From: Vulgatibacter incomptus
GTDB taxonomy: Bacteria > Myxococcota > Myxococcia > Myxococcales > Vulgatibacteraceae
Length of the DNA stretch: 64,000 bases
NCBI RefSeq assembly: GCF_001263175.1
Contig: NZ_CP012332.1
Location: 800,001 to 864,000, forward strand
Direction of reading: 5' to 3'
Shown: positions 1 to 64,000 of the stretch, in pieces
How positions within the stretch are numbered: position 1 is the first letter of the stretch
Layout: every line of letters begins with the position of its first letter
Program-made: the position numbers and the translations under genes
The notes under the pieces: model-generated
What the model was told of the DNA's origin: nothing
Seen by the model: only the letters and a program-made list of their open reading frames with translations
Database searches by the model: none

Positions 1-502
1 GTTCCTCTTCTCAGCGAACCCCGGCGAGGAGCCGAGGGCGCTGGGACGTGCGGCCAGCGGAGGCGAGCTCTCACGGGTGCTCCTCGCGCTCAAGCGGGCG
101 CTGGCCCGGGTGGATCCCGTGGAGAGCTACGTCTTCGACGAGGTCGACGCCGGGATCGGCGGCGCGACCGGCGTCATCGTCGGGCAGATGCTCCGCGACG
201 TGGCCCACGAGCGGCAGGTGCTCTGCGTGACCCACCTTCCTCAGGTGGCCGCCTTCGCAGACGTGCACCTCCAGGTGACCAAGGAGGTTCGCGAAGGTCG
301 AACCCACTCCCGGGTCGAACGGCTCGAGGCGAGGGAATCACGGCAGCGGCATCTCGCGCGGATGCTCTCGGGGAGCGAGGGTCCCGCCTCGCTTGCGGCG
401 GCGGCGGAGCTGCTCGGGCAAGCGCTTCCCGCGGAGCGCCCGTCCCCGACCGGCGTCGAAGGGATCGCCGGAGCCCGGCGGGGCCGACGCAAAGCGGCCT
501 GA
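1..502 (+). CDS. recN: DNA repair protein RecN, C-terminal part (5' end outside window)
   Basis: Only the last ~166 residues are present, open from base 2 to the stop at 500-502. RecN is an SMC-like ATPase that acts in RecA-dependent double-strand break repair. The visible part carries the ABC signature (ASGGELSR, about residues 19-26 of the fragment), the Walker B region (VFDEVDAGIGG) and the H-loop segment (LCVTHLPQVAAFAD), in the order expected for the RecN C-terminal head. The short basic tail (RRGRRKAA) is not conserved in the family as far as I know. The identity is secure; the full length cannot be judged. Confidence 0.93.
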   Translation, partial: FLFSANPGEEPRALGRAASGGELSRVLLALKRALARVDPVESYVFDEVDAGIGGATGVIVGQMLRDVAHERQVLCVTHLPQVAAFADVHLQVTKEVREGRTHSRVERLEARESRQRHLARMLSGSEGPASLAAAAELLGQALPAERPSPTGVEGIAGARRGRRKAA

Positions 503-664
503 TCCGGTGGCGGAACGAGCTCGTGATGGGCGAGAGTCAGGATCGAACGATGTCGTTCGTCGCCGCGGTCCCTGGGGAAGACGACCGTTGCGGGCGGGTA
601 GGGCGCGTCGCTAGCATCCCGCGGCTCCGGAGCGCGCAAAGCTCGACTGGGATCGGTGGATCGG

Positions 665-1408
665 ATGAACCTCGAACATTGCGGTCGCACCGACGTCGGG
701 CGCGTGCGGGATCACAACGAGGACTCGTTCCTCGAGAACGAGGCCCTCGGGCTCTTCGTCGTCGCCGACGGGATGGGCGGACACGCCGCTGGCGAGGTTG
801 CGTCGCGCCTCGCGGCGGAGACCATCGAGAACGAGGTCCGCACCCAGCTCGAGGTAGAGGGCGACGACGGCGAGGCTGCAGCGGACCTCGCCGGGATCCT
901 GCGCGACGCCGTCGAGGTCGCTGGCGCGCGGGTCTACCACCAGTCCAAGCGGAACCCGGCACAGGCCGGCATGGGCACGACCGCAACCGCCCTGCTCGTA
1001 CGCGACGGCAAGGCGGTGATCGGCCACGTCGGAGACAGCCGGGCGTACCTGTGGCGGGACGGAGAGCTCCGGCAGCTCACCGACGACCACTCCCTCGTCG
1101 CGGAGCAGGTCCGCGCGGGGCTCCTCCTGCCGGACGAGGCCCGCCACTCGCGGCTCCGGAACATCATCACCCGCTCGGTCGGCGTGGAGGAGCACGTCGA
1201 GGTCGACGTCCGCTCGGTGGACGCCGATGCGGACTCCCTCTTCCTGCTCTGCTCCGACGGACTCACGAACCTCGTGGACGACGACGAGATCGCCGAGGCC
1301 GCGCAGACGCTGCCGGTCGACATGCTGCCGTCCGCCCTCGTCGACCTCGCGAACGAGCGGGGCGGCGACGACAACATCACGGTGATCGTGGTGCGGGTCG
1401 GCGCGTAG
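665..1408 (+). CDS. PP2C-family serine/threonine protein phosphatase (Stp/PrpC type)
   Basis: A metal-dependent PP2C phosphatase of bacterial Stp/PrpC size (247 aa), which dephosphorylates Ser/Thr of proteins phosphorylated by Hanks-type kinases. The PP2C motifs occur in order: RxxNEDS-type segment (DHNEDSF, ~20-26), ADGMGGH with metal-binding Asp (~35-41), GTTATA, HVGDSRAYLWRDG, LCSDGLTNLVDDDEI and C-terminal DDNITVIVVRV. It has no membrane segment or extra domain. ATG 665 was chosen because GGTGG lies five bases upstream; an in-frame GTG at 656 would add three residues. No kinase gene is adjacent, so the partner is unknown. Confidence 0.9.
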   Translation: MNLEHCGRTDVGRVRDHNEDSFLENEALGLFVVADGMGGHAAGEVASRLAAETIENEVRTQLEVEGDDGEAAADLAGILRDAVEVAGARVYHQSKRNPAQAGMGTTATALLVRDGKAVIGHVGDSRAYLWRDGELRQLTDDHSLVAEQVRAGLLLPDEARHSRLRNIITRSVGVEEHVEVDVRSVDADADSLFLLCSDGLTNLVDDDEIAEAAQTLPVDMLPSALVDLANERGGDDNITVIVVRVGA

Positions 1409-1525
1409 CCAGCTCGGCAGGAGCGCTGCCAATCGGCGATTCCAGTCCGGCGAGGATTAGGCGATCGCCCTCCGTCTGGTGCGACCCAGGCGGGGGAAGC
1501 GAGGCGTTCCTTGGATTCTTTTCAG

Positions 1526-1555
1526 TTGATCGCGCGCGGAGCCCTCAAATAGGGT
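1526..1555 (+). promoter_or_regulatory. Weak sigma-70-like promoter candidate before the M23 peptidase gene
   Basis: TTGATC (1526-1531) is followed after 18 bases by TAGGGT (1550-1555). The -10 match is poor. If used, transcription would start near 1562, which supports a translation start well inside the open frame that begins there. The rest of 1409-1673 shows no gene. Confidence 0.2.
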
Positions 1556-1673
1556 CCGGCGAGTGGGTCGAACCGGCCAAGTCTTTGGCCGTCGATCGGA
1601 GGCGTCCCGCGTATCCAGATTGCCCATTGGAGCTCGGAATGCCGTCTCCATGGGCGCCGCAAGGGAGAAGAGT

Positions 1674-2561
1674 TTGCCGCAGCGTTCCTACACGATCCTC
1701 GTGGTGCCCGACCGCGCTTCGACGACGAAGCGTTTTCGCGTCGGCCATCGGGCCATCCTCGCAACCTGCGCGGCAGCGGGTGCCGCGACGTTGGCCCTGT
1801 CGGGGATCGGGATTCACTACGCAGGCCTGATCGATCACGCGGAGGACAACCGCCTCCTGCGGGACGAGAACGCGCAGCTCCGCTCGCAGCTCCGGCTGGT
1901 GCAGGAGAAGGTGGCCCACATCGACGAGACCCTGGATCGGGTCGGCCGCTTCGACCAGAAGCTCCGCGCCCTGACCTCGCTCAGCGACCAGGAGCGGAAC
2001 CTGGCGATCGGTCCGCTCGATGCGCCTGACGCCCACGACGCCGAAGCGATCGAGGACGCCCACGACGATCTCGGCGAGAAGCTCGAGGCCCTGGTGGACG
2101 AGGCGGCGAAGAGCGAGCGGAGCCTCGCCGAGCTGCAGCGTTACTTCGAGGATCAGAAAAGCCTGCTCGCCTCCACGCCATCCATCTGGCCTGCGCGCGG
2201 CTGGGTGACGAGCGACTTCGGGAGTCGGCTCGACCCCTATACGGCCCATCGGGTGGTCCACAAGGGGTTGGACATCGCCAACCGAGCGGGCTCCGCCGTG
2301 ATCGCGCCGGCGGACGGCGTGGTGGTCTACGCCGGCGCCGAGAGCGGCTACGGAAAGGTCGTGGTCCTCGACCACGGCTTCGGCGTGAAGACCCGCTTCG
2401 GCCACCTCTCGAAGATCGAGGCCATCGTCGGGCAGAAGGTGCGGCGCGGCCAGCAGATCGCGGCGATGGGGAACACCGGCCGCTCCACCGGCCCGCACCT
2501 CCACTACGAGGTGAGGGTGAACGGCATTCCGGAGAACCCCCGGAAGTTCATCCTGGAGTAG
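1674..2561 (+). CDS. Membrane-anchored M23 (LytM-type) metallopeptidase
   Basis: A peptidoglycan endopeptidase-type protein or a catalytic/regulatory LytM factor acting in the periplasm. From the chosen start: a short cytoplasmic segment, one membrane segment (~25-45, AILATCAAAGAATLALSGIG), a coiled-coil stretch (~55-165, with repeated Glu/Leu/Gln) and a C-terminal M23 domain (~175-295). Zinc-ligand motifs are present: HKGLD (H-x3-D) and GPHLHYE (HxH), so it looks catalytically competent. The TTG at 1674 is preferred because GGAG lies six bases upstream; an ATG at 1650 would add eight residues and has no good ribosome site. It lies upstream of secA in the same direction, 270 bases away. Confidence 0.85.
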   Translation: MPQRSYTILVVPDRASTTKRFRVGHRAILATCAAAGAATLALSGIGIHYAGLIDHAEDNRLLRDENAQLRSQLRLVQEKVAHIDETLDRVGRFDQKLRALTSLSDQERNLAIGPLDAPDAHDAEAIEDAHDDLGEKLEALVDEAAKSERSLAELQRYFEDQKSLLASTPSIWPARGWVTSDFGSRLDPYTAHRVVHKGLDIANRAGSAVIAPADGVVVYAGAESGYGKVVVLDHGFGVKTRFGHLSKIEAIVGQKVRRGQQIAAMGNTGRSTGPHLHYEVRVNGIPENPRKFILE

Positions 2562-2619
2562 CGCCCGCGATGGAGGAGCCGCTCCTCCCCTCGTGGCGCC
2601 AGCGCCCGTCATCGGGCCA

Positions 2620-2721
2620 GGCGAGCCGGGAAATCCGCGTCGGTCTCGGCGAGCCGGGAAATCCGCGAGGCGTTGGCGCGTTTCAGTCCCGGCACCCAGT
2701 TGCCGGAGCCGGGAGATCCGG
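2620..2721. repeat. Short interspersed direct repeats in the secA upstream region
   Basis: A 20-base sequence with core GAGCCGGGAAATCCGCG occurs perfectly at 2620-2639 and 2649-2668, 29 bases apart start to start. A diverged third copy (GGAGCCGGGAGATCCG) sits at 2705-2720. The region 2562-2831 holds no gene. The repeats are upstream of secA, so they could be operator-like, but nothing in the sequence proves this. Confidence 0.6.
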
Positions 2722-2831
2722 TAGGAAGCCGACGTTTGGAGCTTCCTTCGACCCCTCCGGCGCATATAGTGCGCGATTCAAACGGAGCCTCTGGGCTCCG
2801 GAACCCGTTCTCGTAGTGTCAGGTGGCCTCG

Positions 2832-5720
<2,889 letters not shown>

Positions 5721-5814
5721 CAGGTGGCCGAACGCCAGGGAGGACGCCGGCTGGCCGGCCTCCCTGGCGAGCGCCGGCCCCTCCGATCGGGCCGGGCCCG
5801 CAACTGTTGATATC

Positions 5815-5843
5815 TTGATCGTTCAGGAGAGGCGTGCTATGGC
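5815..5843 (+). promoter_or_regulatory. Possible promoter for rpsB and its ~150-base leader
   Basis: TTGATC (5815-5820), a 17-base spacer and TATGGC (5838-5843) give a moderate sigma-70-like fit. Transcription from here would leave about 145 bases of untranslated leader before rpsB. Leaders of rpsB are autoregulated by S2 in other bacteria; no specific fold could be proved here. No gene was seen in 5721-5995. Confidence 0.35.
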
Positions 5844-5995
5844 AGCGCGCCTCTTCGTCGTCAGGCCCTCGTCTCGAGGACCCGGCGGCTTGGAGCACAT
5901 CACTCACACGCCCGAGCGTCGTCGGATGGTGCCCTCGAGGAGAGGGATCCTGCGGCCTTGGCGGGCGTGGCGGAACAACCGAAAGGAAGAAGCAA

Positions 5996-7009
5996 ATGGA
6001 GCCTACGACCGAGACGCAGCCCGAAGCCTTCGCCCCTCCCGAGAGCCCGATGGCTGCCGCCGCCGCCGCCGCGACCGCGATCAGCATGAAGCAGCTGCTC
6101 GAGGCCGGCGTGCACTTCGGCCACCAGACCCGTCGCTGGAACCCGAAGATGAAGCCGTACATCTTCGGCGCCCGCAACGGCATCTACATCATCGACCTGC
6201 AGAAGACCGTGAAGCTGGCGCGCAACGCGTTCCGCTTCGTGGCCGACTCGGTCGCCAAGGGCGGCACCGTCCTCTTCGTGGGCACCAAGAAGCAGGCCCA
6301 GGACGTGATCATGGAGGAGGCGACCCGCTGCAATCAGTTCCACGTCACCAACCGGTGGCTGGGCGGCACGCTCACCAACTTCAAGACGGTCAAGCAGGGC
6401 ATCGACCGCCTCAAGACCCTCGAGAAGATGGCCGAGGACGGCACCTTCGAGCGCCTCCCCAAGAAGGAGGTCGCCATCCTCATGCGCGAGCAGGACAAGC
6501 TCCAGCGCAACCTGGGCGGCATCAAGGAGCTCACCCGCCTCCCCAGCGTCCTCTTCGTGATCGACCCGAAGAAGGAGCACCTCGCGATCCACGAGGCGAA
6601 CCGCCTCGGGATCCCCGTGGTCGCCGTCGTCGACACGAACTGCGACCCCGAGGGCATCACCCACGTGATCCCGGGCAACGACGACGCCATCCGCTCGATC
6701 CGCCTCTTCGCCGGCAAGGTCGCCGACGCCGCCCTCGAGGGCATGGCGCGCTACGCCGCCACCCGCCACGAGCGCGCCGAGGAGCCGAGCCGTGAGCGTG
6801 AGGAAGAGGGCCGTGGCGAGCGCCGTGGTCCCCGTGGCGACCGCGGTGACCGCCGTGGTCCCGGTGGCGGCCGCCCCGGCGAGCGCCGTGGTCCGCCGCC
6901 GCGCGGCCCCCGCGCCGAGGCCGGTGGCGCCGAGGAGCGCCGTGGTCCCGCCGTCGAGGTGGTGCGCCGCGCCGAGCCCGCCGCCGAGGCCGCGCCGGAC
7001 GCGGAGTAA
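5996..7009 (+). CDS. rpsB: 30S ribosomal protein S2 with Arg/Gly-rich C-terminal extension
   Basis: Ribosomal protein S2, 337 aa against ~240 in E. coli. The core (~30-262) is typical, starting [24 protein letters not shown] and containing [21 protein letters not shown] and [13 protein letters not shown]. It is flanked by a ~29-residue acidic/Ala-rich N-terminal extension and a ~75-residue C-terminal tail made of Arg, Gly, Glu and Pro (segments such as [16 protein letters not shown]), ending in an acidic stretch. The tail resembles RNA-binding RGG-type regions; its role is unknown. The start at 5996 has AAGGAAG upstream and replaces a longer open frame from 5834 that has no family support. 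tsf follows. Confidence 0.96.
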
Positions 7010-7027
7010 GCCCCCCGCGTCGCCTTT

Positions 7028-7142
7028 CGCCCGCGCAGCTTTCGCGCGGGCGTGAGCTGCCACTCCACGCGGCGCGGGCCTTGGACCCGCGCCGCATCGT
7101 TCTGAGCCCCTCCTCCTGCGAAGTGAGCGCAGACGGAGGAGG
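7028..7142 (+). promoter_or_regulatory. Three consecutive stem-loops between rpsB and tsf
   Basis: Perfect inverted repeats: 9 bp (7028-7036 with 7044-7052), 10 bp (7069-7078 with 7086-7095) and 8 bp (7109-7116 with 7135-7142, with an inner TGCG/CGCA pairing). None is followed by a clear U-run. They fill most of the 191-base gap and could modulate readthrough or mRNA stability, so that tsf is expressed differently from rpsB. Function is inferred. Confidence 0.6.
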
Positions 7143-7200
7143 GACGCGCACGGCGCGCCGACTCGCGTCGAGCGCGCCTTCGTTTCAAAAGAGGTGAACC

Positions 7201-7857
7201 ATGGCCGAAGTGACCGCAGCAGCAGTTAAGGAGCTCCGCGAGAAGACCGGCGCGGGGATGATGGACTGCAAGAAGGCCCTCTCCGCCACCGAGGGTGACA
7301 TGGAGAAGGCGATCGACTGGCTCCGCCAGAAGGGCCTCTCCGCCGCGGCGAAGAAGGCCGGCCGCGCTGCTACCGAGGGTGCAGTCACCAGCTACATCCA
7401 CGGCGCCGGCAAGATCGGCGTCCTCGTCGAGGTGAACTGCGAGACCGACTTCGTCGCTCGCAATGAGGGCTTCCAGGAGCTGGTCCGCGACATCGCGATG
7501 CACATCGCGGCCGCGGCGCCCCTGTACGTCCGCCGCGAAGAGGTGGATCCCGCCATCCTCGAGCGAGAGCTCGACGTCTACCGCGGCCAGCTCAAGGAGC
7601 AGGGCAAGCCGGAGAAGATCTGGGACAAGATTCTCGAGGGCAAGCGGGAGAAGTTCTACCAGGACATCTGCCTGCTCGAGCAGCCCTTCGTGAAGGATCC
7701 GGACAAGACCGTTCAGCAGCTCGTGAACGAGGCCGTTGCGAAGATCGGTGAGAACATCACCGTCCGCCGCTTCGCCCGCTTCGTTCTCGGCGAGGGCCTC
7801 GAGAAGAAGACCGAGAACTTCGCCGAGGAGATCGCCAAGACCGCCGGTCTGGCCTGA
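7201..7857 (+). CDS. tsf: Elongation factor Ts
   Basis: The guanine nucleotide exchange factor for EF-Tu. It is 218 aa, the short type, compared with 283 in E. coli. The N-terminal UBA-like domain ([19 protein letters not shown], ~9-27) and the EF-Tu-binding core with the TDFVAR motif ([11 protein letters not shown], ~81-91) are clear; the C-terminal [17 protein letters not shown] is conserved. AGAGGTG precedes ATG 7201. The order rpsB-tsf-pyrH-frr is widely conserved. A terminator-like hairpin follows, so pyrH is probably transcribed separately. Confidence 0.97.
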
Positions 7858-7882
7858 TCCCCGCGCAGAGTGAAGAAGCGAA

Positions 7883-7927
7883 TGCTCCCGTCCGCGTTTT
7901 CGGGCGGGAGCACCCGCAAACTTTTTT
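7883..7927 (+). terminator. Intrinsic terminator after tsf
   Basis: A 12-bp stem (7883-7894 paired with 7901-7912, one G-U pair) with loop CGTTTT is followed nine bases later by six T residues (7922-7927). It ends the rpsB-tsf unit. Confidence 0.75.
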
Positions 7928-8084
7928 CGGTCCAAGTGATCCCGGTCGCCGCGAGGCGACATTCGAGAAACGGCGGAAGGAGCGGGAAGCCGTCTCGAAG
8001 CAACCGGGGGCCGAGAAGACGAAAAACCCGCTCCTTCCTCTATTTTCCCTCCCCCATAAGTCCTCTGCCGCTTCGCCTCTCGCC

Positions 8085-8113
8085 TTGACCCCTTGGGAGG
8101 TGCGCGCTACAAA
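8085..8113 (+). promoter_or_regulatory. Sigma-70-type promoter for pyrH-frr
   Basis: TTGACC (8085-8090), a 17-base spacer and TACAAA (8108-8113) lie 57 bases before the pyrH start and just after the tsf terminator. The -35 matches consensus at five of six bases, the -10 at four. Confidence 0.6.
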
Positions 8114-8169
8114 CCCGCGCGAACGCCGCCTCGACCCGAGCACGGTCGGCGCCGGACCCTGGGTGCGCC

Positions 8170-8904
8170 ATGGCAGATCCCCGATTCAATCGAATCCTGC
8201 TCAAACTCTCCGGCGAAGCCTTGATGGGCCCCGGGAAGTACGGGATCGACACCCAGACCCTCGACCAGATCGCCGAAGAGGTCGGCGAGGTCGTTGAGAT
8301 GGGCGTCGAGACCGCCCTCGTCATCGGAGGCGGGAACATCTTCCGCGGCGTCTCCGGCGCGGCAGAGGGCATGGATCGCTCGAGCGCCGACTACATGGGG
8401 ATGCTCGCGACGGTCATCAACTCCCTCGCGCTCCAGGACGCGCTCGAGAAGCGCGGCGTGAGCACCCGGGTGCAGTCGGCCATAGAGATGCGCCAGATCG
8501 CCGAGCCCTACATCCGCCGTCGGGCCTCGCGCCACCTCGAGAAGGGGCGGGTGGTGATCTTCGCCGCCGGCACCGGCAACCCGTTCTTCACCACCGACAC
8601 CGCCGCCGCCCTGCGGGCCATGGAGATCAAGGCCGAGGTGATGCTGAAGGCGACCAAGGTGGACGGCGTCTACACCGCCGACCCCAAGAAGGACCCGAGC
8701 GCCCGCCGTTACAAGACCCTGAGCTACATGGACGTGCTCCAGAACGAGCTCAAGGTCATGGACGCGACGGCGGTCTCGCTCTGCATGGACAACAACCTGC
8801 CGCTCGTCGTCTTCGACCTCACCGTTCCCGGCAACGTGGTGCGGATGGTCCGTGGCGAGGATGTCGGTACGATGGTGGGCAAGATCCCCACCGTTTGCGC
8901 TTGA
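8170..8904 (+). CDS. pyrH: Uridylate kinase (UMP kinase)
   Basis: Phosphorylates UMP to UDP in pyrimidine nucleotide synthesis; a cytoplasmic hexamer of the amino-acid-kinase fold. It is 244 aa, normal for the family. Motifs: [11 protein letters not shown] near the N-terminus, [10 protein letters not shown] (~55-64), [21 protein letters not shown] (UMP binding), [20 protein letters not shown] and [16 protein letters not shown]. It has its own promoter and is followed 14 bases later by frr, which it probably shares a transcript with. Confidence 0.97.
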
Positions 8905-8918
8905 AGGGAGCGACTTCG

Positions 8919-9479
8919 ATGGCTGGCGAGGAGATCATCAAGGACTTCAAGGGTCGGGTCGAGAAGACGCTCGAGGATTTGCGCCGCGAGCTCTCCAAGA
9001 TCCGCACGGGTCGCGCCAACGCCAGCGTCCTCGAGGGCGTGCAGGTCGACTCCTACGGCTCGCGCATGCCGCTGAACGCCGTGGCGACGATCACCGTCCC
9101 CGACGCGCGCACGATCGTGATCAAGCCCTTCGATCGCTCGCAGATCCCCGCGATCGAGAAGGGGATCAACGAGGCCGGCGTCGGGATCACCCCGCAGAAC
9201 GACGGCACCGTGATCCGCCTCCCGGTTCCGCCCCTCACCGAGGAGCGCCGGAAGGAGATCGCCAAGCAGGTGAAGAAGCGGGGCGAGGAGCACAAGGTCG
9301 CCGTCCGCAACCTGCGCCGCGACGCCAACGAGCAGATCAAGGCCCAGACCAAGGACAGCGTGCTCTCCACGGACGACGAGAAGCGCCTCCTGGATCAGGT
9401 CCAGAAGGAGACCGACGGCGGCATCGCCATGGTCGACCAGATCGTGGCCCGCAAGGAGAAGGAGGTCATGGAGATCTGA
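8919..9479 (+). CDS. frr: Ribosome recycling factor
   Basis: Splits post-termination ribosomes together with EF-G. From ATG 8919 (GGGAG about eight bases upstream) the product is 186 aa, the usual family length; an earlier in-frame codon at 8895 overlaps pyrH and adds eight unsupported residues. The RRF signature is plain: LSKIRTGRANASVLEGVQVD, then PPLTEERRKEIAKQVKK and VRNLRRDANEQIK, with a long helical C-terminus. The next gene begins 22 bases downstream. Confidence 0.96.
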   Translation: MAGEEIIKDFKGRVEKTLEDLRRELSKIRTGRANASVLEGVQVDSYGSRMPLNAVATITVPDARTIVIKPFDRSQIPAIEKGINEAGVGITPQNDGTVIRLPVPPLTEERRKEIAKQVKKRGEEHKVAVRNLRRDANEQIKAQTKDSVLSTDDEKRLLDQVQKETDGGIAMVDQIVARKEKEVMEI

Positions 9480-9501
9480 GTCGTCGATCTCCGCCTCTCC
9501 G

Positions 9502-11637
9502 ATGAGCCACCGCCAGACCGACAGGGCCGAGCGGCTCCTCGATCTGGTCAGCCTGCTGCTTGGGGCGGACCACCCGATCTCCTGGGCGGAGCTCCGCGAG
9601 GCGTTCCCGGGCGATTACGGCACGGGCAAGCCCGACTCTTGCCTGCGAAAGTGGGAGCGGGACAAGGCCGAGCTGGTGGACATGGGGCTCCCGCTGCGCT
9701 GGATCCCCCCCACTGGCGACGGTGACACCGGCGGTTACGTCCTCGATCGCGCCCAGTACTTCCTGGGCGATCTCGACCTGGCTCCGGAGGAGCGGGCGCT
9801 CCTCTCGGTGGCGGGCGCCGCAGCGCTGGAGCAGCCGCAGTTTCCGCTGCGCACCGACCTCGCCCACGCGCTGAACAAGCTGCTCTTCGAGGACGCCGCC
9901 CGCGGCGAAGGCCCCGGCCCTCGGAGCGTCCCGCTCGTGCATCTCCCCGCCGCCGGCGCGGAGCTCCAGGCCGGCGTCCTCGAGGCCCTCGGCCAGGCCG
10001 TCGCCGCACGCAAGGACGTGGGCCTCTCCTATCGCGCCTTCGACGGGGCCGTCACCGAGCGCGCCGTCTCGCCCTATGGTCTCGCCTATCGGCGCGGGGC
10101 GTGGTTCCTCGTGGGCCACTGCCACCTGCGGGGCGGCCTGCGCACGTTCCAGGTCGAGCGGATCGCATCGCTCTCCCGCGGGAAGGGCACCAGCCGCGGC
10201 CCCGACTTCGACGTCCCCCAGGGCTTCGACGCGCGCGCCGTGGTGGGCAGGGAGCCCTGGGAGTTCGCCGTCCACCCGCCGGTCGAGGTGGAGATACGGC
10301 TCGATCCCGTGGTCGCGCTCCTCGCCCGGAGCCGCTTCGGGCGCGACGCGGTCGTCCTCGAGGATGACGCGGGCGCGTCAGTGAAGTTGCGAGTCACCTA
10401 CGGTGAAGCGCTCGTTCGAGAGGTGCTCCGGCTCGCGCCGCATGCCGAGCTCGTCTCTCCGCCGTCGCTGCGTGAGCGCGTGGCGGAGGTGGCCGGGCGC
10501 CTCGCCGCCGTCCACGAGGGGGAGGGCGAGAGCGCCGCTGCCGTTCGTGCCGCGGAACGCGTCGACGCCTGGGCAGCCGACGCGCGAACGTCGCCAGGCG
10601 AAGCCGACCGCTTGGCGGCCGATTCCCGCATGGCTCCCGGCTCGGGCACGCGGGCCATCACCGTCCCCGGCGATCTTCGGGAGCGGCTTCGCCGTGCGCT
10701 CTTCCTGATCCCCTACGCGGTCGCGAATCCGGGCTGCCGTGTCGACGACCTCGCGGCGGCGGCGCGGCTCTCGCCCGACCAGCTCCTCGCGGAGCTCGAC
10801 TTTCTCCGCATGGTGGGCCGCCCTCCCTACTCGCCCGCCGATCTCATCGACATCGACGTGAGCAACGGCAGGGTCGAGGTGGCGCTTCCCCAGGGCCTCC
10901 TGCGGCCTCCCTCGCTCACGCCCCTCGAGGCGGCCGCCCTGGACGCGGCGGCGAGCGCGCTGGCGGCGGAGGGCGGCGAGGCCCTCTCGCGCGCCAGGGA
11001 GAAGCTGCGCGCTGCGATCCCGACGTCCGCCCGCGAGCAGTTCGACAGCGTCGCGGGCCGCGTCCTCATGGACCACGGGGGCCTCGAGCTGGAGGTCGCG
11101 CGCCTGCTGGATCGCGCCATCGCCGAGCGGCGCGAGCTCGAGCTCACCTACTTCACCGCCGCCAGGGGCGAGGCACGGAGGCGCAGCCTGCGGCCGCTGG
11201 AGCGCGTGCTCCATCAGGGCTACTGGTACCTCCACGCCTTCTGCTGCGAGCGCCGCGACCGGAGGCTCTTCCGCCTCGACCGCGCCGCCGATCTGGTGCT
11301 CACCGAGCGCACCTTCGTGCCGCGGCCCTCCGACGACGACGCGCGCTTCCGCAGGCCCTCGCTCCACGCCCCCGGTGCGAACGCGCCCTTCGCGAGGGTG
11401 CGGATCGCCGAGGGGCCGTGGACCCGGGCCGAATCGCTCCGGCGCCTCGGCGCCGTGGAGGTCGTCACCCGAGGGGACGGCTCGGCGGAGGCGACCCTTC
11501 CAGCGGACGGCGAGGCCTTCGTCGCGGCGACGGTGCTCTCGCTGGGCGGCGACGCGGAGCTCCTCGAGTCCGGGCTGCTCCGCGAGCGGGTCCACACTGC
11601 GGCGCTCGCTACGCGCGAGCGCCACGAGCGCCGATAG
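9502..11637 (+). CDS. Tandem WYL-domain transcriptional regulator (PafB-PafC-like fusion)
   Basis: A 711-residue protein made of two regulator modules in a row. Module 1 (~1-345): winged-helix HTH (RLLDLVSLLLGADHPISWAE), then a WYL domain with GAWFLVGHCHLRGGLRTFQVERI. A linker of ~60 residues rich in Ala and Asp follows. Module 2 (~390-705): a second HTH-like region (YAVANPGCRVDDLAAAARL) and a WYL domain with GYWYLHAFCCERRDRRLFRLDR. In actinobacteria PafB and PafC are separate or fused WYL activators of the DNA damage response that sense single-stranded DNA; this architecture is the same, but the target genes here are unknown. It starts 22 bases after frr and converges with the next gene. Confidence 0.82.
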   Translation: MSHRQTDRAERLLDLVSLLLGADHPISWAELREAFPGDYGTGKPDSCLRKWERDKAELVDMGLPLRWIPPTGDGDTGGYVLDRAQYFLGDLDLAPEERALLSVAGAAALEQPQFPLRTDLAHALNKLLFEDAARGEGPGPRSVPLVHLPAAGAELQAGVLEALGQAVAARKDVGLSYRAFDGAVTERAVSPYGLAYRRGAWFLVGHCHLRGGLRTFQVERIASLSRGKGTSRGPDFDVPQGFDARAVVGREPWEFAVHPPVEVEIRLDPVVALLARSRFGRDAVVLEDDAGASVKLRVTYGEALVREVLRLAPHAELVSPPSLRERVAEVAGRLAAVHEGEGESAAAVRAAERVDAWAADARTSPGEADRLAADSRMAPGSGTRAITVPGDLRERLRRALFLIPYAVANPGCRVDDLAAAARLSPDQLLAELDFLRMVGRPPYSPADLIDIDVSNGRVEVALPQGLLRPPSLTPLEAAALDAAASALAAEGGEALSRAREKLRAAIPTSAREQFDSVAGRVLMDHGGLELEVARLLDRAIAERRELELTYFTAARGEARRRSLRPLERVLHQGYWYLHAFCCERRDRRLFRLDRAADLVLTERTFVPRPSDDDARFRRPSLHAPGANAPFARVRIAEGPWTRAESLRRLGAVEVVTRGDGSAEATLPADGEAFVAATVLSLGGDAELLESGLLRERVHTAALATRERHERR

Positions 11638-11681
11638 GCGCCGCGATCACCGGACGCCACCCCTGCCGAGGCCTTCGACGA

Positions 11682-12191
11682 TCAGAACACTTCGACGCGG
11701 AAGTTCGCCCTCACGACGAACTTGGTGTCGCGGTCCGGCTGCGATCCGTCCGCGCTGGCCAACAGGCCCATCACGCGCGCCGTCGCGTACTCCTTCAGCT
11801 CCACCCGGGTCGTCTCGAGCCGTACCTGGCTCTTGCCCCTGGGGATCGTCCCATGGGCGATCAGGACCTTCGGCAGCCCGTCCGCCACGACGTAGAGCTC
11901 GATCCGGTCGATGAAGTCGAGGTCGTCCTGGTCCGTCCAGAGCTTCAGCGACGTGAGTTTGATCGAGCTCACGTCGCTCGGCTTCACGCCCTGTTCCTTG
12001 AACTCCTTCCGGTCCGAGAGCGAGAAGGAGGTGAGCTCCTCGGGGAGCTCGAGATCCTCGCTGACCCATGGCGCGGGATTGACCGAGTTGCCGGGGATGG
12101 TGGTTCCCTCCTCGACGGGAATGTCGAAGGAGCCGAGGCCGCACCCGGAGAGGGCGAGGCCGAGAACGACGAGCGAAGAAGCAAGGCGCAT
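11682..12191 (-). CDS. Small lipoprotein of unknown function
   Basis: A 169-aa protein with a lipoprotein signal peptide: basic start (MRLASS), hydrophobic core and lipobox LSGC (Cys 17). The mature part is mostly beta-type with alternating charged and hydrophobic residues and has no motif I recognise. It contains evenly spaced Asp/Glu runs (DLELPEELTSFSL) and ends FRVEVF. It is downstream of the RND efflux operon on the same strand but separated by 125 bases, and converges with the WYL regulator. Function cannot be assigned. Confidence 0.75.
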   Translation of the reverse strand: MRLASSLVVLGLALSGCGLGSFDIPVEEGTTIPGNSVNPAPWVSEDLELPEELTSFSLSDRKEFKEQGVKPSDVSSIKLTSLKLWTDQDDLDFIDRIELYVVADGLPKVLIAHGTIPRGKSQVRLETTRVELKEYATARVMGLLASADGSQPDRDTKFVVRANFRVEVF

Positions 12192-12260
12192 GGATGGGAT
12201 CCCTTCTTGGGTCCCCGAAATCTAGTCAGCTCGAGGCTCGGGCACAACGCACACACCTGT

Positions 12261-12302
12261 GCACATGCCCCCGTGCGCATGCCCCCGGGCACATGCAGGG
12301 GC
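12261..12302. repeat. 14-base tandem repeat in the gap after the RND gene
   Basis: Three 14-base units: GCACATGCCCCCGT (12261-12274), GCGCATGCCCCCGG (12275-12288) and GCACATGCAGGGGC (12289-12302). The last unit can pair with the C-runs of the earlier ones, so a hairpin downstream of the minus-strand RND gene is possible. Confidence 0.5.
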
Positions 12303-12316
12303 GGAGCCGGTTGGCC

Positions 12317-15300
12317 TCAGGGCTCCAGAGCTGGATCCGCCTCCGGGCGGGAGCGCCCCCGTTGGGCGGCCAGGCGCTCCTGGAGCTCGTCGAAGAAGGC
12401 GTAGGCCACGGGGACGATCAGCAGCGTGATCACGAGCGAGAGGGCCTGGCCTCCGACGATGACCTTGGCCAGCGAGCCCCGCGACGCGGCTCCCGGCCCC
12501 TGCGCCAGCGTCATCGGCACCATCGCGGCGATCAGCGTGAGCGTGGTCATCAGGATCGGACGTAGCCGGGCGCGGTTGGCCGCGAGGATCGCCTGGCGGA
12601 GAGGTATCCCCGTCTTGCGGAGGGTGTTCGTGTAGTCGACCTGGAGGATGCCGTTCTTCTTCACCACTCCCAGGAGCATGAACACGCCGAGGGCCGAGTA
12701 CACGTTCAGGCTCTCGCCGGTGAGCACCAGGGAGAGCAGCGCGAAGGGGAGGGTGAGGGGCAACGCCAGCAGGATCGTGATCGGGTGCACGAAGCTCTCG
12801 AACTGCGCCGCGAGCACCATGTAGACGAAGACCATCGACAGCGCGAGGGCGATGGCGAACTCGGTCGCCGTCTCGGCCATGGTCTTGGCGTCGCCGCTGA
12901 AGAGGACGTCGTAGCCCGGCGGGAGGTTCAGCTGCTGGACGAGCTGCTCGGCCCGTGCGACGGCGTCTCCCAGCGCCACGCCGGGGGCCGGGTTCGCGGA
13001 GAGGAAGACCTGGCGCATGCCGCCCAGCCGCAGGATCGTCGTCGGCCCCTTCGCCTCCTCGAGTCGCGCGATCGCCTCCAGGGGAACGAGGCCGCCGCTC
13101 CGGGTGCGGAGCTGGATCCGGCCCACGGACTCAAGGTTGGCGCGATCCACCTCGCGGAGCCGCAGCCACACGTCGTAGCGCTCGTCGCCGTCGCGGTACG
13201 AGCTCACGATCTCGCCGCCGACCATCGTCCGCAGGGTCTCGGAGACGGCGCGGGCGTCGATGCCGAGATCCGCGGCCTTGGCGCGATCGATTTCGACCCG
13301 CACCTCCGGGAGCCGGTCGGCGGAGCTGCTGAACGCGTCCACGAAGGCCGGCTCGGCGCGCATGGCGCCGAGGAGCTTCGCCAGGTACTCCTCGAGCTTG
13401 TCGAGGCCGGGTCCCCGGATCGACATCTTGAGCTTCCCGCCATACCCGCCGCCGCCGAGGCCGGATGTGTTGATCGCGCGCACCGTGGGTCGCATGTCAG
13501 GATAGCCGGCGAAGATCCGCCGGGCCCTCAGCATCACGTCGTTCTGGGTGAGCTTCCTCTCCTCGATCGGGACGAGGCCCACGTAGAGGTTCGCGCGGGT
13601 CGCGGAACCGGAGCCGCCCCTAGTGTCGCCCACCGACGAGAGGACGTCCTTAACGCCGGGCAGCGCCGCGACCTGGGGCTCGATCTCCTTCAGGAGCGAA
13701 TCGGCGGCGGTGAACGACGTGCCGGGCGCTAGCTCCATGGTGATCTCGAACTCGCTCTGATCGTCCTCCGGGAGGAAGTCCTTCTTCACCAGGCCGAAGA
13801 GGGGCGCGGTGAGCGCGACGCAGCCGAGGACGATCCCCAGCACGATCAGCCGGTGGTCGAGGGACCACGCCACCAGCTGCTCGTAGCGGCTGTCGAGCCA
13901 GTGGTTGATCCGATCGGGGATCGCGCGCCAGCCCGTCTTCGGCGCCTGCTCCTCCGCGTGCTCCTCCTTCAGGAACCGCGAGGCCAGCATGGGCGTGAGG
14001 GAGAGCGAAATGAAGAGGGAGACGAGCACCGCCACCGCGACGGTGATGCCGTAGCTGCTGAAGAGCCGACCGATCTGGCCGGTCATGAAGGCGATCGGCA
14101 TGAAGATCACCACCAGCGAGAGCGTGGTGGCGGCGACGGCCAGCGTGATCTCCCGGGTGCCATCGATCGCCGCCTGCATGGCGGAGATCCCACGCTCGGT
14201 CATGTGGCGGTGGATGTTCTCGATCACGACGATCGCGTCGTCGATCACGATCCCGACCGCGAGGGTGAGGGCGAGGAGGGTGATGTTGTTCAGCGTGAAG
14301 TCGAAGGCCTTCATCGCCGCGAAGGTCGCGATCAGCGACGCCGGGATCGCCACCGCGGCGATCAGGGTGGAGCGCAGCGACCCCATGAACAGCAGCACCA
14401 TCAGCGAGGCGAGGATCCCGCCCAGGACCAGGTGGTGCTGCACCTCCTCCGCGCTCATCTTCACGAAGATCGAGCTGTCGCGCAGGACCAGGAGCTCGCT
14501 GCCCGCGGGCAGGGTCGCGCGGAGGATGTCCAGCCGCTCCTCAACCGCTTTCGCGGTCTCCACCAGGTTCGCGCCGCTCTGTTTCTGCACCGTGAGGGTG
14601 ACGGCCTCGCGTCGGTTGAGCCGGGATACGCCGCGCGGCTCGATCGTCCCGTCCTCCACGTGGGCCACGTCGCCCAGGCGGATCGGCGCGTTGGTCGCGT
14701 GGTCGTTGGCGACGATCAGCCGCTCGAACGAGGGAATGTCCTCGATGCGCGCCATCGTCCGGAGCACGTCCTCCCGCTCGCCGCGGGTGATCCGGCCGCC
14801 GGGGATCTCGACGTTCTGCGACTGGATCGCGCGCTTGATGTCGGCGGAGGTGAGGCCGTAGGAGGCGATGCGCTGTGTGTCGAGCACGACGTTGACCGCG
14901 CGTTTGCGGCCGCCTTCCAGGCTCACCTGGCCCACGCCTGGCGCGGTCCCGATCAGGTCCTTGACCCGCGTGTCCGCGAACTCCGTGAGCTCCCGGAGGC
15001 TCTGCGGGCCCGAGATCGCGACCGCCATGATCGGCGTCGACTCCGAGTCGAAGGCGGTGATCGACGGCGGATCCGTGCCCTCCGGGAGTTGGCGCAACAC
15101 GGCGCCGATCTTGTCGCGAACGTCCTGGACCGCGGCGTCCACGCGGCGATCCAGCGTGAAGGTGATGCGGATGTAGGAGAAGCCCTCGCGGTTCACCGAC
15201 ATCAGCTCGTCGATGCCCGCGATGGTGTTGAGCTGCTCCTCGATGGGCTTGGTGATCGCGCTCTCGATCTCCTCGGGGCCGGCGCCCGGCAGCGAGGTGA

Positions 15301-15442
15301 AGACCGAGACCACCGGCATCTCCACCTTGGGGAGGAGATCCACGCCGAGCTTCCCGTAGGAGATGGCGCCGACGACCACGAGCGCCACCGACATCATCGT
15401 GGCGAAGACCGGCCTCCGGACGCTGACCTCGGAGAGGTTCAA
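12317..15442 (-). CDS. RND efflux transporter, inner-membrane pump (HAE1/AcrB-like)
   Basis: A proton-driven trimeric inner-membrane pump, 1041 aa, standard AcrB length. Family marks: N-terminus RRPVFATMMSVALVVVGAISY as membrane helix 1, porter domain with LPGAGPEEIESAITKPIEEQLN, helix 4 with the proton-relay Asp pair (GIVIDDAIVVIENIH, ~400), and helix 10 with a Lys-Asn pair (VVKKNGILQVDYTN). Several ~12 membrane segments are visible in two repeats. Its ATG overlaps the stop of the periplasmic adaptor gene (ATGA, 15439-15442), so the two are translationally coupled. Substrate cannot be read from the sequence. Confidence 0.95.
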   Translation of the reverse strand: MNLSEVSVRRPVFATMMSVALVVVGAISYGKLGVDLLPKVEMPVVSVFTSLPGAGPEEIESAITKPIEEQLNTIAGIDELMSVNREGFSYIRITFTLDRRVDAAVQDVRDKIGAVLRQLPEGTDPPSITAFDSESTPIMAVAISGPQSLRELTEFADTRVKDLIGTAPGVGQVSLEGGRKRAVNVVLDTQRIASYGLTSADIKRAIQSQNVEIPGGRITRGEREDVLRTMARIEDIPSFERLIVANDHATNAPIRLGDVAHVEDGTIEPRGVSRLNRREAVTLTVQKQSGANLVETAKAVEERLDILRATLPAGSELLVLRDSSIFVKMSAEEVQHHLVLGGILASLMVLLFMGSLRSTLIAAVAIPASLIATFAAMKAFDFTLNNITLLALTLAVGIVIDDAIVVIENIHRHMTERGISAMQAAIDGTREITLAVAATTLSLVVIFMPIAFMTGQIGRLFSSYGITVAVAVLVSLFISLSLTPMLASRFLKEEHAEEQAPKTGWRAIPDRINHWLDSRYEQLVAWSLDHRLIVLGIVLGCVALTAPLFGLVKKDFLPEDDQSEFEITMELAPGTSFTAADSLLKEIEPQVAALPGVKDVLSSVGDTRGGSGSATRANLYVGLVPIEERKLTQNDVMLRARRIFAGYPDMRPTVRAINTSGLGGGGYGGKLKMSIRGPGLDKLEEYLAKLLGAMRAEPAFVDAFSSSADRLPEVRVEIDRAKAADLGIDARAVSETLRTMVGGEIVSSYRDGDERYDVWLRLREVDRANLESVGRIQLRTRSGGLVPLEAIARLEEAKGPTTILRLGGMRQVFLSANPAPGVALGDAVARAEQLVQQLNLPPGYDVLFSGDAKTMAETATEFAIALALSMVFVYMVLAAQFESFVHPITILLALPLTLPFALLSLVLTGESLNVYSALGVFMLLGVVKKNGILQVDYTNTLRKTGIPLRQAILAANRARLRPILMTTLTLIAAMVPMTLAQGPGAASRGSLAKVIVGGQALSLVITLLIVPVAYAFFDELQERLAAQRGRSRPEADPALEP

Positions 15443-16659
15443 TTCCCGCTCCTCGGCGCCGCGGCCTCCGCGGGAGCGTCCATCACCTGCACCTCGGCGC
15501 CCTCGTACATCCTCGCGATGCCGGTGAGCACCACGCGATCGCCCGCTTTGAGCTCTCCCTGGAGGAGGGCGTCGCCGTCGCGCTTGCGGAGCACGGTGAT
15601 CGCCCGAGACCGGGCCTTGGCGTCCTCGATCACGAAGACCTTCGTCACGCCGGCAACCGACGAGATCGCCGTCTCCGGCACGGCGAAGACCTCTTCGTCC
15701 GCGCCGACGCGGATCTTCGCCCGGGCGAAGAGGCCGGGTTTGAGCGTCCCGTCCGCGTTCTGGAACAGGGCCTCGACGGGAAAGGTGTGCGACGTGGCCG
15801 ATACCAGCGGGCCCACCCGCGCGACCTCGCCGGTGTGGGCGCCGAGGCCCGCAACGTCGAGCTCCACGTCCACCGGCATCCCGCGGTGGAGCTGGCCCGC
15901 GTAGCGATCGGGGGCCTCGCCGTGGAGCTTCAGCGGGTCCGTGACCACCACCACCGCCACGGCCTGACCGGCCTTCACGTACTCGCCGAGGGCCACCATC
16001 CTCTTCGCGACCGAGCCCGCCACCGGCGAGGTGATCGTCGAGTCCAGGCGCTTCTTGCGCGCGAGGCCCAGCGACGCCCGCCGCCCCTTGGCGAGGGCGA
16101 AGCTCGAGCGCGCGTCCTCGAGCGCCTTCTGCTGGGACGCCGTCGCCACCCGCTCGCGCGTGCGGAGGGTGTCGAGCTCCCCTTCGGCGAGGAGACCGCG
16201 CTTCATCAGCTCCTCGCCGCGCTCCAGGTTGCGCCGGGCCTCGGCGAGATCGGCCTCCGCGCGCCTCACGTCCGCCTGGGCCTCCGGTTCGAATCGATCG
16301 AGGCGCGCGGCCTCCACGCCGAGCTTCGCCAGGCTCTGGAGGTAGTCGCTATCGGCCTGCGCCTCGCGGAGCCGGAGCTCCGAGGCGTCGATCTGGACCA
16401 GCGGCGCGCCGAGCGCGACCTTGTCGCCCAGGTCCGCGAGGACCTTCTCCACGCGGCCGTCGACCTCCGCCGAGACCGTGACCTCCTCCGCGCCGCCGAG
16501 GCGGCCCGTGAGCTCCACGATCCGCTCCACGCGCTCCGGCTGCACCGTCAGCGCGTGCACCTGCACGGGACCATTCGGCCGCGCCTGGACCGGCTCGCTC
16601 TTCGAGCAGCCCGCGAGCGCGAGGAGGAGGGCGATCACAATGGGAAACACGCGAATCAT
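15439..16659 (-). CDS. RND efflux periplasmic adaptor (membrane fusion protein), lipoprotein
   Basis: The adaptor that links the inner-membrane pump to the outer-membrane channel. It is 406 aa from the chosen start. It has a lipoprotein signal (MIRVFPIVIALLLALAGC, Cys 18), a lipoyl/barrel-sandwich half (VEKVLADLGDKVALGAPLVQID), a long alpha-hairpin rich in Ala/Arg/Glu (~100-195), the second lipoyl half (SPVAGSVAKRMVALGEYVKAG) and a beta-barrel/MP region. ATG 16659 gives an ATGA overlap with the tolC-type gene; an earlier ATG at 16674 would add five residues, and the long open frame beyond runs antisense-like through tolC and is rejected. Confidence 0.93.
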   Translation of the reverse strand: MIRVFPIVIALLLALAGCSKSEPVQARPNGPVQVHALTVQPERVERIVELTGRLGGAEEVTVSAEVDGRVEKVLADLGDKVALGAPLVQIDASELRLREAQADSDYLQSLAKLGVEAARLDRFEPEAQADVRRAEADLAEARRNLERGEELMKRGLLAEGELDTLRTRERVATASQQKALEDARSSFALAKGRRASLGLARKKRLDSTITSPVAGSVAKRMVALGEYVKAGQAVAVVVVTDPLKLHGEAPDRYAGQLHRGMPVDVELDVAGLGAHTGEVARVGPLVSATSHTFPVEALFQNADGTLKPGLFARAKIRVGADEEVFAVPETAISSVAGVTKVFVIEDAKARSRAITVLRKRDGDALLQGELKAGDRVVLTGIARMYEGAEVQVMDAPAEAAAPRSGN

Positions 16660-18002
16660 CTCTCGTCGCTCCATCGGCCCAGCAGCCTCTCGAGGTAGGC
16701 CGACGCCACCGAGAGGTCCAGCGCGCTGCGCACGCGATCGGCGCGGGCCGAGGCCAGCGTGGCCTGGGCGTCCGCGAGCTCCAGCACGCTCCCGAGTCCG
16801 GTCTGGTACCGCCCCTCGGCGAGGCGCATCCCTTCTTTCGCCGCCGCCTCGCGCTTCTGCGACGCCGCCAGGCGGGCGCGCGCCTCGTCGGCCGCGATCA
16901 TCCCGCTCTGCACGTCCAGCCGCAACGCTCGGAGGATCGCGTCCTGGTTCGCCTGGGCGGCGGCCAGATTGGCGCGGGCCTCCCGGATCCCGCCCAGGTC
17001 GGCGCCGCCCGCGATGATCGGGATGCTCAGGCTCACCGTGGCGGTCCAGCCCGGCTCGAGCTGGTCCAGCGACGTGCCGCGCAGACCCACGTTGCCCGTC
17101 GCGCCCAGGCTCGGGAGGATCTGGGACCACGCGCCGTCGAGGCGCTGGGCCGCCACCTCGACCGCCAGCGCCGCGGCGCGGACCTCCGGGAGGTTCTGCC
17201 CGGCCTCCTCCACCGCCGCAGCGAGAGACGGGACTTCACTTAGGGTGCGAGGCGGCGCGGGGACCAGGGCGGTGCCCTCCGGGAGCTCGTCGTAGCCGCA
17301 TGCGCTCGCGAGGCTTGCGTGGGAGAGATTGCGCGCGTTCGTGGCCTGGATCAGCCGGTACTCGGCGTCCGCCACCTCCACCTCCGCGCGGCTCACGTCG
17401 TAGCGCGCCTGGAGCCCGACCTCGGCGCGGCCCTTCGCCAGCGCGAGGTGTGTCTCGGCCTGCCGCTTCGCCTCCTCCATCGCCGCTACCAGCTCCTCCG
17501 ACGCCAGCGCGGCGCGGAAGGTGGCCTCGGCGGCGAGGTCGACCGCCTCGCGGGTCGCCTGCTCCTGGGCCCTCGCTTCGTCGGTCGCGGCCGACGCGGC
17601 CTCGTAGCGGTTCGTGGTGCGGCCGAAGTCCCAGAGGACCTGACGCACCGTGAAGCCGCCGCTCCAGAGCTCGAAGTCGGCGGGCCCCAGGAGCCCCCTC
17701 GATCCCGAGATCGGAGGCGTGACCTGCGCGCCGCCGGGCCCCCGTCCGGTGCCCAGCGAGGCGCCGCCGCTCCCGCGGGTGGCGAGGAAGGAGCCGTCGG
17801 CCGTGATCTCGGGCAGGTAGCCGGAGAGCGCGATCGCTGCCCGGGCGGTCGCCGCCGCCGTCTGGGCGCGGGCGAGCGCCACCGAGGGGTGCTGGAGGCG
17901 GGCGGTGGTGCGGCACTGCTCGAGGGTCAGCTCATCCGCTTTGGACGAGGCGGGCAGGATCAGCGCGGCGGCGCCGGCGAGGAGGAGCGATCTCGGTGAC
18001 AA
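16656..18002 (-). CDS. Outer membrane efflux protein (TolC family)
   Basis: The outer-membrane channel of the tripartite pump. From TTG 18002 it is 448 aa with a clean signal peptide (MSPRSLLLAGAAALILPASS-KADE). Two repeated outer-membrane-efflux modules follow, seen as long amphipathic Ala/Glu/Arg helices (for example EELVAAMEEAKRQAETHLAL and EARARLAASQKREAAAKEG) with the family LAEGRYQTGLGSVLELADAQ near the C-terminus. GGAG lies seven bases before the TTG; an ATG at 18080 would place 26 residues before the signal peptide. It is first in the operon tolC-mfp-RND. A weak promoter (-35 TTGCCG, 17 bases, -10 TACGAC with its -10 at 18045-18050) would also fit the TTG. Confidence 0.9.
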   Translation of the reverse strand: MSPRSLLLAGAAALILPASSKADELTLEQCRTTARLQHPSVALARAQTAAATARAAIALSGYLPEITADGSFLATRGSGGASLGTGRGPGGAQVTPPISGSRGLLGPADFELWSGGFTVRQVLWDFGRTTNRYEAASAATDEARAQEQATREAVDLAAEATFRAALASEELVAAMEEAKRQAETHLALAKGRAEVGLQARYDVSRAEVEVADAEYRLIQATNARNLSHASLASACGYDELPEGTALVPAPPRTLSEVPSLAAAVEEAGQNLPEVRAAALAVEVAAQRLDGAWSQILPSLGATGNVGLRGTSLDQLEPGWTATVSLSIPIIAGGADLGGIREARANLAAAQANQDAILRALRLDVQSGMIAADEARARLAASQKREAAAKEGMRLAEGRYQTGLGSVLELADAQATLASARADRVRSALDLSVASAYLERLLGRWSDER

Positions 18003-18255
18003 GTTCCGGCTCCGCGGGGCGGGGGCGTCGAAGGGCAGCGGTCGGTCGTAACAGCCGACTGGCGGGGCGGCAAGCGTCAACCACGAACCTGGAAAGGGCC
18101 TGCAGCATTCCTCCGCCGGCGTCGCAGAAGCGGTTCGAAGAATCGAACGGGGCAGCGCCGGACGCAGAAACCCGGCTGCCGCAAAGGGGACCCACCTCTC
18201 GCGGATTCGCGGAACGATTTGCGGGGGAGGGCGCCAGCGCTACAGTGGGCCCGAA

Positions 18256-19257
18256 ATGGAAACCGAGCTCCTCTCCGTGGTCGCAGGATCGCATGGGCGC
18301 GAGGCGATCGCGCGGGCCGCGTCGCTCCTGCGCGCGGGGCGCCTTGTGGCCTTCCCCACCGAGACCGTCTACGGCCTCGGGGCGCTGGCCCTCGACCCCG
18401 CCGCCGTCGCCGGGATCTTCGCCGCCAAGGGCCGCCCGTCCTTCAACCCCCTGATCGTGCACGTGGCGAGCATCGAGGCCGCGAAGGCCCTCGTGCGCGA
18501 ATGGGACGATCGTGCGCAGGCCTTCGCCGAGGCCTTCTGGCCCGGACCCCTCACGCTCGTCCTGGAGAAGGCACCCTCGGTGCCGGATGCCATTACGGCC
18601 GGCCTGGGCGCCGTCGCCATCCGGATCCCCGCGCATCCGGTCGCCCTCGCCCTCCTCGAAGAGGTGGGCGCGCCAGTCGCCGCGCCGAGCGCCAATCTCT
18701 ACACGACCATCTCTCCGACCACCGCCGCCCACGTGTTGAAGAGCCTCGGCGGCCGGATCGACGCGATCCTCGACGGCGGCGCGACGCCCATCGGCATCGA
18801 GTCGACCGTCCTCGACCTGACCGGGAGCGTCCCCGTCCTCCTCCGTCCCGGGGCCGTGGGCGCAGAGGAGCTCTCGCGCTCGTTCGGGCCGCTCGGGCAT
18901 CCGTCCGCGATGCCCGAGGAATCCAGCGCAAGAGTCTCCCCCGGCCAGGCGCGCAAGCACTACGCCCCAGCCGGCCGAGTGCGCTCGTTCTCTTCCCCCG
19001 AGTCCTTGGGCGGGCTCCTCGCCGGGCTCGGCCCAGGGGCAAGGGCCGGCGTGATCGCCAGGAGCGCTCGTCCCGAGTGGGCGAGCGTCGCCGCCTGGCT
19101 CCAGCTCCCCGACGATCCCGCGGGCTTCGCGCGACAGCTCTACGGCGCGCTCCACGCCCTGGAGGACGCCGGCGCCACCGACTTCTTCCTAGAGGAGGTC
19201 CCCGCCAGCGCCGCCTGGGACGGCGTCCGCGATCGGCTCAGCCGCGCCGCGGGCTGA
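18256..19257 (+). CDS. sua5: L-threonylcarbamoyladenylate synthase (Sua5 type)
   Basis: Makes threonylcarbamoyl-AMP from threonine, bicarbonate and ATP for the t6A37 modification of ANN-decoding tRNAs. At 333 aa it is the two-domain Sua5 form rather than the ~200-aa TsaC. The YrdC domain (~10-205) shows the signature KRP-like loop as AAKGRPSFNPLIVHV, FPTETVYGLG and APSANLYTTISPT; the Sua5 C-terminal domain (~220-330) includes SPGQARKHYAPAGRV. It is divergent from the tolC operon and converges with a membrane protein gene 38 bases downstream. Confidence 0.93.
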   Translation: METELLSVVAGSHGREAIARAASLLRAGRLVAFPTETVYGLGALALDPAAVAGIFAAKGRPSFNPLIVHVASIEAAKALVREWDDRAQAFAEAFWPGPLTLVLEKAPSVPDAITAGLGAVAIRIPAHPVALALLEEVGAPVAAPSANLYTTISPTTAAHVLKSLGGRIDAILDGGATPIGIESTVLDLTGSVPVLLRPGAVGAEELSRSFGPLGHPSAMPEESSARVSPGQARKHYAPAGRVRSFSSPESLGGLLAGLGPGARAGVIARSARPEWASVAAWLQLPDDPAGFARQLYGALHALEDAGATDFFLEEVPASAAWDGVRDRLSRAAG

Positions 19258-19295
19258 TATCGAGCACCAGAAGCATCGCGGCTGATGCGGGGTAT

Positions 19296-19850
19296 TCAGT
19301 CCTCGTCGGCGTCGCCACCGCCACCGGGCGACAGCGTCTCGTCCGTTCGAACGCCGAGCAGCAGCAGCCACGAGCCCGAGAAGACGAAGAAGAAGTTCGT
19401 GATCATCGCGACTGCCGCCAGGTTGAGCCCCCAGGGATGCCCGACGAACAGCAGGACTGCGCCGAGCATCTCTGCGCCGTAGCAGAAGTTGCTCCCAATT
19501 GCCCGGATGAGGAACGAGCGGTGCGGGGCGTTGAGCCTCGAGATCGGCGCGTAGCTGAAACCGGCGAGAATCACCACGAGGAGGCACACGGCGAAGAGCT
19601 CGATCGCGACAGCCTTTGCGCCTTGGCCCCCCATGAGGACGAGCGTGCAACGCATGAAGGCGCCTGCCAGGCCCGCCAGGATCATGCGGGCGCGATGGCT
19701 CAGGGCGGGATCCGACAGGATGATCCGCAGATGGAGCGACATGGCGACCACGAGCAAGCCGGTCAACGCTGCGGAGCCACCGGCAACGGCGAGGAAGAAG
19801 TCGTGCCACTCGTTGGGGTCGTAGATCGCCATGCCGTCAGCCCCCGACAT
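19296..19850 (-). CDS. Small multi-pass membrane protein, unknown function
   Basis: A 184-aa protein with four to five predicted membrane segments: FLAVAGGSAALTGLLVVAMS (~19-38), a helix after MILAGLAGAFMRCTLVLMGG, then AVAIELFAVCLLVVILAGF, GAEMLGAVLLFVGH and a last one around FFFVFSGSWLLLLGV. It ends in a short Gly/Asp-rich tail. A second in-frame ATG at 19832 is an equally good start. I see no catalytic motif. It is between sua5 (convergent) and the tRNA-Ala gene on the same strand. Confidence 0.7.
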   Translation of the reverse strand: MSGADGMAIYDPNEWHDFFLAVAGGSAALTGLLVVAMSLHLRIILSDPALSHRARMILAGLAGAFMRCTLVLMGGQGAKAVAIELFAVCLLVVILAGFSYAPISRLNAPHRSFLIRAIGSNFCYGAEMLGAVLLFVGHPWGLNLAAVAMITNFFFVFSGSWLLLLGVRTDETLSPGGGGDADED

Positions 19851-19931
19851 GGGTTCAATCTTCGATCAGGGCGGCGCGGTCCGCTCGGCCGAGACGGGTA
19901 TCCGACGCCGTGCTCCGCGCTTCCGGGCCTG

Positions 19932-19969
19932 AAAAAGGAAACCCCGCGAACCCAAAGGATTCGCGGGGT
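19932..19969 (-). terminator. Rho-independent terminator of the tRNA-Ala gene
   Basis: Reading on the minus strand, a perfect 10-bp stem (19960-19969 with 19941-19950) with a ten-base loop is followed by TTTCCTTTTT. It lies five bases past the tRNA 3' end. Confidence 0.88.
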
Positions 19970-19974
19970 CATTT

Positions 19975-20050
19975 TGGTGGAGCTGAGGGGGATCGAACCC
20001 CTGACCTCTAGAGTGCGATTCTAGCGCTCTCCCAGCTGAGCTACAGCCCC
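19975..20050 (-). tRNA. tRNA-Ala (anticodon CGC)
   Basis: A 76-base cloverleaf on the minus strand with encoded CCA (19975-19977). Acceptor arm GGGGCTG pairs with CAGCTCC (one G-U). The anticodon stem CTAGA/TCTAG frames the loop ATCGCAC, so the anticodon is CGC, reading alanine GCG. D-arm (GTAGCTCAGCTGGGAGAGC) and T-arm (GTTCGATC) are normal. Confidence 0.97.
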
Positions 20051-20202
20051 AGAATCGGGCGGAATGAACCGCCTCGAAAGTGCGCGGAACCTACCGATCC
20101 GAACCGTCCACGTCAAGACGGATTTCGACGAGATTTTCTTCCGCGTCCCTGGAGACCACGAAGGCAGGGCTGGCAGGCAGCCGCGCGCAGTCGGTCCTTT
20201 CG

Positions 20203-20235
20203 TTGACAGTCCAGGGCCTGCTTGTTAGGTAGAAT
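20203..20235 (+). promoter_or_regulatory. Possible promoter before the TPR gene
   Basis: A consensus TTGACA (20203-20208) is followed by TAGAAT (20230-20235), a good -10, but the spacing of 21 bases is long; a shifted -10 at 16-17 bases matches poorly. It lies about 70 bases before the chosen start. Confidence 0.3.
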
Positions 20236-20302
20236 TTCTCGAATTTTCGCCTCTCTGCCCACCGACCAGCCGATCGAACGCCGGTCGAAGTGCCCAGGAT
20301 CC

Positions 20303-22789
20303 ATGGCCGATTCCACCTCCGGGACCAAGCCTTCCGCCGCCGAGCTGGCGGGGCTCGAGCATTCATTCGCCGTCGACCCCACCTCCGACGCCTACCGTCC
20401 CCTGGCCGAGGCCTACCTCGCGATGGGCCGGTACATGGAGGCGATGGTCGTGGGGAGGGCCGGCGCGCGGGCGCATCCGACTTCGCCGGTTCCCAGGGTA
20501 ATCCTCTCCCGAGTCTACGGCGAGCAGGGCCGGGAGAAGCGCGCCCTCGAGGAGCTGGACGCGGCGCTCGAGGTCGGCGGGGAGGACGTTCCGACGCTCC
20601 GATATGGCGCCGAGCTCCGCTTCCATTGCGGCGATGCGGCAGGCGCTAGGAGCCTCCTCGAGAAGGCCCTCGCGCTGGCGCCGGCCGATGAGGCGGTCGC
20701 AGAGCTGGCCCGGAAGAACGGCGTGGAGCTGAAGCCGCCCACGCCCGCGGTGCAGACGCCGGTGGTGCAGACGCCGGTGGTGCAGACGCCGGCGATGCAG
20801 ACGCCGGTAGTACAGCCGGCGCCCGCCGCGCAGGCTCCGCTCGCGACGCAGGGCACGCCGGTGTTGCAGCCGGCCGCCGGCGTGCAGGCTCCCCAGGCGA
20901 TGCAGGGCGCGCCGGTGTTGCAGCCGGCCGCCGCCGTCCAGGCTCCCGCGACGCAGGGCGCGCCCGTGCTCCACCCGGCGCAGGGTGGGGCGCCCATCCC
21001 GGTCTTCCCGAACGCCAATGGCGGACAGCCGGCTTCGCAGCCCGCCGAGGCCACCAGCTATGCGGGCCGCGCTGCCGCTGCGCCGGCGACCGATCACGGC
21101 CGCACGCCCGCGACGAAGCCCGCCGCTAGGGCCGCCCTCGATCCGTCTGCGTGGGATACGGACGACGACGACGTCGCTCCGCGGCGGGGTTCCGGCCGCC
21201 AGTTCCTGACCCTCGTCGTCTCCGTGGCGCTGGTGATCGCCGGCCTCGGCGGCTGGCATTTCCTCACGAAGATGCGCGAGGCCCGCGAGCGGGAGATCGC
21301 CAAGCTCCTCGAGGAGACCAACGAGCAGCTCCGCAAGGACACCTACGCGTCCTACAAGGCCGCTTCGGCCTCCGCTGACCGGATCCTGGAGCTCGAGGGC
21401 AGCAACTACGTGGCCCACGCCTACCTCGCGTACATCAACGCGCTCCGCTGGGGCGAGCAGGGCGACGGCGACGACTTCAAGCGGCGCGCGAGCGAGGAGC
21501 TCGCCGCGGCGAAGAAGGCCGGAGAGTCCCACGGCCGGATCGTCGCCGCCGAGGCCTACATCAAGTTCTTCGACGGCGATCCCAAGGGCGCCGAGGAGGC
21601 GATCGGCAAGGTCCTGGAGTCGGGCCAGCGCTCGGGTCTGCTCTACACCACGCTGGGGACCATCCAGATGTGGGCCGGCGAGCTCGACAACGCCGCCGCC
21701 TCGCTGAAGCAGGCCCAGGCCGTCGAGCCGAACAGCGTGCGCGTCCTCGCCGCCCTCGGGCAGCTCAACCGCCGCCGCTCCATGGACACCGACGCCTGGA
21801 CGTTCTACGACTCGGCCCTCCGTATCGATCGCGATCACGCCGACTCGCTCCTGGGCAAGGCGCTCCTCGTCCTCGACGCCAACGAGATCGATCGTCCCAA
21901 GTCCGATCAGGAGAAGCTCCTCCGCGAGGCGGAGTCCCAGATCGACAAGGTCCTCCACCTTCCCGACGGCTCCATCTCCGCGCGGCAGCTCGCCCTGGCG
22001 AAGTTCGCGCGGGCCCAGCTCCTCTTCGCCCACGACCAGGCGGACGAGGCGGCGCGTTTGGAGCGCGAAGCCTTCACCCTCGACCCGGGCAACCCCGACA
22101 TCCGGCTGATGAAGGGACGTCGCCTGCTGCGCGAGAAGAACGTCGACGAGGCCGTGGCGGAGATCCGCCGCGCCATCGAGATCGAGCCCCGGCGCGCGAG
22201 CTTCTACGTGGATCTCTCCAGAGCGCTGCTCGCCAAGCCCGGCGGCGCCAAGGAGGCGGTGACCGCGCTGGAGAAGGCCCTCGCTACGTTCCCCGACAGC
22301 GGCCGCATCCACGTGCTGCTGGGCGACGCCAACCGCGCGGTCCCGTCGATCGACGCGGCGCGGAAGGCCTACGAGCGGGCCATCGAGGTCGAGAGCGGCA
22401 AGATGCCCGAGGCCCGCGCCAAGCTCGGCGCGATCTGGAGGGAGAAGAAGGAGTACGCCAAGGCCCGCGAGGAGCTCGAGAAGGCGCTCAAGGAGCTCGG
22501 CCTGGCGGCCACCGGCCCGACCCTCGCGCTGGCGCTCACCGAGCTCGGCCGCACCTACGACGAGGAGCCGAACCGCGACGTCCAGCAGGCCTTCGAGCGC
22601 TACGCGAAGGCCATCTCGGCCTCCGAGAGCTACGCGCCCCCGTACTTCCTGATCGGACGGATCTCCGCGGGTCAGCGCGATCGCGAGCAGCAGAAGCAGG
22701 CCATCGAGTCGCTGGAGAGCTACATCCGCCTCGCGCCCAAGGGCGAGTTCGCCGAAGAGGCGCGGTCGTTGCTCGCCCGGCTGCGGTAG
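20303..22789 (+). CDS. Large TPR protein with Val/Gln/Pro repeat linker and one membrane segment
   Basis: An 828-aa protein. N-terminal TPR-like helices (~10-145, AEAYLAMGRYMEAMVVGRAG) face a low-complexity linker (~148-275) built of two tandem repeats (VQTPV and a longer QAP..QGAPVLQPAA unit). One membrane segment follows (~307-327, FLTLVVSVALVIAGLGGWHF), then a C-terminal array of about ten TPR-type repeats (for example AAASLKQAQAVEPNSVRVLA and EAVAEIRRAIEIEPRRASFY). The N-terminal part is likely cytoplasmic and the long TPR array periplasmic, acting as a protein-binding scaffold. ATG 20303 is chosen; an upstream TTG at 20222 gives 27 extra residues without support. The partner is unknown. 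Confidence 0.82.
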   Translation: MADSTSGTKPSAAELAGLEHSFAVDPTSDAYRPLAEAYLAMGRYMEAMVVGRAGARAHPTSPVPRVILSRVYGEQGREKRALEELDAALEVGGEDVPTLRYGAELRFHCGDAAGARSLLEKALALAPADEAVAELARKNGVELKPPTPAVQTPVVQTPVVQTPAMQTPVVQPAPAAQAPLATQGTPVLQPAAGVQAPQAMQGAPVLQPAAAVQAPATQGAPVLHPAQGGAPIPVFPNANGGQPASQPAEATSYAGRAAAAPATDHGRTPATKPAARAALDPSAWDTDDDDVAPRRGSGRQFLTLVVSVALVIAGLGGWHFLTKMREAREREIAKLLEETNEQLRKDTYASYKAASASADRILELEGSNYVAHAYLAYINALRWGEQGDGDDFKRRASEELAAAKKAGESHGRIVAAEAYIKFFDGDPKGAEEAIGKVLESGQRSGLLYTTLGTIQMWAGELDNAAASLKQAQAVEPNSVRVLAALGQLNRRRSMDTDAWTFYDSALRIDRDHADSLLGKALLVLDANEIDRPKSDQEKLLREAESQIDKVLHLPDGSISARQLALAKFARAQLLFAHDQADEAARLEREAFTLDPGNPDIRLMKGRRLLREKNVDEAVAEIRRAIEIEPRRASFYVDLSRALLAKPGGAKEAVTALEKALATFPDSGRIHVLLGDANRAVPSIDAARKAYERAIEVESGKMPEARAKLGAIWREKKEYAKAREELEKALKELGLAATGPTLALALTELGRTYDEEPNRDVQQAFERYAKAISASESYAPPYFLIGRISAGQRDREQQKQAIESLESYIRLAPKGEFAEEARSLLARLR
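20750..20980. repeat. Tandem repeats inside the TPR gene (15-base and 54-base units)
   Basis: Four 15-base units (GTGCAGACGCCGGTG type) at 20750-20809 encode VQTPV/A. They are followed by units of 54 bases at 20831-20884 and 20885-20938 and a 42-base partial copy at 20939-20980, encoding QAP...QGAPVLQPAA. All are in frame, so copy-number change would alter linker length only. Confidence 0.85.
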
Positions 22790-22879
22790 CGCGCGGCTGC
22801 GGCTGCTGCTGCTGCATCTGCGGAGGGAGGAGGGCCGACCCTCCTCCCAACCGCGCCCCCATTCACTGCGTTCCGGCGG

Positions 22880-23179
22880 TTAGAAGACGTCGTCCTCGGG
22901 CTCGGCCTCGGCGTCGTCCTCGGCGTCTTCCTCGGCGCCCTCTTCTTCGCCGAAGGACTCCTCCTCTTCGTGCTCGTGTGCCTCCTCGCCCTCTTCGACC
23001 TTGGCGCGCTTTGGCGCAGGGGCGGGCTTGGCGGCCTTCGGCGTCGGGGGCGGAGCGGGCTTCGCGCGCGGGTCGGCGCCGCACTTGGGACACGCAGGGG
23101 AAGGCTTGTTCATGTCGTAGAACTTGGCGCCGCACTTCCAGCATTCGTGCCGGGTGCCGAGATCTTTCGCTGGGCTCAT
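22880..23179 (-). CDS. FYDLN-motif, acidic-tailed small protein (TIGR02300-like)
   Basis: A 99-aa protein. The N-terminus has two CxxC pairs around the name-giving motif: CWKCGAKFYDMNKPSPACPKCG (C13-C34 region, given here only as motif). A Pro/Lys/Ala linker follows, and the last 40 residues are almost entirely Glu and Asp, ending DDVF. This is the layout described for the FYDLN acid family (TIGR02300), whose function is unknown to me. The four cysteines likely bind zinc. It is divergent from the zinc-ribbon/GYF gene, with a good promoter in between. Confidence 0.85.
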   Translation of the reverse strand: MSPAKDLGTRHECWKCGAKFYDMNKPSPACPKCGADPRAKPAPPPTPKAAKPAPAPKRAKVEEGEEAHEHEEEESFGEEEGAEEDAEDDAEAEPEDDVF

Positions 23180-23222
23180 CAGGATTCCCTTGCCTCGCTG
23201 TGTTCGACGAAAGTGTCGGGGA

Positions 23223-23250
23223 ATTAGAATCCGCCATTCTGCGAAGTCAA
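23223..23250 (-). promoter_or_regulatory. Sigma-70-type promoter for the FYDLN-family gene
   Basis: On the minus strand TTGACT (23250-23245), a 16-base spacer and TCTAAT (23228-23223) match consensus at five of six bases each. The start codon is at 23179. Confidence 0.6.
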
Positions 23251-23300
23251 GCGCCTCGCGGTCCTCGCTCGAGCGGCGGATTGTTGTAGAGTCCCGCGCG

Positions 23301-24239
23301 ATGCGCTTCGCATGCGAGACCTGTCACTCCCGCTACGATCTGGCCGATGAGAAGGTGCTCGGGAAGCGGCTGAAGGTCCGCTGCAGGAAGTGCGGGGCCA
23401 CGATCAGCGTCCAGGGCGAGCGCGCCCCTGCTCTTGAAGTCGCTCCGACTGGACCTCTTTCGAGCCCTCCCGCCGAACCCGACGTCGCGCGTTCGATTGA
23501 CGCCGAACTTGCGCTCGACCCCGCGGAACCCGAGATCGCCCGTTCGATTGAGGCCGATCCTGGGATCGACCCCGCCGAACCCGACGACCCTTCCTCGAGG
23601 GACGCCGATCCTGCGACTGCGCCCGCCGAAGTCGAGGTCGCGCGCTCGGTCGACGACGGACCGGCGATCCTTTCGGCCAGGCCCGAGGTTCGGAAGGAGC
23701 CCGAAGTCGCCGAAGGCGGAGCGACGTCGCGGCAGGAAGCGCGGGAGAGCGGTGCATCGGCGCTCTTGGCGGTGCTCCGGCTTCGGCCCAAGGCCGGGTT
23801 CGAGTGGTTCGCCATGGTCGACGGCGAACAGCTCGGGCCGTGGTCGGATCGCGAGCTGCACGACGCCGTCGAGCGCGGCGACGTCGGCCCTCTCACCTTC
23901 GTCTGGCACGAGGGGATGCCGGATTGGGAGCGGTTCTCCGCCGTACGCCCGGATGCGTCGCCGTCGGACCATCATGAGGTGGAACCGGCTGTGGACGTGG
24001 CCGAGGAGGCGCCGTCCGATTCGACCGACGTTGAACCGGCGGAGGAATCGTCGTCCACGCCAAGTGATGCGGGTCTCGACTCCACGAGCCTGGACGCGCT
24101 CAACTTCGGCGATGAGGCCCTGGCTGCAGAACCTCCCGTCCCCGCACGCCGTGGCGCAATCGTCGTGGGCGTGAGCGCCGCGGTCCTCGTCGCCCTTCTC
24201 GTCGCGATGGCCTGGCTCGTGTTTGGCGGGGCGCCGTAG
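23301..24239 (+). CDS. Zinc-ribbon and GYF-like domain protein with C-terminal membrane anchor
   Basis: A 312-aa protein. The N-terminus (~1-36) is an MJ0042-type zinc ribbon: CETCHSRYDLADEKVLGKR with a second CRKCG pair, four Cys in all. A linker follows with four 17-residue imperfect repeats (PAEPxxARSI type, ~57-124). Then a GYF_2-like domain (~172-220, WFAMVDGEQLGPWSDRELHD with the GPW hallmark and WHEGMPDWERF). A second acidic linker leads to a single C-terminal membrane helix (~287-308, IVVGVSAAVLVALLVAMAWL). In Myxococcus the zinc-ribbon plus GYF pair is found at the cytoplasmic end of the gliding protein GltJ/AgmX, which contacts MglA; this protein lacks the rest of GltJ. Function is inferred only as protein interaction at the membrane. 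Confidence 0.8.
   Translation: MRFACETCHSRYDLADEKVLGKRLKVRCRKCGATISVQGERAPALEVAPTGPLSSPPAEPDVARSIDAELALDPAEPEIARSIEADPGIDPAEPDDPSSRDADPATAPAEVEVARSVDDGPAILSARPEVRKEPEVAEGGATSRQEARESGASALLAVLRLRPKAGFEWFAMVDGEQLGPWSDRELHDAVERGDVGPLTFVWHEGMPDWERFSAVRPDASPSDHHEVEPAVDVAEEAPSDSTDVEPAEESSSTPSDAGLDSTSLDALNFGDEALAAEPPVPARRGAIVVGVSAAVLVALLVAMAWLVFGGAP
23469..23672. repeat. 51-base repeat, four copies, in the zinc-ribbon/GYF gene
   Basis: Four consecutive in-frame units at 23469-23519, 23520-23570, 23571-23621 and 23622-23672, each starting CCCGCxGAA and encoding 17 residues beginning PAE. The first two are the closest pair; units three and four have diverged. Confidence 0.75.
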
Positions 24240-24283
24240 CGGCCCGCTCGAGCCTCCCGAAAGCCGCGAGGCAGGCCCCGGGA

Positions 24284-24514
24284 TCAGAGCTCGAAGTCGC
24301 CGTCGTCGCCGTCGATCAGCGCGTTCCGCTTCTCGGCGAGCCTCTGTCGCGCGACGGCGGTCTCCGCCTCGTCGCGCCCCAGTTGGAGAAGGATCCGGTC
24401 ACCTTCGGCGGTCTCGGCGGGAAGACAGCGAGCCGGCAGCGTGCAGACCCCGCCGTCATCCAGCTCGATTCGGGCGAGTCCTTCGTCGATGCTGTCGATG
24501 GTTCCTCGAATCAT
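24284..24514 (-). CDS. DUF3006-like small protein
   Basis: A 76-aa cytoplasmic protein beginning MIRGTIDSIDEGLARIELDD, then CTLPARCLPAETAEGDRILL and a charged helical end. This is the DUF3006 pattern (a short beta-rich start with 'I-D-R/S-x-E-x-x-A-x-L/I-E', then 'P-x-x-x-L-P-x-x-x-x-E-G-D'). DUF3006 genes often sit next to ComEC-like metallo-beta-lactamase genes, as here: its first 59 bases overlap the end of that gene on the same strand. GGAAGGCGG directly precedes the ATG. Biochemical role unknown. Confidence 0.78.
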   Translation of the reverse strand: MIRGTIDSIDEGLARIELDDGGVCTLPARCLPAETAEGDRILLQLGRDEAETAVARQRLAEKRNALIDGDDGDFEL

Positions 24515-25361
24515 CCGCCTTCCCCTGGGTCTCGATCCTCTCGACCCTCATCGTCTTTCCGTCGGTGGTCACCCGCAGGCTCCCGTCGCGATCGGTGCGC
24601 CAGATCTTCGCGCCGGCGCGCTCGAGCCTTTCGATCGCTGCCGGTGCCGGATGCCCGTAGTCGTTCCCTGCCCCGCAGGATACGATCGCGTCTCGCGGCC
24701 CGACCGCCCGAAGGAATTCGGCCGTGGACGAGTGCCGGCTCCCGTGATGCGCCACCTTGAGGAGATCCGCGCGCAGCGAGCTCCCGCTCTCGCGAAGGAG
24801 CCAGCGCTCCGTCTCCGGCTCCGCGTCCCCGGTGAGGAGCCATGCGATCTGCCCGAAGCGGATCGCGAGGACGATCGAGTTCGCGTTCACCGAACGCTTG
24901 CCCCCGAGGCGCGGCTCAGGCGGCGCCAGCACCTCCGCTACAGCGCCGCCTCCGAGGTCGATCTTCGTGCCCCGCCGGGCGATCCGAAGGGGGATCTTCC
25001 GGCGCAGCAGCTCGTCGAGGATCTGCTCGTAGGTCCGCGTGGGATGGTCCGTCCCCGGGTCGAGCACCAGGCGGGGCGGGGCGGCCGCTATCGCCGCGCG
25101 GACGCCCCCGACGTGATCGAGGTGGGGGTGGGTCATCACCAGGAGGTCGAGCGCGTCGATCCCGCGGTCGCGAAGCCTCTTCGCCATCCGCTCACCGGCT
25201 TCGGGAGGGCCGGCGTCGATTAGGACTCGCTTCCCCGTCGGGGAGGTGAGCAGCATCGCGTCACCCTGTCCCACGTCGAAGACCTCGAGCGTGAGGGGCG
25301 CCGCCCACGCCCACGAGGGAGCGAGGAGCAGGAGCAACGCGAACAGACGGAAAAAGCGCAT
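24456..25361 (-). CDS. Exported ComEC/Rec2-like metallo-beta-lactamase fold protein
   Basis: A 301-aa protein equal to the C-terminal hydrolase domain of ComEC on its own, preceded by a signal peptide (MRFFRLFALLLLLAPSWAWA-AP). Metal-binding motifs are intact: DVGQGDAMLL, TGKRVLIDAGP, THPHLDHVGGV (HxHxDH, ~98-103), LLTGDAEPE, LLKVAHHGS and the late GHP. Such domains are metal-dependent phosphodiesterases/nucleases; in competence ComEC is thought to degrade the non-transported DNA strand. The signal peptide puts this one in the periplasm or outside. The basic tail (QHRRRTRPNRAG) overlaps the DUF3006 gene. No competence channel gene is nearby. Confidence 0.87.
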   Translation of the reverse strand: MRFFRLFALLLLLAPSWAWAAPLTLEVFDVGQGDAMLLTSPTGKRVLIDAGPPEAGERMAKRLRDRGIDALDLLVMTHPHLDHVGGVRAAIAAAPPRLVLDPGTDHPTRTYEQILDELLRRKIPLRIARRGTKIDLGGGAVAEVLAPPEPRLGGKRSVNANSIVLAIRFGQIAWLLTGDAEPETERWLLRESGSSLRADLLKVAHHGSRHSSTAEFLRAVGPRDAIVSCGAGNDYGHPAPAAIERLERAGAKIWRTDRDGSLRVTTDGKTMRVERIETQGKADDSRNHRQHRRRTRPNRAG

Positions 25362-25533
25362 CGGCGCGCACGATAGCAGGCGCGCAGCTCATTGGCCCGG
25401 CGCATGGGCACCGCCCGCCGGTAGCGCCAACGAGAGGCATCCCTCGATCGCATTCGTGGCGCGGCGCTCGGCTCGATTGCGGCCCGATCCCGCACAGCAT
25501 ACGATGCGGGCCCATTCCGAACGGGGACCCTCC

Positions 25534-26208
25534 TTGACGCTTCCGCGCACGGCCCGCGAGCTCGCCGCTCTCATCGACCACACGATCCTGAAGCCCGACG
25601 CCACCGCCGCCGAGGTCGAGAGAACCTGCGAGGAAGCCCGCAGCCATGGCTTCGCGACGGTCTGCGTGAGCTCCTCCTGGATCCCCCTCGTGGCGGCGCG
25701 GCTGGAGGTGAGCGGCGTGCTGCCCATCGCCGTCGTCGGCTTCCCCTCCGGCGCCGCCGCAGCAGAGGCGAAGGCCTTCGAGGCGTCGTGGGCGGTGCGC
25801 CACGGCGCCCGGGAGATCGACACCGTGATCCACCTCGGCGCGCTCAAAGGGGGCGACGACGCGGCGGTCGTCCGCGACCTGGCCGCCGTCGTGGAGGCGG
25901 CGCGGCCGTGGCCGGTGAAGGCGATCCTCGAGTGCGCTGCCCTCGACCAGGAGCAGAAGGAGAGGGCGTGCCGGCTCGCGGTCGAGGCAGGGGTCGCGTT
26001 CGTCAAGACGTCGACCGGCTTCGGCCCCGGCGGCGCCACGGCGGACGACGTCGCGCTCCTTCGGCGCCTCGTCGGCGACGACGTCGGCGTCAAGGCCTCG
26101 GGCGGTATCCGGACCACGGAAGATGCGCTTCGGATGATCGCCGCCGGCGCGAACCGGATCGGCGCCTCGGCCTCGGTGGCGATTGTCGCGGGAATGTCGG
26201 CATCGTAG
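25534..26208 (+). CDS. deoC: Deoxyribose-phosphate aldolase
   Basis: Splits 2-deoxyribose 5-phosphate to glyceraldehyde 3-phosphate and acetaldehyde in deoxynucleoside breakdown. It is 224 aa from the TTG at 25534 (GGGGA six bases upstream); an ATG at 25504 would add ten residues. The class I aldolase barrel is clear: LIDHTILKPDATAAEVE, VVGFPSGAAAAEAKAFEA, EIDTVIHLGALKGGD, VKAILECAAL and the Schiff-base lysine in FVKTSTGFGPGGAT, then VKASGGIRT. It is first in the nucleoside salvage cluster, eight bases before the phosphorylase gene. Confidence 0.94.
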   Translation: MTLPRTARELAALIDHTILKPDATAAEVERTCEEARSHGFATVCVSSSWIPLVAARLEVSGVLPIAVVGFPSGAAAAEAKAFEASWAVRHGAREIDTVIHLGALKGGDDAAVVRDLAAVVEAARPWPVKAILECAALDQEQKERACRLAVEAGVAFVKTSTGFGPGGATADDVALLRRLVGDDVGVKASGGIRTTEDALRMIAAGANRIGASASVAIVAGMSAS

Positions 26209-26216
26209 GGAGGACC

Positions 26217-27517
<1,301 letters not shown>

Positions 27518-27521
<4 letters not shown>

Positions 27522-28357
27522 GCCCCATCCCAACGGACCATTTCGAACGCCTGGCGGCCGCAGCGGCCCTGATTCGCGAGCGGAGCGGCATGTCGCCGGA
27601 GGTGGGCGTGATCCTCGGCTCCGGCCTCGGCGGCTTCGGCGATCGTCTCGAGGCGGCGGTCACGATCCCCTATGGAGCGCTGCCCGGCTTTCCCGCCTCC
27701 TCCGTGCTCGGCCACCGGGGGCGCCTGCTGGTCGGCAAGCTCGGCGGAACCACCGTCGCCGCTCTCCAGGGCAGGGCCCACGGCTACGAGGGGTTCGAGC
27801 CGTGGCAGCTGGCCTTCCCGACGCGGGCGCTCTGCCTTGCCGGGATCCGCACGCTCGTGGTCACCAACGCTGCCGGCGGGATCCGCGCAGATCTCCGGCC
27901 CGGCGACCTGATGCGGATCTCGGATCACATCGACCTCTCCGGGACCAATCCGCTCGTGGGGCCCAATGACGATCGGCTCGGCACGCGCTTCCCCGATCTC
28001 TCGCGGGCCTACGATTCCGACCTCACCGCGAAGCTCTATGCCGCCGCGCGCGGCGCCGGCGTCGAGCTCAAGACCGGCGTCTACGCTTGCATGCGGGGCC
28101 CCAGCTACGAGACTCCGGCCGAGATCAAGATGCTGCGAACCTTGGGCGCCGACGCGGTGGGGATGAGCACCGTCCCCGAGGTGATCGCCGCCGTCCACAT
28201 GGGGGTGCGAATCGCGGGGATCTCCTGCATCACCAACTTCGCCGCCGGGGCCTCTCGCGAGCCCCTCCGCCACGACGAGGTCGCAGTCGTCGCCGCCAAG
28301 GCTGCGGATCGCTTCTCGGCGCTGCTGGAGGCCTTCCTCCCTGCCGCGGCGTCGTAG
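27518..28357 (+). CDS. punA: Purine-nucleoside phosphorylase (trimeric PNP type)
   Basis: Phosphorolysis of (deoxy)guanosine and inosine, 279 aa, the low-molecular-mass trimeric family. Motifs: VILGSGLGGFGDRLE (phosphate-binding), GRAHGYEGFEPWQLAFP with the HxYEG motif, TNAAGGIRADLRPGDLM, GPSYETPAEIKML and the base-site Asn in SCITNFAAG. The gene is translationally coupled to the upstream phosphorylase (ATGA overlap, 27518-27521). With deoC and cdd it makes a compact salvage operon feeding free bases and sugar phosphates. Confidence 0.95.
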
Positions 28358-28440
28358 GATCCCGCCTGCACTTCCGCCGAGTCGCGCGGTCGGCTTCAGA
28401 GCGTTGCGAAGCGCGGCGCCGCTTGCCATTGTTCGCGGCC

Positions 28441-28941
28441 ATGGCGACCAAGCGCTCCAGCTCGCGTGCCCCCCGAAAGGCCCCGGCCAAAGCCCCGGCC
28501 AAGGCCAAGGCCCCCACTCGAAGGCCCGTCCGCAACGCCGACCTGCGCCGGCTCCTCCTCGCCGCCCTCGCTGCACGGCAGCGCGCCTACGCTCCCTACT
28601 CGCGATACCAGGTGGGCGCCGCGGTCCTGGGCGACGACGGCAGGGTCTACGCCGGCTGCAACGTCGAGAACAGCTCCTACGGCGTCTGCCTCTGCGCCGA
28701 GCGAAACGCGGTGGGCCAGGCCATCGCCCGCGGCGCCCGCCGGATCCTCGCCGCCGCCGTGGTCACCTCGTCCACGCCACCCGCGCCTCCTTGCGGCATC
28801 TGCCTCCAGACCTTCGCCGAGCTCGCCGATAGCGACCTCCCGATCCTCCTCGCCAACCCTGGCGACGAAGAGCGCCGCCTCACCCTCGCCGAGCTCCTCC
28901 CCCACGGCTTCGGCCCAGCGGCGTTGAAGGCAGCCAGGTAG
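28441..28941 (+). CDS. cdd: Cytidine deaminase with Lys/Ala/Pro-rich N-terminal extension
   Basis: Deaminates cytidine and deoxycytidine to the uridine forms. The core (~36-160) is the tetrameric zinc CDA type: YAPYSRYQVGAAVL, AGCNVENSSYG, the CAERNA zinc/proton-shuttle motif (~82-87) and PPCGICLQ (two more zinc cysteines). Before the core is a ~34-residue extension (RKAPAKAPAKAKAPTRRP) that resembles histone H1-like tails and is not part of the enzyme family. ATG 28441 is the first plausible start; the tail could only be avoided with a start at or after residue 30, where none is good. It is the last gene of the salvage cluster, 83 bases after punA. Confidence 0.92.
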   Translation: MATKRSSSRAPRKAPAKAPAKAKAPTRRPVRNADLRRLLLAALAARQRAYAPYSRYQVGAAVLGDDGRVYAGCNVENSSYGVCLCAERNAVGQAIARGARRILAAAVVTSSTPPAPPCGICLQTFAELADSDLPILLANPGDEERRLTLAELLPHGFGPAALKAAR

Positions 28942-29060
28942 GCGGGCGACTGCCCGTGGCGGATGCCCGGGGCCCGCCGCGCCGATCGAGGAATTTTGGA
29001 TCTATCTCGCCGGGCCCGGAATGCTAGGAGACGTTCTCCGTTCCGTGGCTGAGATCGAAA

Positions 29061-31001
29061 GTGGACTCCGGCGTCAGACGATTCACCACCCAGCTCAACG
29101 ATTGGCTCCTCGGCCGGAACCGCAGGATCTTCTCCGCGCTCCTCGCCGACGACGCGCCGGTGGATCTGCGCCTGGTGGGGCGGACCCTCGCCCACGCCGC
29201 GCTGGTGGGCCTGGCCGCCGGAGCGGCAGGCGCCGCCTTCCTCTGGGCGCTCGAGCAGGCGCAGCGCCTCTTCCTCGAGGGCTGGGCGGGCTACGTCCCC
29301 CTGCTCGCCCACGGCGAGGCCCACGACGCCGCTCCCTCGTGGAGCCGCTTCCGGCCCTGGGTGCTGCTCTTCCTGCCCGCCCTCGGCGGCCTGGTCGCCG
29401 GCTGGCTCTCCCGCTTCGCCCCGGAGATCCTCGGCGGCGGGGGTGACGCCGCCATCGACGCCTTCCACCACGGCGGCGGCCGGATCCGGCGGAGGGTCCT
29501 CTGGCTCAAGCCCCTCGCGACGCTCTTCACTCTGGGCACCGGAGGCTCCGGAGGCCGCGAAGGCCCCACCATGCAGCTCGGGGGCGCGTTCGGCAGCCTC
29601 GTGGCCGACGTGCTCAAGGTCAGCGTCCGCGAGCGGCGCATCCTCTTCCTGGCCGGCATTGCCGCCGGGATCTCCGCGGTCTTCCGCACGCCGCTGGGCG
29701 CCGCCCTCATCGCCGTCGAGCTCCTCTACCGCGACGGCTTCGAGTCGGACGCCCTGGTGCCCTCCGTGCTCGCGAGCGTCGTGGCCTACTCGGTGGTCAC
29801 CTCGATCTTCGGCGAGGCCACGCTCTTCCACCACGCGCGCTCCTTCCCCTTCATCCCGCGCCACCTCGTCCTCTACGGTCTCCTTGCGCTCTCCTGCTCG
29901 CTGCTGGCGGTGCTCTTCCTCTCTGCGCTGCGTGTAGCGAGGCGGACGGTGGCGCGCCTGCCGCTGCCGCGCTGGCTCCACCCGGCCGTGGGCGGCCTCG
30001 CCCTGGGCGCGCTCATCACGCCGGTGATCGTGCTCTCCGGCCGGTACGTGCCCGCGCAGGGGCAGGGCTTCGGCATCCTGGGCGGCGGCTACGGCGCCGT
30101 GCAGGTGGCGATCTCCGGGGCCTCGTGGCTCACCGAGGGATGGACGGCCGTCCTCCTCCTCGCCGTGATGACCCTCGGCAAGCTCGTCGCCACCTCGCTG
30201 ACGATCGGCTCCGGCGGCAGCGCCGGCGACTTCGCTCCCTCCCTCGCCATCGGCGGCCTCTTCGGCGGCGCCTTCGGAAGGGCGGCCCAGCTCCTCCTCG
30301 GCGATCCCTCCATCGACCCCGGCGCCTTCGCGCTGGTGGGCATGGGCGCGTTCTACGGCGGGATCGCCCACGTGCCCCTGAGCGCGATGGTCCTCGTCTG
30401 CGAGCTCGCGGGGAACTACGACCTCCTCGTTCCCCTCATGCTCACCCAGGGCATCGCCTTCGTCGCGCTCCGCAGGCACGCGCTCTACGGCTCCCAGCCC
30501 GCCACCGAGCGTGACTCTCCCGTGCACCGGGAGAACGCGCTCCTCTCCGCCCTCGAGTCGATCCAGGTGCGCGAGGCCATGACCTTCGGGCTCAACCACG
30601 TCTTCGCGCCGAGCACGCCGGCGAGCGAGATCCTCCGGATCCACGGCGAGGCCGACTCGCAGAACGTCTTCCCCGTCCAGGGATCGGACGGTGCGCTCGT
30701 GGGGATGATCAACACCGACGCGGTGCGGGTGCTCGCCGGCGAGCCGGGCTCCTTCGGCTGGGCGGTCGCCGCGGACGTGATGGGGCCCTTCGTCTCCGTC
30801 CGCCCGGACGACGACCTGCGCACCGCCGCCGAGCGGCTCGTGGCCAACGGGCTGCGGGAGCTGCCGGTGGTGGACGACGCCGGCCGGATCGTCGGCTACC
30901 TCGACGAGGCGCGCATCTCCGAGACCTCCCTCGGCCTCCGCGCGCCGAAGCAGGCCGCGCCGGGTGTGGCCCCAATGGCCCCGCTCCCCAAGTCCCATTG
31001 A
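29061..31001 (+). CDS. CLC-family chloride channel or H+/Cl- antiporter with two CBS domains
   Basis: A 646-aa integral membrane protein. The CLC part (~30-470) has many membrane helices and the gating signature GTGGSGGREGPTMQLGG (~155-171, with the gating Glu), and the helix-N tyrosine region GMGAFYGGIAHVPLSAMVLV. The canonical GSGIP loop is replaced by EILGGGGDAAID, as in other CBS-containing bacterial CLC proteins. Two CBS domains (~505-560 and ~565-625) end the protein and may bind adenine nucleotides. The start is GTG 29061; the region upstream has no better ATG. It lies 119 bases after cdd and seven to 31 bases before ribF. Confidence 0.92.
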   Translation: MDSGVRRFTTQLNDWLLGRNRRIFSALLADDAPVDLRLVGRTLAHAALVGLAAGAAGAAFLWALEQAQRLFLEGWAGYVPLLAHGEAHDAAPSWSRFRPWVLLFLPALGGLVAGWLSRFAPEILGGGGDAAIDAFHHGGGRIRRRVLWLKPLATLFTLGTGGSGGREGPTMQLGGAFGSLVADVLKVSVRERRILFLAGIAAGISAVFRTPLGAALIAVELLYRDGFESDALVPSVLASVVAYSVVTSIFGEATLFHHARSFPFIPRHLVLYGLLALSCSLLAVLFLSALRVARRTVARLPLPRWLHPAVGGLALGALITPVIVLSGRYVPAQGQGFGILGGGYGAVQVAISGASWLTEGWTAVLLLAVMTLGKLVATSLTIGSGGSAGDFAPSLAIGGLFGGAFGRAAQLLLGDPSIDPGAFALVGMGAFYGGIAHVPLSAMVLVCELAGNYDLLVPLMLTQGIAFVALRRHALYGSQPATERDSPVHRENALLSALESIQVREAMTFGLNHVFAPSTPASEILRIHGEADSQNVFPVQGSDGALVGMINTDAVRVLAGEPGSFGWAVAADVMGPFVSVRPDDDLRTAAERLVANGLRELPVVDDAGRIVGYLDEARISETSLGLRAPKQAAPGVAPMAPLPKSH

Positions 31002-31008
31002 CGCCGCC

Positions 31009-32004
31009 ATGGCGCCGGCGTACCCCGTTCGCATGGACGTCTTCCACTCGGTCGCCCAGGCCCGTGACCAGCTCTACGGCTGCGCCGTCGCCATCGGCAA
31101 CTTCGACGGGGTCCACCCCGGCCACCACCGCCTGCTCGAGCTCGCCAGAGAGCTGTCGCGCCCCAGGGGCACCAAGGCGGTGCTCCTCACCTTCGAGCCG
31201 CACCCCGCGAAGATCCTCTCGCCCGACTTCGCGCCGCCCCTCATCGCCACCCTGCCGCGCAAGCTCCAGCTCCTCGAGGCCGAAGGGCTCGACGCCGTGG
31301 TGCTCCAGCGCTTCGACCGCGCCTACGCCGGCACCTCGCCCGACGACTTCGTCATGCGCGACCTCCTCGACGGGATGGGCGCGAGGGACATCGTCGTCGG
31401 CTACGACTTCACCTTCGGCAAGGGCCGCGCCGGCACGCCCGACGTCCTCGCCAGGCTCGCGGGCACCTCCGCCAAGGTCCACACCGTCCCCGCCGTGACC
31501 CGCGAAGGCCTCGCGGTGAGCAGCAGCAAGATCCGCGAGCTCGTCCTCGAGGGCCGCGTCGGCCCGGCGGCCGACCTCCTCGGCAGGCCCTTCGTCCTCG
31601 ACGGCGAGGTGGTACCGGGGCGGGGGAGGGGCACGAAGATCGGCGTCCCCACCGCCAACGTGGCTCCCGACACCGAGCTCCTCCCCGCAGCCGGCGTCTA
31701 CGCGGTCCGCGTCGCGGTCGAGGGCATGGAGGGCACCGTCGGCGGCGCCGCCAACATCGGCCGCAAGCCCACCTTCGGCGACGAGGAGCTCACCGTCGAG
31801 GTCCACCTCTTCGACGTCGACGCCAACCTCTACGGCAAGCGGATGGCGGTGGCCTTCCTGCAGCGCCTCCGGGCGGAGCAGCGCTTCGCCTCGGTGGAGG
31901 AGCTCGTCGCGCGGATCCACCTCGACATCGACGAGGCGAGGGCGATCGCCGGACGCCAGGCGGACCTGCCCCTCGTCACCGTCCAGCGGGCGTTCGCAAA
32001 TTGA
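31009..32004 (+). CDS. ribF: Bifunctional riboflavin kinase/FAD synthetase
   Basis: Converts riboflavin to FMN and then FAD. It is about 331 aa. The FAD synthetase half (~10-185) has AIGNFDGVHPGHHRLLE (HxGH nucleotidyl-transfer motif) and SSSKIRELVLEG (SSTxIR-like); the kinase half (~190-320) has PGRGRGTKIGVPTANV and the catalytic region NIGRKPTFGDEELTVEVHLFD. Neither candidate start, ATG 31009 nor ATG 31033 (MDVFHSVAQ), has a good ribosome site; 31033 fits the family N-terminus equally well. The pilB promoter overlaps the stop codon. Confidence 0.93.
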   Translation: MAPAYPVRMDVFHSVAQARDQLYGCAVAIGNFDGVHPGHHRLLELARELSRPRGTKAVLLTFEPHPAKILSPDFAPPLIATLPRKLQLLEAEGLDAVVLQRFDRAYAGTSPDDFVMRDLLDGMGARDIVVGYDFTFGKGRAGTPDVLARLAGTSAKVHTVPAVTREGLAVSSSKIRELVLEGRVGPAADLLGRPFVLDGEVVPGRGRGTKIGVPTANVAPDTELLPAAGVYAVRVAVEGMEGTVGGAANIGRKPTFGDEELTVEVHLFDVDANLYGKRMAVAFLQRLRAEQRFASVEELVARIHLDIDEARAIAGRQADLPLVTVQRAFAN

Positions 32005-32029
32005 CGGGTATCGGGACCAAACGTACACT
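32001..32029 (+). promoter_or_regulatory. Sigma-70-type promoter for pilB
   Basis: TTGACG (32001-32006), a 17-base spacer and TACACT (32024-32029) lie 39 bases before the pilB start. The -35 box contains the ribF stop codon (TGA at 32002-32004), so the promoter starts inside ribF. Confidence 0.6.
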
Positions 32030-32068
32030 CGCCGCCCCTCAATCACGGGCGGGAAGGGGTTCTTGAAC

Positions 32069-33772
<1,704 letters not shown>

Positions 33773-33792
33773 TTTCTTCGAGGAGAATCCAC

Positions 33793-34881
33793 GTGGCCAA
33801 CCTGCATCAGCTCCTCAAGCAGATGGTGGAGAAGGGGGCGTCCGACCTCCACATCACCGCCTCGTCGCCGCCGCAGCTCCGCATCGACGGCAAGCTCATG
33901 CCGCTCAAGCAGGCGCCGCTCACGCCCGTGGAGACCAAGCAGATCTGCTACTCGGTCCTCACCGAGGCGCAGAAGCACAAGTTCGAGGAAGAGAACGAGC
34001 TCGACGCCTCCTTCGGCGTGAAGGGCCTCTCGCGCTTCCGCGCCAACGTCTTCCTGCAGCGCGGCGCCGTCGCCGGCGCGTTCCGAACCATCCCCTTCAA
34101 GGTGATGAGCTTCGCCGACCTGGGCCTGCCGCCCATCGTCTCCACGCTGGCCGAGAAGCCGCGCGGCCTCGTCCTCGTCACCGGCCCCACCGGCTCCGGC
34201 AAGTCCACCACGCTCGCGTCGATCATCGACAAGATCAACACCGAGCGGAACGCGCACATCATCACCATCGAAGATCCGATCGAGTATCTGCACCCCCACA
34301 AGAACTCGGTCGTGAATCAGCGAGAGGTCGGCGCCGACACCGACAGCTTCAAGAAGGCGCTCAAGTACATCCTCCGCCAGGATCCCGACGTCGTCCTCGT
34401 CGGCGAGATGCGCGACCGGGAGACGGTGGAGGCCGCCCTCACCATCGCCGAGACCGGTCACCTCTGCTTCGCCACCCTCCACACCAACTCGGCGATCCAG
34501 ACCATCAACCGCATCCTCGACATCTTCCCCGCCAACCAGCAGAGCCAGGTCCGGGCCCAGCTCTCCTTCGTGCTCGAGGGAGTCGTCACCCAGAACCTGC
34601 TCCCCAAGGCCGTCGGGAACGGCCGGGTCCTCGCCGCGGAGGTGATGGTCCCCAACCCCGCCATCCGGAACCTCATCCGCGAGGACAAGCTCCACCAGGT
34701 CTACTCGCAGATGCAGGTCGGCCAGGCCAAGTTCGGCATGCAGACCTTCAACCAGAGCCTCTTCGGCCTGCTGCAGAAGCGGCTGATCACCGTCGACGAG
34801 GCCATGAGCCGCTCCTCCGAGCCCGACGAGCTCCGCAACATGCTCACCGGCAGCGCTCCGGCGCGCCCGATGGCGCGATAA
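33793..34881 (+). CDS. pilT: Type IV pilus retraction ATPase PilT
   Basis: The hexameric ATPase that drives pilus retraction and so twitching (S-type) motility. It is 362 aa from GTG 33793, which has AGGAG seven bases upstream. Motifs: Walker A GPTGSGKSTTLASI (~131), Asp box TIEDPIEYLH, Walker B DPDVVLVGEMRDRETVEAAL, and the PilT-specific NPAIRNLIREDKLHQ near the C-terminus. The longer open frame from 33442 overlaps pilB in another reading frame and is rejected. It lies 20 bases after pilB. Confidence 0.97.
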   Translation: MANLHQLLKQMVEKGASDLHITASSPPQLRIDGKLMPLKQAPLTPVETKQICYSVLTEAQKHKFEEENELDASFGVKGLSRFRANVFLQRGAVAGAFRTIPFKVMSFADLGLPPIVSTLAEKPRGLVLVTGPTGSGKSTTLASIIDKINTERNAHIITIEDPIEYLHPHKNSVVNQREVGADTDSFKKALKYILRQDPDVVLVGEMRDRETVEAALTIAETGHLCFATLHTNSAIQTINRILDIFPANQQSQVRAQLSFVLEGVVTQNLLPKAVGNGRVLAAEVMVPNPAIRNLIREDKLHQVYSQMQVGQAKFGMQTFNQSLFGLLQKRLITVDEAMSRSSEPDELRNMLTGSAPARPMAR

Positions 34882-34935
34882 ACTTTGCAGCTCCGGCGGC
34901 TTTGATAGAGTCCGCGCATCTTTGGAGGTGAACCC

Positions 34936-36198
34936 ATGGCCGGCCCCGCAGCGGCGCGCCAGCCCGCAAAGCCTGCCAGGCAGGCTCCCAAGCTCCCCGC
35001 CTTCACCTGGGTCGCCAAGACGCGATCCGGGGAGGAGAAGTCCGGCGAGATGGAGGCCGCCGACCTCGAGTCGGTGCAGATGCGGCTCCGCCAGATGGGC
35101 CTCCAGCCCGTCAAGGTGAAAAAGAAGCCCGTCGAGATCAACATCAAGATCCCGGGCCTCGGCGGCGTCTCACGCAAAGAGCTCGTCATCTTCACCCGGC
35201 AGTTCTCGACGATGATCGACGCCGGCCTGCCGCTCGTGCAGGGCCTCGACATCCTCGCGTCCCAGAACCCCAACCCGGAGTTCAAGAGGGTCCTGCGCGA
35301 GGTGAAGGAGAAGGTAGAGACCGGCTCCACCTTCGCCGACGCCCTCGGCGACCACCCCAAGGTCTTCGACGCCCTCTACGTGCAGCTCGTCGCCGCCGGC
35401 GAGCTGGGCGGCATCCTCGACACCATTCTCCAGCGTCTAGGCGTCTACATCGAGAAGGCCGAGAAGCTGAAGAGCAAGGTCAAGGGCGCGATGGTCTACC
35501 CCTCGGTGGTGCTCGTCGTGGCCATCGGGTGTGTGGCCGTGCTGCTGCTCTTCGTCACGCCTACGTTCGAGAAGATGTTCAAGGACTTCGGCGGCACCAT
35601 GCCGGGGCCCACCCAGCTGGTCATCGACCTCTCGAACTGGCTGCAGGACGCGATCCTCTACATCGTCGTCGGCCTGATCGCGGCAGTGGTCGCCTTCCTC
35701 AAGGCCATCAAGACGCCGAAGGGCCGGGAGGCCTTCGACCGCACCATGCTCAAGATGCCGATTATCGGCGAGCTCCTCCGCAAGGTCGCGGTGGCGCGCT
35801 TCACGCGCACCCTGGGCACCATGCTCTCGTCCGGCGTCGCCATCCTCGACGCCCTCGACGTCACGGCCAAGACCGCCGGCAACGTCGTCGTCGAGAAGGC
35901 CATCACCCACACGCGGACCAAGATCGCCGAGGGCAAGACCATCGTGGAGCCGCTGGCCGAGACTGGCGTCTTCCCGGCGATGGTGGTCCAGATGATCGGC
36001 GTCGGTGAGGCCACGGGCGCGATGGACGCCATGCTCGGCAAGATCGCCGATTTCTACGACGACGAGGTCGATTCGGCCGTGGCAGCCCTCACGTCGATGA
36101 TCGAGCCGGTGATGATGGTCGTGCTCGGCGGCATCGTCGGCTTCTTCCTCATCGCCATGTACATGCCGATCTTCACCATGGCCGAGAACATCCACTAG
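34936..36198 (+). CDS. pilC: Type IV pilus inner-membrane platform protein PilC
   Basis: The polytopic platform protein on which PilB and PilT act. It is 420 aa with two T2SSF domains: ELVIFTRQFSTMIDAGLPLVQ (~76-96) and VARFTRTLGTMLSSGVAILD (~284-303). Membrane helices lie near ~195-220 (VVLVVAIGCVAVLLLFVTP), ~240-260 and at the end (MMVVLGGIVGFFLIAMYMP). The N-terminus has an Ala/Pro/Lys-rich extension. GGAGG precedes ATG 34936, and a TAGAGT about 30 bases upstream could be a -10 element for an internal promoter. Confidence 0.97.
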   Translation: MAGPAAARQPAKPARQAPKLPAFTWVAKTRSGEEKSGEMEAADLESVQMRLRQMGLQPVKVKKKPVEINIKIPGLGGVSRKELVIFTRQFSTMIDAGLPLVQGLDILASQNPNPEFKRVLREVKEKVETGSTFADALGDHPKVFDALYVQLVAAGELGGILDTILQRLGVYIEKAEKLKSKVKGAMVYPSVVLVVAIGCVAVLLLFVTPTFEKMFKDFGGTMPGPTQLVIDLSNWLQDAILYIVVGLIAAVVAFLKAIKTPKGREAFDRTMLKMPIIGELLRKVAVARFTRTLGTMLSSGVAILDALDVTAKTAGNVVVEKAITHTRTKIAEGKTIVEPLAETGVFPAMVVQMIGVGEATGAMDAMLGKIADFYDDEVDSAVAALTSMIEPVMMVVLGGIVGFFLIAMYMPIFTMAENIH

Positions 36199-36307
36199 GT
36201 CGGATGCGACGCCACCCAGCCCTGCCGGAGAACGTGCCTGAAGCCCGAGGGTGCCCTCAGCGCCGGGATCCGGCACCGGTGCGTCGCCCGCTCGGTAGGG
36301 AAGGGAG

Positions 36308-37975
36308 ATGAGGCCGGTGTCGGCGTCGCCCGAAGGTGCCACCCTCCGCGGCGGCGACGAGGAGCTGCGCAAGAGGCTCCTCTGGATCACCGCGATCCGC
36401 ATCGCCGCGGTGACGGTGCTGGTGGGCACCACCGCCACCCTGGTCTTCAAGGGCAACGAGCCGCTCGGTGGAACACCGGCGGTCTCCCTCTCCGTCCTCG
36501 CGGCGGCGACCAACCTGCTGCAGATTGTCGTCGCGATCCTGCTGCGCCGGGGCCGCGCCCTGCGCTTCCTCGCGGCGCTCCAGGTGGTGGGAGACGTCGC
36601 CTTCGCGGCGGCCCTCGTCTATCTCACTGGCGGCTCCGACTCGCTCTTCACCTTCCTCTTCCTCATCGCCATCGTGACCGGCGGCATCCTCCTCTCGCGC
36701 CCCGGCGCGTGGGGAGCGGCGGCGCTCTCCTTCGCCGCCGACGTCGCCGTCGTGGTCGGCCTGCAGCGCGGCTTCATTCCTCCCATTGACAAGGCCCTCC
36801 AGCCTTCGCGCCTCGCGTGGGATGCGCTCGCCCAGACCCTCTTCACCCATGGCAGCGCCTTCGCCCTGACCGCGATGCTGGCCGCCTACGCTGCCGCCCA
36901 GATCAGCACCGCCGGGCGTCGGGCCGCCGTCGCCGAGTCGAGCCTCCAACGCCTCCACGCCCTCCACGACGCCATCGTGCGCTCCATCAGCAGCGGGATC
37001 GCCACGGCCGACGATCGAGGGCGCATCACCTATCTCAACCGTGCCGGGGAGGAGATCCTCGGCCAGAGCGCTGCTGCGCTCCTCGGAATGGAGATGACGC
37101 GGGTCTTCCCCACCTTGACCGGGGCCGTCGAGGGGGAGGGCGGAAAGGCGGCGCGCCTCGAGAGCGTCTGGACTACGAGCACGGGAGACATGCGCCAGCT
37201 CGGCTTCACCGTCACGCCCCTCGTGGACGACGGCGGAAGGCGCATCGGCTCCACCGCTGTGTTTCAGGATCTCAGTCCGTACCGCGAGCTACAGCGGAGG
37301 GCCGCGCGCTCCGAGCGCCTTGCCGCGGTGGGGCAGCTCGCCGCCGGCCTCGCCCATGAGCTGCGAAATCCGCTGGCCTCCATGTCCGGCTCCGTCGAGC
37401 TCCTCGCCGCTCAGCTCGAAGATCCCGCGGCGCAGCGCCTCTTCGGCATCGTGCTCCGCGAGTCCGACCGCCTGAACCGCCTCGTCACCGACTTCCTCGG
37501 TTTCGCCGGCACCGCGCCCACCAATCTTGGGGCCGTGGAGCTGGCGTCTGTCGCCGGCGAGGTCCTCACGCTCGTCGGCGCCGATCCTGCTGCCGCGGGC
37601 TTCGCCAGGACGGCCGAGCTCGAGCCCGCCAGCGCGCTCGCCGACGAGGGCCAGGTCCGCCAGGTGGTCTGGAACCTCGTGCGTAACGCCGTCGAGGCCT
37701 CGAGCTCGGACGGCGAGATCCGCGTCACCACCGGTACGCGGAAGGGCCAGGCCTTCGTCCGGGTCGAGGATCGTGGCGCCGGGATCCATCCTGAGCTCCT
37801 CGAACGGATCTTCGACCCGTTCTTCACCACCAAGGATCGCGGCACGGGCCTCGGGCTGGCGACCGTCCACCGCATCGTAGACGGTCTCGGGGGCCACCTC
37901 GAGGTCGACAGTGTGGTAGGGGAGGGTACCCGTTTCACTGTCGTGCTCCCCGCGTTCCCCCAGCAGGTCGGATAG
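36308..37975 (+). CDS. pilS: Sensor histidine kinase PilS
   Basis: The membrane sensor of the PilS-PilR pair, which in Pseudomonas and Myxococcus controls pilA in response to pilin level. It is 555 aa: about six membrane helices (~20-190), a PAS domain (~220-320, SSGIATADDRGRITYLN), HisKA with the phosphorylated His in AAGLAHELRNPLASM (H350) and HATPase with NLVRNAVEASSS, DRGAGIHPELLERIFDPFFTTK and GTGLGLATVHRIV. GTG 36317 is an alternative start. It is two bases upstream of pilR. Confidence 0.93.
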   Translation: MRPVSASPEGATLRGGDEELRKRLLWITAIRIAAVTVLVGTTATLVFKGNEPLGGTPAVSLSVLAAATNLLQIVVAILLRRGRALRFLAALQVVGDVAFAAALVYLTGGSDSLFTFLFLIAIVTGGILLSRPGAWGAAALSFAADVAVVVGLQRGFIPPIDKALQPSRLAWDALAQTLFTHGSAFALTAMLAAYAAAQISTAGRRAAVAESSLQRLHALHDAIVRSISSGIATADDRGRITYLNRAGEEILGQSAAALLGMEMTRVFPTLTGAVEGEGGKAARLESVWTTSTGDMRQLGFTVTPLVDDGGRRIGSTAVFQDLSPYRELQRRAARSERLAAVGQLAAGLAHELRNPLASMSGSVELLAAQLEDPAAQRLFGIVLRESDRLNRLVTDFLGFAGTAPTNLGAVELASVAGEVLTLVGADPAAAGFARTAELEPASALADEGQVRQVVWNLVRNAVEASSSDGEIRVTTGTRKGQAFVRVEDRGAGIHPELLERIFDPFFTTKDRGTGLGLATVHRIVDGLGGHLEVDSVVGEGTRFTVVLPAFPQQVG

Positions 37976-37977
37976 CC

Positions 37978-39368
<1,391 letters not shown>

Positions 39369-39372
<4 letters not shown>

Positions 39373-41786
39373 AAGGCCTCGCGCCAGGAAATGAGCCTGG
39401 CCGGGATGCCCTCCTTCGGCGGGGTCGAATTGGGCGTCGGTGTGTGCCCCTGGCTGTCGACGACCGCCGTCCCTTGAATTCCGGTAACCGGATTCGTGAC
39501 GTAGACGTTTCCATCGGCGCTCACCGGGGCGGAGGGAGGCTGGATGCGATTTTCGTACAGCTTGATGCCGGGATCCTTCTTGTTGGTGCCAAACCCCGAA
39601 CAAGCTGTGCACCGCGGCTGACCATTGTCCTTGAGGGTGAGGTCCATGCACATCAGGTATCCGATCCCGGTGCTCTTGTCCTCCTTGTCGTCGCAGATCT
39701 TGTTGTGATGCGGCGCGGTCCAGACCGTGTAAAGGAGCCACTCGTCGCCGTTTGCCTGCCGGGAGAAGAGCGGCGTGCCGAGAAGGCGAGCCTTGCGATC
39801 GCCGTCGTTAAAGTTGTTCTTGAACATTGCGGCGAGATCGCAGGTGGCGGCGGTTCCCGGGCAGCCTGCGACCTTTTTTTCCTTGAATTTTTGCGCGGTC
39901 ACCGACCAGTCGTTTCCGTTGTTCGTCTGCTGGTCGGGATCGTGGCCTGAGTCGATCCCTGCGCCGGTCACCAGCACGACGTCGTGTGTGTCCGAGCCGG
40001 GTGCCGACTTGTAGTAGAAGGCCGTCGGGTGGCCCGTCAGCGGCGCCTTCTTGCGATCTGCGCTGAACATTCTGCACGAAGAGAAATCCTCTGCCTTGCT
40101 GGCGATTCGAACGCGATATTGGCCGCCGTATGCCGCCATGTATCCCGCATCCACCAAGCCATCGGAATCGAAGTCGAGGACGGTTCCGTCCGCAACAAAG
40201 GCGCCCGAGGATGTGTGCGGCAGGGACTTGAGGACCTGACCGTTGGCGACATCCAGGGCGAAAATGGTTCCACTGGTATCGTCGACGGCTCCTCTTCCGT
40301 GCCTCGGAAAACAACCGTCAAAGGCCAAGTTCAGATTTCGATAGGCGAGCTTGAAGCCGGCGTTCGCGTTTCCGCAGTCGGCGGAGTCCAGCAGGCCGGA
40401 GTTGTAGCCGCTGCCGAAGAGGGCAATCCAGCGCGGCTGGACCGAACCATTGTCTTCCTCGAGCGGAACGAGAGAGACCGAAGGGAGGGACCAGGAACGA
40501 CCGATCCCGGCCGTGCCCGCGCTTCCAAAGTGGGTGAACTCCCATAGGGGCTTCACCGGCTCGGGGGCCAGCGGATCGGTCACGTCGAGGGCCAGGTACC
40601 AGGATCCACCCCAGCCCTGGCCGCATAGCAGGACGGTCCTCCAGCCGCAGTACTTGTCGTCCCCACCGTCCGGATTGCAGCTGGTCTCATAGCTCCGGTC
40701 CACCTGGACGTCGGTGAACCGGCAGGAGAGATCCTGGGAAAAGAAGCGCTGCTTGTTGCCATCGGACGCGATCAGGGCCTTGGCCAGCATGTTCACGGGG
40801 AGATAGGCCCACGACTCCTCGCCCGCCTTCCACCTCTCGGGCTCGCGCTTCTCGATCGCCTCCAGGTCCGGCGACGCATGAAACGCGTGGATCATGCCGT
40901 CGTTGGCCCCCACGTAGATCATGTACGGACGTTTCGCCAGCTTCTGGCGGAACTGGGGATAGAAGCGATCCTTGTACTGAAGTCCGGGCGGTTCCACGAT
41001 GGCGGCCGAGGAGTGGTAAATGTCTCCCAACCTCCAGTTCCTGCGGCCTGGGCCGTCGAGCCAAGCGACCAGGTTCGCGAACTGGGTTGAACTCGGGTTC
41101 CGGAGCGTCGACGCGGCGCCGGTGGAGTCGGTGCCCGTCGGACAATATGCCGCGGTGCGCACGGTTTCGGGAAGCCTGTCGCAGGTCCACTTCTTTGTGG
41201 TCGCATTGTAATTGGGCAGGGCGTTCGCGATGGGCCCTAGTCCGGCGTAGGCCTGCCAGGCCGCGGCGAGGTTCGTGGGGCCATCGGTCGTGCCAACCAG
41301 CCGACGGGTTCCCTCGATCGGAAGCGTGTAGCCGCCATTGGAGGTCGTGACCGGCGTGCCTGGATTGCCGGTGTAAATCCTCCGAGCGCTGGTCCGATCC
41401 TTCAGCACCTTCCCGGCGTCGAACAGGCAGGCGCTATTTGCGGCACCGCAGGTCGAGAAGAGATTGGCGGCGTTCGTGTTCGTGAATTCCCAGTCATTTC
41501 CGTAGGGCGTGTACTCCTTGTACAGCCGAACGCCGTAGAGATGCCCCTGGTACTCGGTCGAACTCACGTAGTTGAAGCCCGTGTAGACCAGGAAGTTGCT
41601 TCCGACCCTGGAAATCTCCGACTTTTGGAGCGGCACGCTGCCAATCACGGGATCCGCTGCGGAATACAGGAGGGTCCGGTCGACGCTGCCGCAGTCTCGA
41701 AAGGCGTCGTAGAGGTAGTCGGCCTTTGATTCGAGCGGGCAGAACGCGACGACGACCGCGACGAGGACGGTCCAAATGCGGTTCAC
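39369..41786 (-). CDS. pilY1: PilY1-like pilus tip/biogenesis protein, short form
   Basis: An exported 805-aa protein with a signal peptide (VNRIWTVLVAVVVAFCPLESKADYLYD). Its C-terminal two-thirds is the PilY1 beta-propeller: AKRPYMIYVGANDGMIHAFHA, WAYLPVNMLAKAL, GWGGSWYLALDVTDPLAPEP, WIALFGSGYN, and a calcium-loop DFDSDGLVDAGY (DxDxDGxxD). It lacks the ~N-terminal von Willebrand A domain found in Pseudomonas PilY1. It has many Cys (15 or more), suggesting disulfides. GTG 41786 has GGAGG six bases upstream and overlaps the preceding stop by GTGA; the ATG at 41852 lies in the upstream gene. Confidence 0.88.
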
Positions 41787-42331
41787 GGGTTGCCTCCGGG
41801 GAAGATCAGACTGATGTCGGTACGTGCGGAGAGGTTGGAGCTGGTGCCCCACGCTCCCAGGGACTTCTGTCCCTGGCCGACTGTGCCCAGGCCGGTGCCG
41901 TCGCTGGCGGTGACGATCGCTTCGACCCGCGATCGACCGACTACACGCCCATTTGCCAGCACCTCGCCCTCAGAGACCAGGAGGACGCTGTCGGCGACCG
42001 GGAGAACGTCCGCCGTGGAGCGGACGCGATATCGGGCCTGGAGCGGCTTTCCGTCCTCCCCCATCGTCTCGCTCGGCGTGTTGCGTAGGTAGACGTAGTT
42101 GGACTCGCTGCCAACGTAATACCTGTCCGCCTGCACCTGCGTCGGCGCGTTCCCAAAGAAGTGGCTGAGGCCCGCCTCCGCCGCCGCGAGCGCCTGGCGC
42201 TGGATCGTGCGTGAGGTCGCGACCGACACCTGCCCGGTGCTCAAGGTGAGGCTCATCGTCCCGACGATCGCCAGGACCACGAGCACCAGGAGGACGGTGA
42301 GGAGGCTGAAGCCGCGGGGACTTCTGCGCAT
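41783..42331 (-). CDS. pilX: PilX-type minor pilin
   Basis: A 182-aa protein with a prepilin-like N-terminus: MRRSPRGFSLLTVLLVLVVL, where the usual Glu5 is replaced by Thr, as is common in PilX. The PilX_N region includes AAAEAGLSHFF, a hallmark of the family (hydrophobic helix then 'AEAG'). It is two bases after pilW and coupled to the PilY1-like gene. Expected to be cut by PilD and to act at the pilus tip complex. Confidence 0.85.
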   Translation of the reverse strand: MRRSPRGFSLLTVLLVLVVLAIVGTMSLTLSTGQVSVATSRTIQRQALAAAEAGLSHFFGNAPTQVQADRYYVGSESNYVYLRNTPSETMGEDGKPLQARYRVRSTADVLPVADSVLLVSEGEVLANGRVVGRSRVEAIVTASDGTGLGTVGQGQKSLGAWGTSSNLSARTDISLIFPGGNP

Positions 42332-42333
42332 GG

Positions 42334-43416
42334 TTAGATCTCCGTGAAGTGGGCCAGGGCCTTGAGCTCGACCGTGGTCTCGAAGGCGAAGACCCGGGCC
42401 GTGCCGTTAGACGGATCACCGTCGAGGTCGAGCCCGTCGTGGACGTCCCGTCGCTCGGGACCGACGACCTTGAACGAAATGCGGACGGTCCGGATGCGAT
42501 TGCGATCCAGCACCATTCGGAGGTCCGAGTTGGCGTTGCTAGCTTGCATGCCGGCGCTGCCGGTGGCCAGGAGCTGGGGGGCGCTGGTGTTTCCCGGCTC
42601 GAGGCCCACGATCTGCGCGGGACGGTTCGGCGCGTAGGGTGGGGCGGGCTCGAAGGCGCCGGGATCACCCGGGGCGAAGAAACGCAGCGGCGGCGTGAGG
42701 AAGGCGTTGTTCAGGGTCGTGGTGCGCGCGGAGAGGCTCCCTGTGAACTGACCGGACCGCGTGAGCACCTGGTACATGAAGAGCGAGTGGTCGTAACGAT
42801 GATCGATTTCGCTCGGATCCACCGGGTTCGGTCGCATCTGGTCGTCGAGGAGCACGTTGTCGAGGACGACCACGGTCTCGCTCGGGCTGGGGTTGGTCCC
42901 ACGAAAAAACGCGAAGGGGTTGAGTACCCGCTCGATCCGGCCGAGGTAGCCTCTGCGCCCGTCGCCGAGCGTCGCCGGCGTCGTCGATCTCGGCACGAAG
43001 CGGTAGGCCACCACGTTCTCCGGCTCCTGGTCGAACGGGCGGGCGGTGGACGGAGGGGTGTCCCCGGTCCGTCCGCGGCTCGGCAGGTCGTCGCTTCCCA
43101 CCCAGGTGTTCCGCCCGATCACGACCTGCCACGGGTGGGCGTCCACGATCGCCGGACAGTTGAACTCGGAGGCGGGGTGGAGCTGCGCGATGCAGTCGCC
43201 GGGCAACATCGCGTACGAATCCCCGGCACCGCGGATGTCCCGAGCCATGAGCTCCATCGCGAGGCGCGCGGAGGACGTCAGGTCGTTGATTTCGGCCTGT
43301 CGTGCGGCCGTCCGCTGGAGGGTCGTCAGGGTCAGAAACCCGCCTGCGATCACCAGGAGAGACATGGTGCCGGCGACGGTCAGCTCGATCAGGGTGAAGC
43401 CGCGCGATCGTCCCAT
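42334..43416 (-). CDS. pilW: PilW-type minor pilin
   Basis: A 360-aa protein with a class III signal MGRSRGFTLIELTVAGTMSL (Glu5 present) followed by a long periplasmic domain with SSARLAMELMARDIRGAGDS, the conserved 'R/L-x-x-D-I-R-x-A-G' block of PilW. One disulfide-forming pair (DCIAQ, FNC) is near the start. It follows pilV after one base and precedes pilX. Confidence 0.87.
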   Translation of the reverse strand: MGRSRGFTLIELTVAGTMSLLVIAGGFLTLTTLQRTAARQAEINDLTSSARLAMELMARDIRGAGDSYAMLPGDCIAQLHPASEFNCPAIVDAHPWQVVIGRNTWVGSDDLPSRGRTGDTPPSTARPFDQEPENVVAYRFVPRSTTPATLGDGRRGYLGRIERVLNPFAFFRGTNPSPSETVVVLDNVLLDDQMRPNPVDPSEIDHRYDHSLFMYQVLTRSGQFTGSLSARTTTLNNAFLTPPLRFFAPGDPGAFEPAPPYAPNRPAQIVGLEPGNTSAPQLLATGSAGMQASNANSDLRMVLDRNRIRTVRISFKVVGPERRDVHDGLDLDGDPSNGTARVFAFETTVELKALAHFTEI

Positions 43417-43417
43417 G

Positions 43418-43942
43418 TCAGGTCTCGGTCAGGAGGAGGTCGCTCATCGACCAGGAGGCGAAGCCGCCGTCCGGCCGGCGCCAGATCACGCGGACCCGGG
43501 CGTCGGTGGTGCCATCCGGCAGGTTCGCGCGGGCGAAGTCGCCAGAGTTGATTAGGAGGAGGCGGTAGCAGACCTGGAAGGTCTCGTCCTCCCGGCGGAA
43601 GGAGAAGGGGCCGTAGCCGTAGACGATGCCGTCGTCCAGGCCCTCGGGCTGGCAGCCCGCGCCGGCGGTCGTGCCAATTCGGTGGGGGAGCACGTCGAAC
43701 TTCCATGCCTCCAACGTGGTGAGGTCCTCCGTGCTCTTTCGGGCGCCGTCGTAGCGCACCTCGGCCCGCAAGCGCTCGACGATGTCCTGGGCCAGCTGCT
43801 GCGCGGCGGTGAGCTTGCGAGCGGTGGCCGCACGCCGAATGGAGAGGGTGATCAGGGAGGCAGTGGATAGCATCCCGATCGCGAGGATCGCCATGGCGAC
43901 GAGGACCTCGATCAAAGTGAACCCGCGGGATCGAGCGTGCAT
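43418..43942 (-). CDS. pilV: PilV-type minor pilin
   Basis: A 174-aa protein, MHARSRGFTLIEVLVAMAIL, with PilV-like continuation AIGMLSTASLITLSIRRAATA and later QLAQDIVERLRAE. ATG 43942 overlaps the upstream stop (TAATG) and has GGGAG in front; a GTG at 43951 is an alternative. The mature domain has one Cys pair (AGC, VCY). Confidence 0.87.
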   Translation of the reverse strand: MHARSRGFTLIEVLVAMAILAIGMLSTASLITLSIRRAATARKLTAAQQLAQDIVERLRAEVRYDGARKSTEDLTTLEAWKFDVLPHRIGTTAGAGCQPEGLDDGIVYGYGPFSFRREDETFQVCYRLLLINSGDFARANLPDGTTDARVRVIWRRPDGGFASWSMSDLLLTET

Positions 43943-44565
43943 TACGGACACTCCCAGCCGCTACCGTCGCCTTTGGCGCGGTAGACCTTCGTCCTGCCCG
44001 TGAGGTTCGCGATCCGCACGGCGTAGGTCCGCGAAGGAGAGGGATCGTCCCTGCCCGACACCACCAGCGAGTCGCCGGCGGGGTCGAAATCGGAGGTCCG
44101 GACCTCCCCCGACGGATAGAAGGAGATGATTCGTTGCCCGGTACAGAGGGAGCAATTTGGAACAGGAGCCGGATCCGTCGGGCACTTGGGAGGAGCGATC
44201 ACCGTTCCGCCCGAGAGCTGGACCCCTCGGTACTCGGTCGCGAAGCAGACCGAATCGTATGTGGTCACGTCCCCTGTTTCGGGGTCGGTGCTCTGGACGT
44301 CGTACCGGGGCAGGCAGCCCGAGCCGCTGTTCGTGAAGATCACGTCCACCGCTCGGTTGATCCGCGCGGCTATAGCCCCCGCCTGTCCGAATCGGGCCTG
44401 GAGCTCCTGCGCGGCGGCCCGGATACGGCCACCCACGATGAAGCTCTGCATCTGCCAGACCGTAAGGCCGACCAGGATTCCGACGAGCACGAAGCCAAGC
44501 ATCAGCTCGATAAGGGTGAAGCCGCGATTCGGTCTCGCAGCGCCTTTCGAAGAAAAAGAGTTCAT
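43942..44565 (-). CDS. fimU: FimU/GspH-type minor pilin
   Basis: A 207-aa protein with an unusually long basic leader before the cleavage site (MNSFSSKGAARPNRG/FTLIELMLG) and a GspH-like region (QELQARFGQAGAIAARINRAV, VIFTNSGSGCLPRYDV). Six cysteines are present, including CSLC. Its start overlaps the stop of the upstream TPR lipoprotein gene by ATGA (44562-44565). In Pseudomonas FimU couples the minor pilin tip to the major pilin. Confidence 0.85.
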   Translation of the reverse strand: MNSFSSKGAARPNRGFTLIELMLGFVLVGILVGLTVWQMQSFIVGGRIRAAAQELQARFGQAGAIAARINRAVDVIFTNSGSGCLPRYDVQSTDPETGDVTTYDSVCFATEYRGVQLSGGTVIAPPKCPTDPAPVPNCSLCTGQRIISFYPSGEVRTSDFDPAGDSLVVSGRDDPSPSRTYAVRIANLTGRTKVYRAKGDGSGWECP

Positions 44566-45233
44566 CGTCCGGCCTCTCCAGCCGCTGGCGGGAATCCAAC
44601 ATCCGGGCCGCCCTCCGGCCCGGGCGCGTCGCAGGTCTCCCGAGGCACCTCGCCGGCCAGCCGGAGGGTGCGGAGCGGGTGGCCGCCCACCAGCAGCCGG
44701 CCGCGGTCGTCCAGCGGGGCCCGGACACCCGAACGCTGCGCCACCAGGGCCACGAGCTGTACGAAGCGTACGTCGCCCTGGATCGACTCGAAGCCGCCCC
44801 CGGTTAGCAGCTCGGGATCCGTCAGCCCCAGCTCGACCGCCCGCCGAAGCGACGCCATCGCGGCTTCCGCTTCTCCGAGGTGCTCCTGGGCGTGGGCCAG
44901 GGCGACGTGCCCCTCGGCGTCATTCGGAGCGACTGCGAGAAAGCGTTCGAAAAGCCCCTTCGCCTCCGCGCCCTGCGAAAGCGCAAGGTGTGCCAGCCCG
45001 CCGTTGTAGAGCGCCTTTCGATTCCCCGGGTCCAGGCGCAGCGCCTCATCGAAGCGCCCCAGCGCCGCCGGGATCTGGCCCCCCCGAGCCAATGCCAGGC
45101 CCTCCGCTGCCAGCCGCTCCGCTGGCATGTCGCCTGCGGTGTCCGCGCCCGGACACGCCGAGAGCGCGGCCAGCAGGAGGGCAGCAGCCATTTGCCGGAA
45201 TCGATAGGGAAGGGAGAATGCGCAGCGGAACAT
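44562..45233 (-). CDS. TPR lipoprotein at the head of the minor pilin operon
   Basis: A ~223-aa protein with a basic start, a hydrophobic stretch and lipobox LSAC (from ATG 45233, Cys at about 27). The mature part has three to four TPR units (AALGRFDEALRLDPGNRKAL, AKGLFERFLAVAPNDAEGHV, AEAAMASLRRAVELGL) and a C-terminal non-TPR stretch. Starts at TTG 45251 and ATG 45191 are also possible; 45191 would leave the signal without a positive charge. Myxococcus uses the TPR lipoprotein Tgl to assemble PilQ; this gene is of similar type but linked to minor pilins, so homology to Tgl is only a suggestion. Confidence 0.75.
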   Translation of the reverse strand: MFRCAFSLPYRFRQMAAALLLAALSACPGADTAGDMPAERLAAEGLALARGGQIPAALGRFDEALRLDPGNRKALYNGGLAHLALSQGAEAKGLFERFLAVAPNDAEGHVALAHAQEHLGEAEAAMASLRRAVELGLTDPELLTGGGFESIQGDVRFVQLVALVAQRSGVRAPLDDRGRLLVGGHPLRTLRLAGEVPRETCDAPGPEGGPDVGFPPAAGEAGR

Positions 45234-45362
45234 TGGGGCGGGTACTGGCAAGAACCGCGCCGCTCAGATGGGCCCAGCGATTCCGGTGGCTTGCAGACTC
45301 AGATTGCCTGCCCCTCGGCGCGGCCCTGCAAAGGCTGCGTAGCTTCTGCGCAGCACTTGCGG

Positions 45363-46154
45363 TCAGGGGAGGTCGCGGCGCTCGAAGACCATCGAGGTGA
45401 GGACGAGCAGGGCGGCCAGGTAACAGGTGCCGTATGCCGTGGCAGCCAGCGTATGGCTGGTGAGGATTTCCTGCTCGTGCACGAGCTTCGAGAGGGCCTC
45501 CAGCGTCACGAAGTCGGGGAGCGTGTAGTAGAGGCCGTCGCCCAGAGCGCGGGTGAGGGCCGACTCGCTCTTGCCCAGGAAGAAGCGCAGCTCGCCGGTG
45601 AGGTGGCCGGCCAGCGTGAGGCCGGTGGACGCGATGAACGCCACCGTGGACGAGGTGAAGGCCGAGAAGAAGACTGCAATTGCCGCGATGAGGGCGAGCT
45701 TGAGGAGGAGGAGGGCGAGGGTGGCCAGGTAGGCGGCGCCCGTGTACTGAAACGCGCCGTCGTGGCTGTAGGAGGCGATCATCGCCGTGGCGGCGACGGC
45801 CATCAGGGCCACGTTGAGGTAGACGGTGCCCACTACGCCCACGTATTTGCCGACGACGTACTGGGCGCGGGAGATTGGCCGAGCGAGGACGGGATAGGCG
45901 AGGCGGCGCTCCACCTCGCCCGCCACTGCGCGGACGCCGAGGAGGATCGCCATCGCGGCCCCGCCGATCGAGATCGCCGAGATCGAGAGGTCGGTGACGA
46001 TGCGCACCGGCCAGCCGAGGGTGACATTGGAGAGCACCGCCGAGAGGAGGATGAGCCCGATCCCGAAGGCGAGGACCCCGTAGAGGATCCGGTCTCGCAG
46101 GGACTCGTGGACGGTGACGCGGGCGATGGCGAGGAGGGCGCGGAGCTGGGTCAT
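45363..46154 (-). CDS. pilI: ABC-2 type permease, PilI-like
   Basis: A 263-aa inner-membrane protein with six hydrophobic segments (for example ILYGVLAFGIGLILLSAVL, VVGTVYLNVALMAVAATAM, AALLVLTSMVF). The ABC-2 family look and the neighbours pilA, pilG and pilH match Myxococcus PilI, needed for pilus assembly. The start codon overlaps the stop of pilG by ATGA. The ATPase partner (PilH) is encoded about 2 kb away on the other strand. Substrate unknown. Confidence 0.8.
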   Translation of the reverse strand: MTQLRALLAIARVTVHESLRDRILYGVLAFGIGLILLSAVLSNVTLGWPVRIVTDLSISAISIGGAAMAILLGVRAVAGEVERRLAYPVLARPISRAQYVVGKYVGVVGTVYLNVALMAVAATAMIASYSHDGAFQYTGAAYLATLALLLLKLALIAAIAVFFSAFTSSTVAFIASTGLTLAGHLTGELRFFLGKSESALTRALGDGLYYTLPDFVTLEALSKLVHEQEILTSHTLAATAYGTCYLAALLVLTSMVFERRDLP

Positions 46155-47035
46155 GGGGCGGCGAGGGCCTCGGGGACTGCCGCGGGACGATACACCATCA
46201 GCCGGCGGGGCAAGAGCGGGGAGGACACCGCGCCCGTCGCGGCGTCCAGGCGGATCGCTGCGGCGAGGGGCGAGGCGGCGATCCGGCGGGCCTCTGGATC
46301 CTCGAGGTCGGCGAGGGAGGCCGGCGGCGCGCCGTAGCGGGTGCGGTGATCGGCTACGGCCGACTCGAGGACGCAGAGGGCGCGCTCGGCCAGCATCTGC
46401 TCGCGGCGGCGCTCCAGCTCGTCGCGCAGGTGTGGATCGGCGGCGGAGTGGATCGCGAGCTCCAGCGCAGCGATGCCGTCGTCCAGGGTGTCGGCGCTGG
46501 CGAAGAGCCGAGCGGCGAGCTCGGGGAGGTAGCGGGGGCTGCCGGGGATCTTCGAGGCCTTCAGCACCAGCTCGGCCCCGCGATCGAGGTTCCCGAGCGC
46601 GCTCCAGTGGTTGAAGCCCGCGAAGAACGGGAGCTGCCAGCGCGATGGTACGTGAACGATGCCGCGCTCAAGGATCTCGTTGGAGGCTTCGAAGCGCCCG
46701 GCGCTGGAGAGCACCACACCGGCCGCCTCATAGGCGTAGCCGAATAGGGGATCGATCGTGGTGACGAGCTCGGCGAGGGGCTCGAGGTGCGGCCAGTGGT
46801 GGGTTTCTTCGCCCGGAGTGCCCACGTACTGAACCAGCTTGAGCCAGTAGAGGTCGGCAGCTGAGGTCGCGTGGCCCACCGAAGCAATGCGTGCCGTCTC
46901 GCCGTTTGCCAGGGGTGCGGCCCTGGCAATCGTCACGACGGACGAGATCGAGTGGCCGTGAGCGACGTGGGCGCCTGCCGCGAAGGTAAGGAGAGCGAGG
47001 ACCCAACGGGACCGCGCGACGAGGATGCAGCGCAT
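46151..47035 (-). CDS. pilG: PilG-like pilus accessory protein
   Basis: A 294-aa protein with one N-terminal membrane segment or signal (WVLALLTFAAGAHVAHGHSI) and a helical, TPR-like body (FGYAYEAAGVVLSSAGRFEA, ERGIVHVPSRWQLPFFAGFN). The assignment to PilG rests mainly on position: between pilA and pilI, coupled to pilI by ATGA. In Myxococcus pilG is required for pili although its function is not settled. Two Cys are seen (N-terminal and ~235). Confidence 0.68.
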   Translation of the reverse strand: MRCILVARSRWVLALLTFAAGAHVAHGHSISSVVTIARAAPLANGETARIASVGHATSAADLYWLKLVQYVGTPGEETHHWPHLEPLAELVTTIDPLFGYAYEAAGVVLSSAGRFEASNEILERGIVHVPSRWQLPFFAGFNHWSALGNLDRGAELVLKASKIPGSPRYLPELAARLFASADTLDDGIAALELAIHSAADPHLRDELERRREQMLAERALCVLESAVADHRTRYGAPPASLADLEDPEARRIAASPLAAAIRLDAATGAVSSPLLPRRLMVYRPAAVPEALAAP

Positions 47036-47058
47036 CGGACAGGTGGGACCTCGACATC

Positions 47059-47092
47059 AAAAGGGACACCGTGAAGTTTCACGGCGTCCCTT
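47059..47092 (-). terminator. Hairpin terminator or attenuator between pilA and pilG
   Basis: Reading on the minus strand, a nearly perfect 15-bp stem (one G-U pair), arms 47078-47092 and 47061-47075, is followed by TTTTGATG. It would release most pilA transcripts and let some reach pilG-pilI. Confidence 0.72.
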
Positions 47093-47114
47093 CGAGTTGC
47101 ATTGACGGTGGGTC

Positions 47115-47660
47115 TTAGTAGACGCCGTCCGCCACGGCCTTTCCAACCTGACCGACAGGGACATTCGCTGAATCAGTGCAATCGGCAGCATTCACGCCCG
47201 GTTCGGGGGCATCCGCCGTTCCGTCTGCCTGGAGGGGGGCCATCTGGACCATCCAGCACTGCGGGACCGTGTCGACGTCCAGGTCTGCAACCGCATCTGC
47301 CGTGAAGCGATTCACGGCAGCGGCGACCGCGTACGAGAAGTAGACCTTACCCTCCGGGCGCCACCCGAGATCCGACCATCCCGTGATATTGCCGGAAACG
47401 TCGAAGTTGTCCTTCTGACCGCTATCGTTCATCGTTGCAGGATTGGCGCCCGCCGCCACGTAGGTATCCTTGTAGCCGTAGTACGCGATCTCGGAGGTCT
47501 TGATCGCGGACAGGTTGACGGCCGCCTCGCCCGACTTGGCGCGGAGCTGGTAGCGGAGGAAGTTCGGGATCGCGATGGCGGCCAGGATGCCAATGATGGC
47601 CACCACGATCATGAGCTCGATGAGGGTGAAGCCGCGGGCGTTCTTCTTCAGCTGGTTCAC
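47115..47660 (-). CDS. pilA: Major type IV pilin PilA (type IVa)
   Basis: The pilus structural subunit, 181 aa. The leader MNQLKKNARG ends in Gly and is cut before FTLIELMIVVAIIGILAAIAIPNF, with Glu5 and the standard hydrophobic helix. The globular domain has two C-terminal Cys (QCW and ADC) framing a D-loop. GTG 47660 is preferred because GGAG lies six bases upstream and gives a ten-residue leader; an ATG at 47672 gives a 14-residue leader with GAGGA directly abutting it. A sigma-54 promoter lies upstream and a hairpin follows the gene. Confidence 0.95.
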   Translation of the reverse strand: MNQLKKNARGFTLIELMIVVAIIGILAAIAIPNFLRYQLRAKSGEAAVNLSAIKTSEIAYYGYKDTYVAAGANPATMNDSGQKDNFDVSGNITGWSDLGWRPEGKVYFSYAVAAAVNRFTADAVADLDVDTVPQCWMVQMAPLQADGTADAPEPGVNAADCTDSANVPVGQVGKAVADGVY

Positions 47661-47672
47661 GTTCGTCTCCAT

Positions 47673-47988
47673 TCCTCGCCCATCTGTTGGATGGCCGCCG
47701 TAAGGCTGCGGACCTGGGCGAGACGGCCTGCGCTCTGTGCAGGAGGGGTGCCAGCATGCGGGCAGGCGGCCAAGCGGTCAACTTTCCTGCATTTCGCGCC
47801 CGTCTTGCTGCGCTGGGCTGCCTGGAAGCGTCGATCGCTCGCTGGCTTGTGCCGTAAAACGTCAGCCACCGTGCACCTTAGGCTCGCCGGTCGGAAAGGC
47901 CCTTGCGCCTTCCGGCTGCCCTTCGCCCCAGAAAATGGGCGATAGCGGACATCTTGGTATAGCCTCCCGCTCCGGAGAAGGAGGCGAG
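47673..47988. other. pilA-pilH divergent intergenic region (316 bases)
   Basis: No gene is seen. It contains the sigma-54 promoter of pilA (47738-47753) and an inverted repeat around 47892-47918 (CGGAAAGGC with GCCTTCCG) that could be a binding site or hairpin. The upstream part (to ~47900) is where PilR sites would be expected; no consensus site was recognised. Confidence 0.6.
47738..47753 (-). promoter_or_regulatory. Sigma-54 promoter of pilA
   Basis: On the minus strand TGGCACCCCTCCTGCA: GG at -24 and GC at -12 with exactly ten bases between, and TGGCAC/TGCA matching the consensus halves. The expected transcript start is near 47727, about 67 bases before the GTG start. PilR (encoded nearby) is a sigma-54 activator. 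Confidence 0.82.
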
Positions 47989-48957
47989 ATGCCGGACGAA
48001 ATCCTCGTGACCCGCGGCCTGACCAAGGTTTTCCACCTCGGCCTGCGCCGCCGGAGGGTAGTGGCGGTGCAGGGACTCGACCTCTCGGTCGAACGGGGCG
48101 AGATCTATGGCTTCCTTGGGCCAAACGGAGCGGGGAAGAGCACCACGATCAAGATGCTGATGGGCCTCATCACCCCCACGTCGGGAGAGGCCTCGATTTT
48201 CGGTCAGCCGATCGGCGCGACCCGCGCCCGCGCGCACCTGGGATTTCTTCCGGAGAACCCCTATTTCCACGACTTCCTGACGCCCGAGCAGCTACTGGCC
48301 TTCGCGGGCCGTCTCGGTGGGCTCTCGTCCTCGACGCTGGCCGAGCGGATCCCCCGGCTCCTCGACCTGGTGGGACTTGGCAAGGCTCGGAAGATGCCGC
48401 TGCGCCGCTTCTCGAAGGGCATGGTCCAGAGGGCGGGCATCGCCCAGGCGCTCGTCGGCGATCCTGCCCTCGTCGTCCTGGACGAGCCCATGAGCGGTCT
48501 CGATCCAATTGGCCGCAAGGACGTCCGCGAGGTGATCTTCCGCCTCAAGGAGGAGGGGAAGACGGTCTTCTTCTCGTCGCACATCCTCCCCGACGTGGAG
48601 GCGATATGCGACAGGGTGGGTCTGATGCTCCACGGCAGACTTCGCGAGCAGGGTCGCCTCGACGAGCTCCTCACCGCCCGTGCCCGTGCCGTGGACGTGA
48701 TCGCCGAGGCGATCCCGGCGTCTCTTGCCGCCAGCTTTCGCGAGCGGGCGATGCGCTCTCTTCCGAAGGGCAACGGCTGGGCGCTCACTTTCTCCGAAGA
48801 AGCGGAGGCCGATGAGGCGGTCCGCGCCCTCGTTCTCGGCGGTGCCCGAATCGTTTCGGTGGCCCGCCACCGCGAAACGCTCGAGGACCTCTTCATGCGC
48901 AAGGCCGACGAGGCCGGTGCCGCCCACGCGAGGGGCGAGGAATCGGCCTCGGCGTAG
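47989..48957 (+). CDS. pilH: ABC transporter ATPase, PilH-like
   Basis: A 322-aa cytoplasmic ATPase: Walker A FLGPNGAGKSTTIKML (~40-55), Q-loop, ABC signature as RFSKGMVQRAGIAQAL, Walker B ALVVLDEPMSGLDP and the H-loop SSHILPDVEAI. The C-terminal ~90 residues resemble the drug-ABC ATPase extension. GGAGG precedes ATG 47989. It is divergent from pilA and the partner of the PilI-like permease; together with PilG they form the ABC system that Myxococcus needs for pilus assembly. Confidence 0.85.
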   Translation: MPDEILVTRGLTKVFHLGLRRRRVVAVQGLDLSVERGEIYGFLGPNGAGKSTTIKMLMGLITPTSGEASIFGQPIGATRARAHLGFLPENPYFHDFLTPEQLLAFAGRLGGLSSSTLAERIPRLLDLVGLGKARKMPLRRFSKGMVQRAGIAQALVGDPALVVLDEPMSGLDPIGRKDVREVIFRLKEEGKTVFFSSHILPDVEAICDRVGLMLHGRLREQGRLDELLTARARAVDVIAEAIPASLAASFRERAMRSLPKGNGWALTFSEEAEADEAVRALVLGGARIVSVARHRETLEDLFMRKADEAGAAHARGEESASA

Positions 48958-49283
48958 CTTGAATCGCGATCGAGCCGGCTACCGGCGGCTGCAAGATCCA
49001 GTTGTAGTCGGAGGTCCCTGTCGGTGTAGGGGATCGTAACTGCGCCTGTCGTGCGTTTCGCTCGAGCGTCCGCATGGACACGGCTGAGCTTGGTTCGATA
49101 TCCTACACGATGGGCGGGATACCGGTGACGGCGACCCCGGCGGCGTTGGGCGAGACGCCGCGCGGGCCCATGTAGGACAGACGGTTGTGCGCGGCACTCC
49201 CCGCTGCGCTGGCGGAGTCGTGCGTGGATCGAGAAGGTCTTCAGGATCTTGGCGGTGGCGTCGCCCTCGGCGCCGTCGAGCTC
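48958..49283. other. Gap with possible decayed minus-strand coding sequence
   Basis: About 326 bases between pilH and the sulfatase gene. No intact gene is seen, but on the minus strand two short stretches have protein-like composition and codon bias: one ending PNAAGVAVTGIPPIV-stop (near 49109-49180), the other reading SDYNWILQPPVAGSIAI (near 48968-49018). They are in frames broken by stops, as in a degraded gene. This is a weak inference. Confidence 0.35.
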
Positions 49284-51257
49284 ATGCCCGTCGTCGAAGC
49301 TGAACTCGGGCAAGAGGCGGGTGTTGCCGAGTCCGCGCGAACGGACCATCACCGCGCCTGGGCCGCCCTCGTCCACGTCTTCGCCTTCGTGCTCTTCGTC
49401 GGCCTCCTCCGGGCCGAGACGGCGGCGACGTGGGGAATCGGGACCTGGATCGGCCAGGTGCTGGGCGCGATGGGCGCCGTCCTCCTCCTTGAAGCGGCGC
49501 TCCTCGCCGTTGAGCGGGTGCTGCCGTCTCGCGGGCTGCGCATCGTGGTCCGGGTGGTGGTCTGTTCGGCGCTGCTGATCGATCACCAGTTCCGCCTCGA
49601 GACGGGCAGCGCGATCAATTTCGAATACCTCGCGGCTGCCTGGCAGCAGATGGGCAGCCTGGGAGGCCTGGTCGCCTCGGGAGCGGACCCGCGGCTTCCG
49701 TGGCGGCTGGCGCAGGCCTTGGGCTGCCTGGCATTCGCGGCCGTTGTCGCCCCCAGGCCGGCGTTCCGGCTTCCGGTTCAGGGCACGCGGCTCGCGCTGG
49801 AGACAGCGATCGCCGTCACCGGACTGGTCCTCTACGTCTCGGGAGGAGTGGCCTCGGGCGGACCGACCTGGAATGCGGCCTCGATCCTGGGCCTGGCGCC
49901 CGAGCCCGTTGCCGTGACGGGGGAGCCCGAGAAGTTGTACGAAGCGCCCAGGATTTCGGGCAGGGCGGCGCGACGGCCGAACATCGTGATCATCGCGCTG
50001 GAGTCGACCCGGGCGAGCGTGGTGGGCGCCTACGGGAAGGGTGGACCGTCGGTGACGCCCGAGCTCGACGCGATCGCGAGCCGCGGCCTCCTCTTCGAGA
50101 ACGCGTACACGTCGGTGACGCATACCTCGAAGGCCATGCTGGGCTTGCTCTGCGGCACCTATCCAGCCTTCGAGACGAGGGTCAGGGAATCGTACACCCG
50201 CGGGAACGGGATGGCCTGCCTTCCCCACCTCCTCCGGAAGCTCGGCTATCGCTCCCGCTTCATGATGAGCGCGGACGGCGACTTCGAGAACTTCCCGGGC
50301 CTCGTCAGGAACATGGGCTTCGGCTCATGGATGATGCGAGACGACCTGGGCGGACGAGGCTTCGAGAAGGTCGGGTACTTCGGACTGGACGAGCGTTCGC
50401 TCCTGGAGCCGGCGCTCGATTGGGTCCGGAGCGGGGAGGAGCCCTTCTTCCTCACGATCCTCACGAGCGTGGGGCACCATCCCTACGAGAGGCCCGGCGC
50501 GAAGCGAAAGAAGGGACGCGAGCACGATTTCGAGAGCTACCGGGAGTCGGTGGCGCACGTGGACGAGGTGGTGGGCGAGCTGGTGCGCCGGCTGGAGGCC
50601 GAAGCGCCAGGCGAGACGCTCTTCGTGTTCACGGCGGACCACGGCGAGGCCTTCGGCGAGCACGGCTCTCGCATCCACGATCTGGTGCCGTACGAGGAGG
50701 GGACGCACGTGCCCTTGATCCTCTACGGCACGGAGTGGCTGGGCGAGCCGCGGCGCGTCGGCGGGCTTCGGCAGCACTTCGACGTGATCCCGACGATCCT
50801 CGAGGCGCTCGGAGTCCGCTGGGGCGGGAAGCTGCCCGGCATGAGCCTGCTTGACGAGAAGGGGCACGAATTCGTGATCACTTCGTGTTTCCAGCCGCGG
50901 AACTGCCTCGCGATGCGCATGGGCGACCTGAAGTTCGTGTACCGCTACGGCTTCTCGCCGATGCAGGCGTACGACCTGGCCCGGGATCCGCTGGAGAAGA
51001 AGAACGTGGTGGCCTCGCTGCCCCGTTCGCTCGTCCGAGCGGCGGAGGAGCGCCTGGCTTCGCTGGACGCGGCCGTGGTGCGCTCCAAAGAGGACGCGAG
51101 GGAACAGGCGAAGAGCCCCGCGCCGAAGAGCGACAGCCCGGTTCCGGGCTCGCGGTTTCGGTTCGAGCGGTTCGAGCGTTTCGAGCGGGTTGATCGGAGC
51201 GACCGGGTCGATCGGGTCGAGCGGCGCGTTCCGCCCATTTTCAAGCCGGCGAAATAA
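49284..51257 (+). CDS. Membrane sulfatase-superfamily enzyme (LtaS/phosphoethanolamine-transferase-like)
   Basis: A 657-aa protein. The N-terminal ~200 residues hold four to five membrane helices. The C-terminal ~400 residues are an alkaline-phosphatase-superfamily hydrolase domain: RPNIVIIALESTRASVVGAYG, the likely nucleophile region in TSVTHTSKAMLGLLCG, and the metal-binding FTADHGEAFGEHG. In relatives it transfers glycerol phosphate or phosphoethanolamine to a lipid or protein on the outer face of the inner membrane. The tail has seven R-x-E/D repeats. The start is uncertain (TTG 49185 is an alternative). It lies between pilH and pilD; a role in pilus or envelope modification is possible but unproved. 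Confidence 0.85.
   Translation: MPVVEAELGQEAGVAESARTDHHRAWAALVHVFAFVLFVGLLRAETAATWGIGTWIGQVLGAMGAVLLLEAALLAVERVLPSRGLRIVVRVVVCSALLIDHQFRLETGSAINFEYLAAAWQQMGSLGGLVASGADPRLPWRLAQALGCLAFAAVVAPRPAFRLPVQGTRLALETAIAVTGLVLYVSGGVASGGPTWNAASILGLAPEPVAVTGEPEKLYEAPRISGRAARRPNIVIIALESTRASVVGAYGKGGPSVTPELDAIASRGLLFENAYTSVTHTSKAMLGLLCGTYPAFETRVRESYTRGNGMACLPHLLRKLGYRSRFMMSADGDFENFPGLVRNMGFGSWMMRDDLGGRGFEKVGYFGLDERSLLEPALDWVRSGEEPFFLTILTSVGHHPYERPGAKRKKGREHDFESYRESVAHVDEVVGELVRRLEAEAPGETLFVFTADHGEAFGEHGSRIHDLVPYEEGTHVPLILYGTEWLGEPRRVGGLRQHFDVIPTILEALGVRWGGKLPGMSLLDEKGHEFVITSCFQPRNCLAMRMGDLKFVYRYGFSPMQAYDLARDPLEKKNVVASLPRSLVRAAEERLASLDAAVVRSKEDAREQAKSPAPKSDSPVPGSRFRFERFERFERVDRSDRVDRVERRVPPIFKPAK
51159..51221. 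repeat. 9-base tandem repeat at the 3' end of the sulfatase gene
   Basis: Seven in-frame 9-base units (CGGTTCGAG type, drifting to CGGGTCGAT) encode RFE, RFE, RFE, RVD, RSD, RVD, RVE. The encoded tail alternates charges strictly. Confidence 0.8.
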
Positions 51258-51381
51258 GGAAATCGGCTCACGTCTCCGTCGGGACTCGACGCCGAGGCGC
51301 TAGGATGGCCCGCGCCGACGTGCGGAACGTGCGGCAGGGCCCGAGGGTTTGGGATCGGGCGGCGCAGGAGCAAAGGCGAGC

Positions 51382-52272
51382 GTGAGCGATCTTCCAACCT
51401 GGTACTTCGTCGGCCTCGCGGCGGTCTTCGGCGCGCTCGTGGGCTCGTTCCTGAATGTGGTGATCGCCCGGCTGCCCAAGGGGCTCTCGATCGTGCACCC
51501 GCGGTCGCGGTGCCCGCGCTGCGAGCGGCCCATCGCCTGGCACGAGAACATCCCCGTCGTCTCGTGGCTGCTGCTGCGGGGCCGTTGCCGCGGCTGCAAG
51601 CTGCCGATCTCGATCCGCTATCCGCTGGTGGAGCTGGCGACCTCGCTCCTGGCGGTGGCCTGCGTGCGCAACTTCGGGCCCACGCCCTGGGCGGTGGCGG
51701 CCTTCGTCTTCCTCGCGGCGCTGGTCGCGCTCACCTACATCGACCTCGACCACTGGCTGCTGCCCCGGAGCATGACGGTCCCGTTCATCGCCGTGGGCCT
51801 CGGGGCGTCGCTTCTGCCGGACGGGCCGGGGATCGCGTCGTCGGCGTTGGGCGCAGCGGTGGGCTTCGCGTCGTTCGCCGCCCTGGGTTTCGCGGCGGAG
51901 CGGATCCTGAAGAAGGAGGCGCTGGGCGGCGGGGACCTCTGGCTCTTCGCGATGATCGGCGCCTTCCTGGGCGTGAAGGCCCTGCTTCCGGTGGCCCTCT
52001 TCGCGTCGGCGCAGGGCGCCGCTATCGGAGTGGTCCTCCTCTCGAGGGCGAAGCGCAAGGCGGCCCGATCGGCCATCCCGGCGGACGCCGCCGAGGCCGT
52101 GACCGCGCTGCCGCCGCCGAAGCCCACTGGGGACGAGGAGCTGGACGCCTGGGTGCCGCCCGACGGCGCGGTGCCCTTCGGGCCGTTCCTGGCGCTGGGC
52201 GCAGCGGAGTACCTCTTCTTCGGCGAGAAACTGGTCGCCTGGTACCTGTCCGTGATCTCCTTCCAGGGATGA
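51382..52272 (+). CDS. pilD: Prepilin peptidase PilD (aspartic, A24 family)
   Basis: Cuts the leader of PilA and minor pilins and may N-methylate the new N-terminus. It is 296 aa from GTG 51382. Features: N-terminal membrane helix, two CxxC pairs (CPRCERP and CRGCKLP) around the cytoplasmic domain, the catalytic Asp motifs YIDLDHWLLP (~122) and GGGDLWLFAMIGAFLG (~191) and several membrane segments. The last ~35 residues have a Pro-rich loop. Its stop overlaps the histidine kinase start (ATGA, 52269-52272). Confidence 0.94.
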   Translation: MSDLPTWYFVGLAAVFGALVGSFLNVVIARLPKGLSIVHPRSRCPRCERPIAWHENIPVVSWLLLRGRCRGCKLPISIRYPLVELATSLLAVACVRNFGPTPWAVAAFVFLAALVALTYIDLDHWLLPRSMTVPFIAVGLGASLLPDGPGIASSALGAAVGFASFAALGFAAERILKKEALGGGDLWLFAMIGAFLGVKALLPVALFASAQGAAIGVVLLSRAKRKAARSAIPADAAEAVTALPPPKPTGDEELDAWVPPDGAVPFGPFLALGAAEYLFFGEKLVAWYLSVISFQG

Positions 52273-53345
52273 GACCCGGCTTCTCCCTCCGCGCCCAGCT
52301 CGCCCTCCAGGCCGCCGCGATCAGCGTGGTGGCGACGACGCTGGCGCTGCTGGGATTCCTGCCTCTCGGACAACTCGCTGGCGGCACGCTCTCGGGGCGA
52401 GGGGAGCTGGTCGCGGCCTTCGCGCTGGCAGGGGCGGCGATCGTCTTCGCGGTGGCGTACCTCCTGCTGGTGCGGTGGATCGCCCGCCCCGCGCAGCGGC
52501 TCCTGGAGGCCACGGAGCGGGTCGGCGCGGGCTGGGAGATCCCCCTGCTCACGGAGCAGGGGCCGACGCTGGGGCGCCTGGGCGCCGCCTTCGATCGCAT
52601 GGGCGGCAGGCTCCACGAGGAGCGGGAGCGCGTGCTGGCCCAGCTCGCGGAGCTCGAGGCGAAGAACCGTGAGCTCAAGGAAGCGCGCGACGCGGCGATT
52701 CGGCAGGAGAAGCTCGCGTCGGTCGGGAGGCTCGCGGCGGGCGTCGCCCACGAGATCGGCAATCCGCTCTCGGCGATCCTCGGGTACCTGGCGCTCCTCG
52801 AACACGATGCGGGCGCCAATACCGAGCTGGTGGAGCGGATCGATCGCGAGGCCCGGCGGATCGATCGGATCGTGCGGGACCTCCTGGATTACGCGAGGCC
52901 CCGCGGCGCCGAGCTGCAGCTTGTGGACCTGCGGGAGGTGGTGGAGCGGGTGGTGCGGCTGGCCCGGCCGCAGGCTCGCTTCCGCGAGATCTCGATCGCG
53001 ATCAACGCGCCCGCCGCGCCAGCAACCGCCCGGGCGGACGAGCACCACGTGGGCCAGGTGATCCTGAACCTCCTCCAGAACGCGGCCGACGCCATGGGTG
53101 GCAACGGCGCGATCCTCGTCGCGATCGACGGGACGTCGATTCGCGTCTCGGACCAGGGTCCCGGGATCCCGCCGGCGGATCTGCTCCGAGTCTTCGATCC
53201 CTTCTTCACGACGAAGGCCCCGGGGCAGGGCACCGGCCTCGGCCTCTCCCTCTGCCGGAGCTGGATCGAGGCGATGGGCGGCTCGTTGCACGCGCGCAAC
53301 CGCGAGGAGGGCGGGGCGGAGCTGCGGATCGAGCTGCCGTCGTGA
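52269..53345 (+). CDS. Sensor histidine kinase (second two-component pair of the pil locus)
   Basis: A 358-aa membrane kinase: two membrane helices near the N-terminus (~11-35 and ~48-70) separated by only a short periplasmic loop, then HAMP-like linker, HisKA (His 161, AAGVAHEIGNPLSAILGYLA) and HATPase (NLLQNAADAMG, SDQGPGIPPADLLRVFDPFF, GTGLGLSLCRSWIEAMGG). The very small periplasmic part suggests sensing inside the membrane or cytoplasm. It is translationally coupled to pilD and 29 bases before a cognate-looking regulator. Confidence 0.9.
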   Translation: MRPGFSLRAQLALQAAAISVVATTLALLGFLPLGQLAGGTLSGRGELVAAFALAGAAIVFAVAYLLLVRWIARPAQRLLEATERVGAGWEIPLLTEQGPTLGRLGAAFDRMGGRLHEERERVLAQLAELEAKNRELKEARDAAIRQEKLASVGRLAAGVAHEIGNPLSAILGYLALLEHDAGANTELVERIDREARRIDRIVRDLLDYARPRGAELQLVDLREVVERVVRLARPQARFREISIAINAPAAPATARADEHHVGQVILNLLQNAADAMGGNGAILVAIDGTSIRVSDQGPGIPPADLLRVFDPFFTTKAPGQGTGLGLSLCRSWIEAMGGSLHARNREEGGAELRIELPS

Positions 53346-53374
53346 CGCCCGCTTTTTGTTAGCATCCCGACCCA

Positions 53375-54745
53375 ATGGGCTTCCGCGAGATCCTGATCGT
53401 CGACGACGAAGAGTCGATGCGCCACATGCTGCTCCTCTTCCTGCGGCAGCAGGGCTACGAGGCACGGGCCGCGTCTTCGGCAGCGGAGGCGCTCGCGGAG
53501 CTTGAGGCGCGCGATTACGACGCCGTGGTCACGGACGTGCGGATGCCGGGGGACGATGGGATCGCTCTGGTGCGCAAGGGCCTCGCCGTCTCGCCGGAGA
53601 CGAGCTTCCTGGTGATGAGCGCCTATGGCACGGAGGCCCTCGCCCTCGAGGCGATGAAGGCCGGGGCCGTGGACTACGTGAGCAAGCCCTTCCGGCCCGA
53701 CGAGCTCGTTTTGAAGTTGCGCATGGCTGCGGAGCGGGCCGGATTCCAGCGCGAGGTGCGCAGGCTGAAGGCGGAGCTCCGCGAGGAGCGGGGCCTGGAC
53801 GCGCTGGTGGGCGAGAGCCCAGCGATGCAGGAGCTCGCGCGGCAGCTCCGCAAGATCGCGCCGGTGAAGACCACGGTGCTGGTGACCGGCGAGAGCGGCA
53901 CGGGCAAGGAGCTGGTGGCCCGAGCGATCCACGAGCTCTCGCCGCGGAGGGAGAAGCCCTTCGTCGCGGTCAACTGCGGCGCGATCCCCGAGACGCTGAT
54001 GGAGAGCGAGCTCTTCGGCTTCGTGAAGGGCGCGTTCACAGGCGCGGTGAAGAGCAGCAAGGGCCTCTTCGCCGAGGCGGACGGCGGCACGATCTTCCTG
54101 GACGAGGTGGCGGAGCTCCCGCCGCCGATGCAGGTGAAGCTCCTTCGCGTGCTTCAGGAGGAGGAGGTGCGGCCGGTCGGCGAGGCCCGCTCCTTCCCGG
54201 TGGACGTGCGCGTGGTAGCGGCGACCCGCAAGGATCTCCGGAAGGCGTCCGCCGACGGCTCGTTCCGCGAGGATCTCTTCTACCGCCTGCACGTTGTCGG
54301 CCTCGAGCTCCCGCCTCTGCGCGAGCGACCCACCGACATCCCGGCGCTCGTGGAGCACTTCGTCGCCAAGTACAACGCCAGGTTGCGACGGCAGCCCCCG
54401 ATCCGCGACGTCACGTCGGAGGCGATGGACGCCCTCCGCCGTCACCCCTGGCCCGGTAACGTGCGCGAGCTCGAGAACGCGATCGAGCGGGCGCTGGTGC
54501 TCTCAGAGGGCGATTGCCTCGGCCCGGACGCGTTCGTCTTCGCGCCGCAGGCGACGGACCGCGCCGGTGGCTCGCTCGTCCGGGACGACGAGACCTCGAT
54601 CAAGCGGGCCACGCGGCGGATCGAAGAGGAGCTGATCCGCCGCGCCCTCGAGCAGACCGGCGGCAACCGCACCCGTGCCGCCGAGGTGCTGGAGATCAGC
54701 CACCGCGCGCTCCTCTACAAGCTCAAGGAGTTCGGGATCCGGTAG
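53375..54745 (+). CDS. NtrC-family sigma-54 activator (second of the pil locus)
   Basis: A 456-aa regulator: REC domain with Asp 54 (VVTDVRMPGDDG), AAA+ with Walker A GESGTGKE, GAFTGA (as VKGAFTGAVKSS), IFLDEVAELPPPMQVKLLRV, and a Fis-type HTH (NRTRAAEVLEISHRALLYKL). The partner is the kinase just upstream. It resembles PilR in plan but is a separate lineage; no sigma-54 promoter of its own was found nearby, so its target is unknown. It converges with the lipoprotein gene five bases away. Confidence 0.92.
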   Translation: MGFREILIVDDEESMRHMLLLFLRQQGYEARAASSAAEALAELEARDYDAVVTDVRMPGDDGIALVRKGLAVSPETSFLVMSAYGTEALALEAMKAGAVDYVSKPFRPDELVLKLRMAAERAGFQREVRRLKAELREERGLDALVGESPAMQELARQLRKIAPVKTTVLVTGESGTGKELVARAIHELSPRREKPFVAVNCGAIPETLMESELFGFVKGAFTGAVKSSKGLFAEADGGTIFLDEVAELPPPMQVKLLRVLQEEEVRPVGEARSFPVDVRVVAATRKDLRKASADGSFREDLFYRLHVVGLELPPLRERPTDIPALVEHFVAKYNARLRRQPPIRDVTSEAMDALRRHPWPGNVRELENAIERALVLSEGDCLGPDAFVFAPQATDRAGGSLVRDDETSIKRATRRIEEELIRRALEQTGGNRTRAAEVLEISHRALLYKLKEFGIR

Positions 54746-54749
54746 CTGC

Positions 54750-57362
54750 TCACTGACGGTGCAGCGTGACGGTACGGGTGGTCACGTCGAGCGCTCCGAG
54801 CATCGGCTGGAAGCTCTTCGAGTCGATCATGCAGTCGTAGTCCGCAAGAGCGACCTCTTCGCTGGCCACCGCCGATCCGTCCCCGACGTTTCCGTCCTTC
54901 GCGTGGAGCTTCATCGCGAAGAGATCACCCTCTCTCCCGCCCTCGGGGCCGGCGACTGCGGAGAGGAAGACGCCTCCGTCGTCGGTGAGCCGGAGCGCGG
55001 GCCAGGTGAGCGTCCTCGAGTCGAGCGAGAAGCCTCGAGACCACATGGTCCGGCCCGCGCCGTCGAGGCCCGCGACCACGAGGGAGGGCGGGGCGGTCTC
55101 GGCGGTCTTCCGGGTGGAGGCGGCGAAGACCATCCCGGTGACGGGCAGCTCGGCGACCGAGCTCACGCTGAACCAGTCGCGGGTACCGATACCGAGGTTG
55201 GGGAAGCGCACGAAGCCGACCCCGCCGTCCTTGCGCAGGCGGGCCACGAGGCCGGGCCCGTTGGCCTCCCCGACCAAGGTGACGCCGCCATTCTCCGATG
55301 GGGCCGCCGCGGTGACGGCCATCGCCACCCGGGACGCGCAGGTGAAGGTGGTGGAGACCCCGGGTTCGCCGTCCGCGTCGAAGCGGCTCGCGAAGGCCCA
55401 CTCCGGCTCGCCGCCCGAATGGACGAGGGTGCCCGCGACGACGAGCTCGCCGTCCGCGACGGTGCCGGCAGTGGGGACGGTGGCGATCGCCCCCTCCTCG
55501 GCGAGGGTCCGCGCGCGGACGATCTCGCCGCGTTCGCTTACCTGGATCATCCAGCCATCGCCGCTGCCCTTGCAGCGTCCGAGCACGACGAAGCCCGTGC
55601 TCGCGTCGCGCATCAGGTGGGTCGCCTCCGCGTTGCACGACGCAGGAAGCTCGTAGCCGCGGGCCCAAGAGAGCTTCCCCGACTGCTCCACATGGGCCAG
55701 CACGAAGGAGTCGGGCATCGCCTCGGGCCGGAGGAGCGCGAGGACCCCCGCGTCGTAGGCCGGCACGGAGCGGAGCGGCCGCAGCGTGAGACCGGACTCG
55801 TTCGCGAGCCGCGAGGTCCAGACGATGGAGCCGTTGCCGTCGATCTTGTGGAGCGCGTTGGCGAAGCTCCCGCTCGCGATCCAGCGCCCGTCGATGGCGG
55901 GGACGAGATCGGGCGCGCCGGAGAGGAAGTCGCCCGCCGGAGGCGCGAAGGTCGCGTCGACGTCGCCGCCGAGGTTCTTCGACCACGGCGGGAACGGCGG
56001 GCTCCGGAACGCGCTCGGCGTTGGTCCGCTCCCTGGCGGGTTCGGCGGATCCGGGGGAAGGATGCAGGCGCCGCTGTCGACCTCCTCGTCGATGGGGCGG
56101 AAGGGCGCGATGTGCCAGTCGAGGAGCTTGACGTAGCCGACGAAGGGGAGGCGGGGCGTGGTGATTCGCGCGCCGAGCTCGGACTCGAGGGCGAAGTGCA
56201 GCTTCCAGCACGGGTTCTCGAGGGGCGCCGCGTCGATCCGGGCCACGCCGCTCATGCGAGCGTAGGGGCCGGCCATGCCATAGAGCGAGATGCCCAGGCG
56301 CGCGCCCACCTTGGCCTCTGCGCTGGCGTGGAGGTCGACCACGGGCGGCCTGGGGTCGAAGTGCCAGTCCTTGAGCTTCGGCGGTGCGTACACCGGGACG
56401 CCGCCGGTCTTGGTGGAGACCGTCACCGAGGTCTCGAGCTCGGCGTTGGCGGCGACGCCCACCTCGAACCGGGCCGATGCGCCGCCCTCGACGCTCGCGA
56501 CGATGTCCACGGTCGGCATGAAGACGAGTGGAAAGAGCAGGATCGGTGTGAGCTCGATCTTCCCGACGTCGAGCTCCTTCTTGAAGTCCAGGGTGGCAGC
56601 GCCCCAGACGTTCACGTCCATGAAGACGTAGGGGTCGACGGTGAAAGTCGAGCGGAGCTCGGGGAGGAAGTCCTCCGGGTTGCAGTCGTCGCCGACGACC
56701 GCGGCGGCCATGCAGGCCGAGACCTTGGCCGGAATGAGCCAGACTTCTCCCCATTCGATGTCGAGCGAGATCTCGTAGGTGTAGCCGCCGCCCAGGAGCG
56801 CGTCGATCTCCACCTTGTTGTTCTTCGTCTCGGGATCGTCGTCGCCGTCGAAGACGATGATCTCGAAGCGCCGCTTCTGCTCTCCCTTGCCCTTGTCGAC
56901 CGTGAGGCCCTGGGTCTCGCTGCGGACGACGTTCCTCATGCCTGCGGCGGGCGTGAACCTCCCTTCGCCGATGGTCGCGTCGCGCTGCATCTTCACGTGG
57001 AGCTTGCGGAAGGCGGCCTGGAGCGGCGCCGCTCCCGTGCGAAGCGTGAGCACGCCCCCGTCGCGTTCGACGCTGCCGACGACGCGCAGGAGGCCGGCCG
57101 GCAGCTTCTCCGATGCTTGGGCGAGGAGGACCTGCCCGGGCTCCAGGTCCTCGAAGCCCGGCGGCTCCTCGGCGAAGACGATTACGCCCTCCTCGTCGGA
57201 GGAGGTGAGCGCCTCCAGCTGGGCGGGCGTGACCTCGCGGGTGGAGGGAAAGAGCTCGTACTCGATCACGTCGGCGGGTGGGCCCGACTCCTTGGCGCTG
57301 CCGCAGGCGGCCAGCGTCAGGCAGGAGAGCACGGGCAACATCCAGCGAAGCCGTCTGCGCAT
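54750..57362 (-). CDS. Large lipoprotein of unknown function
   Basis: An 870-aa protein with lipoprotein signal (MRRRLRWMLPVLSCLTLAAC, Cys 20). The N-terminal ~400 residues are a beta-rich domain with repeated tracts of charged and Val/Thr residues, including an Asp-rich loop (FDGDDDPETKNN, ~163-174). A Pro-rich hinge (LPPDPPNPPGSGPTPSAF, ~425-442) leads to a second half rich in Gly and Asp with repeated 'D-G-x-x-V-x-x' type strands (DGRWIASGSF, DASTGFVVLGR, DGGVFLSAV) like a beta-propeller of the kind found in myxobacterial surface proteins. It lies between the NtrC pair and pilM. No enzymatic motif is seen. Confidence 0.75.
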   Translation of the reverse strand: MRRRLRWMLPVLSCLTLAACGSAKESGPPADVIEYELFPSTREVTPAQLEALTSSDEEGVIVFAEEPPGFEDLEPGQVLLAQASEKLPAGLLRVVGSVERDGGVLTLRTGAAPLQAAFRKLHVKMQRDATIGEGRFTPAAGMRNVVRSETQGLTVDKGKGEQKRRFEIIVFDGDDDPETKNNKVEIDALLGGGYTYEISLDIEWGEVWLIPAKVSACMAAAVVGDDCNPEDFLPELRSTFTVDPYVFMDVNVWGAATLDFKKELDVGKIELTPILLFPLVFMPTVDIVASVEGGASARFEVGVAANAELETSVTVSTKTGGVPVYAPPKLKDWHFDPRPPVVDLHASAEAKVGARLGISLYGMAGPYARMSGVARIDAAPLENPCWKLHFALESELGARITTPRLPFVGYVKLLDWHIAPFRPIDEEVDSGACILPPDPPNPPGSGPTPSAFRSPPFPPWSKNLGGDVDATFAPPAGDFLSGAPDLVPAIDGRWIASGSFANALHKIDGNGSIVWTSRLANESGLTLRPLRSVPAYDAGVLALLRPEAMPDSFVLAHVEQSGKLSWARGYELPASCNAEATHLMRDASTGFVVLGRCKGSGDGWMIQVSERGEIVRARTLAEEGAIATVPTAGTVADGELVVAGTLVHSGGEPEWAFASRFDADGEPGVSTTFTCASRVAMAVTAAAPSENGGVTLVGEANGPGLVARLRKDGGVGFVRFPNLGIGTRDWFSVSSVAELPVTGMVFAASTRKTAETAPPSLVVAGLDGAGRTMWSRGFSLDSRTLTWPALRLTDDGGVFLSAVAGPEGGREGDLFAMKLHAKDGNVGDGSAVASEEVALADYDCMIDSKSFQPMLGALDVTTRTVTLHRQ

Positions 57363-57585
57363 GTCGGGACCCCTCTCCCTCTTCCGCGAGGAACGTATCG
57401 GCAGGGGAGTGGCAGGGTTCTAGCACGGAACCCGGCGCTCCGAACCCCGGCGCCGCTGTCGGCCTCCCATGACCGTGGGGTAGGTGAATGCAAGGAAAAA
57501 CGATCGACGAGGGACAGAAGCGGATAATTTGCGGTCCCCCATGTGGGTGTTAGGATGCGACCCCGAATCCGAACCGGAAGGTCTC

Positions 57586-58650
57586 ATGGCGAAGGGCAAG
57601 CTGGCGCTGGGCCTCGACATCGGCTCGAGCTCCGTCAAGATGATCCTGCTCAAGGAGTCGAAGCGCGGCTACGCGCTGCGGGCCTTCGGCGTCGCGCCGC
57701 TCCCGCCCGAGACGATCGTCGACGGCGCGCTGATGAACGCCTCGGCGGTGGTGCAGGCGATCCAGGACCTCCTCGGAGCCCAGAAGATCAAGCAGCGCGA
57801 GGTCTCCCTCGGCGTCTCCGGCCACTCGGTGATCATCAAGAAGATCACGATGCCGCAGATGACGAAGGAGGAGCTGGACGAGTCGATCCAGTGGGAGGCG
57901 GAGCAGTACATCCCCTTCGACATCAAGGACGTGAACATCGACACCCAGATCCTCCAGAGCGGCGACTCCACCAACGGCGGCCAGATGGAGGTGATCCTCG
58001 TCGCCGCCAAGAAGGACATGGTCAACGACTACTCCGCGGTGGTGGCCGAAGCGGGCCTCACGCCGGTGGTGGTGGACGTCGACGCCTTCGCGGTGCAGAA
58101 CGCCTACGAGGCGGCCTACGGCGTGAGCTACGAGGACACGGTCGTCCTGATCAACGCGGGCGCCTCGGTGGTGAACGTCAACATCGTCGCCCGGGGCGTC
58201 ACGGCGTTCACCCGCGACATCACGCTGGGCGGCAGCCTCTTCACCGAGGAGATCCAGAAGCAGCTCAACGTCTCCTACGAGGAGGCGGAGGCGCTGAAGA
58301 TCGGCGGCCGGATCGGTGACGACGCGGAGGCGGTGGTCCCCCAGGAGGTCGAGCGGGTCCTCACCTCGGTGGCGGAGCAGGTGGCCGGCGAGATCCAGCG
58401 TTCGCTGGACTTCTACTCAGCGACCGCTGCCGACGGGCAGATCAGCCGGGTCTATCTCTCCGGCGGCACGGCGCGGATCCCGGCGCTGACCAAGACGCTC
58501 GAGTACCGGATGGGCGTCCCGGTCCGGATCCTGAATCCCTTCCAGAACCTCGAGATCGACGAGCGGCAGTTCGATCCGGCCTACCTCAACGAAGTGGCGC
58601 CGATGGCGGCGGTCGCGCTCGGCCTCGGGCTGCGGCGCGCCGGCGACTGA
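57586..58650 (+). CDS. pilM: Type IV pilus assembly protein PilM
   Basis: A cytoplasmic actin-fold ATP-binding protein that docks to the PilN N-terminus. It is 354 aa: LGLDIGSSSVKMILLKES (phosphate 1, ~6-23), ESIQWEAEQYIPFDIKDVN, VVLINAGASVVNVNIV and VYLSGGTARIPALTKTLE (adenosine site). ATG 57586 fits the family start (MAKGKLALGLDIG); an open frame from 57484 adds 34 unsupported residues. It starts the pilM-N-O-P-Q run, divergent from the lipoprotein gene. Confidence 0.95.
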   Translation: MAKGKLALGLDIGSSSVKMILLKESKRGYALRAFGVAPLPPETIVDGALMNASAVVQAIQDLLGAQKIKQREVSLGVSGHSVIIKKITMPQMTKEELDESIQWEAEQYIPFDIKDVNIDTQILQSGDSTNGGQMEVILVAAKKDMVNDYSAVVAEAGLTPVVVDVDAFAVQNAYEAAYGVSYEDTVVLINAGASVVNVNIVARGVTAFTRDITLGGSLFTEEIQKQLNVSYEEAEALKIGGRIGDDAEAVVPQEVERVLTSVAEQVAGEIQRSLDFYSATAADGQISRVYLSGGTARIPALTKTLEYRMGVPVRILNPFQNLEIDERQFDPAYLNEVAPMAAVALGLGLRRAGD

Positions 58651-58674
58651 AAGTCGAAAGCGAGAGGCTCGGAC

Positions 58675-59223
58675 ATGATCCGGATCAATCTCCTGCCGAC
58701 GCGGCAGGCCAAGAAGAAGGACCTCGGCAACAAGCAGCTAGTGCTGCTCGGGTTGCTCGTGGTCGGCGCGCTGATGGGCAACTGGTTCTGGTACTCGGGC
58801 GTGGAGAGCACGCTCGCGCAGAAGAACGCCCAGGTCGCCAAGCTCAAGCAGGACATCGCCCAGCTCGACAAGATCATCGGCGAGGTGAACACGATCAAGG
58901 AGCAGAAAAAGGCCCTCGAGGAGAAGCTCGCGGTGCTGGACAAGCTCCGCAAGGGCCGCACGGGCCCGGTGAAGATGCTGGACGCCCTCTCGACGCTGAT
59001 GCCGGAGAAGGTCTGGATCTCGGCGATCGAGGAGAAGGGCGGGGCGATGGTGATTCGGGGCGGCGCGGTGACGAACGAGGATCTCGCGGACCTGATGCGG
59101 GAGCTGAAGAAGAACCCGTTCTTCTCGGAGCCCTCGCTGAAGAAGTCCCAGCAGGTCGGTGATCGTCAGCTCGGCACGTACGTCCAGTTCGAGCTGAGCT
59201 GCTCGATCAATTACGCGGCGTGA
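58675..59223 (+). CDS. pilN: Type IV pilus assembly protein PilN
   Basis: An inner-membrane protein of the alignment complex, 182 aa. It begins MIRINLLPTRQAKKKDLGNK: the conserved INLLP motif binds PilM. One membrane helix follows (~21-40), then a coiled-coil (~45-95) and a periplasmic ferredoxin-like fold (VKMLDALSTLMPEKVWISAI). It lies 24 bases after pilM. Confidence 0.93.
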   Translation: MIRINLLPTRQAKKKDLGNKQLVLLGLLVVGALMGNWFWYSGVESTLAQKNAQVAKLKQDIAQLDKIIGEVNTIKEQKKALEEKLAVLDKLRKGRTGPVKMLDALSTLMPEKVWISAIEEKGGAMVIRGGAVTNEDLADLMRELKKNPFFSEPSLKKSQQVGDRQLGTYVQFELSCSINYAA

Positions 59224-59257
59224 TGGCCGACTGCGCTTGGTGAGAAGGGGTCTGGGG

Positions 59258-59869
59258 ATGGAGCAGCTCGCAGCAAAGGTCGTACGGGCGCCGTGGCCGA
59301 CCAAGATCGGGGTGGTGATCGCCGTCGTGGCGGCGGTGACCGCGCTCACGTACTTCTCCTTCGTCACTCCGGCGGAGGAGCAGATCACGCGGGTGGAGTC
59401 GCAGCGGCAGAAGCTCGAGGGCGAGTTCATCGACAAGCAGCAGATCGCGAACAACCTGAACGAGTTCCGCCGGCAGAAGGAGGTCCTGGAGGAGCAGCTC
59501 CAGGCCGCTCTCCTCGAGCTCCCGAACGACAAGGCGATCGACGAGCTCCTCCGCCAGCTCAACGATCTGGGCGTGAAGAGCGGCCTCGAGATCACGCTGG
59601 TCGAGCCCCAGGCAGAAGTGCCGCAGGACTTCTACGCTCGGCTCCCGGTGAGAATGAAGGTCGCCGGCAACTACAACGAGATCGCGGTCTTCGTGGATGC
59701 GGTGGGCAAGCTCAAGCGGATCGTCAACGTGAGCGACCTCAAGTTCGTGAACCCCAAGAAGAAGAACGAGAAGATCGTGCTGGAAGCGGATCTGCTCGCG
59801 ACCACCTTCCGCTTCCGCGAGCCGGCGCCCAACGAGAAGAAGCCGGCGGCGAAGGGGAGGAAGAACTGA
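59258..59869 (+). CDS. pilO: Type IV pilus assembly protein PilO
   Basis: The PilN partner, 203 aa: N-terminal membrane helix (~19-40, IGVVIAVVAAVTALTYFSF), coiled-coil (~45-95) and a C-terminal ferredoxin-like domain (LPVRMKVAGNYNEIAVFVDAV). The end is Lys-rich. ATG 59258 has GGGG upstream; an earlier start at 59237 adds seven residues. Its stop overlaps the pilP start (TGATG). Confidence 0.93.
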   Translation: MEQLAAKVVRAPWPTKIGVVIAVVAAVTALTYFSFVTPAEEQITRVESQRQKLEGEFIDKQQIANNLNEFRRQKEVLEEQLQAALLELPNDKAIDELLRQLNDLGVKSGLEITLVEPQAEVPQDFYARLPVRMKVAGNYNEIAVFVDAVGKLKRIVNVSDLKFVNPKKKNEKIVLEADLLATTFRFREPAPNEKKPAAKGRKN

Positions 59870-60411
59870 TGCGCGCCTCGATTCTTCTGGCATCGCTGGC
59901 CCTCGTCGCCGCGGGTTGCGAGAGCGCCCCGGCTCCCCGGGCTCCATCGGCCCCCAAGGTTGCACCGGCGAAGCCGGAACCGGCTGCGGAGGCGAAGCCC
60001 GAGGGCGAGGTCGCCGTCGAGTACAGCTACTCGCCGATCGGAAAGCGGGATCCTTTCCGCTCCTTCCTCGAGGACCAGCGTCCGTCGGACACGAGCATCG
60101 TCGAGGCGAACTGCGGACCGCTCTGTACGTGGGAGCTCGACCAGCTCCGCGTCGTCGCAGTCGTCTCCGGGCAAGCGAGCCCGGTGGCGATGGTCGAGGA
60201 TCCGCAGGGCAACGGACACCTGGTCCGCCGAGGTACGGCAGTCGGGAAGCGAAGCGGCAAGGTCACCGACATCCGGCGCGACAGGCTCGTCGTCACCGAG
60301 CTCCTCCGGACCCCGCAGGGGCAGGTGCTGCCGGCCAAGACCGAGATGCCGTTGAAGGCGAAGGGCCAGCAGAAGGAGATCGAGATCGTCGATCTCTCGG
60401 CGCAGGACTAG
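59869..60411 (+). CDS. pilP: Type IV pilus lipoprotein PilP
   Basis: A 180-aa inner-membrane lipoprotein that connects PilN-PilO to the PilQ secretin. Signal MRASILLASLALVAAGC with Cys 17; Ala/Pro-rich flexible stretch (~20-45); folded HR domain with SPIGKRDPFRSFLED, LDQLRVVAVVSGQASPVAMVEDPQG and RRGTAVGKRSGKVTDI. Two Cys (CGPLC) may form a disulfide. Confidence 0.94.
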   Translation: MRASILLASLALVAAGCESAPAPRAPSAPKVAPAKPEPAAEAKPEGEVAVEYSYSPIGKRDPFRSFLEDQRPSDTSIVEANCGPLCTWELDQLRVVAVVSGQASPVAMVEDPQGNGHLVRRGTAVGKRSGKVTDIRRDRLVVTELLRTPQGQVLPAKTEMPLKAKGQQKEIEIVDLSAQD

Positions 60412-60488
60412 CAGGACTGAAAACGACGCTTTGCAGGACCTCTAGGTTCGGGGCGGGGCGAATCGATGGTTGGAACGGGAGCTTAGGG

Positions 60489-62855
60489 ATGAGCCAGGTC
60501 TTCAACAGGGTCGTAGGTGCCATCGCGTTGGCGGCCGCCCTGGGGTTCTCCGCCGGTGCTGGCGCAGGCGAGGGTGAGCCTGTCGCCGGCACGAACGTGG
60601 TGACTGCGCGGGTGGACGAGGCGAAGGTGCGGAACCCTGCCCGCCGGATCGTCGACGCGAAGGTCGCGAGCGGCGCGGACGGAACGCGCGTGGAACTCGT
60701 CGCCGATGGTGCGGTGGGGACGTACGAGCTCCTGGAGCTCGAGAATCCGCCGCGGTTGGCGATCGATCTTCCGGGCGTGAGCCGTGGGCCGAAGGCGGCG
60801 AAGCACGTCGGCAGTCGTGAGCTCACAGGGATCCGCTACGGCGGCCACGACGGAAAGGTCCGGGTGGTCTTCGATGCCGCCTCGGCGTCGATGCCCGCCT
60901 ATCGGATCGATCGCACGGGCTCCGGTCTGGCGATCGTGATGGGCGAGGCCCTGGTCGCCAAGAGCGGCAAGGCTGTTGGCGGCTCCATCGCTGCGGCTTC
61001 GGCGCCGACCAAGGCGTCCGGCGCCGGCGAAGCGCGAATGGACGCGACGGCGGCAGCGCCCGCGGCCCCGGCGAAGGCTCCCGTGGCGCTCGCGGAAGCT
61101 CCGGCGGCACCAGCCGTGCCGAGTGCCGCTCAGGCGAGGCTTGCCGCGCCCGCGGTTCGAGTGACCGACGTCGCGTTCAAGGGCGACGGCCCCTCGCAGC
61201 AGGTCCAGGTGGATCTATCTGGAGCCGGCGCCTATGACGTGAGCCGCCCCGATCCGAGCACGCTGGTGCTCACCATCCCCGGCGCGACGCTCCCCGCCCG
61301 CCTGGTGCGCTCCCTCGACACCTCGGCCTTCGAGGGGCCGGTCCGCACCGTGTCTTCGTTCGCGGACGAGTCGGAGGGCGCGGTGCGCGTGGTGGTCGCG
61401 CTGGCGCGGCCTGCCGCCGACGAGCTGAAGCGCAACGGGAACCGCCTGTCGTGGACCTTCCGTGGTGAGGACCTGGCCGAAGGCGAGATCCTCGACGAGG
61501 CCGTTGGCACGGTCCGGGTCGCTCCCGACGGTGGAGCGGCGCCCCGGGGCGGGAAGCAGCCGACCTACACCGGCCGCCGGGTGAGCTTCGAGTTCAAGGA
61601 CATCGACATCCACAACCTCCTCCGCGTGATCGCCGAGGTCTCCAAGCGCAACATCGTCGTCGCCGACGATGTGAAGGGGACCATCACGATCCGCCTCCGC
61701 AACGTGCCCTGGGATCAGGCCCTCGACCTGATCATGAAGACGAAGGGCCTGGGCAAGGAGGTCACCGGGAACATCATCCGGATCGCGCCGCTCCAGCAGA
61801 TCCAGCACGAGCAGGAGCTCGTGGCGAAGGCCCAGCTCGCCCGCGAGGACGCGCAGCCGCTCAAGGTCCGGATCATCCCGGTGAACTACGCCCTCGCCAA
61901 GGACATGGTGATCAAGACCAAGAGCCTGCTCACCAAGCGGGGCACCGTGACGGTGGACCAGCGGACGAACACCCTCATCGTCAAGGACATCCCCGATGCG
62001 CTGGCGCGGGTGGAGTCGCTGATCCGGAGCCTGGACACGCAGACGCCGCAGGTTCTGATCTCGGCCCGGATCGTCGAGGCTTCATCGAACTTCAAGCGTG
62101 ACATCGGCATCCAGTGGGGCGGCCATCTCACGGCGAACGCCGCTGCGGGCAACTCGACGGGCCTGGCGTTCCCCAACAACGCGGCTGGCGCGGGCTCGAT
62201 CCCGGGCGCGGTTGGCGCAGGCGGCGCGATCCCCGGTGCCCCGAACTGGGCGGTGAGCTTCCCCGCCGCAGTGGCCGACACTGCCGGCGGCGCGGTTGGC
62301 TTCAGCTTCGGCTCGGCGGGTGGCGCGGCGCTCCTGAACCTCCGCCTCACGGCGCTGGAGACCCAGGGCGTGCTCAAGACCGTCTCCGCTCCGAAGGTGA
62401 CCACTCTAGACAACAAAGAGGCGGTCATCGGGCAGGGCGTATCGATCCCATTCTCGCAGGTGTCGGCCGCAGGCGTGAATACCGTCTTCGTCGAGGCGAA
62501 GCTCGAGCTGAAGGTCACGCCCCACGTGACCTCGGACGGCTCGATCCTGATGAAGATCCGGGCCTCGAACAACCAGCCCAGCGAAAACCTCACGGGCGCC
62601 AACGGCCAGCCCTCGATCACCAAGCGCGAGGCCGAGACCGAGGTGCTGGTGAAGGACGGCGATACTACCGTCATCGGCGGTATCTTCACCCGGCGCACGG
62701 CGGAGCAGGTTGCGCAGGTGCCGCTCTTCGGGGACATCCCCATCTTGGGCTGGCTCTTCAAGAGCCGAACCAATTCCGACGATCGTACGGAGCTGCTCAT
62801 CTTCGTGAGCCCCACGATCGTGAACCGCGACGCCTCGGTGGTCGCCGGGGGCTAG
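60489..62855 (+). CDS. pilQ: Type IV pilus secretin PilQ
   Basis: The outer-membrane gate for the pilus, 788 aa from ATG 60489. Signal peptide (~1-26), two AMIN-like beta domains (~45-145 and ~220-320) separated by a long Ala/Pro linker (~158-215), secretin N-domains (~365-510, including VSFEFKDIDIHNLLRVIAEV and RVIPVNYALAKDMV-type segment), and the secretin C-domain (~550-780) ending VPLFGDIPILGWLFKSRTNS and ELLIFVSPTIV. The Gly/Ala-rich insert near 570-610 is unusual in length. It lies 77 bases after pilP. Confidence 0.95.
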   Translation: MSQVFNRVVGAIALAAALGFSAGAGAGEGEPVAGTNVVTARVDEAKVRNPARRIVDAKVASGADGTRVELVADGAVGTYELLELENPPRLAIDLPGVSRGPKAAKHVGSRELTGIRYGGHDGKVRVVFDAASASMPAYRIDRTGSGLAIVMGEALVAKSGKAVGGSIAAASAPTKASGAGEARMDATAAAPAAPAKAPVALAEAPAAPAVPSAAQARLAAPAVRVTDVAFKGDGPSQQVQVDLSGAGAYDVSRPDPSTLVLTIPGATLPARLVRSLDTSAFEGPVRTVSSFADESEGAVRVVVALARPAADELKRNGNRLSWTFRGEDLAEGEILDEAVGTVRVAPDGGAAPRGGKQPTYTGRRVSFEFKDIDIHNLLRVIAEVSKRNIVVADDVKGTITIRLRNVPWDQALDLIMKTKGLGKEVTGNIIRIAPLQQIQHEQELVAKAQLAREDAQPLKVRIIPVNYALAKDMVIKTKSLLTKRGTVTVDQRTNTLIVKDIPDALARVESLIRSLDTQTPQVLISARIVEASSNFKRDIGIQWGGHLTANAAAGNSTGLAFPNNAAGAGSIPGAVGAGGAIPGAPNWAVSFPAAVADTAGGAVGFSFGSAGGAALLNLRLTALETQGVLKTVSAPKVTTLDNKEAVIGQGVSIPFSQVSAAGVNTVFVEAKLELKVTPHVTSDGSILMKIRASNNQPSENLTGANGQPSITKREAETEVLVKDGDTTVIGGIFTRRTAEQVAQVPLFGDIPILGWLFKSRTNSDDRTELLIFVSPTIVNRDASVVAGG

Positions 62856-62877
62856 TCCCCCGAGTTTGGAGAAGCGA

Positions 62878-63660
62878 ATGAACCGGAAACTTCGCTGGAG
62901 CGTGTTGGCCGCCGTGATCGGCGCCGCCTCCCTGGCATCGTTCGCGGCGTGCACCAGCCACGTCGTGTCGCCGATGCTGCTCACGGGCTTCTTCCCCGTC
63001 CTCCCCACCAAGGATGGCTGCGTGGCCGGGAAGCTGGCGGTCACTAGCGGATTCTTTGACGTGGCGGTCGCGGTTCGGGAGCGTGCGCCCTTCAACATGT
63101 TCCTGGATCTCGTCAACGTCCTGGAATCGAACGAGGCGATCGAAGAGGGGCGCCTCAACTCGAACCGGATCCGCGGGACGCGGGTCTTGGTCACCTTCGA
63201 TCGAACCACCCCCTTCGAGTTCCTTCCCGAGACCTTCGAGATCGGCACGGGCTTTTTGATCGATACGGGCGAGGCGGTGCGCATTCCGGTGGCCGTGATC
63301 GCTCCCGAGGTGGCCCAGGTGATCGCGGACCGACCGGAGCTCTTCGTCGACGGCATCCGGACGCTCCGGTTTGCGGTCCGTGTGAAGGGCACGCTCCTCG
63401 ACGGCACCGAGATCGAGTCCAACGACCTGGATTTCTCGTTGGCGCTCAGCCACGACCGCTTCATTCCCTGCGAGGGACGGGCGATCGACCTCTCGTGCGC
63501 CTTCGCCACCGCGCAGCCGGACGGGTTCGTCTGCGTCGACGCCCCGGCTGATCCTGGCGCTGGCGGCTCCGCTGGTGCGGGAGGCTCCGCTGGCTCGGGT
63601 GGCTCCGCTGGCTCGGGTGGCTCCGCTGGTGCGGGTGGCTCCGCTGGCGCGGGCGCCTGA
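62878..63660 (+). CDS. Lipoprotein with Gly/Ser/Ala repeat tail, downstream of pilQ
   Basis: A 260-aa exported protein: signal MNRKLRWSVLAAVIGAASLA ending in lipobox FAAC. The body (~25-225) is beta-rich with segments such as TPFEFLPETFEIGTGF and LRFAVRVKGTLLDGTEIES; it ends in five perfect-phase GSAG repeats. GGAG precedes ATG 62878; TTG 62866 is an alternative. Body function unknown; the position right after pilQ suggests a link to pili, not proved. Confidence 0.75.
   Translation: MNRKLRWSVLAAVIGAASLASFAACTSHVVSPMLLTGFFPVLPTKDGCVAGKLAVTSGFFDVAVAVRERAPFNMFLDLVNVLESNEAIEEGRLNSNRIRGTRVLVTFDRTTPFEFLPETFEIGTGFLIDTGEAVRIPVAVIAPEVAQVIADRPELFVDGIRTLRFAVRVKGTLLDGTEIESNDLDFSLALSHDRFIPCEGRAIDLSCAFATAQPDGFVCVDAPADPGAGGSAGAGGSAGSGGSAGSGGSAGAGGSAGAGA
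63565..63654. repeat. 18-base minisatellite, five copies, in the post-pilQ lipoprotein gene
   Basis: Five in-frame units at 63565, 63583, 63601, 63619 and 63637, each starting GGCTCCGCTGG; units two and three are identical. Each encodes six residues (GSAG plus A/S and G). Confidence 0.9.
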
Positions 63661-63813
63661 TCGCGGACGGGTGTTCATGGCAGGGAGGGGGCCGGGCTTC
63701 CGTCCTCCTTCCATGTCGACTGATCGAAGGGCTGGCCCGGCTGCAGCTTGACGCGGCGCCGGGCGGTTCAGTACGTTGCGCGCCCCGCGTAAGTGGGCGG
63801 TAAAGGGGAGGCC

Positions 63814-64000
63814 ATGGGCTTTCGGGAGCACCTCGAAGAGATCTGCCAGGTGGACGGCGCCGTCGCGGCGAGCGTCATGGGCTTCGACGGGATCGCGATC
63901 GACACCGTGACCGCACCGAACCAGGCCGTCGACGCCGAAACGCTGATGATCGAGTACTCCGGCATCCTGGGCCAGGTGCGCAAGGCCGCCGAGCTGCTCA
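63814..64000 (+). CDS. Roadblock/LC7 domain protein, N-terminal part (3' end outside window)
   Basis: Begins MGFREHLEEICQVDGAVAAS with AAGGGGAGG in front, followed by VMGFDGIAIDT, the roadblock fold start (helix, then a beta strand with 'x-G-x-D-G-x-x-I/V'). Proteins of this family in myxobacteria include MglB, the GAP for the polarity GTPase MglA. Only 62 residues are visible, so it cannot be told whether it is MglB itself or another roadblock protein. The gap 63661-63813 shows no gene. Confidence 0.8.
   Translation, partial: MGFREHLEEICQVDGAVAASVMGFDGIAIDTVTAPNQAVDAETLMIEYSGILGQVRKAAELL

Follow-up and report, generated by a model that had tools for sequence, protein, structure and literature searches.

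The window analysed here, a stretch of 64,000 nucleotides of Vulgatibacter incomptus, corresponds to bases 800001-864000 of a single contig of 4,350,553 bases and contains, at genome position 823301, a gene encoding a membrane-anchored protein (referred to as P0001) in which a zinc ribbon (ZnR), a linker, a GYF domain, a second linker and a transmembrane (TM) helix follow one another. The positions of these parts and of the surrounding genes are given in Table 1.

Table 1. Features of P0001 and of its surroundings, numbered from the first base of the window
Feature	Position	Strand	Evidence
TPR protein upstream of FYDLN_acid, retained in the sister genome G162	20222..22789	+	Profile match, synteny
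FYDLN_acid gene, divergent from P0001, conserved in the order	22880..23179	-	PF09538 (54.3 bits), synteny
P0001, ZnR-linker-GYF-linker-TM protein, 312 aa	23301..24239	+	ATG to stop ORF, Pfam, AlphaFold
Zinc ribbon, aa 1-35, C5/C8/C28/C31	23301..23405	+	Zn_ribbon_4 (PF13717), AlphaFold
PAE repeats, 4 x 17 residues, aa 57-124, predicted disordered	23469..23672	+	Periodicity, AlphaFold
Predicted helix, aa 142-160, directly N-terminal of GYF	23724..23780	+	AlphaFold, moderate confidence
GYF_2 domain, aa 169-215	23805..23945	+	Pfam PF14237, 7z3c match, Foldseek
Predicted C-terminal transmembrane helix, aa 286-304	24156..24212	+	Hydropathy, AlphaFold
DUF3006 small ORF, in the space downstream of P0001	24284..24514	-	PF11213 (40.1 bits)
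Metallo-beta-lactamase-fold protein, conserved neighbour	24456..25361	-	PF00753, synteny
DeoC aldolase, conserved neighbour	25390..26208	+	PF01791, synteny
MglC gene start, runs off the window	63814..64000	+	7ct3, E 3.9e-31 (L005:1793-2170)

Both domains of P0001 scored above their Pfam cut-offs, the zinc ribbon with 42.8 bits (cut-off 30.3) and the GYF domain with 49.5 bits (cut-off 25.8), and the nearest sequences of solved structure were the zinc ribbon (7zok, E 6e-8) and the GYF domain (7z3c, E 1.1e-7) of M. xanthus AgmX/GltJ. All four zinc-ribbon cysteines are invariant across 25 relatives. The zinc ribbon (pLDDT ~95) and the GYF core (pLDDT ~93) were modelled confidently by AlphaFold, together with helices at residues 142-160 and 293-307, the remainder being predicted as disordered. 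Foldseek placed the GltJ GYF domain first and the ZitP zinc finger (2nb9) second, with E-values that are modest because the two domains are small. These results bear out the original prediction that the ZnR and GYF domains represent the cytoplasmic pair of GltJ, and its description of a tail-anchored protein of 312 residues also stands: a single C-terminal TM helix is predicted at about residues 286-307, with eight residues between the helix (286-304) and the C terminus, and an RR pair at 282-283 on the N side of the helix suggests an N-in orientation. The four 17-residue PAE repeats that it had named were likewise recovered, with 18 of 34 identities at an offset of 34 (two units), a periodicity reached in none of 2000 shuffles, and a third copy that has drifted. 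All three structured parts of P0001 carry a strong coding signature, with a third-position GC of 0.90 in the zinc ribbon, 0.90 in the GYF domain and 0.89 in the TM helix, against 0.69-0.80 in the linkers.

FYDLN_acid loci were collected in a phylum-wide search and 60 of them were read. A complete neighbouring gene encoding a zinc ribbon and/or a GYF domain was present at ~35 of these besides the P0001 locus, with products of 345-675 residues that all run well past the TM helix. The order FYDLN_acid (-), ZnR-GYF (+), metallo-hydrolase (-) and DeoC (+) is common to the P0001 locus and, for example, locus L067, the paralogue of which (L067:8901-10610) has 569 residues, a zinc ribbon, a GYF domain at 110, a TM helix at ~328-346 and an AgmX/PglI tail. 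P0001 has the gene position of this paralogue, beside a divergent FYDLN_acid gene and followed by the metallo-hydrolase and DeoC genes, and the same ZnR and GYF subtype (ADEKV.GK..KVRC; WFAMV..KQ/EQ.GP). In contrast to P0001, the FYDLN-locus paralogue is a protein of 500-650 residues with a juxtamembrane motif, a long Pro-rich periplasmic part and an AgmX/PglI tail, and it lacks the PAE repeats. A linker motif like ESTRVVSLADVERIR was observed in some FYDLN-locus paralogues (L067, L122, L124, L126-L128, L136).

No AgmX-type tail follows the TM helix of P0001: the tail family (NF033768) scored above its cut-off at seven places in the genome, none of them at P0001, and neither a tail nor a remnant of one was found in the DNA that follows the gene. 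The notion that P0001 is a frameshifted longer gene was rejected in view of this missing remnant and of the space downstream, which is filled by the DUF3006 and metallo-hydrolase genes. Among the ~36 complete FYDLN-locus genes, P0001 alone ends at its membrane helix. Two other candidate truncations, L125 (428 residues, no AgmX end) and L061 (365 residues), were set aside, as neither ends at the TM helix and each may be the effect of a frameshift or of the assembly, and the ~1-kb gaps of family f3 genomes, considered as sites of short ZnR-GYF genes, hold another gene. The proposal that P0001 is a stand-alone protein not tied to the Glt machine thus stands in part: the gene does lie outside the glt genes, but it sits at the place of a full-length paralogue and is not a free-standing minimal invention.

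In a tree built on the zinc ribbon plus the GYF domain (94 columns), the GltJ proteins, including that of the same genome (P0002), formed one group with a support of 97/92. P0001 was placed on the other side (support 96/87), beside paralogues of the FYDLN locus and of the f2 type (93/78 at the inner node), on a long end branch of 1.28, and with these 94 columns the AU test did not formally reject a placement with GltJ (p 0.07). Synteny is the stronger argument, outweighing the tree, for P0001 as the counterpart of the FYDLN-locus paralogue.

A search of the genome for glt genes identified GltJ, GltE, GltG and a GltI-like protein. P0002 has 641 residues and scored 551.3 bits against the GltJ model (NCBIfam NF033761, cut-off 450), and its gene adjoins a frame of 3798 residues in the gltI position (C1:1969610-1981006); GltG scored 892 bits (cut-off 650) and GltE 353 bits (cut-off 225). 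P0001 reached 72.4 bits against NF033761 and was rejected as the GltJ of this genome, and the presence of these proteins means that it is therefore no replacement for GltJ. Like GltJ/AgmX (NF033761; 7zok, 7z3c), it has a cytoplasmic zinc ribbon followed by a GYF domain and one TM helix; unlike GltJ, it does not adjoin gltI and lacks both the periplasmic AgmX/PglI tail and the linker block described below. Two further gltE/gltG-like clusters in the genome, at 1161-1165 kb and 2958-2968 kb, fall below the gliding cut-offs and are probably paralogous envelope machines. Two other proteins of the genome were noted: one of 308 residues (L009:775-1701, ~2.525 Mb), with a TM helix, an AgmX/PglI tail (61.9 bits), no zinc ribbon and a GYF match too weak to pass the cut-off (17.6 bits), is complementary to P0001 in its combination of modules, and one of 404 residues (L016:1450-2664, ~0.70 Mb) has a zinc ribbon, one TM helix and no GYF domain, a ZitP-like layout.

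An MglA homologue is present in the genome, encoded in a canonical mglB-mglA pair at 2.59 Mb (MglA E 1.1e-100 and MglB E 1.4e-67 against the M. xanthus proteins), 1.77 Mb from P0001. The roadblock gene at the end of the window, 40 kb from P0001, had been taken for MglB-like; its match is MglC, and its neighbours, read by eye, are pilQ-like and efp-like genes. A second gene for an MglA-like GTPase was observed at L023:1159-1983 (~3.98 Mb); the gene immediately after it encodes a sensor histidine kinase-like protein that has an additional N-terminal domain.

Between the zinc ribbon and the GYF domain, about 25 GltJ linkers carry a nearly invariant block, LGTPPEGGLFTDvEEDEIGAVFDQVLS, with the pattern LGTPPEGGLFTD.EEDEIGAVFDQVLS. 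P0002 retains DDELGAAFDTMVS, a match that is weak (4.1 bits) yet outranks 400 shuffles, and DEELGSAFDHAF and DDELGQAFDNAF are kept in two further GltJ proteins; no match was found in P0001 and nothing comparable in the FYDLN-locus group. MglA-GTP reportedly binds a cytosolic motif of GltJ, rather than simply the ZnR-GYF pair, after which the zinc ribbon recruits MglB, and the near-invariant block may be this motif. The block is absent from P0001, and MglA binding by P0001 is therefore unsupported. This bears on the proposal that P0001 is an MglA effector or receptor, its ZnR-GYF part docking MglA-GTP (or MglB or MglC) at the membrane without involvement of the Glt machine. The domain pair is indeed homologous to that of GltJ, which is listed among the MglA effectors (PMC12288465), and MglA and MglB are both encoded; however, besides the missing block, P0001 groups with a paralogue other than GltJ, is unlinked to the mgl genes and falls far short of the GltJ model, so that this role appears quite improbable and, judged from sequence, MglA is not favoured as a candidate partner.

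The second Foldseek match points to a different role, that of a ZitP-like polarity adaptor whose zinc ribbon would bind a polar organiser and localise pili or chromosome factors. P0001 shares with ZitP an MJ0042-type zinc ribbon, N-terminal in P0001, in a single-pass membrane protein, and 2nb9 was also matched in sequence with the family profile (E 0.0025). However, ZitP is not known to have a GYF domain and carries a periplasmic DUF, its C-terminal part differing from that of P0001, and such a role for P0001 is highly improbable.

The sister genome G162, the only other member of the family examined, lacks P0001 together with the DUF3006, metallo-hydrolase and DeoC genes (L098 around 5165-5471), and its locus keeps the TPR and FYDLN genes and two downstream genes. 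Decay therefore also fits, and the main rival explanation is that P0001 is a relic which, having lost its periplasmic arm, is left as a frame with little or no function and is heading for a loss of the kind seen in G162. The long branch, the weaker codon bias of the linkers and the loss of the gene or of its GYF domain in many f3 genomes are consistent with such decay, as is the finding of no close relative in a scan of 84,980 species genomes, from which the record of P0001 itself was possibly left out. Against this, the frame is intact across 312 codons, the four cysteines and the GYF core are retained, the high third-position GC falls exactly in the zinc ribbon, the GYF domain and the TM helix, and the protein ends cleanly at the latter. 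A relic is considered unlikely, although less so than the two roles discussed above.

A second short form was found in genus g10 of family f3, where the gltJ position is occupied by a ZnR-GYF-TM protein of 256 (G046), 254 (G047) or 211 residues (G045); a partial copy in G044 has the same end, so that a short GltJ is present in all four g10 genomes (L062:8578-9348, L180, L181, L182). In G046 the gene directly follows that of a 2840-residue TPR protein in a gltI-gltJ locus. Like P0001, these proteins end just past the membrane, with no periplasmic tail and no ELGxAFD motif in the linker; unlike P0001, they belong to the gltI-gltJ locus and to the GltJ subtype and have only 211-256 residues. GltJ of G053, from the sister genus of g10, is of full length (540 residues). 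Differences between the G046 and G047 genes fall mostly at third codon positions (41/45/91 by position; dN 0.19, dS 0.63, dN/dS ~0.3). The tail-anchored ZnR-GYF architecture is kept in g10 under purifying selection and can therefore be functional, and it seems to have had at least two origins, in two different paralogues.

From the computed domains, predicted membrane helix, synteny, tail loss and absence of the GltJ block, P0001 is best explained, with a probability of roughly 0.52, as a form, truncated at the C terminus, of a GltJ paralogue that occupies the corresponding gene position across the order; it would act as a cytoplasmic adaptor that is tethered to the membrane and has no periplasmic arm. 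That paralogue normally has the layout ZnR-linker-GYF-linker-TM-periplasmic AgmX/PglI tail, the periplasmic arm of which is missing in the P0001 lineage. Two putative cytoplasmic binding heads would be left, a zinc ribbon of the ZitP/GltJ type and a GYF domain that would hold a short peptide of a partner. A flexible acidic repeat linker of ~130 residues would space the two heads, and a single helix would anchor them in the inner membrane. Judging from its domain types, P0001 may recruit cytoplasmic partners to the membrane, and, unlike a TonB-like GltJ, it would presumably be unable to pass force or a signal through the envelope. A broader proposal, which we regard as rather doubtful, is that short ZnR-GYF proteins constitute a distinct functional class with at least two origins (GltJ and the FYDLN-locus paralogue), in which the TonB-like arm was dropped and a trans-envelope transducer became a receptor at the inner membrane that serves a polarity or small-GTPase module.

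P0001 draws attention to a little-studied and unnamed paralogue of GltJ that occurs across the order in a conserved gene neighbourhood, and it separates, in nature, the cytoplasmic half of a GltJ-type protein from the periplasmic half. Should the short forms prove functional, they would offer ready tools with which to probe the ZnR-GYF pair without force transmission.
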